Shown here: positions 1 through 48,874 of the stretch, one piece after another | Position numbering within the stretch: the first letter of the stretch is position 1 | How the letters are laid out: every line of letters starts with the position of its first letter | Assembly: GCA_903859215.1 (NCBI GenBank) | Contig: CAIOLW010000011.1 | Location: forward strand, 1 to 48,874 | From: an uncultured bacterium | GTDB lineage: Bacteria; Krumholzibacteriota; Krumholzibacteriia; LZORAL124-64-63 | Length of the DNA stretch: 48,874 bases | Direction of reading: 5' to 3' | Notes under the pieces: generated by a model | What the model was told of the DNA's origin: nothing | Seen by the model: only the letters and a program-made list of their open reading frames with translations | Databases searched by the model: none | Made by a program: the position numbers and the translations under genes

Positions 1-2763
1 CACGCGCGTCTCCTTCACCGCGTCGCAGACGTAGGCCATGCGCGCGAGCATGTCGTACAGCGCGCGCACCGCCTTCTGCTGCGCGGCGCGGGCCACCGGC
101 GGGTGCGGGTAGTCCGGGTCGTAGCCGACGTCGACGGTGCCTTCGTAGACTTCGTCGCCCTTGAGCAGGCGGTAGCGGTACGTGCCCTCGGGCGCGGCGG
201 GGCCGACGGCTGCGGCGAACGCGATCGACGGGTCCATCACCGGCGACGGCGCCACCTTCGGCGGTTTGAGCGTCGGCGACCACGTCACCATGTTCAGGCC
301 CTTGCGCGTGCCGCCGGGCAGCGTCTTGAGCACCGAGCCGTCGCGGTCGAGGATCTCGACCTTCATCTGCCCGACCATGTGCCGCTTCGCCAGGTAGTAG
401 ACGATGCGCGCGTCGGATTCGGGGTTGCCGGCCACGTAGTACGAGTCGCCGGGAAACTCCTGGTCGCCGCGCGGGATGCGCAGCACCGCGGGCCGCGAGG
501 GCAGCAGCGCCACCGGCGAGGCCAGCACGGCGGCCGTCAGGCTGCGCAGCGGGCCCAGGTCGTCGATCACCCAGACGCCGCGGCCGTGCGTGGCGATGAC
601 CAGCGAGCCGTCACGCGGGTGCACGACCAGGTCGTAGACCGGGACGGCCGGGAACTCCTCGGCGAAGCGCGCCCAGTGGCGGCCCCGGTCGAGCGTCATG
701 AACAGGCCGTTCTCGGTGCCCAGGTAGAGCAGGTCCGGGTTCACCGGGTCCTGCCGGATGACGTGGGCCTGGCCCGTCACGTCGGGCGTGACCAGCGGGC
801 GCCAGCTGGCGCCCAGGTCGTCGGTGGCGAAGACGTACGGCGCCATGTCGCCCGCCTGGTGGCCGTCGGCCGTGGCGAAGGCGGCGCGGCGATCGAACGC
901 CGACGCCTCGACGCAGCTGATCCAGGTGTCCCTGGGCACACCCGGCAGGTTCGCCGCCACGTTCGTCCAGCGCGCGCCCTCGTCGGCGGTCACCTGGAGG
1001 TTGCCGTCGTCGGTGCCGACCCAGATGACGCGGCGGTCGCGCGGCGACTCGCTGATCGTGAAGATCGTGCAGTGGTTCTCGGCCGTCGTGTTGTCGACGG
1101 TCAGCCCGCCCGACTGCTCCTGGCGCTGGCGCGCCGGGTCGTTCGTCGTCAGGTCGCCCGAAATGCGCCGCCAGGTGTCGCCGCGGTCGGTCGAACGGTG
1201 CAGGAACTGCGAGCCGATGTAGAGCCGCTTGCCGTCACCGGGGCTGGTGACGATGGGCGTGTTCCAGTTGAAGCGGAACTCGGGGTCGCCGGGGCCCGGC
1301 TGCGGCTTGACGTCCTTGCTGTCGCCGGTGCGGCGGTCCAGCCGCTGGATGTTGCCGCCCTGCCACTCCCAGTACACCAGCTGCGGGTCGGAGCGCTCGG
1401 GCGCCACCGAGAAGCCGTCGCCGCCGCCCAGGTTCGCCCAGTCGCTGTTGTCGATGCCGCCCGACGCGCGTGACGGGCCGGTCCACGAGCCGTTGTCCTG
1501 CAGGCCGCCGTAGACGTTGAACGGCCGCCGGTCGTCGACCGTCACGTGGTAGAACTGCGAGACCGGCAGGTTCGACACGTGCCGCCAGCCCGAGCCCTGG
1601 TTCGCCGAGATGTAGACGCCGCCGTCGGTGCCCACGATCATGAACTTCGGGTTCGCCGGCTGCACCCACAGCGCGTGGATGTCCGAGTGCACCCAGCCGC
1701 CCACGCCGTCGAAGGTGACGCCGGCATCGCGCGTGACCATCAGGTTGGTGCCGGCCTTGTAGACGCGCTTGGCGTCGGCCGGGTCGGGGATCAGCGACGC
1801 GAAGTAGAATGGCCGGCCGCCCACCGCGCGGGAATCGGTGGCCAGGCGCCACGTCTCGCCGCGGTCGTCCGACCGGTAGAAGCCCGAGCGCTCCGCCTCC
1901 ACCGCGGCGAACAGCGTGGCCGGCTGCGACGGCATCACGGCGATCGCGATGCGGCCGAGGTCGCCCTTCGGCAGGCCCTTGTCCAGCTTGCGCCAGGTGG
2001 CGCCGCCGTCGGTGCTCTTCCAGAGGCCGCTGCCCGGCCCGCCCGATGTGAAGAAGCACGGCGTGCGGCGGAACTGCCACATGGCCGCGTACATCACCAA
2101 GGGATCGGCGGGATCGAACGCGATGTCGACGCACCCGGTGGTGTCGTCCACGTAGAGCGTCTTCTCCCACGTGGCGCCGCCGTCGCGCGTGCGGAACACG
2201 CCGCGCTCACTGCCCGGCCCCCACAGCGGGCCCATCGCCGCCACGAACACGGTGGCGGGGTCGGCCGGGTGGATGAGGATCTCGGCGATGCGCTCGCTGC
2301 CCTTCAGCCCCAGGTTGACCCACTTGTCGCCGCCGTTGACGGTGCGGTAGACGCCGTCGCCCACGCCGACGCTGTTGCGCACCCACGACTCGCCCGTGCC
2401 CGCCCAGACCGTGTCGGGCCGGGCCTGGTCGATGGCCAGGGCGCCGATGGACTGCGTGTGCTCGTCGAAGACGGCCTCGAACGTGACGCCGCCGTCGCGG
2501 CTCTTCCAGATGCCGCCGCCGGCGCTGCCCACCCAGATGAACCGGGGATCGGACGCCACGGCATCGAGGCAGGTGATCCGGCCGCTCATCACGGCCGGGC
2601 CCAGGTTGCGCGCCCGCAGCGCGCCGAAGACGTGCGGGCCGATGGGGATGCCGTCCGCGGCCGGCGCCACCGCGGGCGCAGCCGCCTCTGCGGAGCGCCC
2701 CGCCGCCGGGAACAGGAAGGTGGTCGCCAGCATCAGCAGGCCGATGATGCGCAGTTTCTTCAC
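1..2763 (-). CDS. Exported BNR/sortilin-type beta-propeller protein (partial, C-terminus off left edge)
   Basis: The frame opens at a GTG (2763-2761) behind a strong AGGAGG and stays open to the left edge, giving about 921 residues without a stop. The start is KKLRIIGLLMLATTFLFP, a signal peptide, followed by a region reading NLGPAVMSGRI. At least ten Asp-box-like repeats (S/T-x-D-x-G-x-T-W) follow, for example SRDGGVTFE, TRDGGATWE, STDGGATWR, SDDRGETWR and STDRGDTWR. This pattern is typical of sialidase/VPS10 (sortilin)-like propellers of about 1000 residues. Such proteins are usually annotated glycosyl hydrolase, but no sialidase catalytic residues were identified, so a binding or surface role is equally likely. 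It lies 43 bp downstream of the exported protein at 2807-3565 and is probably co-transcribed with it. The C-terminal end, where a sorting domain might sit, is outside the window. Confidence 0.85.
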   Translation of the reverse strand, partial: MKKLRIIGLLMLATTFLFPAAGRSAEAAAPAVAPAADGIPIGPHVFGALRARNLGPAVMSGRITCLDAVASDPRFIWVGSAGGGIWKSRDGGVTFEAVFDEHTQSIGALAIDQARPDTVWAGTGESWVRNSVGVGDGVYRTVNGGDKWVNLGLKGSERIAEILIHPADPATVFVAAMGPLWGPGSERGVFRTRDGGATWEKTLYVDDTTGCVDIAFDPADPLVMYAAMWQFRRTPCFFTSGGPGSGLWKSTDGGATWRKLDKGLPKGDLGRIAIAVMPSQPATLFAAVEAERSGFYRSDDRGETWRLATDSRAVGGRPFYFASLIPDPADAKRVYKAGTNLMVTRDAGVTFDGVGGWVHSDIHALWVQPANPKFMIVGTDGGVYISANQGSGWRHVSNLPVSQFYHVTVDDRRPFNVYGGLQDNGSWTGPSRASGGIDNSDWANLGGGDGFSVAPERSDPQLVYWEWQGGNIQRLDRRTGDSKDVKPQPGPGDPEFRFNWNTPIVTSPGDGKRLYIGSQFLHRSTDRGDTWRRISGDLTTNDPARQRQEQSGGLTVDNTTAENHCTIFTISESPRDRRVIWVGTDDGNLQVTADEGARWTNVAANLPGVPRDTWISCVEASAFDRRAAFATADGHQAGDMAPYVFATDDLGASWRPLVTPDVTGQAHVIRQDPVNPDLLYLGTENGLFMTLDRGRHWARFAEEFPAVPVYDLVVHPRDGSLVIATHGRGVWVIDDLGPLRSLTAAVLASPVALLPSRPAVLRIPRGDQEFPGDSYYVAGNPESDARIVYYLAKRHMVGQMKVEILDRDGSVLKTLPGGTRKGLNMVTWSPTLKPPKVAPSPVMDPSIAFAAAVGPAAPEGTYRYRLLKGDEVYEGTVDVGYDPDYPHPPVARAAQQKAVRALYDMLARMAYVCDAVKETRV

Positions 2764-2806
2764 GGTCGCCCTCCTGCCCCCGGTCGGGACAATCGTCCGG
2801 TGGTTG

Positions 2807-3565
2807 CTATTTGCCTGTCGAATCGGTCGCAGCCGCAGCCGTAGCCGCCGGCATCACGAACATCGCGTCGTCGACCGGCACGCCGAACTCGACCTTCTCG
2901 ATCACCATCTGGTTGAGCACCTGGTCGCCCCGGCGCGTCTGCAGGGCAAACGGGACGGTCACGCCATCCTGCTTCCGGTAGTCGCTCGGGTAGTTCTGCG
3001 TCTCCATCTCGTTCTGGTCGACCTTGATCCGGGTGTTCTGCTTGATCACCAGGAACGACTCGGCGTCGAACCAGTAGTCCATGACGATGTCCTGCTTCGT
3101 GTCCAGCCGCAGGCCGTAGCACGAGGTGCCTTCGACGTCCTCCTGGCCCAGATACTCGACAGTGAAGCCCTTGGCTTCCCAGCCCACGAACGGGCCGTCC
3201 ATGTCCGCCTGCAGCTTCATGCCCTTGATCTCGAGGTCGCCCATGGGCACGGGGTCCTTCGAGCCGCTCATCGGGTTGATGGACCAGCCGGCGGTGCGGT
3301 CGAAGCACTGGGTGATGGTCATGCCCATGACCGAGGCATCCACCCGCAGGCGGCCCGGGCGGGCGGTCAGCATCGTGAACGGGATCTCCATGCCCTGGGT
3401 GGCGAACTTGCCGGTCGCCTTCTGGCTCTGGATGGCCTTCATGGCGGCGCCGCCCGAGGCCTCGGTGGCCTTGGCGATCAGTTCGGGGGCATCCATCGCG
3501 GCGGCGACCGACGCGGTGACGGCGAGCACGAGCAGCAACATGGTGCGAACAAGACGGATCTTCAC
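2807..3565 (-). CDS. Exported outer-membrane lipoprotein-sorting-like protein
   Basis: A 252-residue protein starting at a GTG (3565-3563) with AGGAGG 8 nt upstream. It begins KIRLVRTMLLLVLAVTASVAAAM, a clear signal peptide, then DAPELIAKATEASGGAAMKAIQSQ. That opening, followed by beta-rich sequence with lipid-carrier-like motifs such as GMKLQADMDGPFVGWEAKG and DYWFDAESFLVIKQ, resembles the LolA/LolB-like or DUF4292-type periplasmic fold. These proteins commonly occur near secreted peptidases in FCB and Acidobacteria-type genomes. A transport function is inferred from the fold only. It sits upstream of the BNR protein on the same strand. The tail is Ala/Thr-rich and probably flexible. Confidence 0.75.
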   Translation of the reverse strand: MKIRLVRTMLLLVLAVTASVAAAMDAPELIAKATEASGGAAMKAIQSQKATGKFATQGMEIPFTMLTARPGRLRVDASVMGMTITQCFDRTAGWSINPMSGSKDPVPMGDLEIKGMKLQADMDGPFVGWEAKGFTVEYLGQEDVEGTSCYGLRLDTKQDIVMDYWFDAESFLVIKQNTRIKVDQNEMETQNYPSDYRKQDGVTVPFALQTRRGDQVLNQMVIEKVEFGVPVDDAMFVMPAATAAAATDSTGK

Positions 3566-3699
3566 GGTCCCATCCTCCTGGGTACGGGTTTCGAACGTGG
3601 TCCTACGAAAGGCGGAAATGGAAGTTGCCCGCCATCGGCGCCCGGGCGACCGGCGTGACTGCCGGCCGACCGGGGCCCGGAAACAGGCGGCGCCGGGAA

Positions 3700-6577
<2,878 letters not shown>

Positions 6578-6595
6578 TTTGCCGCTTCAAGGGCC

Positions 6596-7090
6596 TCAGG
6601 CGAGGCCGTCAGGGCCCCGTTCCGCGGCCGAAAACGCGGAATAGGGCCGTACGGCAAGGCTCGCGTTGGCGAAACGCGCCTGGCTGGTGACCTCCGGACC
6701 GGCCCACGGGGGCAGGTCGAACGCCTGGTCGGGCGCCTCCAACTCGATCTCGGCCAAGACCAGCCCGGCGTTGGCGCCGGCAAATTCGTCCACGACCCAC
6801 TCGTTTCCCGCGTGGCGGACGGTCCAGCGGACCTTCTCGATGACCGCCGGGCCGCACAGCGCCAGCAGCTCGCGCGCATCAGCGGCAGGCACCGGGTACT
6901 CGAACTCGGCCCGCGAGGCGCCGTCGGCCAGCCCCTTCACGGTCAGGAAACCCTGCCCGCCCGCCAGGCGCACCCGCACCACGCGCCGCGGGTCGGTCGA
7001 CAGGTACCCCTGAACAACCTCGACGGGCGCCGCGCCCGGCCGCCAGCCGTCACCGTCGACCAGGAAGCGCCGCTCGATCTCCAGTCCCAT
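6596..7090 (-). CDS. CYTH-domain protein (triphosphate tunnel metalloenzyme family)
   Basis: A 164-residue protein opening with the CYTH signature EIERRFLV (residues 4-11), followed by alternating charged beta-strands: RVVRVRL, GFLTVKG, RAEFEYPV, EWVVDEF and LVLAEIELE. This makes up the eight-stranded tunnel that binds triphosphates with a divalent metal. Bacterial members hydrolyse inorganic tripolyphosphate or have unknown substrates; class IV adenylate cyclase is a less likely alternative. The ATG (7090-7088) has AGGAGG upstream. It starts 22 bp after the tex stop and ends 53 bp before udk, whose own promoter lies in that gap. Confidence 0.88.
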   Translation of the reverse strand: MGLEIERRFLVDGDGWRPGAAPVEVVQGYLSTDPRRVVRVRLAGGQGFLTVKGLADGASRAEFEYPVPAADARELLALCGPAVIEKVRWTVRHAGNEWVVDEFAGANAGLVLAEIELEAPDQAFDLPPWAGPEVTSQARFANASLAVRPYSAFSAAERGPDGLA

Positions 7091-7112
7091 CGTCCCCGCC
7101 TCCTGTGCGCGG

Positions 7113-9290
7113 TCAGCCCTGCTCGCGCTTGAGCGACAGTGAGATGCGCCCGCGCTCGAGGTCGACCCCCGTCACGCGCGCCATCACCTTCTGCCCCACC
7201 TTGACGACCTCGTTGGGGTCGCGCACGAAACGATCGGCCAGCTGGCTGATGTGCGCCAGCCCGTCCTGGTGCACGCCCACGTCGATGAAGGCGCCGAAGT
7301 TCGTCACGTTGGTCACGATGCCCGGCACCATCTGCCCCGGCACCAGGTCCGAGGGCTTGTCGACGCCCGGCGCGAAGCTGAACGCCTCGAACTGTTCGCG
7401 CGGGTCGCGGCCCGGCTTGGCCAGTTCGGCGGCGATGTCGCGCAGGGTGAGCAGGCCGATTTCCTCGGTGGCGTACTTCTTCAGGTCGACGCCGGCCAGC
7501 GCGCGCTCATCGCCCACCAGCGCGGCCACCGGCCGGCCCAGGTCCTTGGCGATGCGCTCGACCACGGGATAGCTCTCCGGGTGCACGGCGCTGCCGTCCA
7601 GCGGCTGGTCGCCCCCGCGGATGCGCAGGAACCCGGCCGCCTGCTCGAACGCCTTGGGCCCCAGGCGCGCCACCTTCAGCAGCTGCTTCCGGTTGCGGAA
7701 CGGGCCCTCGGCATCGCGGTGCGACACCACCGCGCTGGCCAGCTGCGGCCCCAGGCCCGACACGTAGGAGAGCAACTGGGGGCTGGCCGTGTTGACGTCG
7801 ACGCCGACGGCGTTCACGCAGCTCATCACCGTGTCGTCGAGGCTGCGCTTGAGCGCCTTCTGGTCGACGTCGTGCTGGTACTGCCCCACGCCGATGCTCT
7901 TGGCGTCGATCTTCACCAGCTCCGCGAGCGGATCCATCAGCCGCCGGCCGATGGACACGGCCCCGCGCACGGTCAAGTCCTGGTCGGGGAATTCGGCGCG
8001 CGCCACGTCGCTGGCCGAGTAGATGGACGCGCCCGACTCGTTGACCATCACCAGCACGATGCTCGCCGGCAGGCCCAGCCCGCGCACGAAGGCCTCGGTT
8101 TCGCGCCCGGCGGTGCCGTTGCCGATCGCGATGGCCTCCACTTTGAATTTGGCGACGAGGTCCTTGACGATCTGCCCCGCCTCGACCGCGCCGCGGCCGC
8201 CGGTGTGCGGGAACACGGCGGTGTGGTGCTTGAGCACGCCCTGCTCGTCCAGCACCACCAGCTTGCAGCCGGTGCGGAAGCCGGGGTCCAGCGCCAGCAC
8301 GCGGCGCTGTCCCAGCGGCGAGGCCAGCAGCAGCTCGCGCAGGTTGCGCGCGAAGACGCCGATGGCCTCTTCGTCGGCGCGCCGGCGCATCTCCAGGCGG
8401 ATCTCCGTCTCCATCGCCACCGAGAGCAGCCGCCGCCAGCCGTCCTGCACGGCCTGCCGCACCTGGTCGGCGCAGGCGCCGCTGGCCCCCGGCCCGCGCT
8501 GCGTGGCGAACGGCCGCGCCGCGATCACCACCGCGCGCTCCTCGGGCACGGCGACTTCCATGTGCAGGAACTTCTCGCGCTCGCCGCGCCGCATCGCCAG
8601 CACGCGGTGGCCGGGCGCCGTGCGCACCGGCTCCTGCCAGTCGAAGTAGTCGCGGAACTTGGCGCCCTCCTGCTCCATGCCGCGCGCCACGCGCGAGATG
8701 ACCTGGCCCTGGTCCAGGTACAGCGCGCGCAGCTCGGCGCGCACCTCGGCGTTCTCGCTGACGTTCTCGGCGATGATGTCGCGCGCGCCGGCCAGCGCCT
8801 CGTCGGGGCCCGGCACTTCCTTCTCCGCGTCGACGAACGCCGCCGCCTTCGCGGCGATCTCGTCCGCGGACGGGCCAGCGCCCGGGCCCGCGGCGCCTTC
8901 CAGCAGGTACAGCGCCAGCGGCTCGAGCCCGCGCTCGCGCGCGATGGTGGCGCGCGTGCGGCGCTTCGGCCGGAACGGCAGGTACAGGTCTTCCAGCACG
9001 GCCAGCGTCGCGGCCTGGGCGATGCCCCGGCGCAGGTCGTCGGTCATCAGGCTGCGCTCCTCGAGCGACTTGATGATGGCCTCGCGCCGCTTGTCCAGTT
9101 CGGCCAGCTGCTCGAGCCGGTCGCGGATGGCGGTCACGGCCACCTCGTCGAGGTCGCCGGTGGCCTCCTTGCGGTAGCGGCTGATGAACGGCACGGTGGC
9201 GCCGCCGTCCAGCAGTTCGGCGGCCGCGAGGACGCGGGCGGGGATGACGTCGAGCTCGGCCGCGATGGCCTGGATATGGGTCGGGTTCAC
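7113..9290 (-). CDS. tex: Tex-family RNA-binding transcription accessory protein
   Basis: A 725-residue Tex protein. In order it shows an N-terminal helical Tex domain (VPFISRYRKEATG), an YqgF-like RNase H fold (VLALDPGFRTGCKLVVLD, about 330-350), helix-hairpin-helix segments (NTASPQLLSYVSGLGPQLA and VARLGPKAFEQAAGFLRI) and a C-terminal S1 domain (GIVTNVTNFGAFIDVGVHQDGL). Tex associates with RNA and transcription complexes and is broadly conserved. Length is at the short end of normal. The start is a GTG (9290-9288) behind GGAG. It heads the minus-strand run that continues into the CYTH gene. Confidence 0.96.
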   Translation of the reverse strand: MNPTHIQAIAAELDVIPARVLAAAELLDGGATVPFISRYRKEATGDLDEVAVTAIRDRLEQLAELDKRREAIIKSLEERSLMTDDLRRGIAQAATLAVLEDLYLPFRPKRRTRATIARERGLEPLALYLLEGAAGPGAGPSADEIAAKAAAFVDAEKEVPGPDEALAGARDIIAENVSENAEVRAELRALYLDQGQVISRVARGMEQEGAKFRDYFDWQEPVRTAPGHRVLAMRRGEREKFLHMEVAVPEERAVVIAARPFATQRGPGASGACADQVRQAVQDGWRRLLSVAMETEIRLEMRRRADEEAIGVFARNLRELLLASPLGQRRVLALDPGFRTGCKLVVLDEQGVLKHHTAVFPHTGGRGAVEAGQIVKDLVAKFKVEAIAIGNGTAGRETEAFVRGLGLPASIVLVMVNESGASIYSASDVARAEFPDQDLTVRGAVSIGRRLMDPLAELVKIDAKSIGVGQYQHDVDQKALKRSLDDTVMSCVNAVGVDVNTASPQLLSYVSGLGPQLASAVVSHRDAEGPFRNRKQLLKVARLGPKAFEQAAGFLRIRGGDQPLDGSAVHPESYPVVERIAKDLGRPVAALVGDERALAGVDLKKYATEEIGLLTLRDIAAELAKPGRDPREQFEAFSFAPGVDKPSDLVPGQMVPGIVTNVTNFGAFIDVGVHQDGLAHISQLADRFVRDPNEVVKVGQKVMARVTGVDLERGRISLSLKREQG

Positions 9291-9400
9291 GCTGCAGTCT
9301 CCGGGTTGGCGTTCACGGGCGGCGGGGTTTCGTCATGGCGCGCGCGGCAGGATGCGCGCCGGCGCCCGCGCGCGCAAGGACGGATCGCGTCACCCGGCGC

Positions 9401-9904
9401 TCACTCTCCGCGCGGGATGGAGCCGTGGAACAGGCGCCACGCCCAGCCGTCGCCGCGGCGCACCAGCACGGCGCTGTAACGGTAGGGCGTCGAGAACCTC
9501 ACTTCGCCGGTCTCCGCATTTTTCACGACCATCTTGCCGTCGACGAAGGCCCACGCGGTGTTGCCCATCACGTCGATGTCCACCTGCTCCATCGTCCACC
9601 CGAAGCGGTTGTGGGCCAGCAGCCCGCCCACCCACTTTTCGGCCTCGGCGCGGCCCCGGCAGATCTCACCCTTGTCCGAGCCCACGAGCATGATGTCGGC
9701 ATCCTGGTCGAACAGCGCCATGAAGGCCGGCAGGTCGCCGCGCGACGCGGTGTCGCTCCAGACCTGGAGCGCCTGGCGCACCTCGGCCCTGGTCGCGGCC
9801 TGCCGTTCGGGGGTGGCGGCCTGGCGCGGTGCGCAGCCGGCCAGGGCCAAAACGACGGCGAGCAGCAGGAACACCGGTCTGGGGCGGCGCGGACGTGTGG
9901 GCAT
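9401..9904 (-). CDS. SnoaL/DUF4440-like lipoprotein
   Basis: A 167-residue predicted lipoprotein. The signal peptide PVFLLLAVVLALAGC ends in a lipobox (LAGC). The mature part resembles the NTF2-like SnoaL/DUF4440 fold: WSDTASRGDLPAFMALFDQDADIMLVGSDKG, GRAEAEKWV and ending WAWRLFHGSIP. Such domains bind small ligands or act as ketosteroid-isomerase-like enzymes; no function can be assigned here. The ATG at 9904-9902 has GAGAGGA directly upstream and is preferred over more distal in-frame starts, which would put unrelated sequence before the signal peptide. Confidence 0.82.
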   Translation of the reverse strand: MPTRPRRPRPVFLLLAVVLALAGCAPRQAATPERQAATRAEVRQALQVWSDTASRGDLPAFMALFDQDADIMLVGSDKGEICRGRAEAEKWVGGLLAHNRFGWTMEQVDIDVMGNTAWAFVDGKMVVKNAETGEVRFSTPYRYSAVLVRRGDGWAWRLFHGSIPRGE

Positions 9905-10244
9905 GAATTCCTCTCCCGGGGCAGGTAAAATGCTTACGCTCCCCATCATGCCCCCGTCAGGGCAGGCCCGCAAGCGGCGAATGGCCAGGATCCGCAGAAC
10001 TTTTAACATCTTGAAATATAACAATTTACAAAATGTGAAGACGAAATTTGACCGAATTGCCGACGTACCTGGAAGACGACCGGAAAATTTGTGGTCGCGG
10101 CAACATTTGGGACTTGATTCGGTCACCGAACATAGTTTAGAATAGGCGTATGGGAACGAACACCGCGGGCGCCTTTGGGCGACGGCGGCTTTCCCGGAAT
10201 CGCCGACGTGCGAAAGAAGCGTCCCTCAAAGAAAGGCCCACACA
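9905..10244. other. Divergent AT-rich intergenic region
   Basis: A 340-bp gap between the minus-strand DUF4440-like gene and the plus-strand secreted protein. About 10000-10145 is strikingly AT-rich for this genome and holds the plus-strand promoter at 10114-10143. Several AT-rich hexamers could serve the minus-strand gene, but no single pair stands out. A short frame starting at 10150 is described among the findings. Confidence 0.6.
10114..10143 (+). promoter_or_regulatory. Promoter of the secreted protein, with operator-like dyad in its spacer
   Basis: The -35 TTGATT (10114-10119), an 18-bp spacer and the -10 TAGAAT (10138-10143) face the gene at 10245. Overlapping the -35 and spacer is the perfect 6-1-6 dyad TTCGGT-C-ACCGAA (10118-10130), placed where a repressor would block polymerase. 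The predicted start near 10150 gives a leader of about 95 nt. Confidence 0.6.
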
Positions 10245-10898
10245 ATGCGCATCAATGTTAAGGCGCTCATCGCCCTCATCGCCTGCGTCGTCATCGCCGG
10301 CTCCGCGTTCGCAGCGACCGTTACGGTCGACCAGACCAAGATGGTCAACGGCTACATGAACGTATACGAACTCAACAACACCTACCTGTGGGGCAGCGGC
10401 TGGGGCATCGCGGACCTGTGCGCCTCGTTCTCGAGCGGCAACGTGACCCTGAGCCCGAACACCATCGGTGACGCGGCCGAGTACTGGTACATCGGCGGCG
10501 GCGCTGCCGGCCATCCGGGCAACAAGCTCATGTACGCCGACCTCTATGCCCAGATCGACGACGGCTCCCTCGCCGGCCAGACCGTGACCTTCATCGGCAC
10601 GGTGCTGTCGAACACGTTCACGTCGGCCCACGTGTCCAAGGCGTTCGTGCGCGACTTCGCGCCGGACTACTCCTCGTTCAACCAGACGATCGTGGACCTG
10701 CCCGCCTCCGGCGACTTCAGCGTGTCGCTGGCGACGGTCGGCGACCCCGCCCGCCACGTCCAGTATGGCTTCGAGACGATCGGCGCCTGCGTGTGGGTCA
10801 CCGACGTGGCCCAGTTCGGCTCGGTCATCGTCGCCCCGCTGCAGCCCGTGGGCAACGAGACCGCGACCTTCAGCAACGTGAAGGCCCTGTTCCGCTAG
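10245..10898 (+). CDS. Small secreted protein of unknown function
   Basis: A 217-residue protein with a textbook signal peptide (MRINVKALIALIACVVIAGSAFA, cleavage before ATVTVDQ). The mature region is rich in Gly, Ser, Thr and aromatics, with a beta-sandwich look (YMNVYELNNTYLWGSGWG, QTVTFIGTVLSNTFTSAH and VQYGFETIGACVWVTD). From memory the pattern resembles a family of exported proteins that often carry a PEP-CTERM tail in Planctomycetes. No such tail or other anchor is visible here, so it should be released. AAAGAAAGG lies upstream of the ATG. It is monocistronic: its own promoter and a strong terminator flank it. Function unknown. Confidence 0.82.
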   Translation: MRINVKALIALIACVVIAGSAFAATVTVDQTKMVNGYMNVYELNNTYLWGSGWGIADLCASFSSGNVTLSPNTIGDAAEYWYIGGGAAGHPGNKLMYADLYAQIDDGSLAGQTVTFIGTVLSNTFTSAHVSKAFVRDFAPDYSSFNQTIVDLPASGDFSVSLATVGDPARHVQYGFETIGACVWVTDVAQFGSVIVAPLQPVGNETATFSNVKALFR

Positions 10899-10937
10899 TC
10901 CGCGACGCGCCCAGGCGCGATGTCGGATTCCCATGGA

Positions 10938-10972
10938 CCGGCCCGGAGGCGACTCCGGGCCGGTTCCTTTTT
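10938..10972 (+). terminator. Rho-independent terminator of the secreted protein gene
   Basis: A 10-bp perfect GC-rich stem (10938-10947 with 10954-10963), a six-base loop and the tail TTCCTTTTT. It lies 40 bp after the stop codon. Confidence 0.9.
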
Positions 10973-11083
10973 CCCGCCCGAAGGCGCCGCTGCGCGGAAT
11001 AGGGCTTCCGACCCGACCCGCCGCGGGCTAATCTTCCCTCCTCGAGCCGTCGCCGCCACGTTGCCCGCCTGACCGGAGGCGTC

Positions 11084-11530
11084 ATGCCGCGCCTGGACCT
11101 CAAGGCCCGCGAGCCCTACCCGTTCTCCTGCGAGATCGTCGTGCGCACGACCGACCTCAACTACGGCGGCCACCTGGGCAATGACCGGCTGCTGTCGCTG
11201 GTGCAGGAGGCGCGGGTGGCGTTCCTGGCCTCGCACGGCTGGAGCGAACTGGACTGCGGCGGCGCCGGGCTGATCATGGCCGACGCCGCGCTGTCGTACC
11301 GCGCCGAGGCCTTTGCCGGCGACCGGTTGCGGTTCGAGGTGGCGGCGGTCGAGCCCTCGCGCGTCGCCTTCCGGCTGGCCATGCGCGTGACGCGCCCGGA
11401 CGACGGCGAATGGACGGATGGCGCCTTGGTGGCGCTGGTCGAGACCGGCATGGTCTGCTTCGACTACGCGCGCCGGCGGCCCGTGGCGCTGCCTGCGGCC
11501 GTACGCGCCGCCTGCCGGCCGGAGGGATGA
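11084..11530 (+). CDS. Hotdog-fold acyl-CoA thioesterase
   Basis: A 148-residue 4HBT-type thioesterase, the single-domain hotdog length. The region VRTTDLNYGGHLGNDRLLSLVQEARVAFL (about residues 20-48) matches the family's D-x-N-x-x-G-H catalytic stretch followed by the long central helix. It would hydrolyse an acyl-CoA thioester in the cytosol; the substrate cannot be read from sequence. A strong CGGAGG precedes the ATG. It opens a four-gene operon, and its stop is only 3 bp before the GTG of the methyltransferase gene. Confidence 0.88.
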   Translation: MPRLDLKAREPYPFSCEIVVRTTDLNYGGHLGNDRLLSLVQEARVAFLASHGWSELDCGGAGLIMADAALSYRAEAFAGDRLRFEVAAVEPSRVAFRLAMRVTRPDDGEWTDGALVALVETGMVCFDYARRRPVALPAAVRAACRPEG

Positions 11531-11533
11531 CCC

Positions 11534-12361
11534 GTGATACCTGCGCTGCAGATCGCCAGCCTGGCCAACCCCCGCGTGAAGGCGCTGGTGCGCCTGCGCG
11601 ACCGGCGCGAGCGCGAGCAGGCCGGCCTGTTCCTGGTCGAGGAGAAGCTCGTGATCGAGCGCGCCCGCGCCGCCGGCTGCCCGTTCGCCGAGGTGTGGGC
11701 CTGCCCCGAACGCCTGGACGGCAAGGCCCGCGCGCTCTACGACGCCATCCGCCGCGACGGCGTGGCCGGCGTCGAGGTGACGGCCATGGTGATGGACAAG
11801 GTCGCCTACCGCGAGAAATCCGACGGTCTGCTCGTGGTGGCGCCCCGCCGCGTCCGGCGGCTCGAGGAACTGGTGCTGCCCGCCTCCCGCCCGGCGCTGG
11901 TGGTGATCCTGGAGGACGTCGAGAAGCCCGGCAACCTGGGCGCCGTCCTGCGCATCGCCGACGGCGTCGGCGCGCACGCGGTGCTGGCCTGCGGCGGCGC
12001 CGACACGGACAACCCGAACGTGCTGCGCGCCTCGCGCGGGGCCTATTTCACGGTGCCCTCGGTGGCCGCCCCCCGGGACGAGATCACCGCCTGGCTGCGG
12101 AGCCGCGGCATCCGGATGCTGGCGGCCAGCCCCGACGGGGCCGATCTTTGGGATTCCTGCGACCTGACCGGCCCGGTGGCCCTGGTCCTGGGCGCCGAGC
12201 ACGACGGCCTGACGCCCGGGCTGAAGGCCGCCTGCGACGGCACGGTGAAGATCCCCATGCACGGCGCCGGCGACTCGCTGAACGTGGCCACGGCCGCGGC
12301 CGTGCTCATGTACGAGGCGGCGCGCCAGCGCCGAGCGCACGAAAGAGCCGGCACCCGATGA
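11534..12361 (+). CDS. SpoU/TrmH-family RNA 2'-O-methyltransferase
   Basis: A 275-residue SPOUT methyltransferase. The N-terminal substrate-binding domain (SLANPRVKALVRLRDRRER...FLVEEKLVIERA) is followed by the knotted SAM-binding domain with its conserved motifs: LEDVEKPGNLGAVLRIADGVG (motif 1), LVLGAEHDGL (motif 2) and IPMHGAGDSLNVATAAAVLMYEA (motif 3). It methylates a 2'-hydroxyl in rRNA or tRNA; which site is unknown. The start is a GTG at 11534 with GGAGGG eight bases upstream. Its TGA overlaps the next ATG (ATGA at 12358-12361), implying coupled translation with the dGTPase. Confidence 0.93.
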   Translation: MIPALQIASLANPRVKALVRLRDRREREQAGLFLVEEKLVIERARAAGCPFAEVWACPERLDGKARALYDAIRRDGVAGVEVTAMVMDKVAYREKSDGLLVVAPRRVRRLEELVLPASRPALVVILEDVEKPGNLGAVLRIADGVGAHAVLACGGADTDNPNVLRASRGAYFTVPSVAAPRDEITAWLRSRGIRMLAASPDGADLWDSCDLTGPVALVLGAEHDGLTPGLKAACDGTVKIPMHGAGDSLNVATAAAVLMYEAARQRRAHERAGTR

Positions 12362-13635
12362 GCCATCTGCCCGTCAACTCGTTCTACAGCGACTTCGACA
12401 CCGAGGAGCTCGAGCCCCGGCAGCCCGACTACCGCTCGGTGTTCCAGCGCGGCCACGACCGGCTCATCCACAACGCCGCGTTCCGCCGCCTGCAGGCCAA
12501 GACGCAGGTGTTCCTGTCGGGCGAGTACGACTTCTACCGCACGCGGCTGACACACTCGATCGAGGTGGCGCAGATCGCCGGCTCGATCACGCGGCGGCTC
12601 AACGCCACCAGCGGGCAACTGGGCGCGGACTTCCACCTCGACACGTCGCTGGTCGAGTCGGTGGCCCTGGCCCACGACATCGGCCACCCGCCCTTCGGCC
12701 ACGCCGGCGAGGCCACGCTGCACCGGCTGATGAAGCCCTGGGGCGGCTTCGAGGGCAACGCGCAGACGCTGCGCCTGATCACCGAGATCATCTTCACCAG
12801 CGGGCGCAGCCGCCGCGGCCTGAACCCGTCGCGCGCCTTCATGGACGGCGTGCTGAAGTACAAGACGCTGTGCCGCGAGTGGGACGACCCGGTGCGCCAT
12901 TTCCTCTACGACGAGCAGGAACGGTTCCTGTCCTTCGTCTTCGACGGGCGCCCCTTCCCCGCCGAGCTGACGCCGGGCCGCGAGCGCAATGCGCTGCGCA
13001 GCATCGAATGCCAGGTCATGGACTGGGCCGACGACACCGCCTACTCGCTGAACGACCTGGTCGACAGCGTCAATGCGGGGTTCATCACCGAGGCGCGCGT
13101 GCGGCGCTGGGCCGCCGAGCAGCCGCTGGCCGCCGACGAGGCAGCCCTGATCGAGGCGCTCCTGGCCGCCATCAACGACGGCGACCTCGAGCGTGTGATG
13201 AACCGGCGCATCGGCAACTTCGTCGAGGCCTGCACGCTGGTCGAGCGGACGAACTTCATGAGCGACCGCACCAACCGCTACCGGTTCGGGCTGGAGCTCG
13301 ACCCGGTGGTCATGCGCGAACAGAAGCTGTACGCCAGGCTGGCCCGGCAGCTGGTGTTCCGCTCGCCGCAGGTCTGCCAGCTGGAGCACAAGGGCGGGTT
13401 CATGCTCGAGCGCGTGTTCAACGCGCTGTACGAGAACTACCTCAGCGACGGCGGCCCGGCCCACGCGCTGCTCTCGCGCGACTTCGAATCCGAGATCGCC
13501 CGCGCGGGCGACGACCGGCGCGCCGGCGCGCGCGTCATCTGCGACTACCTGGCGGGCATGACCGACGGGTTCGCCTCGCGCATCTACAAGCGGCTGTTCG
13601 ATCCGGACTTCGGGTCCATCATCGACCTCGTATGA
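12358..13635 (+). CDS. dgt: Deoxyguanosinetriphosphate triphosphohydrolase-like HD protein
   Basis: A 425-residue HD-superfamily dNTPase, which converts dGTP (or other dNTPs) to the nucleoside and tripolyphosphate. Metal ligands are visible as H66 in RTRLTHSIEV, H106-D107 in LAHDIGHPPFGHAGE and an Asp in VMDWADDTAYSLNDL (about 220). FRRLQAKTQVF near residue 43 is also typical. The ATG at 12358 overlaps the upstream stop by 4 bp. Although the reading frame is open far upstream, that part lacks conserved sequence. Its own TGA overlaps the next ATG in the same way. The tripolyphosphate product is a plausible substrate for the CYTH protein at 6596-7090, an inference only. Confidence 0.94.
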   Translation: MSHLPVNSFYSDFDTEELEPRQPDYRSVFQRGHDRLIHNAAFRRLQAKTQVFLSGEYDFYRTRLTHSIEVAQIAGSITRRLNATSGQLGADFHLDTSLVESVALAHDIGHPPFGHAGEATLHRLMKPWGGFEGNAQTLRLITEIIFTSGRSRRGLNPSRAFMDGVLKYKTLCREWDDPVRHFLYDEQERFLSFVFDGRPFPAELTPGRERNALRSIECQVMDWADDTAYSLNDLVDSVNAGFITEARVRRWAAEQPLAADEAALIEALLAAINDGDLERVMNRRIGNFVEACTLVERTNFMSDRTNRYRFGLELDPVVMREQKLYARLARQLVFRSPQVCQLEHKGGFMLERVFNALYENYLSDGGPAHALLSRDFESEIARAGDDRRAGARVICDYLAGMTDGFASRIYKRLFDPDFGSIIDLV

Positions 13636-14774
13636 GGGCGCCGCGCAAACCGGCGCAACGCCTGGCCATGGGCGCGGCCTGCCTGACGCTGGCGCTTGCC
13701 GGCGCTGCTGCCGCGGCCCCCGCGCTGCCCGACACCGTCCCGGGCCACCCCGGCACCTACTACTACTACCGCGGCGTGGACTACGGCTCGCAGTCGCTGT
13801 TGCACCCGCTGCGCCTGGTGATCAACGGCGGCTACGGCATCATGCAGATGGAGAACCGCTCGAACCGGCCGGGCGACATCCACTACGCGACCGGCGCCCG
13901 CAACGTCGTCGACAACCTGCTGCACCCGCAGTGGGCCGTGTCGCACAGCGGGTTCTGGGACTTCTTCCAGCGCGAGGTGCTGCCGGTCTCGTTCAGCGCC
14001 GAAGGCGGGCAGTACTGGCCCAACTACATGAACCACCTGCTCGGCGGCGGCATGAGCTACCGCGCGATGGAGGAGTACTACCGCTACCACGGCGTCGGGC
14101 ACTCCCGCACCTGGGCGGGCGCCACGATGTTCTGCTACCACTTCCTGAACGAGGTCGTCGAGAACGACGGCTACATCGGCCGCAACGCGGACCCGGTCGC
14201 CGACTTCTGGATCTTCAACCCGGCCGGCATCTGGCTGTTCAGCCACGAGAAAGTGGCGCGCTTCTTCAGCGACAAGCTGCACATGGCCGACTGGTCGTAC
14301 CCGGCGGTCTGGCTGCCCGAGACGCAGGAACTGCAGAACAACGGCCAGAACTACGTGATGAAGTACAACCTCGACCGCGAGGGCCATCGCGCGCTGTTCT
14401 ACCACTGGGGCGCCGACGCGGAACTGGGCCTGTCCACCACCGACGAGCAGGGCCGCTGCTTCAGTTTCGGGCTGGGCCTGCGGGCGAAGAACCTTCTGGA
14501 ACTGGACAACCTGAGCAAGACGGTCGACCTCGCGGTCTCGGGCGGGTTCTTCTACGACCGGGACAATTCGCTGCTCGCCTCGCTGCAGTTCGCGCGCTCC
14601 AAGGACTACCGCTACCGCCTGAACCTGTACCCCGGGCTCATCAAGGCGGGGTGGCTGCAGCCGGGGATCTTCCTGGGCGTCAACGACCACGAGCGCCTGC
14701 TCGCAGGCGTGACCTTCGGCTCGCTGCACCATCTGCCGGTGGGCCTGGGCGGCAACTTCTTCGAGACGCACTAG
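13632..14774 (+). CDS. Exported protein of unknown function
   Basis: A 380-residue protein with an N-terminal signal sequence (RLAMGAACLTLALAGAAAAAPA). The mature part is rich in Tyr, Trp, His and Gly and contains runs such as GTYYYYRGVDYGSQS, PNYMNHLLGGGMSYR, MEEYYRYHG, FCYHFLNEVVENDG and DFWIFNPAGIWLFSHEK. The C-terminal third alternates hydrophobic and polar residues (CFSFGLGLRAKNLLE, DLAVSGGFFYDRD, YRYRLNLYPGLIKAGWLQPGIFLGVND), as in outer-membrane beta-barrels. No family was recognised with certainty. The ATG overlaps the dgt stop (ATGA at 13632-13635), so an exported protein is translationally coupled to a cytosolic dNTPase. A bidirectional terminator follows. Confidence 0.8.
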   Translation: MRAPRKPAQRLAMGAACLTLALAGAAAAAPALPDTVPGHPGTYYYYRGVDYGSQSLLHPLRLVINGGYGIMQMENRSNRPGDIHYATGARNVVDNLLHPQWAVSHSGFWDFFQREVLPVSFSAEGGQYWPNYMNHLLGGGMSYRAMEEYYRYHGVGHSRTWAGATMFCYHFLNEVVENDGYIGRNADPVADFWIFNPAGIWLFSHEKVARFFSDKLHMADWSYPAVWLPETQELQNNGQNYVMKYNLDREGHRALFYHWGADAELGLSTTDEQGRCFSFGLGLRAKNLLELDNLSKTVDLAVSGGFFYDRDNSLLASLQFARSKDYRYRLNLYPGLIKAGWLQPGIFLGVNDHERLLAGVTFGSLHHLPVGLGGNFFETH

Positions 14775-14806
14775 CGGCGGGCACCCGGGCGCGACGGGAA
14801 TAACGA

Positions 14807-14846
14807 GGGCGGACCGGCCAGTGCGACCGGTCCGCCCTTTCGATTT
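14807..14846 (+). terminator. Bidirectional terminator between convergent genes
   Basis: An 11-bp perfect stem (14807-14817 with 14827-14837), a nine-base loop and the tail TTTCGATTT on the plus strand. The minus strand continues TCGTTATT, so it can serve both the dgt operon and the protease gene. Confidence 0.82.
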
Positions 14847-14865
14847 GCGGGCCTGTGGGAGCGCC

Positions 14866-17388
14866 CTACTTCAGAAGCACCATCTTGTGCTCGGCCGTCC
14901 GCCCGCCCGCCTGCAGCCGGGCCAGGTACACGCCGCTGCCGACCTTGCGGCCGTCGCCGTCCAGGCCGTCCCACACGATGCTGTGCGCACCGGCGGGCAG
15001 GCTCTCGGCCACCAGCTGGCGCACCAGCCGGCCGTGCATGTCGTAGACGTCCAGCTTCACGAAGCCGTTCGCGTCGAGCGAGAACTCGACCTTCGTCAGC
15101 GGGTTGAACGGGTTCGGGTGGTTGCCCACGGCCAGCTGGCGCGTCGGCATGTCGCCCACGCCCGAGATGTAGCTCGGCATGGCCCACAGCTCGACATCGT
15201 CGATGTTCCAGCCCGAGTACGTCCAGCTGCTGTCGCTGGTGCCCATCGTCCAGCGGATCAGCACGTTCGGCTTGCCGTCGACCAGCGCGCTGATGTCGTA
15301 GCTGACCTGCGACCAGGCGGCGTCGGTGATCGTCGCCGAGTTGGTCCAGACCTGCGTCCAGACTGTCCCGCCGTCGGTGCTCACGCGGATGTAGGCATGG
15401 TCGTAGAGCGGCTGCTCGACGTTCAGCCAGCGCCAGAACTTCAGCGTGGTGCCCGTCATCGCGGAGCAGTTGATGGACGTCGTCGTCAGGTGCGACTCGG
15501 CCATGCTGTTCGGGTAGTCGCCGGCCAGGTTGTAGCCGATGACATTCGTGCCCGTGTGGCCGCTGGTCGGGTCCTTGCTGCCGTAGGCGCCGCCGCCGCC
15601 GGTCGGTACGCCGAAGGCCCAGCCGGTGCCCAGCGTCCAGCCCGGGTTGGTGTCCAAGGGGAAGCTGGCCTGGACCGTCGGCAGGCCGACCTTGAGCTGC
15701 AGGCTCTTCGTCGTGTTGCCCTGGCCGTCGGTCAGGTTCGTGAAGGTCGCGGTGCCGGTGTGAATGCCGTTCGGCTTCGTGTTCGCCGCAGCGTTCAGCG
15801 ACACGGTGACCGTCACCGAGGCGCCGGCGGCCAGGTTGCCCGAGGCGTTGGCGATGTCGGTCCAGGCCGCGTCGTCGGACACGGAGTAGTCGATCGCCGA
15901 CGAGTTGTTGTTCTTGAGCACCCAACTGGCGCCCGTCGGGCTGAACGGGCCGCCGTAGTTGCCCTCGCTGGCGAAGTTGCCGCCGTTCACCTGCAGGCCG
16001 CTGGCCCACGGCGCGTAGGTGTCGATGTTGCTGACGCCGCTGGCGGTCGGGTCCAGCCAGGTGCTGATGCTGGTCCACGAGCGCGAGAAGCGGCCGTACC
16101 AGTCCGACGAGTTGTTGCCGCAGGCCGCATAGCCGCCGTGCAACTGGCCCACCACGTGATGGTTCTGGTCGAACAGCGGCGAACCCGACGAACCCGGCTC
16201 GGTGGTGCCCACATCCCAGTCGGTGATGCAGATGTGCGTGCCGTCGCCGGGCACCGCGTTGCTCAGGTACGTTGTCGTGCTCGTCGGCTGGTTTTCGAAG
16301 CTGATGCTCTTCTCGTCGCAGTTCGGGTGGTGGATCGCCGTGGCGCTCGTCGGGTCGGCCGACGACTTCTCCCAGCCGGCGAACGAAACCTTGTGGGCGG
16401 GCAGCACGGGATCGTCCATGCGCACGAGCGTGAAGTCGGAGGTCGAGCTGGCGGCCAGGAACACCGCGCCGGTCTGGAAATCCGTCAGGCTGCCGCCGCT
16501 CTGGGCGCCGCAGACCGGGCTCTGGAAGTTCCAGTAGACGACCAGCGAGGCGGCATTGCCGCTGTTGACGCCGCAGTGGTTGGCCGTCAGGAAATACGGC
16601 GTGCCGTCATGGGCGGTGTTGTTGAGCATCGAGCCGGTGCACATCAGCGCACCGCCGGTCGTGATGACGCCCACCGAGTTGATCTCCAGGCGCCAGGCAT
16701 CGCCCTCGGCGCAGATGACGTCGACGTTGCACGTGCCGGCCTTGTCTTCCTTCATCTGTGCGAGGTTCTCGCCGAAGAAGCGGTAGCCGCGGTTGACCGA
16801 GCCCAGCACCAGCTCGTAGTCGTGGCGCGATTCGACCGGCAGCACCAGCTCGACCATGATGTCGTCCGACACGACAACCGGGGTCCACAACTGGCCGTGG
16901 TCCTCGTTGTCCTGGTCGGTGAACACGCGCACGCCGCGCGGGTCGTCGAAGGCCTTGACATCCGTCGGGTACAGCGTCAGGCGCCCGCCCTTCGGCAAAC
17001 GATACTCGGTGAAGCCCAGATTCAGCGACATCGCCCCGGGCGACGTGACACGCAGGCGCCACATGACGAACTGCTCGTTCAGCTGTTCCCAGCCGCCGGC
17101 CGTCTCGGGCGTCAGGCTGACCGCCTGCGGCAGCGCGAAGCGCGGCGCCTCGCCGGCTTCCTCGCGGGCGATGTCCTCGGTCAGGGCGACGTCGCGATCG
17201 ACGGGCATCGCGTCGAACGACGGCACCACCGCCAGCGCCTTCACGGCGAACTCGAGGGCCACCGGGCCCTGGACCGCCAGCGGGTTGATCTGCTCGGCCG
17301 GAGTGGCCGCCAGCGACGCGGAGGCGCCGACCAGCGTGGCCAGCAGCAGCGTCAGGGCGAGTCGGCGCAGGTTCGGAAGCTTGGACAT
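14866..17388 (-). CDS. Secreted trypsin-like (lysyl-endopeptidase-type) serine protease with C-terminal sorting domain
   Basis: An 840-residue exported protease. A signal peptide (residues 1-28) and a propeptide-like region of about 190 residues precede the chymotrypsin-fold domain. The likely triad is His271 (FLTANHCGV), Asp318 (TSDFTLVRM) and Ser401 (EPGSSGSPLF), the arrangement of Achromobacter-type lysyl endopeptidases. Cysteines at C220/C226, C250 and C272 fit disulfides outside the cell. Then come a beta-sandwich (about 500-585), an adhesion-like domain (about 590-755) and a FlgD-like tail (about 765-840: NHPNPFNPLTKVEFSL, VYDMHGRLVRQL, WDGLDGDGRKVGSGVYLARL). Such tails direct type IX-like secretion in FCB bacteria. 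The ATG has GGAGGGG upstream. Confidence 0.92.
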   Translation of the reverse strand: MSKLPNLRRLALTLLLATLVGASASLAATPAEQINPLAVQGPVALEFAVKALAVVPSFDAMPVDRDVALTEDIAREEAGEAPRFALPQAVSLTPETAGGWEQLNEQFVMWRLRVTSPGAMSLNLGFTEYRLPKGGRLTLYPTDVKAFDDPRGVRVFTDQDNEDHGQLWTPVVVSDDIMVELVLPVESRHDYELVLGSVNRGYRFFGENLAQMKEDKAGTCNVDVICAEGDAWRLEINSVGVITTGGALMCTGSMLNNTAHDGTPYFLTANHCGVNSGNAASLVVYWNFQSPVCGAQSGGSLTDFQTGAVFLAASSTSDFTLVRMDDPVLPAHKVSFAGWEKSSADPTSATAIHHPNCDEKSISFENQPTSTTTYLSNAVPGDGTHICITDWDVGTTEPGSSGSPLFDQNHHVVGQLHGGYAACGNNSSDWYGRFSRSWTSISTWLDPTASGVSNIDTYAPWASGLQVNGGNFASEGNYGGPFSPTGASWVLKNNNSSAIDYSVSDDAAWTDIANASGNLAAGASVTVTVSLNAAANTKPNGIHTGTATFTNLTDGQGNTTKSLQLKVGLPTVQASFPLDTNPGWTLGTGWAFGVPTGGGGAYGSKDPTSGHTGTNVIGYNLAGDYPNSMAESHLTTTSINCSAMTGTTLKFWRWLNVEQPLYDHAYIRVSTDGGTVWTQVWTNSATITDAAWSQVSYDISALVDGKPNVLIRWTMGTSDSSWTYSGWNIDDVELWAMPSYISGVGDMPTRQLAVGNHPNPFNPLTKVEFSLDANGFVKLDVYDMHGRLVRQLVAESLPAGAHSIVWDGLDGDGRKVGSGVYLARLQAGGRTAEHKMVLLK

Positions 17389-17459
17389 CGGACCCCTCCG
17401 GGTTGGGCAATGTCGCGCGATGGCGCGGTTACGGCGGATCGAAGCGTGTATTCCTCTTG

Positions 17460-17488
17460 ATCCTATCACGCCCGCCCAGCCGGGCCAA
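17460..17488 (-). promoter_or_regulatory. Probable promoter of the secreted protease
   Basis: On the minus strand, TTGGCC (17488-17483), a 17-bp spacer and TAGGAT (17465-17460) match sigma70 boxes at 4 of 6 positions each. The spacing is ideal. The resulting leader is about 65 nt. Confidence 0.45.
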
Positions 17489-17628
17489 TGAAATTCGTTT
17501 GTTTAGACAAAAACAAGGGCCGATTGTTATCCCGAATCATCACGGGTACCGTGGCCAAGCCGCGACTATTAGCTCCTTATCGTTGCTTCAATTGTACAAT
17601 CGTTACCCATTATTCCCCCGTGGCCCGA

Positions 17629-17667
17629 AAACACGACGGCGGCCGCCCCCACCGGGAGCGGCCGCCG
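17629..17667 (-). terminator. Terminator of the aconitase gene
   Basis: A 10-bp perfect stem (17667-17658 with 17646-17637, read on the minus strand), an 11-base loop, then TCGTGTTTTC. It begins about 25 bp after the aconitase stop. On the plus strand the same stem is followed by CCTTTTCG, so it may act both ways. Confidence 0.72.
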
Positions 17668-17692
17668 CCTTTTCGCGTGCCGGGATCCAGGC

Positions 17693-19963
17693 CTAGCGCC
17701 CGCCCGACTTGATCTTGTTCAGCGCCGAGCCGGCCTTGAACCACGAGAGCTGCTCGCTGGTGAACGTGTGCTCGAGCACCAGTTCCTCCTTCGTGCCGTC
17801 CTTGTGGTTGAGCACCATCGTCACCGGCTTGCCGGGCGCCAGCTTGCCGAGGCCTACGAGGTCGATGCGGTCGTCCTCGCGCACCTTGTCGTAGTCGGCC
17901 GGCTTGGCGAAGGTCAAGGGCAGCAGGCCCTGCTTCTTCAGGTTGGTCTCGTGGATGCGCGCGAAGCTGCGCACGATCACGGCCGCCCCGCCCAGATGCC
18001 GAGGCTCCATCGCCGCGTGCTCGCGCGAGCTGCCCTCGCCGTAGTTCTCGTCGCCGACGACGACCCACTTCAGCCCGGCCGCCTTGTAGGCGCGCGCCAC
18101 CTGCGGCACCTCGCCCCGGCTGCCGTCCAGCTGGCAGGTCACTTCGTTGATGGCCTCGCCGAACGCGTTGACCGCGCCGATCAGCATGTTGTTGCTGATG
18201 TTGTCGATGTGGCCGCGGTACTTCAGCCACGGGCCGGCCATCGAGATGTGGTCGGTCGTGCACTTGCCGAGCGCCTTGATGAGCAGCGGCATGCCCGTGT
18301 AGTCCTTGCCGTCCCAGGGCTGGAACGGTTCGAGCAGCGCGAGGCGATCGCTTTTCGGGTCGACGAGCACCCTGACGGCCGAGGCGTCGGCCGGCGGCGC
18401 CTGGTAACCGTCCTCCGAGAAGACGAAGCCGTTCGGCGGCAGCTCGTCGGCCTTGCCCGGCGCGTCCAGCTTCACCTGCGAGCCGTCCGCGGCCGTCAGC
18501 GTGTCGACCAGCGGGTTGAACTTCAGCGAGCCGGACAGGCCGTACGCCATCACGATCTCGGGGCTGCCGATGAACGCGTTGGTGCCCGGGTTGCCGTCGG
18601 CGCGCTTCTTGAAGTTGCGGTTGAAGCTGGTGACGATGCTGTTGATCGTGCCGTCGGCGATGTCCTCGCGCTGCCACTGGCCGATGCAGGGCCCGCAGGC
18701 GTTGGTCAGCACCGTGGCGCCCACGGCCTCGAGCGCGGCCAGCTGGCCGTCGCGCCTGATCGTCTCGTAGATCTGGTCCGAGCCCGGCGACACCCACAGC
18801 GTCGCCTTCATCTTCAGGCCCTTGGCCACGGCCTGGCGCGCCACGTCGGCGGCGCGGCAGATGTCCTCGTAGCTGCTGTTGGTGCAGCTGCCGATCAGCG
18901 CGGCGGTGATGTTGTCGGGATAGCCCTCGCGCGCCGCGTCGGCCGCGATCTGGCTGACCGGGTGCGCGATGTCCGGCGAGTGCGGCCCCACCAGGTGCGG
19001 CTCGAGCTTCGACAGGTCGATCTCGATCACCTTGTCGTAGAACTTCTGCGGCGCCGCGGCCACTTCCGGGTCGGCCTGCAGCAGGTCGGCGTTGGCGTCG
19101 GCCAGGTCGGCCAGCTCGCCCCGACGCGTGGCGCGCAGGTAGCGGGCCATGCTCTCGTCCCAGGGGAAGATGCTGGTGGTTGCGCCCAGCTCGGCGCCCA
19201 TGTTGGTGATGGTCGCCTTGCCGGTGCAGCTGAGGGCCGCCGTGCCGGGGCCGAAATACTCGATGATGGCGTTGGTGCCGCCCTTGACCGTCAGGATGCC
19301 CAGCAGCTTGAGGATGATGTCCTTGGGCGCGGTCCAGCCGCTGAGCGCGCCGGTCAGCTTCACGCCGATCAGCTTCGGGTGCTTGACCTCCCAGTCCATG
19401 CCGACCATCACGTCGACGGCGTCGGCGCCGCCCACGCCGCAGGCCACCATGCCGAGGCCGCCGCCGTTGGGCGTGTGGCTGTCGGTGCCGATGATCAGGC
19501 CGCCGGGGAACGCATAGTTCTCCAGCACGATCTGGTGGATGATGCCCGAGCCCGGCTTCCAGAAGCCCATCTTGTAGCGCGCGCCGGCCGAGGCGAGGAA
19601 ATCATAGACTTCGCGGTTGGTGTCCAGCGCGGCCGCCTTGTCCGCCTCGGCGCCCTTGCGCGCGATCAGCAGGTGGTCGCAGTGGATGGTCGTCGGCACG
19701 GCGGTCTCTTCGCGGCCCGCCTGCATGAACTGCAGGATGGCCATCTGCGCCGTCGCGTCCTGCATCGCCACGCGGTCGGGGCGCAGCGCAAGGGTCGCCT
19801 CCCCACGCGCCAGCTCCTGGCCGGCGGGATCGGTCAGGTGGCCGAACAGGACCTTCTCGGCCAGCGTCAGCGGCCGGCCCAGGCGCCCGCGCACGACCGC
19901 CAGCCGGCTGCGCGACTTCGCGTAGACATCCTTCACCATGGTGGGGGTCGTTTCGATGGCCAT
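17693..19963 (-). CDS. acn: Aconitate hydratase, mitochondrial-type
   Basis: A 756-residue aconitase that isomerises citrate and isocitrate in the TCA cycle using a 4Fe-4S cluster. The three cluster cysteines are visible in [12 protein letters not shown] and [11 protein letters not shown]. Substrate-binding signatures [49 protein letters not shown] and [19 protein letters not shown] are intact. Length and the TTIHCDHL start favour the mitochondrial-type (AcnM) group rather than the longer bacterial AcnA. The ATG at 19963-19961 has AGGAGG upstream. It stands alone with its own terminator. The 216-bp upstream gap has a -10-like cluster (around 20082-20092, minus strand) but no matching -35. Confidence 0.96.
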
Positions 19964-20179
19964 GATCGGGGTCCTCCTGGACACAGGCAGGGGAGCACGG
20001 ATGGAAAACCGGCGGGTGGCCGCGCCCTGATCCGTCGAATGGGGGCGGCGGCCCGGCGCGCCGGGCTGATGCACGCGGAGCAATATAGGATACGGGGGGC
20101 GGAAATTCCCGGGTTTTTCGTGGGGGGAACCGACGCCCGCGACCGGCCCGCGGCGCCCCGGAAGCCCTGCGGAGCCCGG

Positions 20180-20911
20180 TCAGCGCCCCTGCAGCAGGCG
20201 GTCACCCAGCAGGCGGGGCAGCCCGGCGTCCAGGATCTCGCGGCGGGCAGCGTCGACATCGTAGGCGACCCGGTGGTAGGTCACCACATGCTCGGCCCGG
20301 TCCCAGACCGCGAAGGCGGCCCGCGGGTCGCCGTCGCGGGGCTGGCCGACGCTGCCCGGGTTGATCAGGACGCGGCAGGCCGGGTCGGCCCGCAGGTCGC
20401 CGGGCTGGGGCCGCAGCAGTTGCTGGCCGTCGAACAGGACCTGGTGGTGGGTGTGGCCGAAGAAGCACACGCCCGGGCCGTGGTTCTCCATGAGGGTCGC
20501 GGAGATCTCCTGCAGGTCGTCCAGGAAGACCAGGTAGCGATCGCGGTCGCCGGGCGAGCCGTGCACGAACATCAGGTCCGGCGCCGGGCCCAGGCGCGTG
20601 GGCAGGGCCCCCAGCCAGGCCCGGTCCACGGGCGACAGGAGGGCCCGGTTGTGCTCGACCGCCGCCAGCGAATAGACGTTGAAGTCGAGGTGCAGCGAGG
20701 GATCGGCGATGAGGGCGTCGTGGTTGCCCTGGACGGCGCCGGTCACGCGCGCCCTGACCAGGTCGAGGCACTCGACCGGGCGCGCCCCGTAGCCGACGAT
20801 GTCGCCCAGGCAGTAGAGCCCGTCGACTTCCAGTTCGTCGATGCGCCCGAGGACGGTGGTCAGCGCCTGCAGGTTGCTGTGCACGTCCGAGATGACGGCG
20901 ATGCGGTTCAT
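20180..20911 (-). CDS. Metallophosphoesterase (YfcE/MJ0936-type phosphodiesterase)
   Basis: A 243-residue calcineurin-like phosphoesterase. Metal-binding motifs are in order: ISDVHSN (residues 7-13), CLGDIVGYG, GNHDAL, FVHGSPGD and FFGHTHHQVLFD; INPGSVGQPRDGDPRAAFAVWD closes the domain as in the YfcE/MJ0936 phosphodiesterases. The physiological substrate is unknown. The ATG at 20911-20909 has AGAGGA five bases upstream. It is transcribed divergently from the PLP enzyme, with 145 bp between the starts. Confidence 0.92.
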   Translation of the reverse strand: MNRIAVISDVHSNLQALTTVLGRIDELEVDGLYCLGDIVGYGARPVECLDLVRARVTGAVQGNHDALIADPSLHLDFNVYSLAAVEHNRALLSPVDRAWLGALPTRLGPAPDLMFVHGSPGDRDRYLVFLDDLQEISATLMENHGPGVCFFGHTHHQVLFDGQQLLRPQPGDLRADPACRVLINPGSVGQPRDGDPRAAFAVWDRAEHVVTYHRVAYDVDAARREILDAGLPRLLGDRLLQGR

Positions 20912-20987
20912 GCTGTTCCTCTGGACGTTGACGGCCGTGCAGGCCGGGTGGCGCGGATGCTCTCCTGAGCGCGCGTCGAGCCGGAAG

Positions 20988-21018
20988 TTGACCCGGCCCC
21001 GAAACCGCACCATATACT
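20988..21018 (+). promoter_or_regulatory. Probable promoter of the PLP enzyme
   Basis: TTGACC (20988-20993) and TATACT (21013-21018) lie 19 bp apart, a longer than ideal spacer between two good boxes. The predicted start is about 32 nt before the ATG. Confidence 0.45.
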
Positions 21019-21056
21019 AGGGTTCCGGCAACCGCAATCAGCAGGGGGAATCCAGC

Positions 21057-22520
21057 ATGGACCTGAGAGTGCCCGACGTGAACGAAGCCGTGGCGGGGCG
21101 GGCAGCCGAGCGCTGCCGCGAGCGCGGCGTCATCATCCCGACCATCGCCCAGATGAAGAACCCGGCCCTGATCCCCGCAGGCGTGCGGGAGCGGCTGTCG
21201 GGCGTCGGGCTGTCGGACCTGGACCCGGTCAACCTGTTCCGCATCACGTGGAAGAACGACCCGGTGGGCGGCGGCTTTGGCGACGGCAACTGGGTCGAAT
21301 TCCCGCGCGAACTGACCGGTGTCGACGCCCGCATCATCGGCCTGGTCGGCAAGTGGTTCCCCACCGGCGCGCACAAGGTGGGCGCCGCGTTCGGCTGCCT
21401 GGTGCCGCGCCTGGTCAACGGCCAGTTCGACCCGGTGTCGCAGAAGGCCGTCTGGCCGAGCACGGGCAACTACTGCCGCGGCGGCGCCTTCGACTCGAAG
21501 TTGCTGGGCTGCGAGTCCGTGGCCATCCTGCCCGAGGAGATGAGCGCCGAGCGCTTCACGTGGCTGCGCGGCATCGCCAGCGAGGTCATCGCCACGCCGG
21601 GCTGCGAGTCGAACGTGAAGGAAATCTACGACAAGTGCTGGGAAATCCGGCGCACGCGCCCCGAGTGCGTGATCTTCAACCAGTTCGAGGAGTTCGGCAA
21701 CCCGACCTGGCACTACCACGTGACCGGCGGCGCGGTGCAGGACATCTTCGAGAAGATCGGCGGGCCGGGTTCGCGGCTGTCGGCCTGGGTGTCGTCGACC
21801 GGCTCGGCCGGGACGATCGGCGCCGGCGACTTCCTGAAGACCAAGCACCCCAGCGCGCTGGTGGTGGCGGTCGAGGCGCTGCAGTGCCCCACGCTGTACG
21901 CCTGCGGGTTCGGCGGGCACCGCATCGAGGGCATCGGCGACAAGCACATCCCCTGGGTGCACAACGTGCGCAACACGGACTTCGTGGCGGCGATCGACGA
22001 CGAGCAGTGCATGAGCCTGCTGCGCCTGTGCAACGAACCGGCGGGCCGGCGGGCCCTGGCCGACGCCGGCGTGAAGCAGGAACTGATCGACCAGCTGCCG
22101 CTGCTGGGCATCTCTTCGCTTTGCAACGTCGTGGCGGCGATCAAGACGGCGCGCCATTACGACATGGACGGCCGCGACATCATCTTCCTGCCGATGACCG
22201 ACTCGGCGGAGATGTACGCCTCCCGGCTTGGTGAGCTGACCGCCGCCCGCGGCGCCTACACGCGCGAGAACGCGCTGGTCGACCACGCCCGCTGGCTGCT
22301 GGGTGCGGTGCCCGACCACGTGCGCGAGCTGTCGTACCTCGACCGCAAGACCCTGCATAACTTCAAGTACTTCACGTGGGTGGAGCAGCAGGGCCGCACG
22401 ATCGACGAACTGCGCCGGCTGTGGGACCCGGACTTCTGGACCGCGACCTTCGACGTGGCCGAGGCCTGGGACAAGCGCATCGACGCGTTCAACGCGCTGG
22501 TGGGGCTGGGCCAGGGCTGA
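21057..22520 (+). CDS. PLP-dependent enzyme of the cysteine synthase/tryptophan synthase-beta fold
   Basis: A 487-residue fold-type II PLP enzyme. The probable Schiff-base lysine is Lys107 in KWFPTGAHKVGAAFG; STGNYCRGGAF is the substrate/Asn loop, and SSTGSAGTIGAGDFLK (about 243-258) the phosphate-binding loop. The protein is about 150 residues longer than cysteine synthases, with an extra C-terminal helical part (about 350-487). From memory, similar proteins are called PLP-dependent protein subunit beta, with no assigned reaction. It could be a beta-elimination/replacement enzyme acting on an amino acid. AGGGGGAA lies upstream of the ATG. No sulfur or amino-acid pathway gene is adjacent. Confidence 0.85.
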   Translation: MDLRVPDVNEAVAGRAAERCRERGVIIPTIAQMKNPALIPAGVRERLSGVGLSDLDPVNLFRITWKNDPVGGGFGDGNWVEFPRELTGVDARIIGLVGKWFPTGAHKVGAAFGCLVPRLVNGQFDPVSQKAVWPSTGNYCRGGAFDSKLLGCESVAILPEEMSAERFTWLRGIASEVIATPGCESNVKEIYDKCWEIRRTRPECVIFNQFEEFGNPTWHYHVTGGAVQDIFEKIGGPGSRLSAWVSSTGSAGTIGAGDFLKTKHPSALVVAVEALQCPTLYACGFGGHRIEGIGDKHIPWVHNVRNTDFVAAIDDEQCMSLLRLCNEPAGRRALADAGVKQELIDQLPLLGISSLCNVVAAIKTARHYDMDGRDIIFLPMTDSAEMYASRLGELTAARGAYTRENALVDHARWLLGAVPDHVRELSYLDRKTLHNFKYFTWVEQQGRTIDELRRLWDPDFWTATFDVAEAWDKRIDAFNALVGLGQG

Positions 22521-22568
22521 GCCGCCGGTCGGCCCGGCGGGAACGGCTGCGGCGTGCACATCGTTGGG

Positions 22569-22652
22569 GCTGATGGTTGACCTATCAACTATTTTCAGTG
22601 CCGCATCCTGCTGTTTCGCGGCCCTTTATTGGTTGATAAGTCAACCATCTGC
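22569..22652. repeat. Pair of inverted operator-like palindromes (possible MITE)
   Basis: Two 21-bp arms (22569-22589 and 22632-22652) are inverted repeats matching at 19 of 21 positions, with 42 bp between. Each arm is itself a dyad: GTTGA-N4-TCAAC on the left and GGTTGA-N4-TCAACC on the right. This looks like two binding sites for a dimeric regulator (MarR-type sites have this form) or the ends of a very small mobile element. No target-site duplication is evident. Confidence 0.65.
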
Positions 22653-22700
22653 CCGGCCAACACGTGCCGACAGCCCCGGGGCGCCCCGGCACGCCGGACC

Positions 22701-22716
22701 ACGAACGAACGAACGA
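22701..22716. repeat. Four tandem ACGA units
   Basis: A short tetranucleotide repeat (ACGA x4) just beyond the stop of the 281-residue membrane protein gene. It is noncoding and no consequence is expected. Confidence 0.6.
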
Positions 22717-22721
22717 AGACG

Positions 22722-23567
22722 TTAGTTCACGTGGTACGAGATGCCCGACTTCTTCACCTCGGACAGGTCGAACTCGGACATCGGCGCGCACCAGGCGGCG
22801 CGCAGGTCGTCGCCGCGCGCCGTGAAGGCGGCGACCCAGGCCGCGGGCAGGCCGGCGGCGGAGAAGGGCGCGGGGTCCTCCGCCCGCTCCATCCGCTCGG
22901 CTTCGGCGAGCCAGGCAGCCGCCTCGGTCGCCTGTCCCGCCTTCGCCAGCGCGTCCGCGTGGCGGCGCACCAGGCCGGTCATCATCTTCAACTGCCGGTC
23001 ACGCGCGTGTTCCTCGCCTTCGTCCTGCGCGCGCGAGGTATGGCTGGTGTCGTCGGTTTCGGAGACCCGGTTGCCCAGCCACGACTGGAAGGCCAGCGTG
23101 TACAGCCACGTGTACTCCCCCAGCCCCATGTGCTGGGCCAGGAGGGCCTCGTCGCGCAGGCGGTGCAGTTCGGCGATGTCGCCGATCATCCCGAACACGG
23201 TCCCGCTGACCTTGGCGACCGCTCGCATCAACTCGCCCTTGGCCGGCTTGTCGCTGTCCTTGCCCATCTTGTCCATGCGGGCGAAGTTCTCGCGGGCCTC
23301 CGTGAACTTCGCGCACTGCGGCACCACGGCGCGGCGCACGGCCAGGAACGCCTCAAGGCGCTCGGGCGAAGGCGGACCGGCGGGCGGCGTCCAGGCCGCC
23401 GTCTCGCCGTACTGCTTCACCAGTTCCTTCTGCACGTCGAGGGCCCGGTCCATCGGGCGGGTCAGCACGAGCCCGAACAGGATCGGCCCGGCGATCGCCA
23501 GGACGATCATGCCGCCGCAGCCGAGGCCGCAGCCGACAAGCCACTTGCGGGTGGTGGAACTGGCCAT
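22722..23567 (-). CDS. Membrane-anchored protein of unknown function
   Basis: A 281-residue protein with a single N-terminal transmembrane segment (about residues 10-35: WLVGCGLGCGGMIVLAIAGPILFGLVL) preceded by a short basic cytosolic end, so most of it should be outside the membrane. The rest is mostly helical and charged, with Ala-rich stretches (RHADALAKAGQATEAAAWLAEAERMERAED) resembling TPR-like helices. The GCGLGCGG-membrane motif is common in uncharacterised proteins of many Gram-negative lineages. The ATG has AAGGA upstream. It is monocistronic, lying between the operator-like repeats at 22569-22652 and the divergent diiron-like gene. No function can be assigned. Confidence 0.8.
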   Translation of the reverse strand: MASSTTRKWLVGCGLGCGGMIVLAIAGPILFGLVLTRPMDRALDVQKELVKQYGETAAWTPPAGPPSPERLEAFLAVRRAVVPQCAKFTEARENFARMDKMGKDSDKPAKGELMRAVAKVSGTVFGMIGDIAELHRLRDEALLAQHMGLGEYTWLYTLAFQSWLGNRVSETDDTSHTSRAQDEGEEHARDRQLKMMTGLVRRHADALAKAGQATEAAAWLAEAERMERAEDPAPFSAAGLPAAWVAAFTARGDDLRAAWCAPMSEFDLSEVKKSGISYHVN

Positions 23568-23776
23568 GGGGATCGTCCTTTCAGGGGTGATTCGGGCTCG
23601 AGGGCATCTTCCATCGCCCGGCCGGCCGGCGCAAGAGCGGCCTGCCGCCGCCGGGGGTGCTTACGTCAACTGACGCCGTGCGGTTACGCCCTGATGGTGG
23701 TATCGTTTCCGACTCCCGCGCCGAGGCTCACCCCGCCCGGCGCGAGCAGACCTGCGACCTTCCGGGGAGGCCCTGC

Positions 23777-24658
23777 ATGCTGTTGAAAGTCTCCGATCAT
23801 ATCCGGGCGCGCGTCGCCGGCGGCGAGATCTCTCCCGCCCAGGCCGAGCGTTTCGGCGCCTTCGTCGATACCTGCAACCGCGACCTGATGACGCACGCGG
23901 TCATCACCGACAACCGTTTCGCGGCCTGGTTCGCCACGGGCAAGGCCGATGGCGACATCGTCCGCCATTTCGTGGTGCAGTTCTCGGTGTTCTCGAATCT
24001 CTTCCTGGTCGCCCAGCTGCAGAAGGTCATCAACGCCGGCTCGCTCGAGGGCATGCGCGCCTCGAAGGAGATCCTCGCCAACGAGATCGGCGTGATCTTC
24101 AACAAGCCGGGCGCCGCGAAGGCCGATGTGGGCGACACCGACCGCGAGGGCGACCCCGCGATCGTCTCCATCGAGGGTTCGGTCGACGGCGGCACGTTCC
24201 GCTTCAAGGCGGCCCACTTCGAGTGGCTGCTGCGCATGGGCGAAGTGCTGGGCCTCGGGTTCAACGACATGGGCAAGCGCCGCCACGGCACGCCGTCGAC
24301 GCTGTTCTTCTGCGACCAGCTGGCGGCCATCTACGGCAACGAGGACCCGAACATCGCCGAAGGCGCCAGCTTCGCCGTCGAGAACTGGGCCGCGGCCGGC
24401 TTCTGGAAGCAGCTCGTCAGCGGCCTCGAGGCCTTCAAGAAGCGCGAGTGCCCCGACCTTCCGCTGGCGTTCTTCACCTGGCACGACCGCATCGAGGACC
24501 AGCACGCCGGCCACGTGATGGACGAGCTGGAAGAGCTCTATTTCACGGATGATTTCGACGAGGACAAGTTCATCAGCGGCGGCCGCCGCATGCTCGACGG
24601 CGTGCAGGCGTTCTGGACCGGCCTGAACGAACACCGCATCGCCGCAGCGCACAGCTAA
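23777..24658 (+). CDS. Heme-oxygenase-like diiron oxidase-type protein
   Basis: A 293-residue all-helical protein. Candidate metal ligands occur in the order seen in heme-oxygenase-like diiron oxidases (HDO family: UndA, SznF, BesC): Glu103 (LANEIGV), His147 (AAHFEW), Glu202 (FAVENW), then His236-x3-Glu240-x2-His243 in WHDRIEDQHAGH. The last motif is the HDO core-helix signature with Glu in place of the more common Asp. Known members cleave or desaturate C-C or C-N bonds of amino-acid or fatty-acid substrates using O2; the substrate here is unknown. A TenA/PqqC-type metal-free member is the main alternative. The ATG is preceded by GGGAGG; the frame is open upstream but not conserved-looking. 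The DUF1579 gene follows after 26 bp. Confidence 0.75.
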   Translation: MLLKVSDHIRARVAGGEISPAQAERFGAFVDTCNRDLMTHAVITDNRFAAWFATGKADGDIVRHFVVQFSVFSNLFLVAQLQKVINAGSLEGMRASKEILANEIGVIFNKPGAAKADVGDTDREGDPAIVSIEGSVDGGTFRFKAAHFEWLLRMGEVLGLGFNDMGKRRHGTPSTLFFCDQLAAIYGNEDPNIAEGASFAVENWAAAGFWKQLVSGLEAFKKRECPDLPLAFFTWHDRIEDQHAGHVMDELEELYFTDDFDEDKFISGGRRMLDGVQAFWTGLNEHRIAAAHS

Positions 24659-24684
24659 CCGCGAGAACCGGGAAGGATCCTGGC

Positions 24685-25296
24685 ATGGCGCCAAGACTGT
24701 GGCTCACATTGGCCCTGACCGCGCTGGCGGCGGCGGCGGCCGCCGCCCCGGCCTCGGCGCAGGGCACGGCCGCCCCTGAGGCGGCGGGCCAGGAACAGGC
24801 GATGGCCGCCTGGGACCGCGCCTCGGCGCCGGGCCCCTGGCACGCCTTCCTGGCGCAGCGCGTCGGCAAGTGGAAGGTGAGCGGGCGCGTCTGGAACGAC
24901 CCCGCCGGCGAACCCTCGGAGTCGAAGGGCGAGGCGCAGCTGGACCTGATCCTCGGCGGCCGCTTCCTGCAGGAGCACCTGAAGGGCACCAGCGGCAAGC
25001 TCTCCTTCGAGGGCGAGGGCCTGCTCGGCTGCGACAACTCCGCGAACACGTTGACCTGGGTCTGGGTCGACAGCATGGGCACGATGATGTCGGTGCTGAC
25101 GGGCCCCGCCGGCGATGTGGGCAAGCCCGTGGAGATGCGCGGAAAGCTGACCGACCCGGCCACCGGCAGGATCATCAACCTGCGGGTGGTCCTGACGTTC
25201 CTGAGCCCCGATGAATTCAAATGGGAGTACTTCGGGTCGCCGGAAGGCTACGAGGAAGCCCGCATGATGGAGATGGTCTACACACGGGCCAGGTAG
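24685..25296 (+). CDS. Exported DUF1579 protein
   Basis: A 203-residue protein with a long Ala-rich signal peptide (LWLTLALTALAAAAAAAPASAQ). The mature part follows the DUF1579 pattern: WHAFLAQRVGKWKVSGRVW, GEAQLDLILGGRFLQEHLKG, EGEGLLGCDNSANTLTWVWVDSMGTMM and a last strand ending ARMMEMVYTRAR. The fold is a lipocalin-like barrel of unknown ligand. It is 26 bp downstream of the diiron-type gene and almost certainly co-transcribed with it, so it may act on the same metabolic theme outside the cytoplasm. It converges with the cytochrome gene, and a long palindrome lies between them. Confidence 0.85.
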   Translation: MAPRLWLTLALTALAAAAAAAPASAQGTAAPEAAGQEQAMAAWDRASAPGPWHAFLAQRVGKWKVSGRVWNDPAGEPSESKGEAQLDLILGGRFLQEHLKGTSGKLSFEGEGLLGCDNSANTLTWVWVDSMGTMMSVLTGPAGDVGKPVEMRGKLTDPATGRIINLRVVLTFLSPDEFKWEYFGSPEGYEEARMMEMVYTRAR

Positions 25297-25317
25297 GCGC
25301 AGAGCGACGTTCACTCG

Positions 25318-25413
25318 CGGGACGGGTGTGCGGACAACAACATCGGCGGGCTATCCGCAGCGCCGAAGGCGCGAGGACTGCCCGCCGATGTTGTTGTCAG
25401 CACACCCGTCCCG
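25318..25413. repeat. Long near-perfect inverted repeat (34-bp arms)
   Basis: Arms 25318-25351 and 25380-25413 are complementary at 33 of 34 positions. The 28-nt centre carries a second hairpin, GCGCC-GAA-GGCGC (25360-25372). There is no T-run on either side, so it is not a standard terminator. It fills most of the gap between two convergent stop codons. Confidence 0.9.
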
Positions 25414-25430
25414 TGACGAGCCGGCACCGA

Positions 25431-28256
25431 TCAGCGGTACTTGAAGATCACCGCCCAGATGATCACCACCACCAGCGTCAACCCGATCGCCAGCGCCGTG
25501 AACCCGAAGGTCTTCAGGCCCTTGACGAAGCTCTCGGGCAGCGGGTCGACCATGTGCTCCTCGAGGCGGCCCTCGCGCACGAGCTGCTCGTATTCGCGCG
25601 GGCGATCCTCCTTGAACTCCTCCAGCGTCATGCGGCCGGTGAAGATCACGGGGTCCATCGGGAAGCGATCCGGACGGAAGTGCGTGTTGAAGAAATGGAT
25701 CGTGAAGATGAAGCCGGTGGCCAGCAGCGCCTCATCCGAGTGGATGATAGTCGCCACATTGATGAACCAGCCCGGCAGCACCTTCGTAAAGGCCTCGGGG
25801 AACCACAGGATCAGGCCGCTGAAGCCGATCATGGCCACGCCCCAGAACACCGCGAAGTAGTCGAACTTCTCCCAGTACGTCCAGCGGCCGTACCGCGGGC
25901 GCTCGCCGCGGCCCAGGAACCACTTCACCGTGCCGATGAACTCCTGGCCGTCGACCTTGTTCGGGAACATCCCATCGGGGCCGAACACGAAGTCCAGCCA
26001 GCTCTTGCCCGACGCCCGCTGGCGGCAGATCAGGTCGTAGATGTGACGGCCGAAGTAGAAGAACGTCAGGATGGCGCCCATGCGGTGCAGCGTGCCCGCC
26101 GACTGGAAGCCGCCCAGGATGTGCGCCAGCTTCTGGGCCCACGGCAGGTACGAGAACTTCAGCGTCATGCCCGTCACGGCCAGCGTCAGGAAGCTGACGA
26201 TGACCATGATGTGCAGCATGCGGTTCAGCCGGTTGAAGCGGCGGAACTGCTTCTGGCCCTTCGCCTGCTTGCGCAACTGGCGGCTGTGCTTGAGCGCCTG
26301 GAAGCTGCGCGGCAGCCACAGCAGCGTGTGCACGCCGAAGACGCTGAACGTGCCCACCAAGAGGATCGTCATGAACAGCCACGTGTAGTGCACGATCGGG
26401 TACTTGACCTTGTCGTGGTGCGTGGCGTGCGTCAGGTAGCCGGCGAACTGGCGGTGGGCGCCCTTGTGGCACTTGGCGCAGGTGGCCACGATGTTGTCGC
26501 GGGACAGCGTCGAGGCCGGGTTGTCCGGCTTCTGGATGTTGTGCTGGCCGTGGCAGTCCGAGCAGCTGGCCGTGCCGGTGTAGCCCAGCGCGAACACCTT
26601 GCCGTGATAGGTCTCGAAGTAGCTCTCGGTGACCTTCTCGTGGCAGGCGCCGCACTGGCCGACGATCTGCATCTTGAAGCCCTCGGCGTCCGTCCGCGCG
26701 ATCCGGTGCGACGTATGGCAGTCGTTGCACATGGGCAGCTTGTGCCCATCCTTCGCCTCGCCGGTGAAGTGGATGCTGGTGCGGAACGTGCGGTCGACGC
26801 CGTCGTGGCACTTGCCGCAGGTCACGTCCACCTTCGAGCGGTGCACCGTCGAGGCGGGATCGGCGCTGGGCATGATCGCGTGCGTCGTATGGCAGTCGAC
26901 GCAGGTGGCGGTGACCACCAGGCCGCTCTTCTGCAGGGCGCGGCCGTGGATGCTCTCCTTGTAGTTGGCCACCATGCTCTTCTCGGTGCCCTTGTACCGC
27001 TTGTCCGCGATGCCGCCCTCGTCGTGGCACTTGCCGCACAGGTCCGGGATGTTGCGCACGAACGTCTTCGAGTCGGGGTTCGTGTGCGGCAGGATCTCGT
27101 GCGTGCCGTGGCAGACCAGGCAATCGGGGATGTCCTTGTCGCCCTGGCTGCCCAGCTTGCCGTGGATCGACGACTTGTAGGTCTCGACCACCGCGGCGTG
27201 GCAGATGGCGCAGTCCACGCGCTTGGGCACGGTGTCGCAGGGTCGCTCGTGCGAGGGCGTCGCACCGGTGTGGCACTGGATGCAGGCCTTCTTGACGTGC
27301 ACCGAGTGCGCCAGTTTCAGCGGGTCGACGTACATCGACCTGCCCGCGTTGACGGCGCTGGTGCCCTTCAGGTCGGGCCGGTCGTGGCACTTCAGGCACT
27401 CCGTATCGGCCATGCCCTCGCCGTAGTACACGCGGCGGATCTTGTGCGGCTGGTGGCACTCGATGCAGGCGGGAACCTTCGACGGTTCCTTCTCCCACAG
27501 GCGACCCTCGACGACCTTCGCGTGCACCTTCTCGATCATCCCGTGGCACTGCTGGCAGGTCTTCGCCACGTTGGCGCGGTTGATCGTGCTCTGCGGGTCG
27601 CTGTGGTTGCGGACGTTGTGCGCCGTGTGGCAGTCCGAGCAGACGGCCGACTGCGTCAGGCCGCGCTTGTAGAGACCCTCGCCGTGGATCGAGAACGAGT
27701 AGTTCGACAGCACGCTGTCCTGCGAGACCGGCGCGTACTCGCGGATGGCCTCGCCTTCCTTGTGGCATCGCCCGCACATGATCGGGATGTTGAAGCGGTT
27801 GACGCGCGACTCGGGGTCCGACGGCGGCGTGATGTCGTGCGCGCCGTGGCAGGTCCAGCAGTGCGGCGCGATGGGCACGCCCTTGGCCACGCCGATGCCG
27901 TGCAGGCTGCCGGCGTAGACCTTGGCGATCTCTTCGTGGCAGCCGCCGCAATCGACGTCCGCCAGCTCTTCCTTGTGCGGGAAGTCCTCGACGCCCGAGA
28001 GTTCCTGGTGGCAGTCCACGCACCCGACGCCCTCGCGCCCGTGGATCGATTTCTTGTACTGCGCCAGGTCCACGAACAGCGACTTGACCTGACCACGTTC
28101 ATTCTTGGTCAGGCTGCGGTCTTCATGGCACTGGAGGCAGGTTTCGGCGTCCTGGGCGCGGGCCGGCCGGGCGCCGGCCGCCACACCAAGCACCACCGCG
28201 AACAGGCTGACGCCGACCAACAGGGCCGGGCGACGCAGTCCACGCGGGACGATCAT
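25431..28256 (-). CDS. Fused 19-heme cytochrome c / membrane cytochrome b
   Basis: A 941-residue protein. After a signal sequence (about 1-35) come 19 CxxCH heme c motifs, from CLQCH to CAKCH, spread over about residues 38-620. Many are followed by the family's SIHG or CH-x-x-H pattern that supplies distal histidines. The C-terminal third is a diheme cytochrome-b module with about six hydrophobic segments (WLFMTILLVGTFSVFGVHTL, MLHIMVIVSFLTLAVTG, GAILTFFYFGRHIYDLI, YFAVFWGVAMIGFSGLILWF, LLATGFIFTIHFFNTHF and LAIGLTLVVVIIWAVIF). The layout matches CbcL-type quinol oxidases that pass electrons from the quinone pool to periplasmic and extracellular carriers, but with more hemes than the Geobacter prototype as remembered. 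ATG with GAGGGAG upstream. Confidence 0.93.
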   Translation of the reverse strand: MIVPRGLRRPALLVGVSLFAVVLGVAAGARPARAQDAETCLQCHEDRSLTKNERGQVKSLFVDLAQYKKSIHGREGVGCVDCHQELSGVEDFPHKEELADVDCGGCHEEIAKVYAGSLHGIGVAKGVPIAPHCWTCHGAHDITPPSDPESRVNRFNIPIMCGRCHKEGEAIREYAPVSQDSVLSNYSFSIHGEGLYKRGLTQSAVCSDCHTAHNVRNHSDPQSTINRANVAKTCQQCHGMIEKVHAKVVEGRLWEKEPSKVPACIECHQPHKIRRVYYGEGMADTECLKCHDRPDLKGTSAVNAGRSMYVDPLKLAHSVHVKKACIQCHTGATPSHERPCDTVPKRVDCAICHAAVVETYKSSIHGKLGSQGDKDIPDCLVCHGTHEILPHTNPDSKTFVRNIPDLCGKCHDEGGIADKRYKGTEKSMVANYKESIHGRALQKSGLVVTATCVDCHTTHAIMPSADPASTVHRSKVDVTCGKCHDGVDRTFRTSIHFTGEAKDGHKLPMCNDCHTSHRIARTDAEGFKMQIVGQCGACHEKVTESYFETYHGKVFALGYTGTASCSDCHGQHNIQKPDNPASTLSRDNIVATCAKCHKGAHRQFAGYLTHATHHDKVKYPIVHYTWLFMTILLVGTFSVFGVHTLLWLPRSFQALKHSRQLRKQAKGQKQFRRFNRLNRMLHIMVIVSFLTLAVTGMTLKFSYLPWAQKLAHILGGFQSAGTLHRMGAILTFFYFGRHIYDLICRQRASGKSWLDFVFGPDGMFPNKVDGQEFIGTVKWFLGRGERPRYGRWTYWEKFDYFAVFWGVAMIGFSGLILWFPEAFTKVLPGWFINVATIIHSDEALLATGFIFTIHFFNTHFRPDRFPMDPVIFTGRMTLEEFKEDRPREYEQLVREGRLEEHMVDPLPESFVKGLKTFGFTALAIGLTLVVVIIWAVIFKYR

Positions 28257-28366
28257 GGGCTGTCTCCCTCAGGGTAAAGTAGCGCGCTGCAACGGGCCCC
28301 AATGTTGGCTGGATCCGGGAGCAGATCAAGCGGATAATGTCATTACTGAAAACGACTTGCGTGATC

Positions 28367-28387
28367 GGTCGTCGCCACGCGACGGCC
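28367..28387. other. Hairpin in the predicted cytochrome leader
   Basis: CGTCGC-CAC-GCGACG (28370-28384) is a perfect 6-3-6 dyad, extended by GG/CC and one wobble to 28367-28387. On the minus strand it would fall just after the predicted transcription start of the cytochrome gene. It could also help end transcription from the pseudouridine synthase gene, though no U-run follows directly. Confidence 0.4.
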
Positions 28388-28403
28388 ACATTACACGACT
28401 TTT

Positions 28404-28433
28404 ATAGTCATGATTTTTCAAGATCTGGATCAA
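28404..28433 (-). promoter_or_regulatory. Possible promoter of the cytochrome gene
   Basis: Read on the minus strand, TTGATC (28433-28428), an 18-bp spacer and GACTAT (28409-28404) lie in an AT-rich island of a 263-bp gap. This would give a leader of about 140 nt. Confidence 0.4.
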
Positions 28434-28519
28434 CAAGGGGTTTCGAATCGGATGTGTTTCACTCTGGATTCGGCAGGCACGAAACGGCCGTCCGCAAGCC
28501 GGCGGCGCGTCGTGAAATC

Positions 28520-29350
28520 CTAGCTGCGGTGCGGGGAACGCCGACGCGCCGCCGCCGTCGCGCGGCCCTCGCCGCCGCCCGCCGGTGCGTCGAACGACGC
28601 AATCTCCTGGGCCGTCAACGGCCTCAGCCCTCCGGCCGCCAGGTCGCCCAGGCCGATGCCGCCGAGGCGCACGCGGCGCACCATGGTCACCTTGTGCCGG
28701 AGCGTGGCCAGCATCCGCCGCATCTGCCGCGACTGGCCGCCGTGCAGCGTGATGCTCAGCAGGGTGCGACCGCTCTCATGCGAGATGACGCGCACGTTGA
28801 CCGGCCGGAACGTCCCGAGGCCCGGCAGCACGATGCCCGCGTCGATCACCGTCAGTTGGATGTCGCTGACCTCGCCCTCGACGCGCACCATGAACTCGTG
28901 CTCGCAGCCGACCAGCCCGGTCACGCGCGTGATCCAGTCGCCGTCGTTGGAGACCAGCAGCAGCCCGGACGTGCGCGCATCCAGCCGGCCGGCGGTGCGC
29001 AGGCCCACGCCGTCGGGCGGGAAGTACTCCGAGACCAGGCGACGGCCCGGGTCGTCCTCTTCGCGGCACACCACGCGGAGCGGCTTGTGGAAGGCGTAGT
29101 AGCAGCGCGTGACCGTCAGCAGCGGCCGGTCGTCCAGGAAGACCTCGGCGTCGACATCGATCATGTGCAGCGGGTTCGTCACGACGCTCTCGCCCACGCG
29201 GACGCGTCCGGCGCGGACGACTTCGTCCGCCCAGGGGCGCGTGCCGTAGCCGGCCTTCATCAGGGCGCGCGACAGGCCCATCGGCCGTTCGGGCGCCCAG
29301 CGCTGCTTCCCAGCGTCGCCGGCAGGCGTCTTGGTTCGTGGACCGGTCAT
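28520..29350 (-). CDS. RsuA/RluB-family pseudouridine synthase
   Basis: A 276-residue pseudouridine synthase. An S4 RNA-binding domain (about residues 24-65: GLSRALMKAGYGTRPWADEVVRAGRVRVGE) precedes the catalytic domain with GRLDARTSGLLLVSNDG; Asp124 is the nucleophile. HKPLRVVC and GQSRQMRRML are the other family motifs. It isomerises a uridine in 16S or 23S rRNA; the exact site (RsuA, RluB, RluE or RluF type) cannot be settled by eye. The C-terminal 20 residues are basic and disordered-looking (GRATAAARRRSPHRS). The ATG has GGAG upstream. Confidence 0.92.
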   Translation of the reverse strand: MTGPRTKTPAGDAGKQRWAPERPMGLSRALMKAGYGTRPWADEVVRAGRVRVGESVVTNPLHMIDVDAEVFLDDRPLLTVTRCYYAFHKPLRVVCREEDDPGRRLVSEYFPPDGVGLRTAGRLDARTSGLLLVSNDGDWITRVTGLVGCEHEFMVRVEGEVSDIQLTVIDAGIVLPGLGTFRPVNVRVISHESGRTLLSITLHGGQSRQMRRMLATLRHKVTMVRRVRLGGIGLGDLAAGGLRPLTAQEIASFDAPAGGGEGRATAAARRRSPHRS

Positions 29351-29389
29351 GGGCGACGACTCCGCTCAGTGCGCTCGCGGGCTCGTGGG

Positions 29390-30034
29390 TCAGTCAAGAA
29401 GCGCCGCCGCCCGCACGGGCGACGCCTCGGTGTCGGCCAGCTTGAGCGGCAACGCCAGGAGGCGGAAACCGCGCCCGGGCAGGGCCGTCAGGTTGGCCAG
29501 GTTCTCCAGGTTCACAAGGCCGGCCGCCGCGCAGATGTCGTGCGCGGCGCGCCCCATGAAATCGTCCAGGCTGGGCGTGTCCAGGCCGACGCCCTTGAGC
29601 CCGGCGCCCGCCAGCCGGGTCGCCAGACCGGCCGACAGGTACGGCCACTCTTCATAATAGCGCGGCTGCCCCCAGTGGCGGGACCAACCGGTGTCCAGCA
29701 GGACGAAATCGATGCCCGCCAGGTCGACGCCATCCAGCAGCGTCGCCGGCAGCGGTCCCGGCGTCGGGGCGGGCAGGGGCCGCACGACGACGGCCGCGCC
29801 CGCGAATCGTTCCAGCGGCAGGTCGTCCACGCCGCCGGCGCCGGCCAGGAAATGCTGCGGCGCGTCGACATGCGTGCCCACGTGGCAACCCAGTTCCAGG
29901 CGGCTGGCCCGACAGATGTCGCGACCGTGCTCAGCCGTGCGCACGATGCGCAGCGGCAGCCTCTCGCCCGGCCACTGCGGCATGTCCGTCACGATGGTGT
30001 GGCTCAGGTCGATCAGCCGCATGGGCCTCCGCAT
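29390..30034 (-). CDS. Cyclase-family hydrolase (kynurenine formamidase-like)
   Basis: A 214-residue member of the cyclase family (PF04199 type). The metal motif H-x-G-T-H-x-D-x-P-x-H is intact as H51-V-G-T-H55-V-D57-A-P-Q-H61. The start LIDLSHTIVTDMPQWPGE and the FVLLDTGWSRHWG segment also fit. Family members hydrolyse N-formylkynurenine or related amides and lactones; no tryptophan-degradation gene is nearby, so the substrate is open. Two in-frame ATGs lie 12 bp apart (30034 and 30022). Neither has an ideal ribosome-binding site, and the first is used here. It is 39 bp upstream of the pseudouridine synthase gene on the same strand. Confidence 0.87.
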   Translation of the reverse strand: MRRPMRLIDLSHTIVTDMPQWPGERLPLRIVRTAEHGRDICRASRLELGCHVGTHVDAPQHFLAGAGGVDDLPLERFAGAAVVVRPLPAPTPGPLPATLLDGVDLAGIDFVLLDTGWSRHWGQPRYYEEWPYLSAGLATRLAGAGLKGVGLDTPSLDDFMGRAAHDICAAAGLVNLENLANLTALPGRGFRLLALPLKLADTEASPVRAAALLD

Positions 30035-30071
30035 CAGCGCATCCCGGGGAACATTGTCGGCGGCGTCGGGC

Positions 30072-30383
30072 TCAACCGGATGGAAAAGTCTCGACTGTGA
30101 CGTCCCGCCGCAAGTCCGCGACCTCGAACGGCGACTCGAACAATATGCGCTCGGCCTCGTCGAGGCGCCCTTCGACCACCTCGGCGTCGCCGCTGACGGC
30201 CACGATCGCCAGGAACGCCCGCTGCATCAGTTCCGCCGGGCCGACGCGCGCCACGGCGTATTCCTGGTTGCGCAGCTTCTGGACCAGCGCCCGCAGGGGA
30301 GCGCGCAGGTCCTTGAGCGAGCGCGACCCCGGCAGCACGAGATCGGCCACCAGGGTGCCGGTATGGATGCGCACGTCGTCCAC
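30072..30383 (-). CDS. DUF503 family protein
   Basis: A 103-residue protein matching the small DUF503 family: TLVADLVLPGSRSLKDLRAPLRALVQKLRNQEYAVARVGPAELMQRAFLAIVAVSGDAEVVEGRLDEAERIL. In many genomes this gene lies next to rbfA or infB, suggesting a link to ribosome maturation; here it does not, and its role remains unknown. The GTG at 30383-30381 is chosen because GGGAGGG lies seven bases upstream and the family begins at this point. Upstream in-frame sequence is Arg-rich and not conserved-looking. Confidence 0.85.
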   Translation of the reverse strand: MDDVRIHTGTLVADLVLPGSRSLKDLRAPLRALVQKLRNQEYAVARVGPAELMQRAFLAIVAVSGDAEVVEGRLDEAERILFESPFEVADLRRDVTVETFPSG

Positions 30384-30476
30384 GGTCCGCCCTCCCGCAG
30401 CGACCGGGTCGCGGCCCCGCGGACGGGCCACGCTACGCGATCGCGCCGCCCGGAACAACCCCCGGCTTGGCGCGCC

Positions 30477-32246
30477 CTAGCGGACCAGCGTCAACTTGCG
30501 GCCCTGGACGCCGTGCGGCGTGGCCAGGCGCGCCAGGTACACGCCGGCGGCGGCGGGCCTGCCGGCGTCGTCCCGGCCGTCCCACTGGAAACGGTGCGTC
30601 CCGGTGGCGAGCGAGCCCGACCAGACGCGCCGCACGCGCCGCCCGGCGGGATCGACGATGTCCAGGGTCGTCTCGTCGCGGGCGGACATCTCGCAGGTGA
30701 ACCACGCGACGGGGTTGCACGGGTTCGGTTCGATGCCGAGCAGGCGCGCCGTCGGCGGCGGCGGCGGGCCGGACAGGGTGTCGACGGCCAGCGTCCAGAA
30801 CCGCGCCGCGCCGTCGAGGTTGCCGTTGCCGATGACGACCCCGACGGCCGCCAGGCGCGAGGCCGGCACCGGCAGCACCAGGCGCGCGTCACCTTTGTGA
30901 TCGAGGCTGACCTGGTCCTGCCAGCCGCCGCCGTCGACGGTCTGCACGTGCAGCATCAGCGACAGCGGTTCGGCAGCGTCATCGCCGTCGAACGACAGGC
31001 TGACCAGGCGATCGCCCAGCGCGTCGAACCCGCCCAGGCGCACCGGCGCGGCCGCGAGGTGCTCGACGCTCCCGGAAACCTCGCCGGGATACGCCAGGAA
31101 CTGGCCAGCGAGGTCGCCCTCGGGGTAGCCGGCCGCGTCGGGGTAGCCGATGCCGGTCACGACGCGCCCGCCGACCGCGTAGTTCCAGCCCGTGAAATCG
31201 CCCCAGGCGGCGGCGAGCGACGTGCCGCGCAGCGCGAGCACGGCATCCCAGGTGTCGAGCGGCAACTCGGCGTGCACGTGGGCGCGCCGGTCCCAGTATC
31301 CGCGGATCAGGTCGTCGCCGAAACGGCGCTGCAGCCAGATCTCGAAGACCGCGTCGTCATACGAACCGGTGCCGGTCTGGCCGCCGTCGAGCGACACCTG
31401 CGGCCGGCGCACCGGGCTGTCGCTGTTCAGGTAGGACACGTAGTCGTTGACCTGGTCGAAGACGCGCTCCTCGGCCCAGGTCCCGTCCATCTCGGTCCAG
31501 GCGCCCTCGCTCCAGCGGCTGCCGGCGTACTGGCTGACGTGGCGGAATTCGTGCGCCGCGGTGACCTTCGCCGAGCCCGCGGCGTTGCCTTCCGGATCGT
31601 CGTTCGGCGGGAAGCGGCTGAAGGTGTTGTTGAACACCAGGCGCGTCAGGCCGGCGGTGGGGTCCACGGGCGTCGCGTAGCCGTAGATGCGCATGCGGCG
31701 GAACGTCACCTCGACCGGCGTCACGGACGGGGAAAGCAGCCCCATGCTGTCGACCTCGACCGCCCACGAGGTCTCGAGGTAGCCGGCGATCTTCGCCACG
31801 AAATCGGGGATGCCGTCGGCGGGATCGACGTCGGCGGACGGGACCGCGTTGTCGCCCTCGGCCAGCCAGGTCAGGCGGAAGTGGCCCCCGGCGCTCGTCA
31901 GCGTGTCGCCGGCTTCGGTCACCTCGAGGTAGGCCTCGATGGCCGCGCGCGTGGCGGCCGGCAGCGAGGCGCGGCGGGACAGGTACTCGCTGACCAGGGG
32001 AGTGCCGCAGCGATCGGTGAACGCCTCGCTGTCGGCGCCGCCTTCACGGTACCGTTCGGGCAGGCGCGCAGGATCGAACGCGGCCTGGAAGCGGTAGAGC
32101 AGGAACTGTTCGGGGGTGATGGCCCCGGCCGCCGCGTCGGCGGCGAGGCGCCCGCCCGGGGCCGCCTGGGCCACCCCGGCCGCGGCCAGCGAAAGCGCCG
32201 CGACAAGGATCGCCCTCCCGAGGGAGTTGTTGCCGCCCAGCCACAT
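30477..32246 (-). CDS. Secreted MXAN_6640-type putative metalloprotease with C-terminal sorting domain
   Basis: A 589-residue exported protein. After a signal peptide (about 1-29) come the family's AVPSADVDPADGIPDFVAKIAGYLE, a calcium-site-like segment, and the zinc motif HEFRH (H232-E233-x2-H236) followed by WTEMDGTWAEE, whose Glu may be the third ligand. The order matches the uncharacterised MXAN_6640 HExxH family, as remembered. The last 80 residues form a FlgD-like sorting domain (GIEPNPCNPVAWFTCEM, IVDPAGRRVRRV, WDGRDDAGRPAAAGVYLARL), closely parallel to that of the serine protease at 14866-17388. The ATG has only a weak G-rich upstream site. It is in line with, but about 90 bp from, DUF503. 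Confidence 0.86.
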   Translation of the reverse strand: MWLGGNNSLGRAILVAALSLAAAGVAQAAPGGRLAADAAAGAITPEQFLLYRFQAAFDPARLPERYREGGADSEAFTDRCGTPLVSEYLSRRASLPAATRAAIEAYLEVTEAGDTLTSAGGHFRLTWLAEGDNAVPSADVDPADGIPDFVAKIAGYLETSWAVEVDSMGLLSPSVTPVEVTFRRMRIYGYATPVDPTAGLTRLVFNNTFSRFPPNDDPEGNAAGSAKVTAAHEFRHVSQYAGSRWSEGAWTEMDGTWAEERVFDQVNDYVSYLNSDSPVRRPQVSLDGGQTGTGSYDDAVFEIWLQRRFGDDLIRGYWDRRAHVHAELPLDTWDAVLALRGTSLAAAWGDFTGWNYAVGGRVVTGIGYPDAAGYPEGDLAGQFLAYPGEVSGSVEHLAAAPVRLGGFDALGDRLVSLSFDGDDAAEPLSLMLHVQTVDGGGWQDQVSLDHKGDARLVLPVPASRLAAVGVVIGNGNLDGAARFWTLAVDTLSGPPPPPTARLLGIEPNPCNPVAWFTCEMSARDETTLDIVDPAGRRVRRVWSGSLATGTHRFQWDGRDDAGRPAAAGVYLARLATPHGVQGRKLTLVR

Positions 32247-32384
32247 CGGAAGTCGAATCCCCCCGGCCCATCACCAACTTACGGGCTCGCTGTCGTGTCG
32301 AGAAGGGGTCCATTATCGGTTTTGCGCCCCCCGGCAGCCAGCAATTTCCCGGGCAACCGGTCATTGCCGGCCTCCCGAACCCCG

Positions 32385-32419
32385 TTGCCAGCGGTCCCCC
32401 GTTGCCCTACGATGGGCGC
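32385..32419 (+). promoter_or_regulatory. Sigma70-type promoter of the MltF-like gene, predicted leaderless
   Basis: The -35 TTGCCA (32385-32390), a 17-bp spacer and -10 TACGAT (32408-32413) are followed by six bases and then the ATG at 32420. No Shine-Dalgarno precedes the ATG. The geometry is identical to the udk promoter. Confidence 0.65.
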
Positions 32420-33946
32420 ATGTTCCCACCGCGACACGACTTCCCGTGGCTCCGCGCCATGGCCGCAGCCGCGATGCTCGGCTGCCTTGTGGGCGGCTCC
32501 GGTTGCCGTCAGCGGCCGCCCCTGGCGGGAACCGACCTTGCCGCGCCGCCCCCGGCCATCCCCCACCCCCGCGTCGAGCGCGACCTGCGGGACCTGCGCA
32601 AGGGCGGCCAGCTCCACGTCCTGTTCCGCTACGACTCGAGCAACTACTTCCTCCACAAGGGTGAGCAGGCCGGGTTCGAGTACGAGCTGATGGAGCGCTT
32701 CGCCCGCGACAACGGCGTGAGCGTGGCCGCGGTGGTCATCGAGCCGGGCGCCGATATCGTCTCGCTGCTGAACGACGGCACCGGCGACGTCGCCTGCGGC
32801 AGCCTGATCGCCGACCCCGAGCACGAGCGCTGGGTGGCCGTGACCCGGCCGACGAACTTCGCCCGCAAGGTGCTGGTGCTGCCGGCGGACGACCAGCGCG
32901 CCGATGCGACGAGCGCACTGTCGGGCCTGGCCGTGACCCTGCCGCAGTACGACCCGTTCCGCCTTGACCTGCAGAAGATGTCCGACGCCGGCGGCTGGGG
33001 CCTCAAGCTGGGCACGTCGCCCGGGCGCCTGGACGCCGAGGACCTGGTCGCCGAGGTGGCGCGCGGCAAGCTGGACGCCGTCGTCGTCGACGACCTGGTG
33101 GCGCAGACGGCGCTGACCTACCGCGACGACGTGCGCATCGGGCTGACGCTGGGCGAGCAGCGCCCCACGGTCTGGTTCGTCCGCCAGAACAGTCCCGAGT
33201 TGCGCACCGCGCTCAACTCCTTCCTGCGCGGGCACCTGAACGTCGACGCGGACGGCCGCGAGCGGCGCAGCAACGACTACACCGTGCTGCACGAGCGCTA
33301 CTTCGAGGACCCGCAGTCGATCCGCGCGTTCCGCGAGGCGGACACGCGGCCGGACATGGGCGGCGCCATCTCGAAGTACGACGACCTGATCCGCGCGCGC
33401 GCCTCGTTCTTCAACCTGGACTGGCGCGTGGTGGCGGCCCTGATCTACCAGGAATCGCGTTTCGAGCCGGGTGCGCGCAGCATCGCCGGCGCCATGGGCC
33501 TGATGCAGGTGCTGCCGAAGATGGCCGGCCCGCAGGCCGACAGCCTGCATGTGCCGGGCCCGAACCTGACGGCGGGGATGCGCCTGCTGCGCACGATCTA
33601 CGACTCGTATGCGTATTGCGACTCGGTGGACCGCTGGTGCTTCACGCTGGCCGAGTACCATGCCGGTCCCGGGCGCGTGACCGACGCGCGGCGCATCGCC
33701 ATGGAGCAGCACCGCGACCCGAACCGCTGGGAGGACTCGGTCGCGCTCACGCTGCCGAAGCTGTCGGACCCGGCGTGGACGACAAAACTCGGCGCTGCGC
33801 CGTTCGGCGGCGGCCGCACCGTGCGCTACGTCAACCAGATCCTCAATCGCGCGAACCTCTATGCGCAGGTGGTCCCGCTCGGGGTCCCGGCGGGCGCCGA
33901 CTCGAGCAACGACCGCGAGACGGCCAGCGCGGCGAACTTCCCGTAG
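32420..33946 (+). CDS. MltF-like membrane-bound lytic transglycosylase
   Basis: A 508-residue lipoprotein with lipobox-like GGSGC at residues 25-29. A periplasmic substrate-binding-like domain (about 60-275: LHVLFRYDSSNYFLHKGEQAGFEYELMERFARDNG, then a DYTVLHERYFED linker) precedes an SLT lytic transglycosylase domain (about 320-450). The catalytic Glu is E345 in YQESRFEPGA, followed by SIAGAMGLMQVLP and LAEYHAGPGRV. The two-domain order is that of MltF, which cleaves peptidoglycan to 1,6-anhydro products and is controlled by its N-terminal domain. The ATG is chosen from the promoter position. A putative barrel gene follows 8 bp after the stop. Confidence 0.9.
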   Translation: MFPPRHDFPWLRAMAAAAMLGCLVGGSGCRQRPPLAGTDLAAPPPAIPHPRVERDLRDLRKGGQLHVLFRYDSSNYFLHKGEQAGFEYELMERFARDNGVSVAAVVIEPGADIVSLLNDGTGDVACGSLIADPEHERWVAVTRPTNFARKVLVLPADDQRADATSALSGLAVTLPQYDPFRLDLQKMSDAGGWGLKLGTSPGRLDAEDLVAEVARGKLDAVVVDDLVAQTALTYRDDVRIGLTLGEQRPTVWFVRQNSPELRTALNSFLRGHLNVDADGRERRSNDYTVLHERYFEDPQSIRAFREADTRPDMGGAISKYDDLIRARASFFNLDWRVVAALIYQESRFEPGARSIAGAMGLMQVLPKMAGPQADSLHVPGPNLTAGMRLLRTIYDSYAYCDSVDRWCFTLAEYHAGPGRVTDARRIAMEQHRDPNRWEDSVALTLPKLSDPAWTTKLGAAPFGGGRTVRYVNQILNRANLYAQVVPLGVPAGADSSNDRETASAANFP

Positions 33947-33954
33947 GAGACAGC

Positions 33955-35178
33955 GTGCCGCGTTGCACCGCCGGGGCGCCGCCCCGCCCCTTCCCCATGT
34001 CGACGACGATCGCCGCGGCGGCGCTGCTGCTGGGCGCCTGCGCGGCGTTGCCTGCGCGCGCCACGCCGGCGCGCGTGTTCGCGCTCGGGGGCGGCGACTA
34101 CCTGGAGGACACGTCGGCGCTGTTCCGCTGGCCGGGCTCGGCGCGCGATGATGCGGGCTGGTGGTCGGTCGACGCCGGGCGCATCGACCCCGAGGACGGC
34201 TGGACGGCGCCGGGCGCGTGGCCGCGCACGGGGCCCGCCGCGGCGTTCGCCTGGACGCCCGGCGGCCAGGACAGCCCGTGGGTGGCGGCGTTCGCCGTGC
34301 ACGCGCGCGCGGCCGACAGCGACCACGTGGGCCTGCACCGCGACGGTCCGGGCGCGTCGTTCACGTGGCTGGCCGGGCGCAGGCTGGGACCGCTGGACGT
34401 CGCCGCGACGTGGCGCAGCGCCTACGGCGGGCTGTCGTCCGATGCCGACGCGCGCGACGAGTTCGAGCACCACCGCGACGACTTCGGCCTGGGCGCGCGC
34501 TTCGACCTCTCGCCCGGCGCCTACGTCGACGTGGCCGGCGACATGCGCCGCGAGCGCAATCGCGCGCTTGCCCAGGGCGACCCCGGCGCCTGGGACACCG
34601 GGAACCTTGCTTCGAACCGCTCGTGGAGCGTGCGCGCGCGCGCCTTCATCGCGGTGCGTGAACGCCTGGTGCTGGCGCCCGTGGCCGAGATCCTGCGCGA
34701 GGACTACGCCGGGCCGGTGGAGAACGAAACGTGGCGCCAGGACACGGCGTCGACCCACAACGGCCGCCTGCACCGACTGGGCCTGGGCCTGTGCTGGCTG
34801 CCGGATCCCGACCGACTGGTGGCGCTGACCATCGAGCGGCTGGACATCGACAACCGCCACGCGCTGATTGTCGGCAATGAACTCGGCCTGCCCCGCCACG
34901 ACGACGTGACGACCGGCAGCCTGCGCCTGGCCGCCGAACAGCGCCTGAACTGGTGGCTGAGCCTGCGCGCCTCGCTGGCCTGGACGCGCGCCACCTACGC
35001 GGACATCCGCGGCGGGGCCGGGCAGGTCGATGCCGCCGGCGGCGCGGCGCTGCACCTGGGCGTGTGGGGCCTGGACGTGGCCGCGGGCAGCGAGCCGCTG
35101 CCCGAACCCTGGCGCTGGCTTTCGCTGGACCCGAAACCGGGCCTCGTCCTGCGGGCCACCCTGCACCGCGACTTCTGA
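33955..35178 (+). CDS. Exported, probably outer-membrane beta-barrel protein of unknown function
   Basis: A 407-residue protein starting at a GTG with TAGGAGA six bases upstream, 8 bp after the transglycosylase stop. The N-terminus carries a hydrophobic export signal (STTIAAAALLLGACAALPARA, about residues 16-36). The rest alternates short polar loops with amphipathic strands, for example SWSVRARAFIAVRERLVLAPVAEIL, GRLHRLGLGLCWLPDP, WWLSLRASLAWTRATYADI, AAGGAALHLGVWGLDVAAG, and ends LVLRATLHRDF, a terminal Phe typical of barrel proteins inserted by BamA. No family was recognised. The tight spacing suggests it works with the transglycosylase at the envelope. Confidence 0.75.
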   Translation: MPRCTAGAPPRPFPMSTTIAAAALLLGACAALPARATPARVFALGGGDYLEDTSALFRWPGSARDDAGWWSVDAGRIDPEDGWTAPGAWPRTGPAAAFAWTPGGQDSPWVAAFAVHARAADSDHVGLHRDGPGASFTWLAGRRLGPLDVAATWRSAYGGLSSDADARDEFEHHRDDFGLGARFDLSPGAYVDVAGDMRRERNRALAQGDPGAWDTGNLASNRSWSVRARAFIAVRERLVLAPVAEILREDYAGPVENETWRQDTASTHNGRLHRLGLGLCWLPDPDRLVALTIERLDIDNRHALIVGNELGLPRHDDVTTGSLRLAAEQRLNWWLSLRASLAWTRATYADIRGGAGQVDAAGGAALHLGVWGLDVAAGSEPLPEPWRWLSLDPKPGLVLRATLHRDF

Positions 35179-35212
35179 TCCGCCACGACCGCCGACACGA
35201 CCGGAGCGCACG

Positions 35213-35971
35213 TTGTCCCTGCTCAGCCACACGATGTTCACCGACCCGCTGCAGTTCGCGCTGACCTGCCTGGTCATGGTGATCTCGCAGGTCATCTACG
35301 TGCTCTTCGGCTTCGGCTCGGGCCTGACCGCGGTCGGCAGCCTGGCGCTGCTGTTCCCCGAGATCAAGGACGTGGTCGTCCTGCTGCTGCTGGTGAACCT
35401 GCCGGCGGAGATCTCGGTGGCGTGGGGCACGCGTCGCCACCTGCAGTGGCGGCCGCTGCTGGGCATCGGCGCGGGCGTGGTCGTCGGCATCCCCGTCGGC
35501 ACACGGCTGCTGAGCCACGGCGACCCGCGCATCGTGCTCGTGGGACTCGGCTGGTTCCTCATCGCCGTCGGCCTGGTCTTCCTGCGCCTGCCTCAGGGCG
35601 GGCGCCACCAGCCGCCGGCGTGGCTGGGGCCGCCCACCGGGCTCGTCTCCGGCCTGCTGACCGGACTGTTCGGCACGGGCGGCCCGCCGGTCATCATCTG
35701 GTATCACCTGAGCACCGCCGACAAGACGCTGTTCCGCGGCCACCTGATGACGATCTTCCTGCTGATGACGCTGGTGCGCGTGCCGGCCTATGCGATCGAC
35801 GGGCTGGTCACGCCGGTGCGCCTGTGGTCGGCGCTGGCGGTGCTGCCGGCGGTGCTGCTGGGCGCGTGGCTGGGCCACCGGTTGCACGTGCGCATCAGCG
35901 ACAGGCTCTTCCGCCTTCTGGTCTGCGTGCTGCTGGTGCTGTTGGGGATCATGCTGCTGATCCGGCACTAG
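35213..35971 (+). CDS. TauE/SafE-family (DUF81) membrane permease
   Basis: A 252-residue protein with about seven or eight transmembrane segments and the repeated family motifs: FGFGSGLTAVGSLALLFPEIKDVVVLLLLVNLPAE in the first half and GLVSGLLTGLFGTGGPPVIIWYHL in the second. TauE/SafE proteins export sulfite, sulfoacetate or related organic anions; the substrate here is not evident. The TTG at 35213 with GGAG six bases upstream is taken as start; an ATG 21 bp further in (35234) is a fair alternative. It follows the barrel gene by 34 bp and converges with the MshEN protein, leaving 19 bp. Confidence 0.85.
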   Translation: MSLLSHTMFTDPLQFALTCLVMVISQVIYVLFGFGSGLTAVGSLALLFPEIKDVVVLLLLVNLPAEISVAWGTRRHLQWRPLLGIGAGVVVGIPVGTRLLSHGDPRIVLVGLGWFLIAVGLVFLRLPQGGRHQPPAWLGPPTGLVSGLLTGLFGTGGPPVIIWYHLSTADKTLFRGHLMTIFLLMTLVRVPAYAIDGLVTPVRLWSALAVLPAVLLGAWLGHRLHVRISDRLFRLLVCVLLVLLGIMLLIRH

Positions 35972-35990
35972 AGCCGGCCGGCCCCGGCGG

Positions 35991-38123
35991 TCAGGTCTTC
36001 AGGCGGCTCTCGTCGAGCAGCCGGCACCCTTCCATCAGGACCGATTCGAGCGGCAGCCCGATGTTGGGCTCCGGGAAATCGGCGGTCGGCTCGACGGCGA
36101 AGCGGCCGTCGTCTTCCCATGCGATGATCCGGTAGACAGCCCATCCGCCCTGCAGGTCGCCGCACGCCGCATGCGTCAACTGGCCGCGATCGAGGTAGAC
36201 GACGGCGCTTTCGCCGTCGGGCCGCGCGAGGTCGATGCGCACCGACTTGAGGCTCTGGCTCAGCGTCTGCATCAGGTCCGTGAACGCGAAGGCGGTGAAC
36301 GTGGCCTGGAAGGCGCCGGGGCGGGCGGGCGCCGGCGCCGCTGCATCGCCGGCGGTCGCCGCGCGCAGCGCCTTGCGCAGCCGCGCCGCCGCCAGGTCGA
36401 TGTCGCGCGGCAGGGTGAAGACATCGTCGAAGCCCGCGTCGAACAGGGTGAGCATGCGCGCCGGGTCGCTGTGGCCCGACAGCGCGTAGACGCTCACGCG
36501 CGGGCCGGCGGCCAGCTGGTCTCGCGCCTGCAGGAGTTCGCGCGACACGCCGTCGTCCAGCACGAACACCGCCGCCGGCGCCTGCCGCGCGCAGAGCGCG
36601 GCGGCCTCGTCCAGCGCCGGCACGTTCACCACGCGGTATCCCAGGTGCGCCAGCCGCGCGGTGAACGGGCACAGCGCCCGCTCGTCGCCGCCGACGACCA
36701 GCAGTTGCTGGTGCGCCGTCGCCAGCAGTTCGCCCTCGCTGCGCTCGAGCAGCGTCAGGTAGCGCTCGACGATCTCGGCCCGCGCCAGGCGACCGGTGCG
36801 CGCGCGCAGGTCGGCGCGGGCCAGCAGCCCGCCCTGCTGGGCGTCCGCCGTCGTTTGCCCGCTGCGCTGGCGGTGATGCCACACCACCGCGAGCACCTCG
36901 GCGGCCAGCGCCAGGTGCGGGTCCTGCCGGCCGAACTCGTCCAGGTTCACGCGCTCGCCCAGCAGCTGGCGCAGCGCGGCCAGCGCGCCCTCGACGGGCC
37001 ACGGGAACCCGATCGCCGCCGCGTCGGCCAGCGTGCGCTTCCAGTCGACGCCGGTGCCGTCGTCGGCCAGCAGCGCGGCCACATCGGCGGCCGGCGGCGG
37101 CGCCGGGGCCAGCAGCAGCACCGCGGCCTCCAGCCCGTCGACGGCCAGGCGTTCAAGGCCGAGCGCCTCGCCCAGCGCGCGCGTGTCACGGCACATGAGG
37201 TCGGTCGCCGGCAGCGTCGACTGCGCGTACGGACCCGACGCGACCCGCAGGCGCAGCGCCCGCAGCAGGCTCCGGTACATCGCGGCGTACGGCGCCACGG
37301 CGCCCAGCAGCGTCGCGCTGACCGAGTCCAGGCGCGTCACCGGCGCGCGCAGGGCCGGCACATGGCCGTCCCGCACCCAGCCGCGCCACGCGTCGGCCAT
37401 GTCCGCCGCCACCAGCACGTGCCCGATGCCGCCGCGCCTGAGGCACGCCACCGCTTCCTCGGCATCGGCGGCGGGCGACAGCGGCCGTCCTTCGCGCTCG
37501 AACACCGGCGCCAGGAAGGACGGCAGGAATCCGCGCGCCGACACGAGCAGCACGCCGGGGCCCTCGGTCCCGGGCGCCGTTGCGTCGGACGCCGAAGCAG
37601 CCGTTTCCGGCGCGCCCTCGAACAGTTCCGGCAGCTCGATCAGCCGCAGCGGGCCTTGCAGCGCGTCGGTGGACGGCGCGATCGCGTCTAGCACGCGCAG
37701 GAAGGTCACTTCGGCGATCACGCATACGTCCAGCCGGCTGCAGGCCAGCCAGCGCCGCACTTCGGCCAGCGCCGTCGTGTCGCGCGGGTCGACCGCCGCC
37801 AGCGACAGCACGCCGCTGGACGCGTCGAACCCGAGCGGCAGCACCAGGTGCCGCCGCGCCAGGCCGGCGGGCATCCGCTCCAGCAGTTCACGCGAAGGCT
37901 GCTGGCGTTCGGGGTCGTACGCCCGCACGTCGAACTGCAGCGCCAGCGCCTGCCCCAGCTGCGCCTCGGTCAGGCATCCGTCGTAGACCAGGTGCGAGCC
38001 CAGCCGCCCGCCCAGCCCCTGCTGCTTGCGCAACGCCGCCGACACCTGCGCGGCCGTCACGAAGCCGAGGCGGATCAGGATCTGGTCGAGGCGTTCGGGG
38101 CGCGGCGTGTTCATGTCAGGCAT
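35991..38123 (-). CDS. MshEN / receiver-like / DUF4388 (PATAN) multidomain protein coupled to PilT
   Basis: A 710-residue cytosolic protein. Residues 1-140 form an MshEN (GspE N-terminal) domain (RLDQILIRLGFVTAAQVSAALRKQQG; GGRLGSHLVYDGCLTEAQLGQALALQF), a module that in MshE-type ATPases binds c-di-GMP. Two degenerate receiver-like segments follow (about 190-290: GVLLVSARGFLPSFL; about 490-610: LLVVGGDERALCPFTARLAHLGYRVV), flanking a helical region. The C-terminus (about 620-700: FQATFTAFAFTDLMQTLSQSLKSVRIDL, VVYLDRGQLTHAACGDLQG) is a DUF4388/PATAN domain. It lacks Walker motifs, so it is not itself a pilus ATPase. Its ATG lies inside the end of pilT (8-bp overlap); an alternative ATG at 38114 follows the pilT stop by one base. 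Confidence 0.85.
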   Translation of the reverse strand: MPDMNTPRPERLDQILIRLGFVTAAQVSAALRKQQGLGGRLGSHLVYDGCLTEAQLGQALALQFDVRAYDPERQQPSRELLERMPAGLARRHLVLPLGFDASSGVLSLAAVDPRDTTALAEVRRWLACSRLDVCVIAEVTFLRVLDAIAPSTDALQGPLRLIELPELFEGAPETAASASDATAPGTEGPGVLLVSARGFLPSFLAPVFEREGRPLSPAADAEEAVACLRRGGIGHVLVAADMADAWRGWVRDGHVPALRAPVTRLDSVSATLLGAVAPYAAMYRSLLRALRLRVASGPYAQSTLPATDLMCRDTRALGEALGLERLAVDGLEAAVLLLAPAPPPAADVAALLADDGTGVDWKRTLADAAAIGFPWPVEGALAALRQLLGERVNLDEFGRQDPHLALAAEVLAVVWHHRQRSGQTTADAQQGGLLARADLRARTGRLARAEIVERYLTLLERSEGELLATAHQQLLVVGGDERALCPFTARLAHLGYRVVNVPALDEAAALCARQAPAAVFVLDDGVSRELLQARDQLAAGPRVSVYALSGHSDPARMLTLFDAGFDDVFTLPRDIDLAAARLRKALRAATAGDAAAPAPARPGAFQATFTAFAFTDLMQTLSQSLKSVRIDLARPDGESAVVYLDRGQLTHAACGDLQGGWAVYRIIAWEDDGRFAVEPTADFPEPNIGLPLESVLMEGCRLLDESRLKT

Positions 38124-39201
38124 GCACCGGCGCGGGCCGCGTCTCGGCGCGCGTGCGCTGGGCCAGGGCGGCCGGTTCGGCGGCGAAGCGCATCGCCTCG
38201 TCGCTGGTGATGACGCCCTCGGCGATCAACTGGCCCAGGTGCTGGTCCAGCAGCTGCATGCCTTCCTTGCGGGCGGTGGTGATGACGTTGTTGATGAGAT
38301 GGCTCTTCTGCTCGCGGATCAGGTTGCGCACCGCCGGATTGCCCACCAGCACCTCGAGCGCCGCCACGCGGCCGCGCTTGTCCGCGCGCCGCACTAGCTG
38401 CTGCGAGCACACGCCCACCAGCACCTCCGAGAGCATGTGGCGGATCTGCGTCTGCTGGTTGCCCGGGAACGGGTCGACGATGCGGCTGATGGTCTGCGCC
38501 GCCGAGCGCGTGTGCAGCGTGCCCAGCACCAGCTGCCCCACCTCGCTGGCCGTCAGCGCCAGCGAGATCGTCTCAAGGTCGCGCATCTCGCCGACCAGGA
38601 TGACGTTCGGGTCCTCGCGCAGCGAGGCGCGCAGCGCCGTGGCGAAGCTCGCGCAGTGCTCGCCCACCTGCCGCTGGTTGATCAGGCAGTTCTTGTTCGG
38701 ATGGATGAACTCCAGCGGGTCCTCGAGCGTGATGATGTGCCCGTGCATCGTCTCGTTCAGGTGGTTGACCATCGCTGCCAGCGTGGTCGACTTGCCGGAA
38801 TTCGTGGGCCCGGTCACGAGGATGAGCCCCGATCGCGACGTCAGCATGTTCTTGAGCACCGGCGGCATGCCCAGCTGGTCGAGCGTCGGCACCTCGTTGG
38901 GGATGATGCGGAAGGCGGCCGCGAGCCCCGGGTACTTGCGGTAGATGTTGATGCGGAAGCGCGCGACGCCCGGCAGCGTGTAGGCCAGGTCGAGGTCGCC
39001 ATTTTGCTCGAGCACCTGGATCTGCGCGTCGGTCAGCAACTCGTAGATCGTGATGCGGAGCTCTTCCTCGGTCAGCGGACGGTGCTCACCGCGCTGCAGC
39101 ACACCGTTGATGCGCAGCATCGGCTCGCAGTTCGCGCTCAGGTGCAGGTCCGAGACGGAGTACTCCTGCATGATCTTCAAAAAGGCGTCGATACGGGGCA
39201 T
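38116..39201 (-). CDS. pilT: PilT/PilU-family twitching motility retraction ATPase
   Basis: A 361-residue AAA-type ATPase of the PilT family, which powers retraction of type IV pili. The N-terminal PAS-like part (YSVSDLHLSANCEPMLRINGVL) is followed by Walker A GPTNSGKSTT (131-140, with Asn where Gly is usual), the Asp-box stretch EDPLEFIHPNK, Walker B VILVGEMRDLETI and the His-box LGTLHTRSAAQTISRIVDPFP. The C-terminal AIRNLIRE-type motif is present as AVRNLIREQKSHLINNVI. The ATG at 39201-39199 has AGGGA upstream; the frame is open for another 29 codons but without conserved sequence. No pilus structural gene is in the window. It is translationally coupled to the MshEN/DUF4388 gene. Confidence 0.93.
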   Translation of the reverse strand: MPRIDAFLKIMQEYSVSDLHLSANCEPMLRINGVLQRGEHRPLTEEELRITIYELLTDAQIQVLEQNGDLDLAYTLPGVARFRINIYRKYPGLAAAFRIIPNEVPTLDQLGMPPVLKNMLTSRSGLILVTGPTNSGKSTTLAAMVNHLNETMHGHIITLEDPLEFIHPNKNCLINQRQVGEHCASFATALRASLREDPNVILVGEMRDLETISLALTASEVGQLVLGTLHTRSAAQTISRIVDPFPGNQQTQIRHMLSEVLVGVCSQQLVRRADKRGRVAALEVLVGNPAVRNLIREQKSHLINNVITTARKEGMQLLDQHLGQLIAEGVITSDEAMRFAAEPAALAQRTRAETRPAPVHA

Positions 39202-39303
39202 GACCATCCCTGTCGTCGGTTCCGTCGGGCGTCGGACCAGACTCATTGGGCGGTCAAAAGCAATATCCGTGCCCGGATTGCGCAACATAACCTGCTGTAT
39301 TTA

Positions 39304-39331
39304 AACAAATTACAAAGATCACGAATTTGTT
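39304..39331. promoter_or_regulatory. AT-rich inverted repeat upstream of pilT
   Basis: AACAAATT (39304-39311) and AATTTGTT (39324-39331) form an 8-12-8 inverted repeat in the 182-bp gap between pilT and the upstream barrel gene. It may be an operator. No clear promoter pair could be fixed in the same AT-rich stretch. Confidence 0.35.
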
Positions 39332-39383
39332 CCGGAGGAGATACGACCGATTCCGCCCCTGCGGGGCAAAACCCGCCGGGCCG

Positions 39384-40052
39384 TCAGAACGCCAGAGAAG
39401 CGGCCAGTTGCAGCTGCCAGAGGCGGGTGCCCGCGACGGGTGTGCGGACGCCCGGCAAGGGGTCGACGGCCCTGGCAGCGCGCGCCGATGCCACCGGAGC
39501 GCCGGCCGCGGGGTCGACCAGGAGCTGCCGGGTGAGCCCGTGGCTGTAGCGGAAGTCCAGCCGCACGGGACCGACGCGGCGCGCGAGGCCGGCGTGCGCG
39601 ACGTAGTCGATGTCGGCGTAGGCCCACTCGGACGAAGGTTGCCCGGGGAAGGCGCCCCACTGCTCCTTGAGCTTGAGCGCTATGGAAAGCCCGGCGTAGG
39701 GATGCGGCAGGCTCGGCGACAACTCCGTCAGCTCCAGCAGCACGATCGGCTGCGCCACGTGCAGCGTCACCTCGGCGTCCGCGCGCGCGAACGGGTTGGC
39801 GTCGGTGACGAAGAACGTCGGCTGCGCCCCGCGCTTCTGCACGTACTCCAGCGCGTAGGCCAGGTCCAGCCCGGGCGCGATCGTCGACCGCCAGCCCACG
39901 CCCAGCACCGGCCCGCCGCGGTTGTCGTCCAGGCCGATGTGCGTGAACGCCCACCCGGCCGACACCTCGACCGCCGCCGCCGGACGCGCGGCCGCCGGCG
40001 CGAGCGCCAGCGCGAGCGCGGTCAGGACGACGGTTCGGGCCCGCGCAGCCAT
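39384..40052 (-). CDS. Small outer-membrane beta-barrel protein
   Basis: A 222-residue exported protein with an Ala-rich signal peptide (VVLTALALALAPAAARPAAA). The mature part is a run of amphipathic strands: VEVSAGWAFTHIGLDDN, PVLGVGWRSTIAPGLDLAYALEYVQKRG, AEVTLHVAQPIVLLELTEL, PYAGLSIALKLKEQWG, IDYVAHAGLARRVGPVRLDFRYSHGL. It ends LQLAASLAF with a C-terminal Phe, as outer-membrane barrels do. Length suits an 8- or 10-strand barrel (OmpW/PorT-like). AGGA lies 10 bases before the ATG. It follows the DUF1684 gene by 37 bp on the same strand and is probably in its operon. Function unknown. Confidence 0.8.
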   Translation of the reverse strand: MAARARTVVLTALALALAPAAARPAAAVEVSAGWAFTHIGLDDNRGGPVLGVGWRSTIAPGLDLAYALEYVQKRGAQPTFFVTDANPFARADAEVTLHVAQPIVLLELTELSPSLPHPYAGLSIALKLKEQWGAFPGQPSSEWAYADIDYVAHAGLARRVGPVRLDFRYSHGLTRQLLVDPAAGAPVASARAARAVDPLPGVRTPVAGTRLWQLQLAASLAF

Positions 40053-40089
40053 CAGTGTTCTTCCTGCCCCTGCCCCTGTCGCGGCACGC

Positions 40090-40779
40090 TCAGTGCGCTT
40101 CCGCGTAGAGCTTCTCGCCCGCCTCGACGGCGAACGGCAGCGTGTTTTCCCGCGGCGGCAGCGTGCAGTTGTACGCTTCGGGGTTGTAGTCGCACAGCGG
40201 GTTGTAGGCGTAGTTGAAGTCGACCTCGACCTGGCCGTCGGCGTCCAGCTTCAGGTCCAGGTAGCGCCCGCCGCCGTAGGTGTCCTTGCCCGAGGTGGCG
40301 TCGTAGAACGGCAGCCACAGGTAGTCGGGGTTGTCGCCGCCGACCAGCCCGAACACGCCCAGCCGGTACACCTTGTCCAGGTACGTGAAGGCGACCGCGC
40401 CCTTGCGCACGTACTTCACCTGGTTGCCCTTGCGCTTGGTCAGCGTGACGGTGTCGGCCTTCGCCTCGGCCACGAGCTTCGTGCGGAAGCGCAGGTCGGG
40501 CTTCGGGAAGTAGTAGTTCAGGCCCTCGAACGAAGGGATGGCCGCCGCCGGCAGGGGCGAGGCGTCGGGCTTCGTGAACTCCTCGTTCTTGTCGATGCGC
40601 ATCTCGACCAGCGCGATCTCCCACGCTTCGTGCGCCTTCTCGTCCATCACGACCGCGCCGGGCACCTGCTCGGCGGAACGACAGCCGGTCGAAGGGAACA
40701 GCGCGGCGCCCAGCAGGGCGGCCACGAACAGCAGGGGCACAGGCAGGGCCAGGTGCAGGGAGCGTCGTACGGGCATCAT
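40090..40779 (-). CDS. DUF1684 family exported (lipo)protein
   Basis: A 229-residue protein of the DUF1684 family. The signature runs from AWEIALVEMRIDKNEEFTKPDASPLP and FEGLNYYFPKPDLRF to PFYDATSGKDTYGGGRYLDL and DFNYAYNPLCDYNP, then CTLPPRENTLPFAVEAGEKLY. The function of the family is unknown. The N-terminus has a signal (LHLALPVPLLFVAALLGAALFPSTGC) whose STGC could be a non-standard lipobox. The ATG at 40779-40777 has GAGGA upstream. The gene has its own promoter with a dyad operator shared with the divergent membrane-protein gene. Confidence 0.88.
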   Translation of the reverse strand: MMPVRRSLHLALPVPLLFVAALLGAALFPSTGCRSAEQVPGAVVMDEKAHEAWEIALVEMRIDKNEEFTKPDASPLPAAAIPSFEGLNYYFPKPDLRFRTKLVAEAKADTVTLTKRKGNQVKYVRKGAVAFTYLDKVYRLGVFGLVGGDNPDYLWLPFYDATSGKDTYGGGRYLDLKLDADGQVEVDFNYAYNPLCDYNPEAYNCTLPPRENTLPFAVEAGEKLYAEAH

Positions 40780-40829
40780 CCGGTTCCTCGTCCGTAGCAG
40801 GGTCCGTCGTTCGGTCACGTGCGCCAGCC

Positions 40830-40858
40830 ATGATAGCATCAGTGGGTTCGGGTTTCAA
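40830..40858 (-). promoter_or_regulatory. Promoter of the DUF1684 operon
   Basis: On the minus strand, -35 TTGAAA (40858-40853), a 17-bp spacer and -10 TATCAT (40835-40830) match sigma70 consensus at 5 of 6 positions each. The start would be near 40823, about 44 nt before the ATG. Confidence 0.65.
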
Positions 40859-40864
40859 AACCCG
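40849..40864. promoter_or_regulatory. Operator-like dyad between divergent promoters
   Basis: A perfect 7-2-7 inverted repeat, CGGGTTT-CA-AAACCCG. It covers the minus-strand -35 box of the DUF1684 operon and the TTCAAA (40854-40859) that is the likely plus-strand -35 (16 bp before TACCAT at 40876-40881). One regulator bound here could control both directions. Confidence 0.55.
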
Positions 40865-40910
40865 GGGCGATTGGTTACCATGCGCGCGAACCGCCCCGAC
40901 CGGAGCCGCC

Positions 40911-42776
40911 GTGGAACACGCCTCGACCCCCGACAACCAGGAACCGACGCCGGCGCTCCCGGCCGCGCCCCCCTGTGCCCCCGAACCGGCCGGTCCGGGC
41001 GCCTGGTGGGCGGCCCTGGCCGCCCTGGCGGCCGCCGTCCTGGGCCACGTGCCGCTCCTGGGCGCCTGGTGGTGCCGCGACGACTGGGGCCTGCTTGCCC
41101 GCGCCGCGGGCCTGGTCGACAGGCCGCAGGGCCTGCCCGCGCGGTGGCTGAGCCAGCACCTCTACTGGCAGGCCACCTGGCCCCTGTGGGGCCTGGACCC
41201 GACCCCCCACGCGATGGTCCGGCTGTTGCTGCACGGCGCCGCGGCGCTGCTGGTGGTGCGCCTCGGCCGGCGGGGCGGCCTGCCCGTGGCCGGCGCCGCC
41301 CTGGCCGGCTTCGTCTTCGCGGCCTCGCCCCTGGCCTTCACGCCTCTGTACTGGGCGGCCGGCATCCAGGAACTGCTCGCCGCGGTGCTGGCGCTGCTGG
41401 CGATCGAGCGTTGGCTCGCGGCGGGTGAAGAAGGTCGCGCCGCCGTCGTGACCGCCACACTGGCGACCGTCGGCGCGCTGCTGTCGAAGGAATCGGCGCT
41501 CGGCCTGCCGCTGCTGCTGGCCGGCTTCGCCTGGTGGCGCACCGGCGTGACGCACAAAACGAAACACGACCGGCGCCTCGAGCGCGGCGCCTCCGTCCTG
41601 CTCCTGGCGGCGGCCGGCGGCGCCGCGATGCTGGCCGCGCGGCTGTTCGACACCAACCCCGGCGCCCCGTACGAGACCGGCGGCCTGGCGACGATGCTGC
41701 CGAACCTGGGCCTGTGCGGCCGCTGGCTGCTGGCGCCGGGCCCGGTCGTCGGCGTCAACCCGTCGCTGGGCGTGGCCCTCGTCGGCTGGGTGCTGGTGCT
41801 GGCGTGGTCGGTGTGGGGCGCGCGCCGCTGGCGCGGCGGCCAGCGCCTGCCGCTGGTCGCGCTGGTCGGCTCGCTGCTCGCGGTGACGCCGGTGCTGCCG
41901 CTCCGCCACCACCTGGTGCCGTACATGGCGTACCTGGCGGTGGCCGGCTGGGCGCTGGCCTTGGGGGCGCTGCTGCCGCGGCGCGTGCGGCTGTCGCGCG
42001 CGACGCTCGCCGTCGCGCTGGCGCTGTGCGCGGCCTGGGGCCTGTTCACCTGCCGCACGGTGCTGGGCCGCCGCAACGAACTGGGCCTGCCCGCCGACGA
42101 CCTTGTGCGCGCCACCAGCCTCTCGTGGGAAGCGCGCGGCACGCTTGCAGGCGTGGCCGGCATGGGCGGCGGGCAGCCGGTGCGGCAAGTCACGCTGCTG
42201 CAGATCCCGGCGGGCCCCGGCGCGCTCGAGTATGCGCAGCGCTACGGCGAGCGCTGGGCCGGGCGCAGCGAGCTCTACGAAGCGCTGGGCGGCGACCTCG
42301 GCCCCGGCCTGCTGGTCCCGAAAGGCGTGACGGCGCACTGGCGCAACGGCCTGGTCACCGCGCCCGACAGCGCGCTGGTCTTCGTCGAGTCCGGCACCGG
42401 GCTGAAGCCGTGGGGCCGCACGGGCCAGGCCGCGTTCTACGCCGCGCTGACGGACATCGGCCTCGGCAACTTCGACCGCGCGCGCGCCCACCTGGTGCGC
42501 GGCGGCGGCCTGAACGGCAAGCAGGTCCTGTTCGCCTGCGACCAGGGCCTGCTGCCCATCCCGATGGCGATGGTGACGCGGAACCAGAAGACCTTCATCG
42601 ACTGGACGGTCAGCCACCTGGGCCAGGACGCCTCGCGCGCCGAGGTGGGCGGACTGCAGGACACTTTCTTCAACCTGGTGTGCGCCTGCACGGGCCGCTC
42701 GCTCCAGGACGTGACCAAGGGCAGCCGGGTCGTGATCCCGGCCGAGACCGCCGCCGACCCCGGTTCGCGGCACTGA
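40911..42776 (+). CDS. Multi-pass membrane protein, GT-C glycosyltransferase-like
   Basis: A 621-residue protein starting at a GTG with CCGGAG upstream. After a Pro-rich cytosolic tail it has about nine to eleven transmembrane segments (roughly residues 30-430). The short loop after the first helix reads WWCRDDWGLLARA; an Asp-Asp motif there is typical of GT-C transferases that use polyprenyl-phosphate sugars. The segments PLAFTPLYWAAGIQELL and LLSKESALGLPLLLAGF also recall that group. The C-terminal 190 residues are soluble and probably periplasmic. The assignment rests on topology and this motif, so it remains tentative. It lies 7 bp before the MscS gene, in one operon. Confidence 0.7.
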   Translation: MEHASTPDNQEPTPALPAAPPCAPEPAGPGAWWAALAALAAAVLGHVPLLGAWWCRDDWGLLARAAGLVDRPQGLPARWLSQHLYWQATWPLWGLDPTPHAMVRLLLHGAAALLVVRLGRRGGLPVAGAALAGFVFAASPLAFTPLYWAAGIQELLAAVLALLAIERWLAAGEEGRAAVVTATLATVGALLSKESALGLPLLLAGFAWWRTGVTHKTKHDRRLERGASVLLLAAAGGAAMLAARLFDTNPGAPYETGGLATMLPNLGLCGRWLLAPGPVVGVNPSLGVALVGWVLVLAWSVWGARRWRGGQRLPLVALVGSLLAVTPVLPLRHHLVPYMAYLAVAGWALALGALLPRRVRLSRATLAVALALCAAWGLFTCRTVLGRRNELGLPADDLVRATSLSWEARGTLAGVAGMGGGQPVRQVTLLQIPAGPGALEYAQRYGERWAGRSELYEALGGDLGPGLLVPKGVTAHWRNGLVTAPDSALVFVESGTGLKPWGRTGQAAFYAALTDIGLGNFDRARAHLVRGGGLNGKQVLFACDQGLLPIPMAMVTRNQKTFIDWTVSHLGQDASRAEVGGLQDTFFNLVCACTGRSLQDVTKGSRVVIPAETAADPGSRH

Positions 42777-42783
42777 GAGGCAG

Positions 42784-43884
42784 ATGATGGGCGATTTCCT
42801 GCAGCAGACCGCCGGCCCCTGGACGATGTACCAGATCTCGGTCGCGTTCATCCTGATCGTGGTCGGCTTCGTGTCGCGGCTGGTCCTGAAGTTCGTGGCC
42901 CGCCACCAGCTGGCCAAGCTCACCGCGCGCACCGAGTCCGACGCCGACGACATCGCGCTCGACGCCATCGTCAAGCGCCTGGGCACGCTGCTGCCCGTCG
43001 GCGGCCTCTACCTGGGCGTGCGCTACCTGGTGTCGCTGAACCCCGAGTGGACGTGGATCGCGAACCTCGACCGCACTTTCCGGCTCGTCAGCACGCTCAT
43101 CATCACCTGGACGGCGTTCCGCCTGGTCGATGCCGGCGCCACGATCCTGGCCGAGATGTCCGAGCGCACCGAGTCGAAGGTCGACGACCAGCTGGTGCCG
43201 CTGGTGCGCAAGGCCGCGAAGATCTTCGTCGGCGCGCTGGGCTTCGTGCTGGTGGCGCAGAACCTGGGCTACTCGGTGTCCGGCCTGCTGGCCGGCCTGG
43301 GCATCGGCGGCCTGGCGCTGGCCATGGCCGCCAAGGACACGCTGGCCAACCTGTTCGGCTCGCTGATGATTCTGCTGGACCGACCGTTCCACGTGGGCGA
43401 CGCCATCACGTTCTCGGGCGGCGAGGGCGTGGTCGAGGAGATCGGCATGCGCTCGACGCGCGTGCGCACGCCGGCGCGCACGGTCATCTCGGTGCCCAAC
43501 CAGAACCTGGCCAACGCCACGGTCGAGAACCAGAGCGAGATGCCCCGCCGGCGCGTGAAGTTCACGCTCGCGGTCACCTGCGAGGCCAGCGCGGCGCAGA
43601 TGCAGGACCTGGTCGGGCGCATCGAGGAACTGCTGAAGGCCGACGACGAAGTCGACCCTGAGCAGATCATGGTCCGCTTCACGGACTTCGGCGCCTCGAG
43701 CCTGGACGTGCTGGTGCAGTACTTCACGGTCACGACCGAGTACCCGCGCCACCTGGCGGTGCGCCAGAAGATCAACCTGGCCCTCATGCGGATGATCGAG
43801 GAGATGGGGCTGCGGCTGGCGCTGCCGACGCGGACCGTGCACCTGGTGAGCGGCGAGGGCGGACTGCCTCGCAGCGGAGCCTAA
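42784..43884 (+). CDS. MscS-family mechanosensitive channel
   Basis: A 366-residue MscS-type channel that releases solutes on hypo-osmotic shock. Transmembrane segments occupy about 18-40, 68-85, 95-120 and 145-200; the pore helix is GLLAGLGIGGLALAMAAKDTLANLFGSLMILLDRPFHVGD. The beta domain (DAITFSGGEGVVEEIGMRSTRVRT, TVISVPNQNLANATVENQS) and the C-terminal alpha-beta domain follow. It is longer at the N-terminus than E. coli MscS (286 residues), as in many MscS homologues. GAGAGG precedes the ATG. It is co-transcribed with the membrane protein upstream and lies 90 bp before a chemoreceptor gene. Confidence 0.94.
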   Translation: MMGDFLQQTAGPWTMYQISVAFILIVVGFVSRLVLKFVARHQLAKLTARTESDADDIALDAIVKRLGTLLPVGGLYLGVRYLVSLNPEWTWIANLDRTFRLVSTLIITWTAFRLVDAGATILAEMSERTESKVDDQLVPLVRKAAKIFVGALGFVLVAQNLGYSVSGLLAGLGIGGLALAMAAKDTLANLFGSLMILLDRPFHVGDAITFSGGEGVVEEIGMRSTRVRTPARTVISVPNQNLANATVENQSEMPRRRVKFTLAVTCEASAAQMQDLVGRIEELLKADDEVDPEQIMVRFTDFGASSLDVLVQYFTVTTEYPRHLAVRQKINLALMRMIEEMGLRLALPTRTVHLVSGEGGLPRSGA

Positions 43885-43918
43885 AGAAAGTCCTTTAGTG
43901 GGAGATGGTGGCTGTCGA

Positions 43919-43940
43919 AATCGGACAAGAATGTCCGATT
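43919..43940. promoter_or_regulatory. 9-4-9 palindrome upstream of the chemoreceptor
   Basis: AATCGGACA-AGAA-TGTCCGATT is a perfect dyad 35 bp before the ATG. A second dyad, CTAAAG-N6-CTTTAG (43881-43898), overlaps the mscS stop. The first looks like an operator or a leader hairpin; no clear -35/-10 pair accompanies it. Confidence 0.5.
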
Positions 43941-43974
43941 GATCGCCCGGGTTGACCGTACCCTGGAGGCCACC

Positions 43975-45420
43975 ATGCCCCATCCTTCGCACGCCGGCGC
44001 TGCGCGAACGCAACTGCCATTGTCCCTTCGCCTTTCGCTGGCGCTGGGCTCCCTCTTCCTGCTGATGCTGGTGAGCATGGTGGCCACCCTGGTCACCGTC
44101 AGCGCCCAGAAGACCGATGGCCTGGTGATCAACCTGGCCGGCCGGCAGCGCATGCTCACCCAGAAGTACACGAAGGAAACCCTGCTGGCCGCCGCCGCTC
44201 CCGCCGGCGAGCTGCGCGACAAGGCGCACGCCGCCCAGGGCAAGACGGCCAAGCTGTACGAAGCCACCGCCTCGGCGCTGAAAGACGGCGGCAAGACCTG
44301 GCTGAACGCCGACCTGACCGGCGATGTGACGCTGCCGGCGACAAAGGCGCCGGGCATTGTCGCGCAACTGGACGCCGCCGCCGGGCAGTGGCAGGTGCTG
44401 GTCAAGGCCGCGGGCGCGCTCGAGGCGTCGGGGCCCGGCGACAAGGGCGCGCTGGGCGCGCTGCTGGGCGCCAGCGTCGACGTGCTCAAGACGCTGAACG
44501 CCTCGGTGGCGTCGTACCAGGCACGCACCGACGAGCGCGTGCACACGCTGATCTGGATCCAGTGCGGCTCGATGCTGCTGGCCCTGTTCTCGTTCGCCGC
44601 CGCCGTGCTGTACATCGTGCGTGGGGTGACCAAGCCGATCGAGATCGTCGTCAACGACATGAAGACCGGCTCGACCGAACTGGCGGGCGCCGCCGAGTCC
44701 GTGGCGCAGGCGAGCACCTCGCTGGCGGGCCAGTCGTCCGACCAGGCGGAACGGCTGCAGGAGACGTCCGCCTCGCTGACGGTCATGGCCTCGCTCGCGC
44801 GGGAGAACACGACCGCCAGCGGCGAGGTCGGCCGACTGACCGACCAGGTGCTGTCGGCGGCGCGCAACGGACGCGACTCGATGGCCTCGATGAAGGATGC
44901 GATGGTGCGCATCGACCAGTCGTCCAACGCGACGGCGGAGATCATCAAGTCGATCGACGGCATCGCCTTCCAGACCAACCTGCTGGCGCTGAACGCGGCG
45001 GTCGAGGCGGCGCGCGCCGGCGAGGCCGGCCGCGGCTTCGCCGTGGTGGCCGAGGAGGTCCGCAACCTGGCGCAGCGCAGCGCCGAGGCGGCGCGCCACA
45101 GCTCGGCGCTGCTGATCGAGTCGGGGCAGAACGTGGCGGCCGGCGTCCAGGCCGTGCAGTCGCTGGAGACCGTGTTCGACAACATCGCTGAAGGAGCAGC
45201 GGCTGTCAGCGGGCGCATGTCCGTGATCGCCGGCGCCATCTCCCGCCAGAACACCGAACTGGGCGGCCTGCACGATGCGATGGGCCATCTCGACGACCTG
45301 ACCCAGGGTGGCGCCGCAGCCGCCGAAGAATCAGCAGCGGCAGCCGAACAGCTGGCCGCGCAGGCCCAGCAGATCGACGCCGTGGCCCGGCAACTGGGCG
45401 CGGTGATCGGCTCCCGGTAG
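43975..45420 (+). CDS. Methyl-accepting chemotaxis protein with PilJ-type sensor domain
   Basis: A 481-residue transducer. The first transmembrane helix (about 20-44) leads into a periplasmic domain starting [22 protein letters not shown], the signature of the PilJ N-terminal (type IV pilus MCP) domain. A second membrane helix lies at about 190-220. The cytoplasmic signalling hairpin has the invariant tip [48 protein letters not shown]. No recognisable HAMP of normal length separates helix and hairpin, making it a short transducer. It would signal through a CheA/CheW system not in this window. GGAGG precedes the ATG. The PilJ domain links it in theme to pilT, about 5 kb away. Confidence 0.92.
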
Positions 45421-45444
45421 ACGCACGCCGCTCCCTGTCGCCGG

Positions 45445-45478
45445 CGCCGCCCCCCTCCACGGGCGGCGTCGGCTTTTT
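45445..45478 (+). terminator. Terminator of the mscS-chemoreceptor operon
   Basis: An 8-bp perfect stem (45445-45452 with 45461-45468), an eight-base loop, then TCGGCTTTTT, starting 24 bp after the chemoreceptor stop. Confidence 0.82.
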
Positions 45479-45604
45479 GCCGCCCGGTGCATCCCGCAGC
45501 CCTGCTTTTCCGTATCAGGGACTTTCCCGCCGTCATAGAGTGTGGGTGCGCGGTCGCGCGCCTTGCCGCGACGGACCTGTCGACCCTTTCCCGGAGCAGC
45601 CGCC

Positions 45605-46759
45605 ATGACGCTGACGCGACGCGATTTCATCAAGACCACCGCCCTGGCCGGCGTCACCGCGGCGGCCGCCGGTTCGGCCCTGCGGCCCGGCGCCGCCCAC
45701 GCCGACTTCACGACCCTGCGCAGCAAGCGCCGGCTGAAGATCCTGATCCTCGGCGGCACGGCGTTCCTGGGCCCGGCCGTTGTCAACGAGGCCCGCGTGC
45801 GCGGCCACGAAGTCACGCTGTTCAACCGCGGCCGCACCAACGCCGACCTGTTCCCGGACATCGAGCGCTTGAAGGGCGACCGCGACGGCGACCTCGAGTC
45901 GCTCAAGGGCCGCCGGTGGGACGTCTGCCTGGACGACAGCGGCTACATCCCGCGGATGGTGAAGGACTCGGCCGAGTTGCTGGCGCCGAACGTCGGCCGG
46001 TACATCTTCATCTCGTCGATTTCGGTGTACAAGGACTTCTCCGTCAAGGGCATCAACGAGAAGTCGCCGGTCGGCACGCTGGCCGACGAGGCGATCGCCG
46101 CGGCGAAGACGCAGAAGGACATCACGGGCGAGAACTACGGCCCGCTGAAGGCGCTGTGCGAGCAGGCGGCCGAAAAGGCCTGCCCCGGCCGCACGTGCGT
46201 CATCCGCCCGGGCCTGATCGTCGGGCCGATGGACCGCAGCGACCGCTTCACCTACTGGCCGGTGCGCGTGGCCCGCGGCGGCGAGGTGCTGGCCCCCGGC
46301 ACGCCGGACACCGTCACGCAGGTGATGGACGTGCGCGACCTGGCCGCCTTCGCCGTGCGGTGCATGGAGCAGAAGACGACAGGCGTGTTCAACGCGACCA
46401 GCGCCCCCGGCGAGCTGACCATGGGCGAACTGCTGGACGCCTGCAGGCGCGTCTCGGCCTCGGACGCCACGTTCACCTGGGCCGACGCCAAGTGGCTGGA
46501 AGCCAAGGAAGTTCAGGCGTGGTCCGACATGCCGGTGTGGGTGCCCCTCGATGGCGACTCGGCCGGCCACCCGTTCGTCGACGTGAGCCGCGCGCTGAAG
46601 GCGGGCCTGGTGTACCGGCCAATCAGCGAGACGGTGCGCGGGACGCTGGACTGGTGGCAGACCGAGCCGCAGGAGCGCCGTGACGCGCCGATGAAGGCGG
46701 GGATCACGGCCGAACGGGAGGCCGAGCTGCTGGCGGCGTGGCATTCCGAGCACCCGTAG
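45605..46759 (+). CDS. Tat-exported NAD-dependent epimerase/dehydratase-like protein
   Basis: A 384-residue protein with a twin-arginine signal (TLTRRDFIKTTALAGVTAAAAGSAL) followed by an extended-SDR Rossmann fold. The nucleotide-binding motif LILGGTAFLGPAVVNEARVRGHEVTLFNRG is intact; IFISSISVYKDF carries the Ser and Tyr positions of the active site, with GENYGPLKALCEQ supplying the YxxxK motif. VIRPGLIVGP and the DVRDLAAFAVRCME segment are also typical. Tat export implies it folds and perhaps binds its cofactor before crossing the membrane, unusual for the family. The substrate is unknown. It has GGAG about 12 bases before the ATG and is monocistronic. Confidence 0.9.
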   Translation: MTLTRRDFIKTTALAGVTAAAAGSALRPGAAHADFTTLRSKRRLKILILGGTAFLGPAVVNEARVRGHEVTLFNRGRTNADLFPDIERLKGDRDGDLESLKGRRWDVCLDDSGYIPRMVKDSAELLAPNVGRYIFISSISVYKDFSVKGINEKSPVGTLADEAIAAAKTQKDITGENYGPLKALCEQAAEKACPGRTCVIRPGLIVGPMDRSDRFTYWPVRVARGGEVLAPGTPDTVTQVMDVRDLAAFAVRCMEQKTTGVFNATSAPGELTMGELLDACRRVSASDATFTWADAKWLEAKEVQAWSDMPVWVPLDGDSAGHPFVDVSRALKAGLVYRPISETVRGTLDWWQTEPQERRDAPMKAGITAEREAELLAAWHSEHP

Positions 46760-46766
46760 CGCGCTG

Positions 46767-46860
46767 TCCCGGGAACGAATCGGGCCGGGACGATGGCATC
46801 GTGGACGGGGTGCCGGCGCAGGACGTCGCGAGCGGTTCGCGGTGGCTGCGTCCCGGCCCG
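46767..46860. other. Structured noncoding element with mutually exclusive stems
   Basis: A 12-bp perfect inverted repeat (46781-46792 with 46849-46860) encloses 56 nt that contain the smaller hairpin CGCGA-GCGGT-TCGCG. The left arm can instead pair with TCCCGG at 46767-46772. It starts 7 bp after the stop of the Tat epimerase gene. No U-run follows, so it may be a 3' structure or a small RNA rather than a plain terminator. Confidence 0.45.
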
Positions 46861-47120
46861 TCTTGCGACCCTTAATACTAATGCGACGGGGAAGGCACAG
46901 TTTTCGGCTACGAAATTTGATTGGTATTTATTTAACGGCATCTGATCGCCACCCCCCTCCATCGCTGCCCGAACGCGCCATAGTCTTGTGCATCATGTTT
47001 CAAATTGGCACAGACTTGCCGAAATACAGGCTCGGAATCGCCATTTTATATGCGATAACTGCCTAGGAAATCATCGGATAGCGTGTTTGTCTAATTCCTG
47101 TGACAATTCAGCGGCTTCAC

Positions 47121-47150
47121 TTGAATTTGCACGTGCGTGATCGCTACACT
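47121..47150 (+). promoter_or_regulatory. Promoter of the right-edge secreted protein
   Basis: TTGAAT (47121-47126), an 18-bp spacer and TACACT (47145-47150). The start would be near 47157, leaving a leader of about 335 nt before the ATG. Confidence 0.5.
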
Positions 47151-47237
47151 AGCTGCGGCGGAATTTTTTGTGATGCAATCGTGATTTTTGCTGGTTGCGC
47201 GGGGCCCGGCGGCCAGCGCCCGGTTCAAAACTCCGCC

Positions 47238-47259
47238 GATATCAAAGGGATTTGATATC
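47238..47259. promoter_or_regulatory. Perfect 9-4-9 hairpin/operator in the long leader
   Basis: GATATCAAA-GGGA-TTTGATATC is a perfect dyad about 80 nt after the predicted transcription start. It could be an operator or an RNA hairpin with a GGGA tetraloop. Confidence 0.6.
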
Positions 47260-47493
47260 ACGAATCACGCACGGATGCGTAACCGGAAGTGAAGACAACA
47301 TCCATCCCCTGGGAACGGCAGCATCGACGATCAACGGGACGGACTTCGCCTCCTGGGAAATCCCATCCGCACGGGTAAGGCCCAGCCTCGGCCTGCTCAC
47401 CCCCCCTGCGGCCGCCAACCTCCTCACCTCGCTGTTTGGCGTCCGGGGCAACATCCCCGCCCGTCAGCCCGCAACCACCAGCAGGAGCAACAC

Positions 47494-48874
47494 ATGAAGC
47501 GCTTTTCGGCTCTCCTCCTGATGAGCCTCCTCATCAGCCTCGGTTCCGCACAGGCGGCAACCATCAACGCGACGGCCACGCCGGCCGGCTCGTACTTCCT
47601 TGAAGGCACACAGGCCATTGGCGTGGACGGCGACGCCGCCCCCGGGTTCGGGGTCGGCTCGATCAAGGCTCCGAATGCCTACTCGCGCTACATGCTCGAC
47701 CCCGAGGTGGCCTTCGGCCATCCGGTCACCGTGGGCAGCCTGTCCCGCATCAGCTTCCTGACCAAGAAGGGGACCCTGCACACGGTCAGCCAGACGGATT
47801 GGTTCCTGTACATGTACACGGACCCGTTCGTGGGCGGCCATTCGAGTTGGTACGGCCACCGTATCAACGCAGAGCCCTACTTCTCACAGAATCTGGTCGA
47901 GACGGCCGGCGCCTGGAACCAGTGGACGTCCAGCTCCGGCGCCAACAACCGCCTGCGGTTCTACGATGCGTCGCCTCCGGCGAACTCTGCGGGCACCTAC
48001 ACCGACGGCTTCCTGTCGGACATCGCGAACAGCGCTCACTACTCCGCCCAGACCATCCTGATGATGGGCCTGTCCGTCCCCACCACCGGGGCCGCCAGCT
48101 TCAGCGGCCAGGTCGACGGCCTGATCATTGAACTCACGAGCGGCGAGATCCTGCGGGTGGACTTCGAGTCCGGCCACGCCGGCACCGTCGCCATGACCCC
48201 GGCCACCAGCGGCCCGATCAACTGCAGCCAGTCGCAGACGGTGACGGTCAACCTGACCAAGACCGCGGGCGTGGCGGACGTGTTCGGCTTCAACGCCGTG
48301 GTCCGGGCCGATGGCCCGATCACGTGGGGCCCGGTCACCAACCTGGCGGCGTTCGGTGCGTCGACCCTGTTCTTCAGCTTCGACCAGGGTGACGGCTCGT
48401 ACGCCATTTCCGGGACGACCGTGGGCAGCCCGACGCATCCGATCAGTGGTGCGGGCACGACCCCGTTGTTCTCGATCCAGTACTCGCCGTCGGGCACCGG
48501 CACCGGGAACATCACCTTCGACAGCTTCACGCTGCGCGACCCCAGCAACGCGACGATCCCGTCGGTAGCCACCGGCGCGACCTTCTCGATCGACTGCGAC
48601 GCGCCTGCGGCCGTGACCGGCATCAGCGCGACGACCGGCCACAACAAGATCAACGTCGCCTGGAGCCACAGCGGCAGCGATGTCAATCACTACGAAGTGT
48701 ACGCCGGCCTGTGGCACGATGGTTCGCATGCCACGGCGTACCCGGAGTACGACGACATGGCCGCCGACGTGATCCCGTCGCGTCCGGCCTCCCGCGCGGC
48801 TGCCGCTGCCTCGGCCGATTGGGCCCTGGTCGCTTCGCCGGCCACCACCAGTTCGCTCCAGAGCTGGGCCGACA
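47494..48874 (+). CDS. Secreted cohesin-like / fibronectin-type III surface protein (partial, C-terminus off right edge)
   Basis: The frame opens at an ATG with AGGAG seven bases upstream and runs 460 codons to the right edge without a stop. The signal peptide is MKRFSALLLMSLLISLGSAQA. The first 220 mature residues are an unassigned beta-rich domain. A cohesin-like region follows (about 235-365: QTVTVNLTKTAGVADVFGFNAVV, TPLFSIQYSPSGTGTGNITF, FTLRD), then a fibronectin type III-like domain starting VTGISATTGHNKINVAWSHSGSDVNHYEVYAG. This order of domains is common in surface or S-layer-type proteins of deep FCB-related lineages. Whether it ends in a sorting domain like the proteases in this window cannot be seen. 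Confidence 0.82.
   Translation, partial: MKRFSALLLMSLLISLGSAQAATINATATPAGSYFLEGTQAIGVDGDAAPGFGVGSIKAPNAYSRYMLDPEVAFGHPVTVGSLSRISFLTKKGTLHTVSQTDWFLYMYTDPFVGGHSSWYGHRINAEPYFSQNLVETAGAWNQWTSSSGANNRLRFYDASPPANSAGTYTDGFLSDIANSAHYSAQTILMMGLSVPTTGAASFSGQVDGLIIELTSGEILRVDFESGHAGTVAMTPATSGPINCSQSQTVTVNLTKTAGVADVFGFNAVVRADGPITWGPVTNLAAFGASTLFFSFDQGDGSYAISGTTVGSPTHPISGAGTTPLFSIQYSPSGTGTGNITFDSFTLRDPSNATIPSVATGATFSIDCDAPAAVTGISATTGHNKINVAWSHSGSDVNHYEVYAGLWHDGSHATAYPEYDDMAADVIPSRPASRAAAAASADWALVASPATTSSLQSWAD

What the first reader, a model, noticed from the sequence alone, without database searches (positions are those of the whole stretch)
35991..39201. PilT translationally coupled to an MshEN/receiver-like/DUF4388 protein
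The second gene overlaps pilT by 8 bp and joins a putative c-di-GMP-binding MshEN module, two degenerate receiver-like domains and a PATAN/DUF4388 module, without any ATPase motor. PATAN domains in cyanobacteria interact with PilB and PilT to control twitching. The pair may be a dedicated switch that sets pilus retraction according to c-di-GMP, not described in this form as far as I know.
Basis: partly seen in the sequence, partly recalled or inferred. Interest (0 to 1): 0.68.

Follow-up and report, generated by a model that had tools for sequence, protein, structure and literature searches.

The report
Dedicated pilus-retraction motor with signalling partner
A pilus-retraction motor gene (pilT) in this uncultured bacterium is tightly joined to a gene for a multi-domain, apparently non-enzymatic signalling protein, and the two travel together across at least three bacterial phyla, which makes this an undescribed candidate control unit for pilus retraction.

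Summary
pilT (38116-39201, -) is followed at once by a 707-710 aa protein (35991-38123, -) with MshEN (Pfam 2e-12) and DUF4388/PATAN (7e-14) and no motor domain. The 8-bp overlap depends on the start codon; the alternative start lies 1 base after the pilT stop.
New here: (1) pilT lies directly upstream in 23 of 24 full-length homologues (Krumholzibacteriota-class, Desulfobacterota, Gemmatimonadota genomes); the exception keeps a pilT relic. In the window's phylum, PilTs at least 65% identical occur only in the 9 genomes that carry the full pair; flanking genes differ. (3) MshEN motif spacing and motif II are intact, but motif I has Asp where Gly contacts the base, in 21/23 members, while 12 paralogous MshEN domains keep Gly. 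Gly-to-Leu/Ile there abolishes c-di-GMP binding in MshE.
Best reading: a dedicated PilT with a cognate pseudo-signalling adaptor that gates retraction. A c-di-GMP input is plausible but unproven; a cGAMP-specificity idea was tested by co-occurrence and not supported. New variant of a known kind (regulators of type IV pilus ATPases).

The parts
38116..39201 (-). pilT: PilT/PilU-family retraction ATPase, 361 aa; Walker A GPTNSGKST, LEDPLEF, VGEMRD and GTLHT motifs intact
   Evidence: TIGR01420 455 bits; T2SSE 3e-45; motif alignment
35991..38123 (-). partner protein, 710 aa from the first ATG (707 aa from the ATG at 38114); MshEN / pseudoREC / pseudo-HD-GYP / pseudoREC / DUF4388, no motor domain
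38116..38123 (-). 8-bp overlap with pilT if the first ATG is used; the second ATG (38114) lies 1 base beyond the pilT stop
37935..38093 (-). MshEN_N, two 24-residue motifs with 5-residue spacer (residues 8-60 of 707): RLDQILIRLGFVTAAQVSAALRKQ / QGLGG / RLGSHLVYDGCLTEAQLGQALALQ; motif I Gly replaced by Asp10
   Evidence: NF053729 over cut-off; 5htl best Foldseek hit E 1.6e-7
37677..37931 (-). MshEN_C subdomain (residues 62-146), with Asp109 matching MshE Asp108
   Evidence: Pfam MshEN 2.3e-12
37329..37559 (-). degenerate receiver 1 (about residues 186-262): no acidic pair, no phosphoacceptor Asp
36720..37307 (-). degenerate HD-GYP-like helical domain (about residues 270-465): HD and HHE positions lost
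   Evidence: Foldseek top five all HD-GYP, TM 0.52-0.58, prob 0.99-1.00, best E 0.045; hhalign E 2.3e-5 against controls of 0.025 or more
36351..36713 (-). degenerate receiver 2 (about residues 468-588): acidic pair and Lys lost, phosphoacceptor not conserved
36006..36302 (-). DUF4388/PATAN-type domain (residues 605-703)
   Evidence: Pfam 7e-14; 23 of 23 members

Best explanation
This is a self-contained two-gene unit: a distinct PilT subfamily plus a cognate, probably non-enzymatic, signalling adaptor made together with it. The adaptor most likely docks on this PilT, or on the PilT/PilC platform, through its C-terminal DUF4388/PATAN domain; the degenerate HD-GYP and receiver domains form the rigid or dimerising body; and the N-terminal MshEN four-helix bundle is the input that changes affinity or conformation and so permits or blocks retraction by this motor without touching the cell's other two PilT-like ATPases. 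Shown: gene structure, domains, conserved adjacency, co-inheritance, loss of catalytic and phosphorylation residues. Inferred: PilT binding, gating of retraction, and the ligand. The likeliest ligand is c-di-GMP or a close relative bound with altered affinity, because most other binding positions are kept.
For: Adjacency in 23/24 full-length members in three phyla, with a pilT C-terminal relic in the 24th. PilT of at least 65% identity occurs in exactly the 9 of 78 phylum genomes with the full pair; other PilTs listed there are 52% or less. PilT and partner distances correlate, r=0.93, P=1e-4, 21 pairs. Flanking genes not conserved. MshEN_N (52%) and DUF4388 (49%) are the most conserved segments, against 25-37% elsewhere. 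PilT ATPase motifs intact. The own genome has two other PilT-like ATPases (41-44%), 5 GGDEF and 8 HD-GYP hits, so c-di-GMP signalling is probably present. Precedents: PATAN regulators bind PilB1/PilC (PMC12288463); c-di-GMP shifts extension and retraction through MshE (PMC7096442).
Against: No direct evidence of contact between the two proteins. Asp at the motif-I Gly site may abolish c-di-GMP binding. The distance correlation and co-inheritance also fit simple joint transfer of an operon. PATAN is documented to bind the extension side (PilB1, PilC), not PilT, in the papers read.
Confidence: 0.6

Rival explanations
1. The MshEN_N bundle no longer binds any nucleotide; it has become a protein-binding module, so the adaptor is a ligand-independent scaffold or localisation factor for this PilT.
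For: Asp in the base-contact Gly position in 21/23; Gly11 to Leu/Ile abolishes binding in MshE; the receivers and HD-GYP-like domain have also lost their active residues; a PilB N-terminal MshEN-like domain is seen bound to the PilZ protein in solved structures (7lko, 7lkm).
Against: The remaining ligand positions are nearly invariant over three phyla, and the change is a fixed Asp, not drift; MshEN_N is the best-conserved segment; NCBIfam's c-di-GMP motif model is passed.
Confidence: 0.35
2. The Asp changes base specificity: motif I reads adenine and motif II guanine, so the input is 3',3'-cGAMP rather than c-di-GMP.
For: In MshE the backbone amides of Gly11 and the next residue face guanine O6/N7 (PMC11731258), so a carboxylate there could favour an adenine amino group (inference). 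Hypr-like GGDEFs with Ser at the Asp/Ser position occur in G012, G013 and G002, which carry the pair.
Against: No such GGDEF among the GGDEF hits of the own genome, G044 or G082, which carry the same Asp.
Confidence: 0.07
3. Ordinary operon of two pilus genes: the partner acts elsewhere (for example on PilB or exopolysaccharide) and adjacency only reflects co-transcription.
For: PATAN proteins documented in the papers read act on PilB1 and PilC. A short form in G077 without adjacent pilT shows that a relative can exist alone.
Against: Neighbouring genes of the unit are unrelated between loci, it has a private PilT subfamily, and the own genome's PilB gene is elsewhere, next to another PilT (contig C44).
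Confidence: 0.2

Closest known systems
MshE / PilB / PilF-type extension ATPases with N-terminal MshEN (GSPII)
   Same: MshEN domain with 24-5-24 motif geometry; best structural hit is 5htl
   Different: No ATPase in the same chain; linked to PilT, not to extension; Asp instead of Gly in motif I
PATAN-REC regulators of cyanobacteria (PixG, PixE, LsiR)
   Same: DUF4388/PATAN domain plus receiver fold, type IV pilus context
   Different: Receivers lack phosphorylation residues; MshEN and HD-GYP-like domains added; target probably PilT rather than PilB/PilC
MshEN proteins fused to REC or HD-GYP (listed in PMC5013675; MXAN_2807 in PMC8844925)
   Same: Non-motor MshEN proteins combined with REC or HD-GYP
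   Different: HD-GYP degenerate here; DUF4388 added; coupled to pilT
FimX / PilZ control of PilB
   Same: c-di-GMP-linked, largely non-enzymatic adaptors on a pilus ATPase
   Different: Different domains; extension ATPase; not in an operon with pilT (general knowledge)

Membership tests
PilT family retraction ATPase | TIGR01420 score above cut-off; Walker A/B, catalytic Glu, His box | tested here: met
   455 against 319 bits; motifs. Walker A carries Asn134 where the other PilTs compared have Gly, still a valid P-loop
PilT family retraction ATPase | drives pilus retraction | not testable with these tools
   needs experiment
MshEN c-di-GMP receptor | MshEN fold and two 24-residue motifs with 5-residue spacer | tested here: met
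MshEN c-di-GMP receptor | Gly at position 3 of both motifs | tested here: not met
   motif II Gly invariant; motif I Asp in 21/23, Ser and Gly in one each; 12 paralogues keep Gly
MshEN c-di-GMP receptor | binds c-di-GMP | not testable with these tools
   ITC or DSF needed
HD-GYP domain | fold | tested here: met
   Foldseek top five, TM 0.52-0.58, E 0.045 so moderate; hhalign E 2.3e-5 with controls
HD-GYP domain | catalytic HD, HHE and GYP residues | tested here: not met
   absent in the profile alignment
PATAN (DUF4388) response regulator | DUF4388 domain | tested here: met
   23/23 members
PATAN (DUF4388) response regulator | phosphorylatable receiver | tested here: not met
   acid pair, acceptor Asp and Lys not conserved in either receiver

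The most novel reading that the evidence does not exclude
A pilus-retraction motor with its own nucleotide-gated brake: the variant MshEN site, with a fixed Asp, reads a cyclic dinucleotide with changed affinity or changed base preference and directly controls a private PilT subfamily, so that retraction itself, not extension, is set by the second messenger.
Probability: 0.25. Interest if true: 0.78.

Novelty: new variant of a known kind. Interest (0 to 1): 0.6.

Why it matters
The c-di-GMP inputs to type IV pili found in the papers read act on extension ATPases (MshE, PilB with FimX/PilZ); whether c-di-GMP affects PilT-driven retraction independently is stated as open in PMC7096442. A conserved pilT-adaptor pair with a MshEN domain makes that question directly testable, and its fixed Asp marks a MshEN sub-type whose ligand can be assayed.

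Tried and rejected
cGAMP-specificity idea: looked for Hypr-type GGDEFs (GHxxGS) in genomes with the pair; present in three, absent from the GGDEF hits of the own genome, G044 and G082; only six of the 44 GGDEFs of G080 were read. Sequence search of the middle domain against PDB gave nothing; its identity came from the fold and from profile comparison. Viral fold library: only generic receivers. Conserved third gene near the pair: none found. No paper in the library holds both 'MshEN domain' and 'DUF4388'; subscription papers such as Han 2022 on PATAN regulators could not be read.

Full report
Observation. On the minus strand, pilT runs 39201-38116 and the partner 38123-35991. PilT is a clear TIGR01420 member (455 bits) with intact P-loop, catalytic Glu, Walker B and His box. 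The partner has MshEN and DUF4388 above Pfam cut-offs and no ATPase. The 8-bp overlap requires the first of two ATGs; the second starts 1 base after the pilT stop, and its equivalent is the only one present in L006. Across homologues the genes lie about -19 to +29 bases apart. Tight spacing is conserved, the exact overlap is not.

Conservation. Homologues came from genome contigs, the window's phylum (11 of 80 genomes), the phylum of G080 (Desulfobacterota, judged by the record titles of L007 and L010; 8 of 395) and the phylum of G082 (Gemmatimonadota, judged by record title; 5 of 298). The window's class contains a genome titled Candidatus Krumholzibacteriota (G013/L009). Of 24 genomes with a full-length partner, 23 have pilT directly upstream on the same strand. 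In L025 (G012) pilT is cut by the contig end, and in G081 the partner is split over two contigs. The 24th (L027, G078) keeps only a C-terminal pilT remnant. A 335-aa MshEN-DUF4388 short form in G077 has no adjacent pilT.

Conversely, PilT proteins at least 65% identical to the window's occur in exactly the nine phylum genomes that have the full pair, and the other PilTs listed there reach 52% at most. PilT and partner distances correlate (Mantel r=0.93, P=1e-4, 21 pairs). Genes around the pair are unrelated between the loci examined. This is a jointly inherited or jointly transferred two-gene unit with a private PilT subfamily, marked by Asn134 in Walker A (Gly in both own-genome paralogues and in the two divergent pairs L045/L046).

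Architecture. The AlphaFold model (pLDDT 77) and searches give: MshEN 1-146 (best PDB fold hit 5htl, MshE with c-di-GMP, E 1.6e-7); a degenerate receiver, about 186-262; a helical domain, about 270-465; a degenerate receiver 468-588 (KdpE/PleD-type profile hits); DUF4388 605-703. The helical domain, modelled alone (pLDDT 83, pTM 0.80), has five HD-GYP chains as its top Foldseek hits (TM 0.52-0.58, prob 0.99-1.00, best E 0.045). A profile alignment to 12 HD-GYP domains from related genomes gives E 2.3e-5 over 157 collinear columns, against 0.025 or worse for the reversed profile, 20 shuffled profiles and five unrelated profiles. The HD and HHE residues are gone. Receiver acid pairs, acceptor Asp and Lys are not conserved. 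The protein is therefore probably non-enzymatic.

The ligand site. The two motifs have exact 24-5-24 geometry. Arg1 and Leu2 of motif I, Gly10, Gln24, motif II Gly3 and the MshEN_C Asp are conserved or nearly so in 23 members, but motif I position 3 is Asp in 21 (Ser in L045, Gly in L046). Eleven paralogous MshEN domains from G080-G082 and one from the own genome keep Gly; the own PilB has a degenerate motif I. Gly at this position contacts the base through its amide (PMC11731258), and G11L/I destroys binding in MshE (PMC5013675); an Asp there is not mentioned in the passages read. MshEN_N is nonetheless the best-conserved segment (52% mean identity). A fixed substitution within an otherwise kept site suggests changed chemistry, or a protein interface, rather than decay; which of these cannot be decided here.

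Mechanism. Most likely the partner is a cognate adaptor that gates this PilT: DUF4388 docks on the motor or platform (PATAN regulators bind PilB1 and PilC in Synechocystis, PMC12288463), and MshEN supplies the input. Binding, gating and ligand are inferred. The own genome has GGDEF and HD-GYP genes, so c-di-GMP is probably available. The cGAMP variant was tested by co-occurrence of Hypr-like GGDEFs and not supported.

Limits. Only three phyla were sampled, and the converse test (PilT subfamily without partner) was run only in the window's phylum. The equation of PATAN with DUF4388 rests on general knowledge of the families. The HD-GYP assignment rests on a moderate fold match plus a controlled profile match, not on a curated family hit.

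Noticed in passing
L059, L060, L065 (G012, G013, G002): GAF-GGDEF proteins with Ser instead of Asp in GHxxGD, the position of Ser347 in the Geobacter Hypr enzyme GacA as I recall it (an S347D variant is listed in PMC6456294): candidate cGAMP synthases in the window's class.
   Followed up: partly
L027 (G078), upstream of position 1498: Partner intact but pilT reduced to a C-terminal remnant just upstream: loss of the motor with retention of the adaptor.
   Followed up: partly
L030 (G077), 1093-1989, minus strand: MshEN-DUF4388 protein (open frame of 335 aa) with the same Asp in motif I but no receiver or HD-GYP-like domains and no pilT nearby.
   Followed up: partly
window 43939-45420: PilJ-type methyl-accepting chemotaxis protein (Pfam PilJ 7e-12, MCPsignal 1.5e-34) about 5 kb from the pilT pair: possibly another pilus-control gene.
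   Followed up: no
window 38782-38817 (pilT Walker A): GPTNSGKST with Asn instead of Gly at residue 134, fixed in the core pair subfamily.
   Followed up: partly
L045, L046 (G326, G258): Divergent pairs (PilT 54-56%) with shorter middle region and Ser or Gly at the motif-I site: likely outgroup to the Asp-bearing clade.
   Followed up: partly
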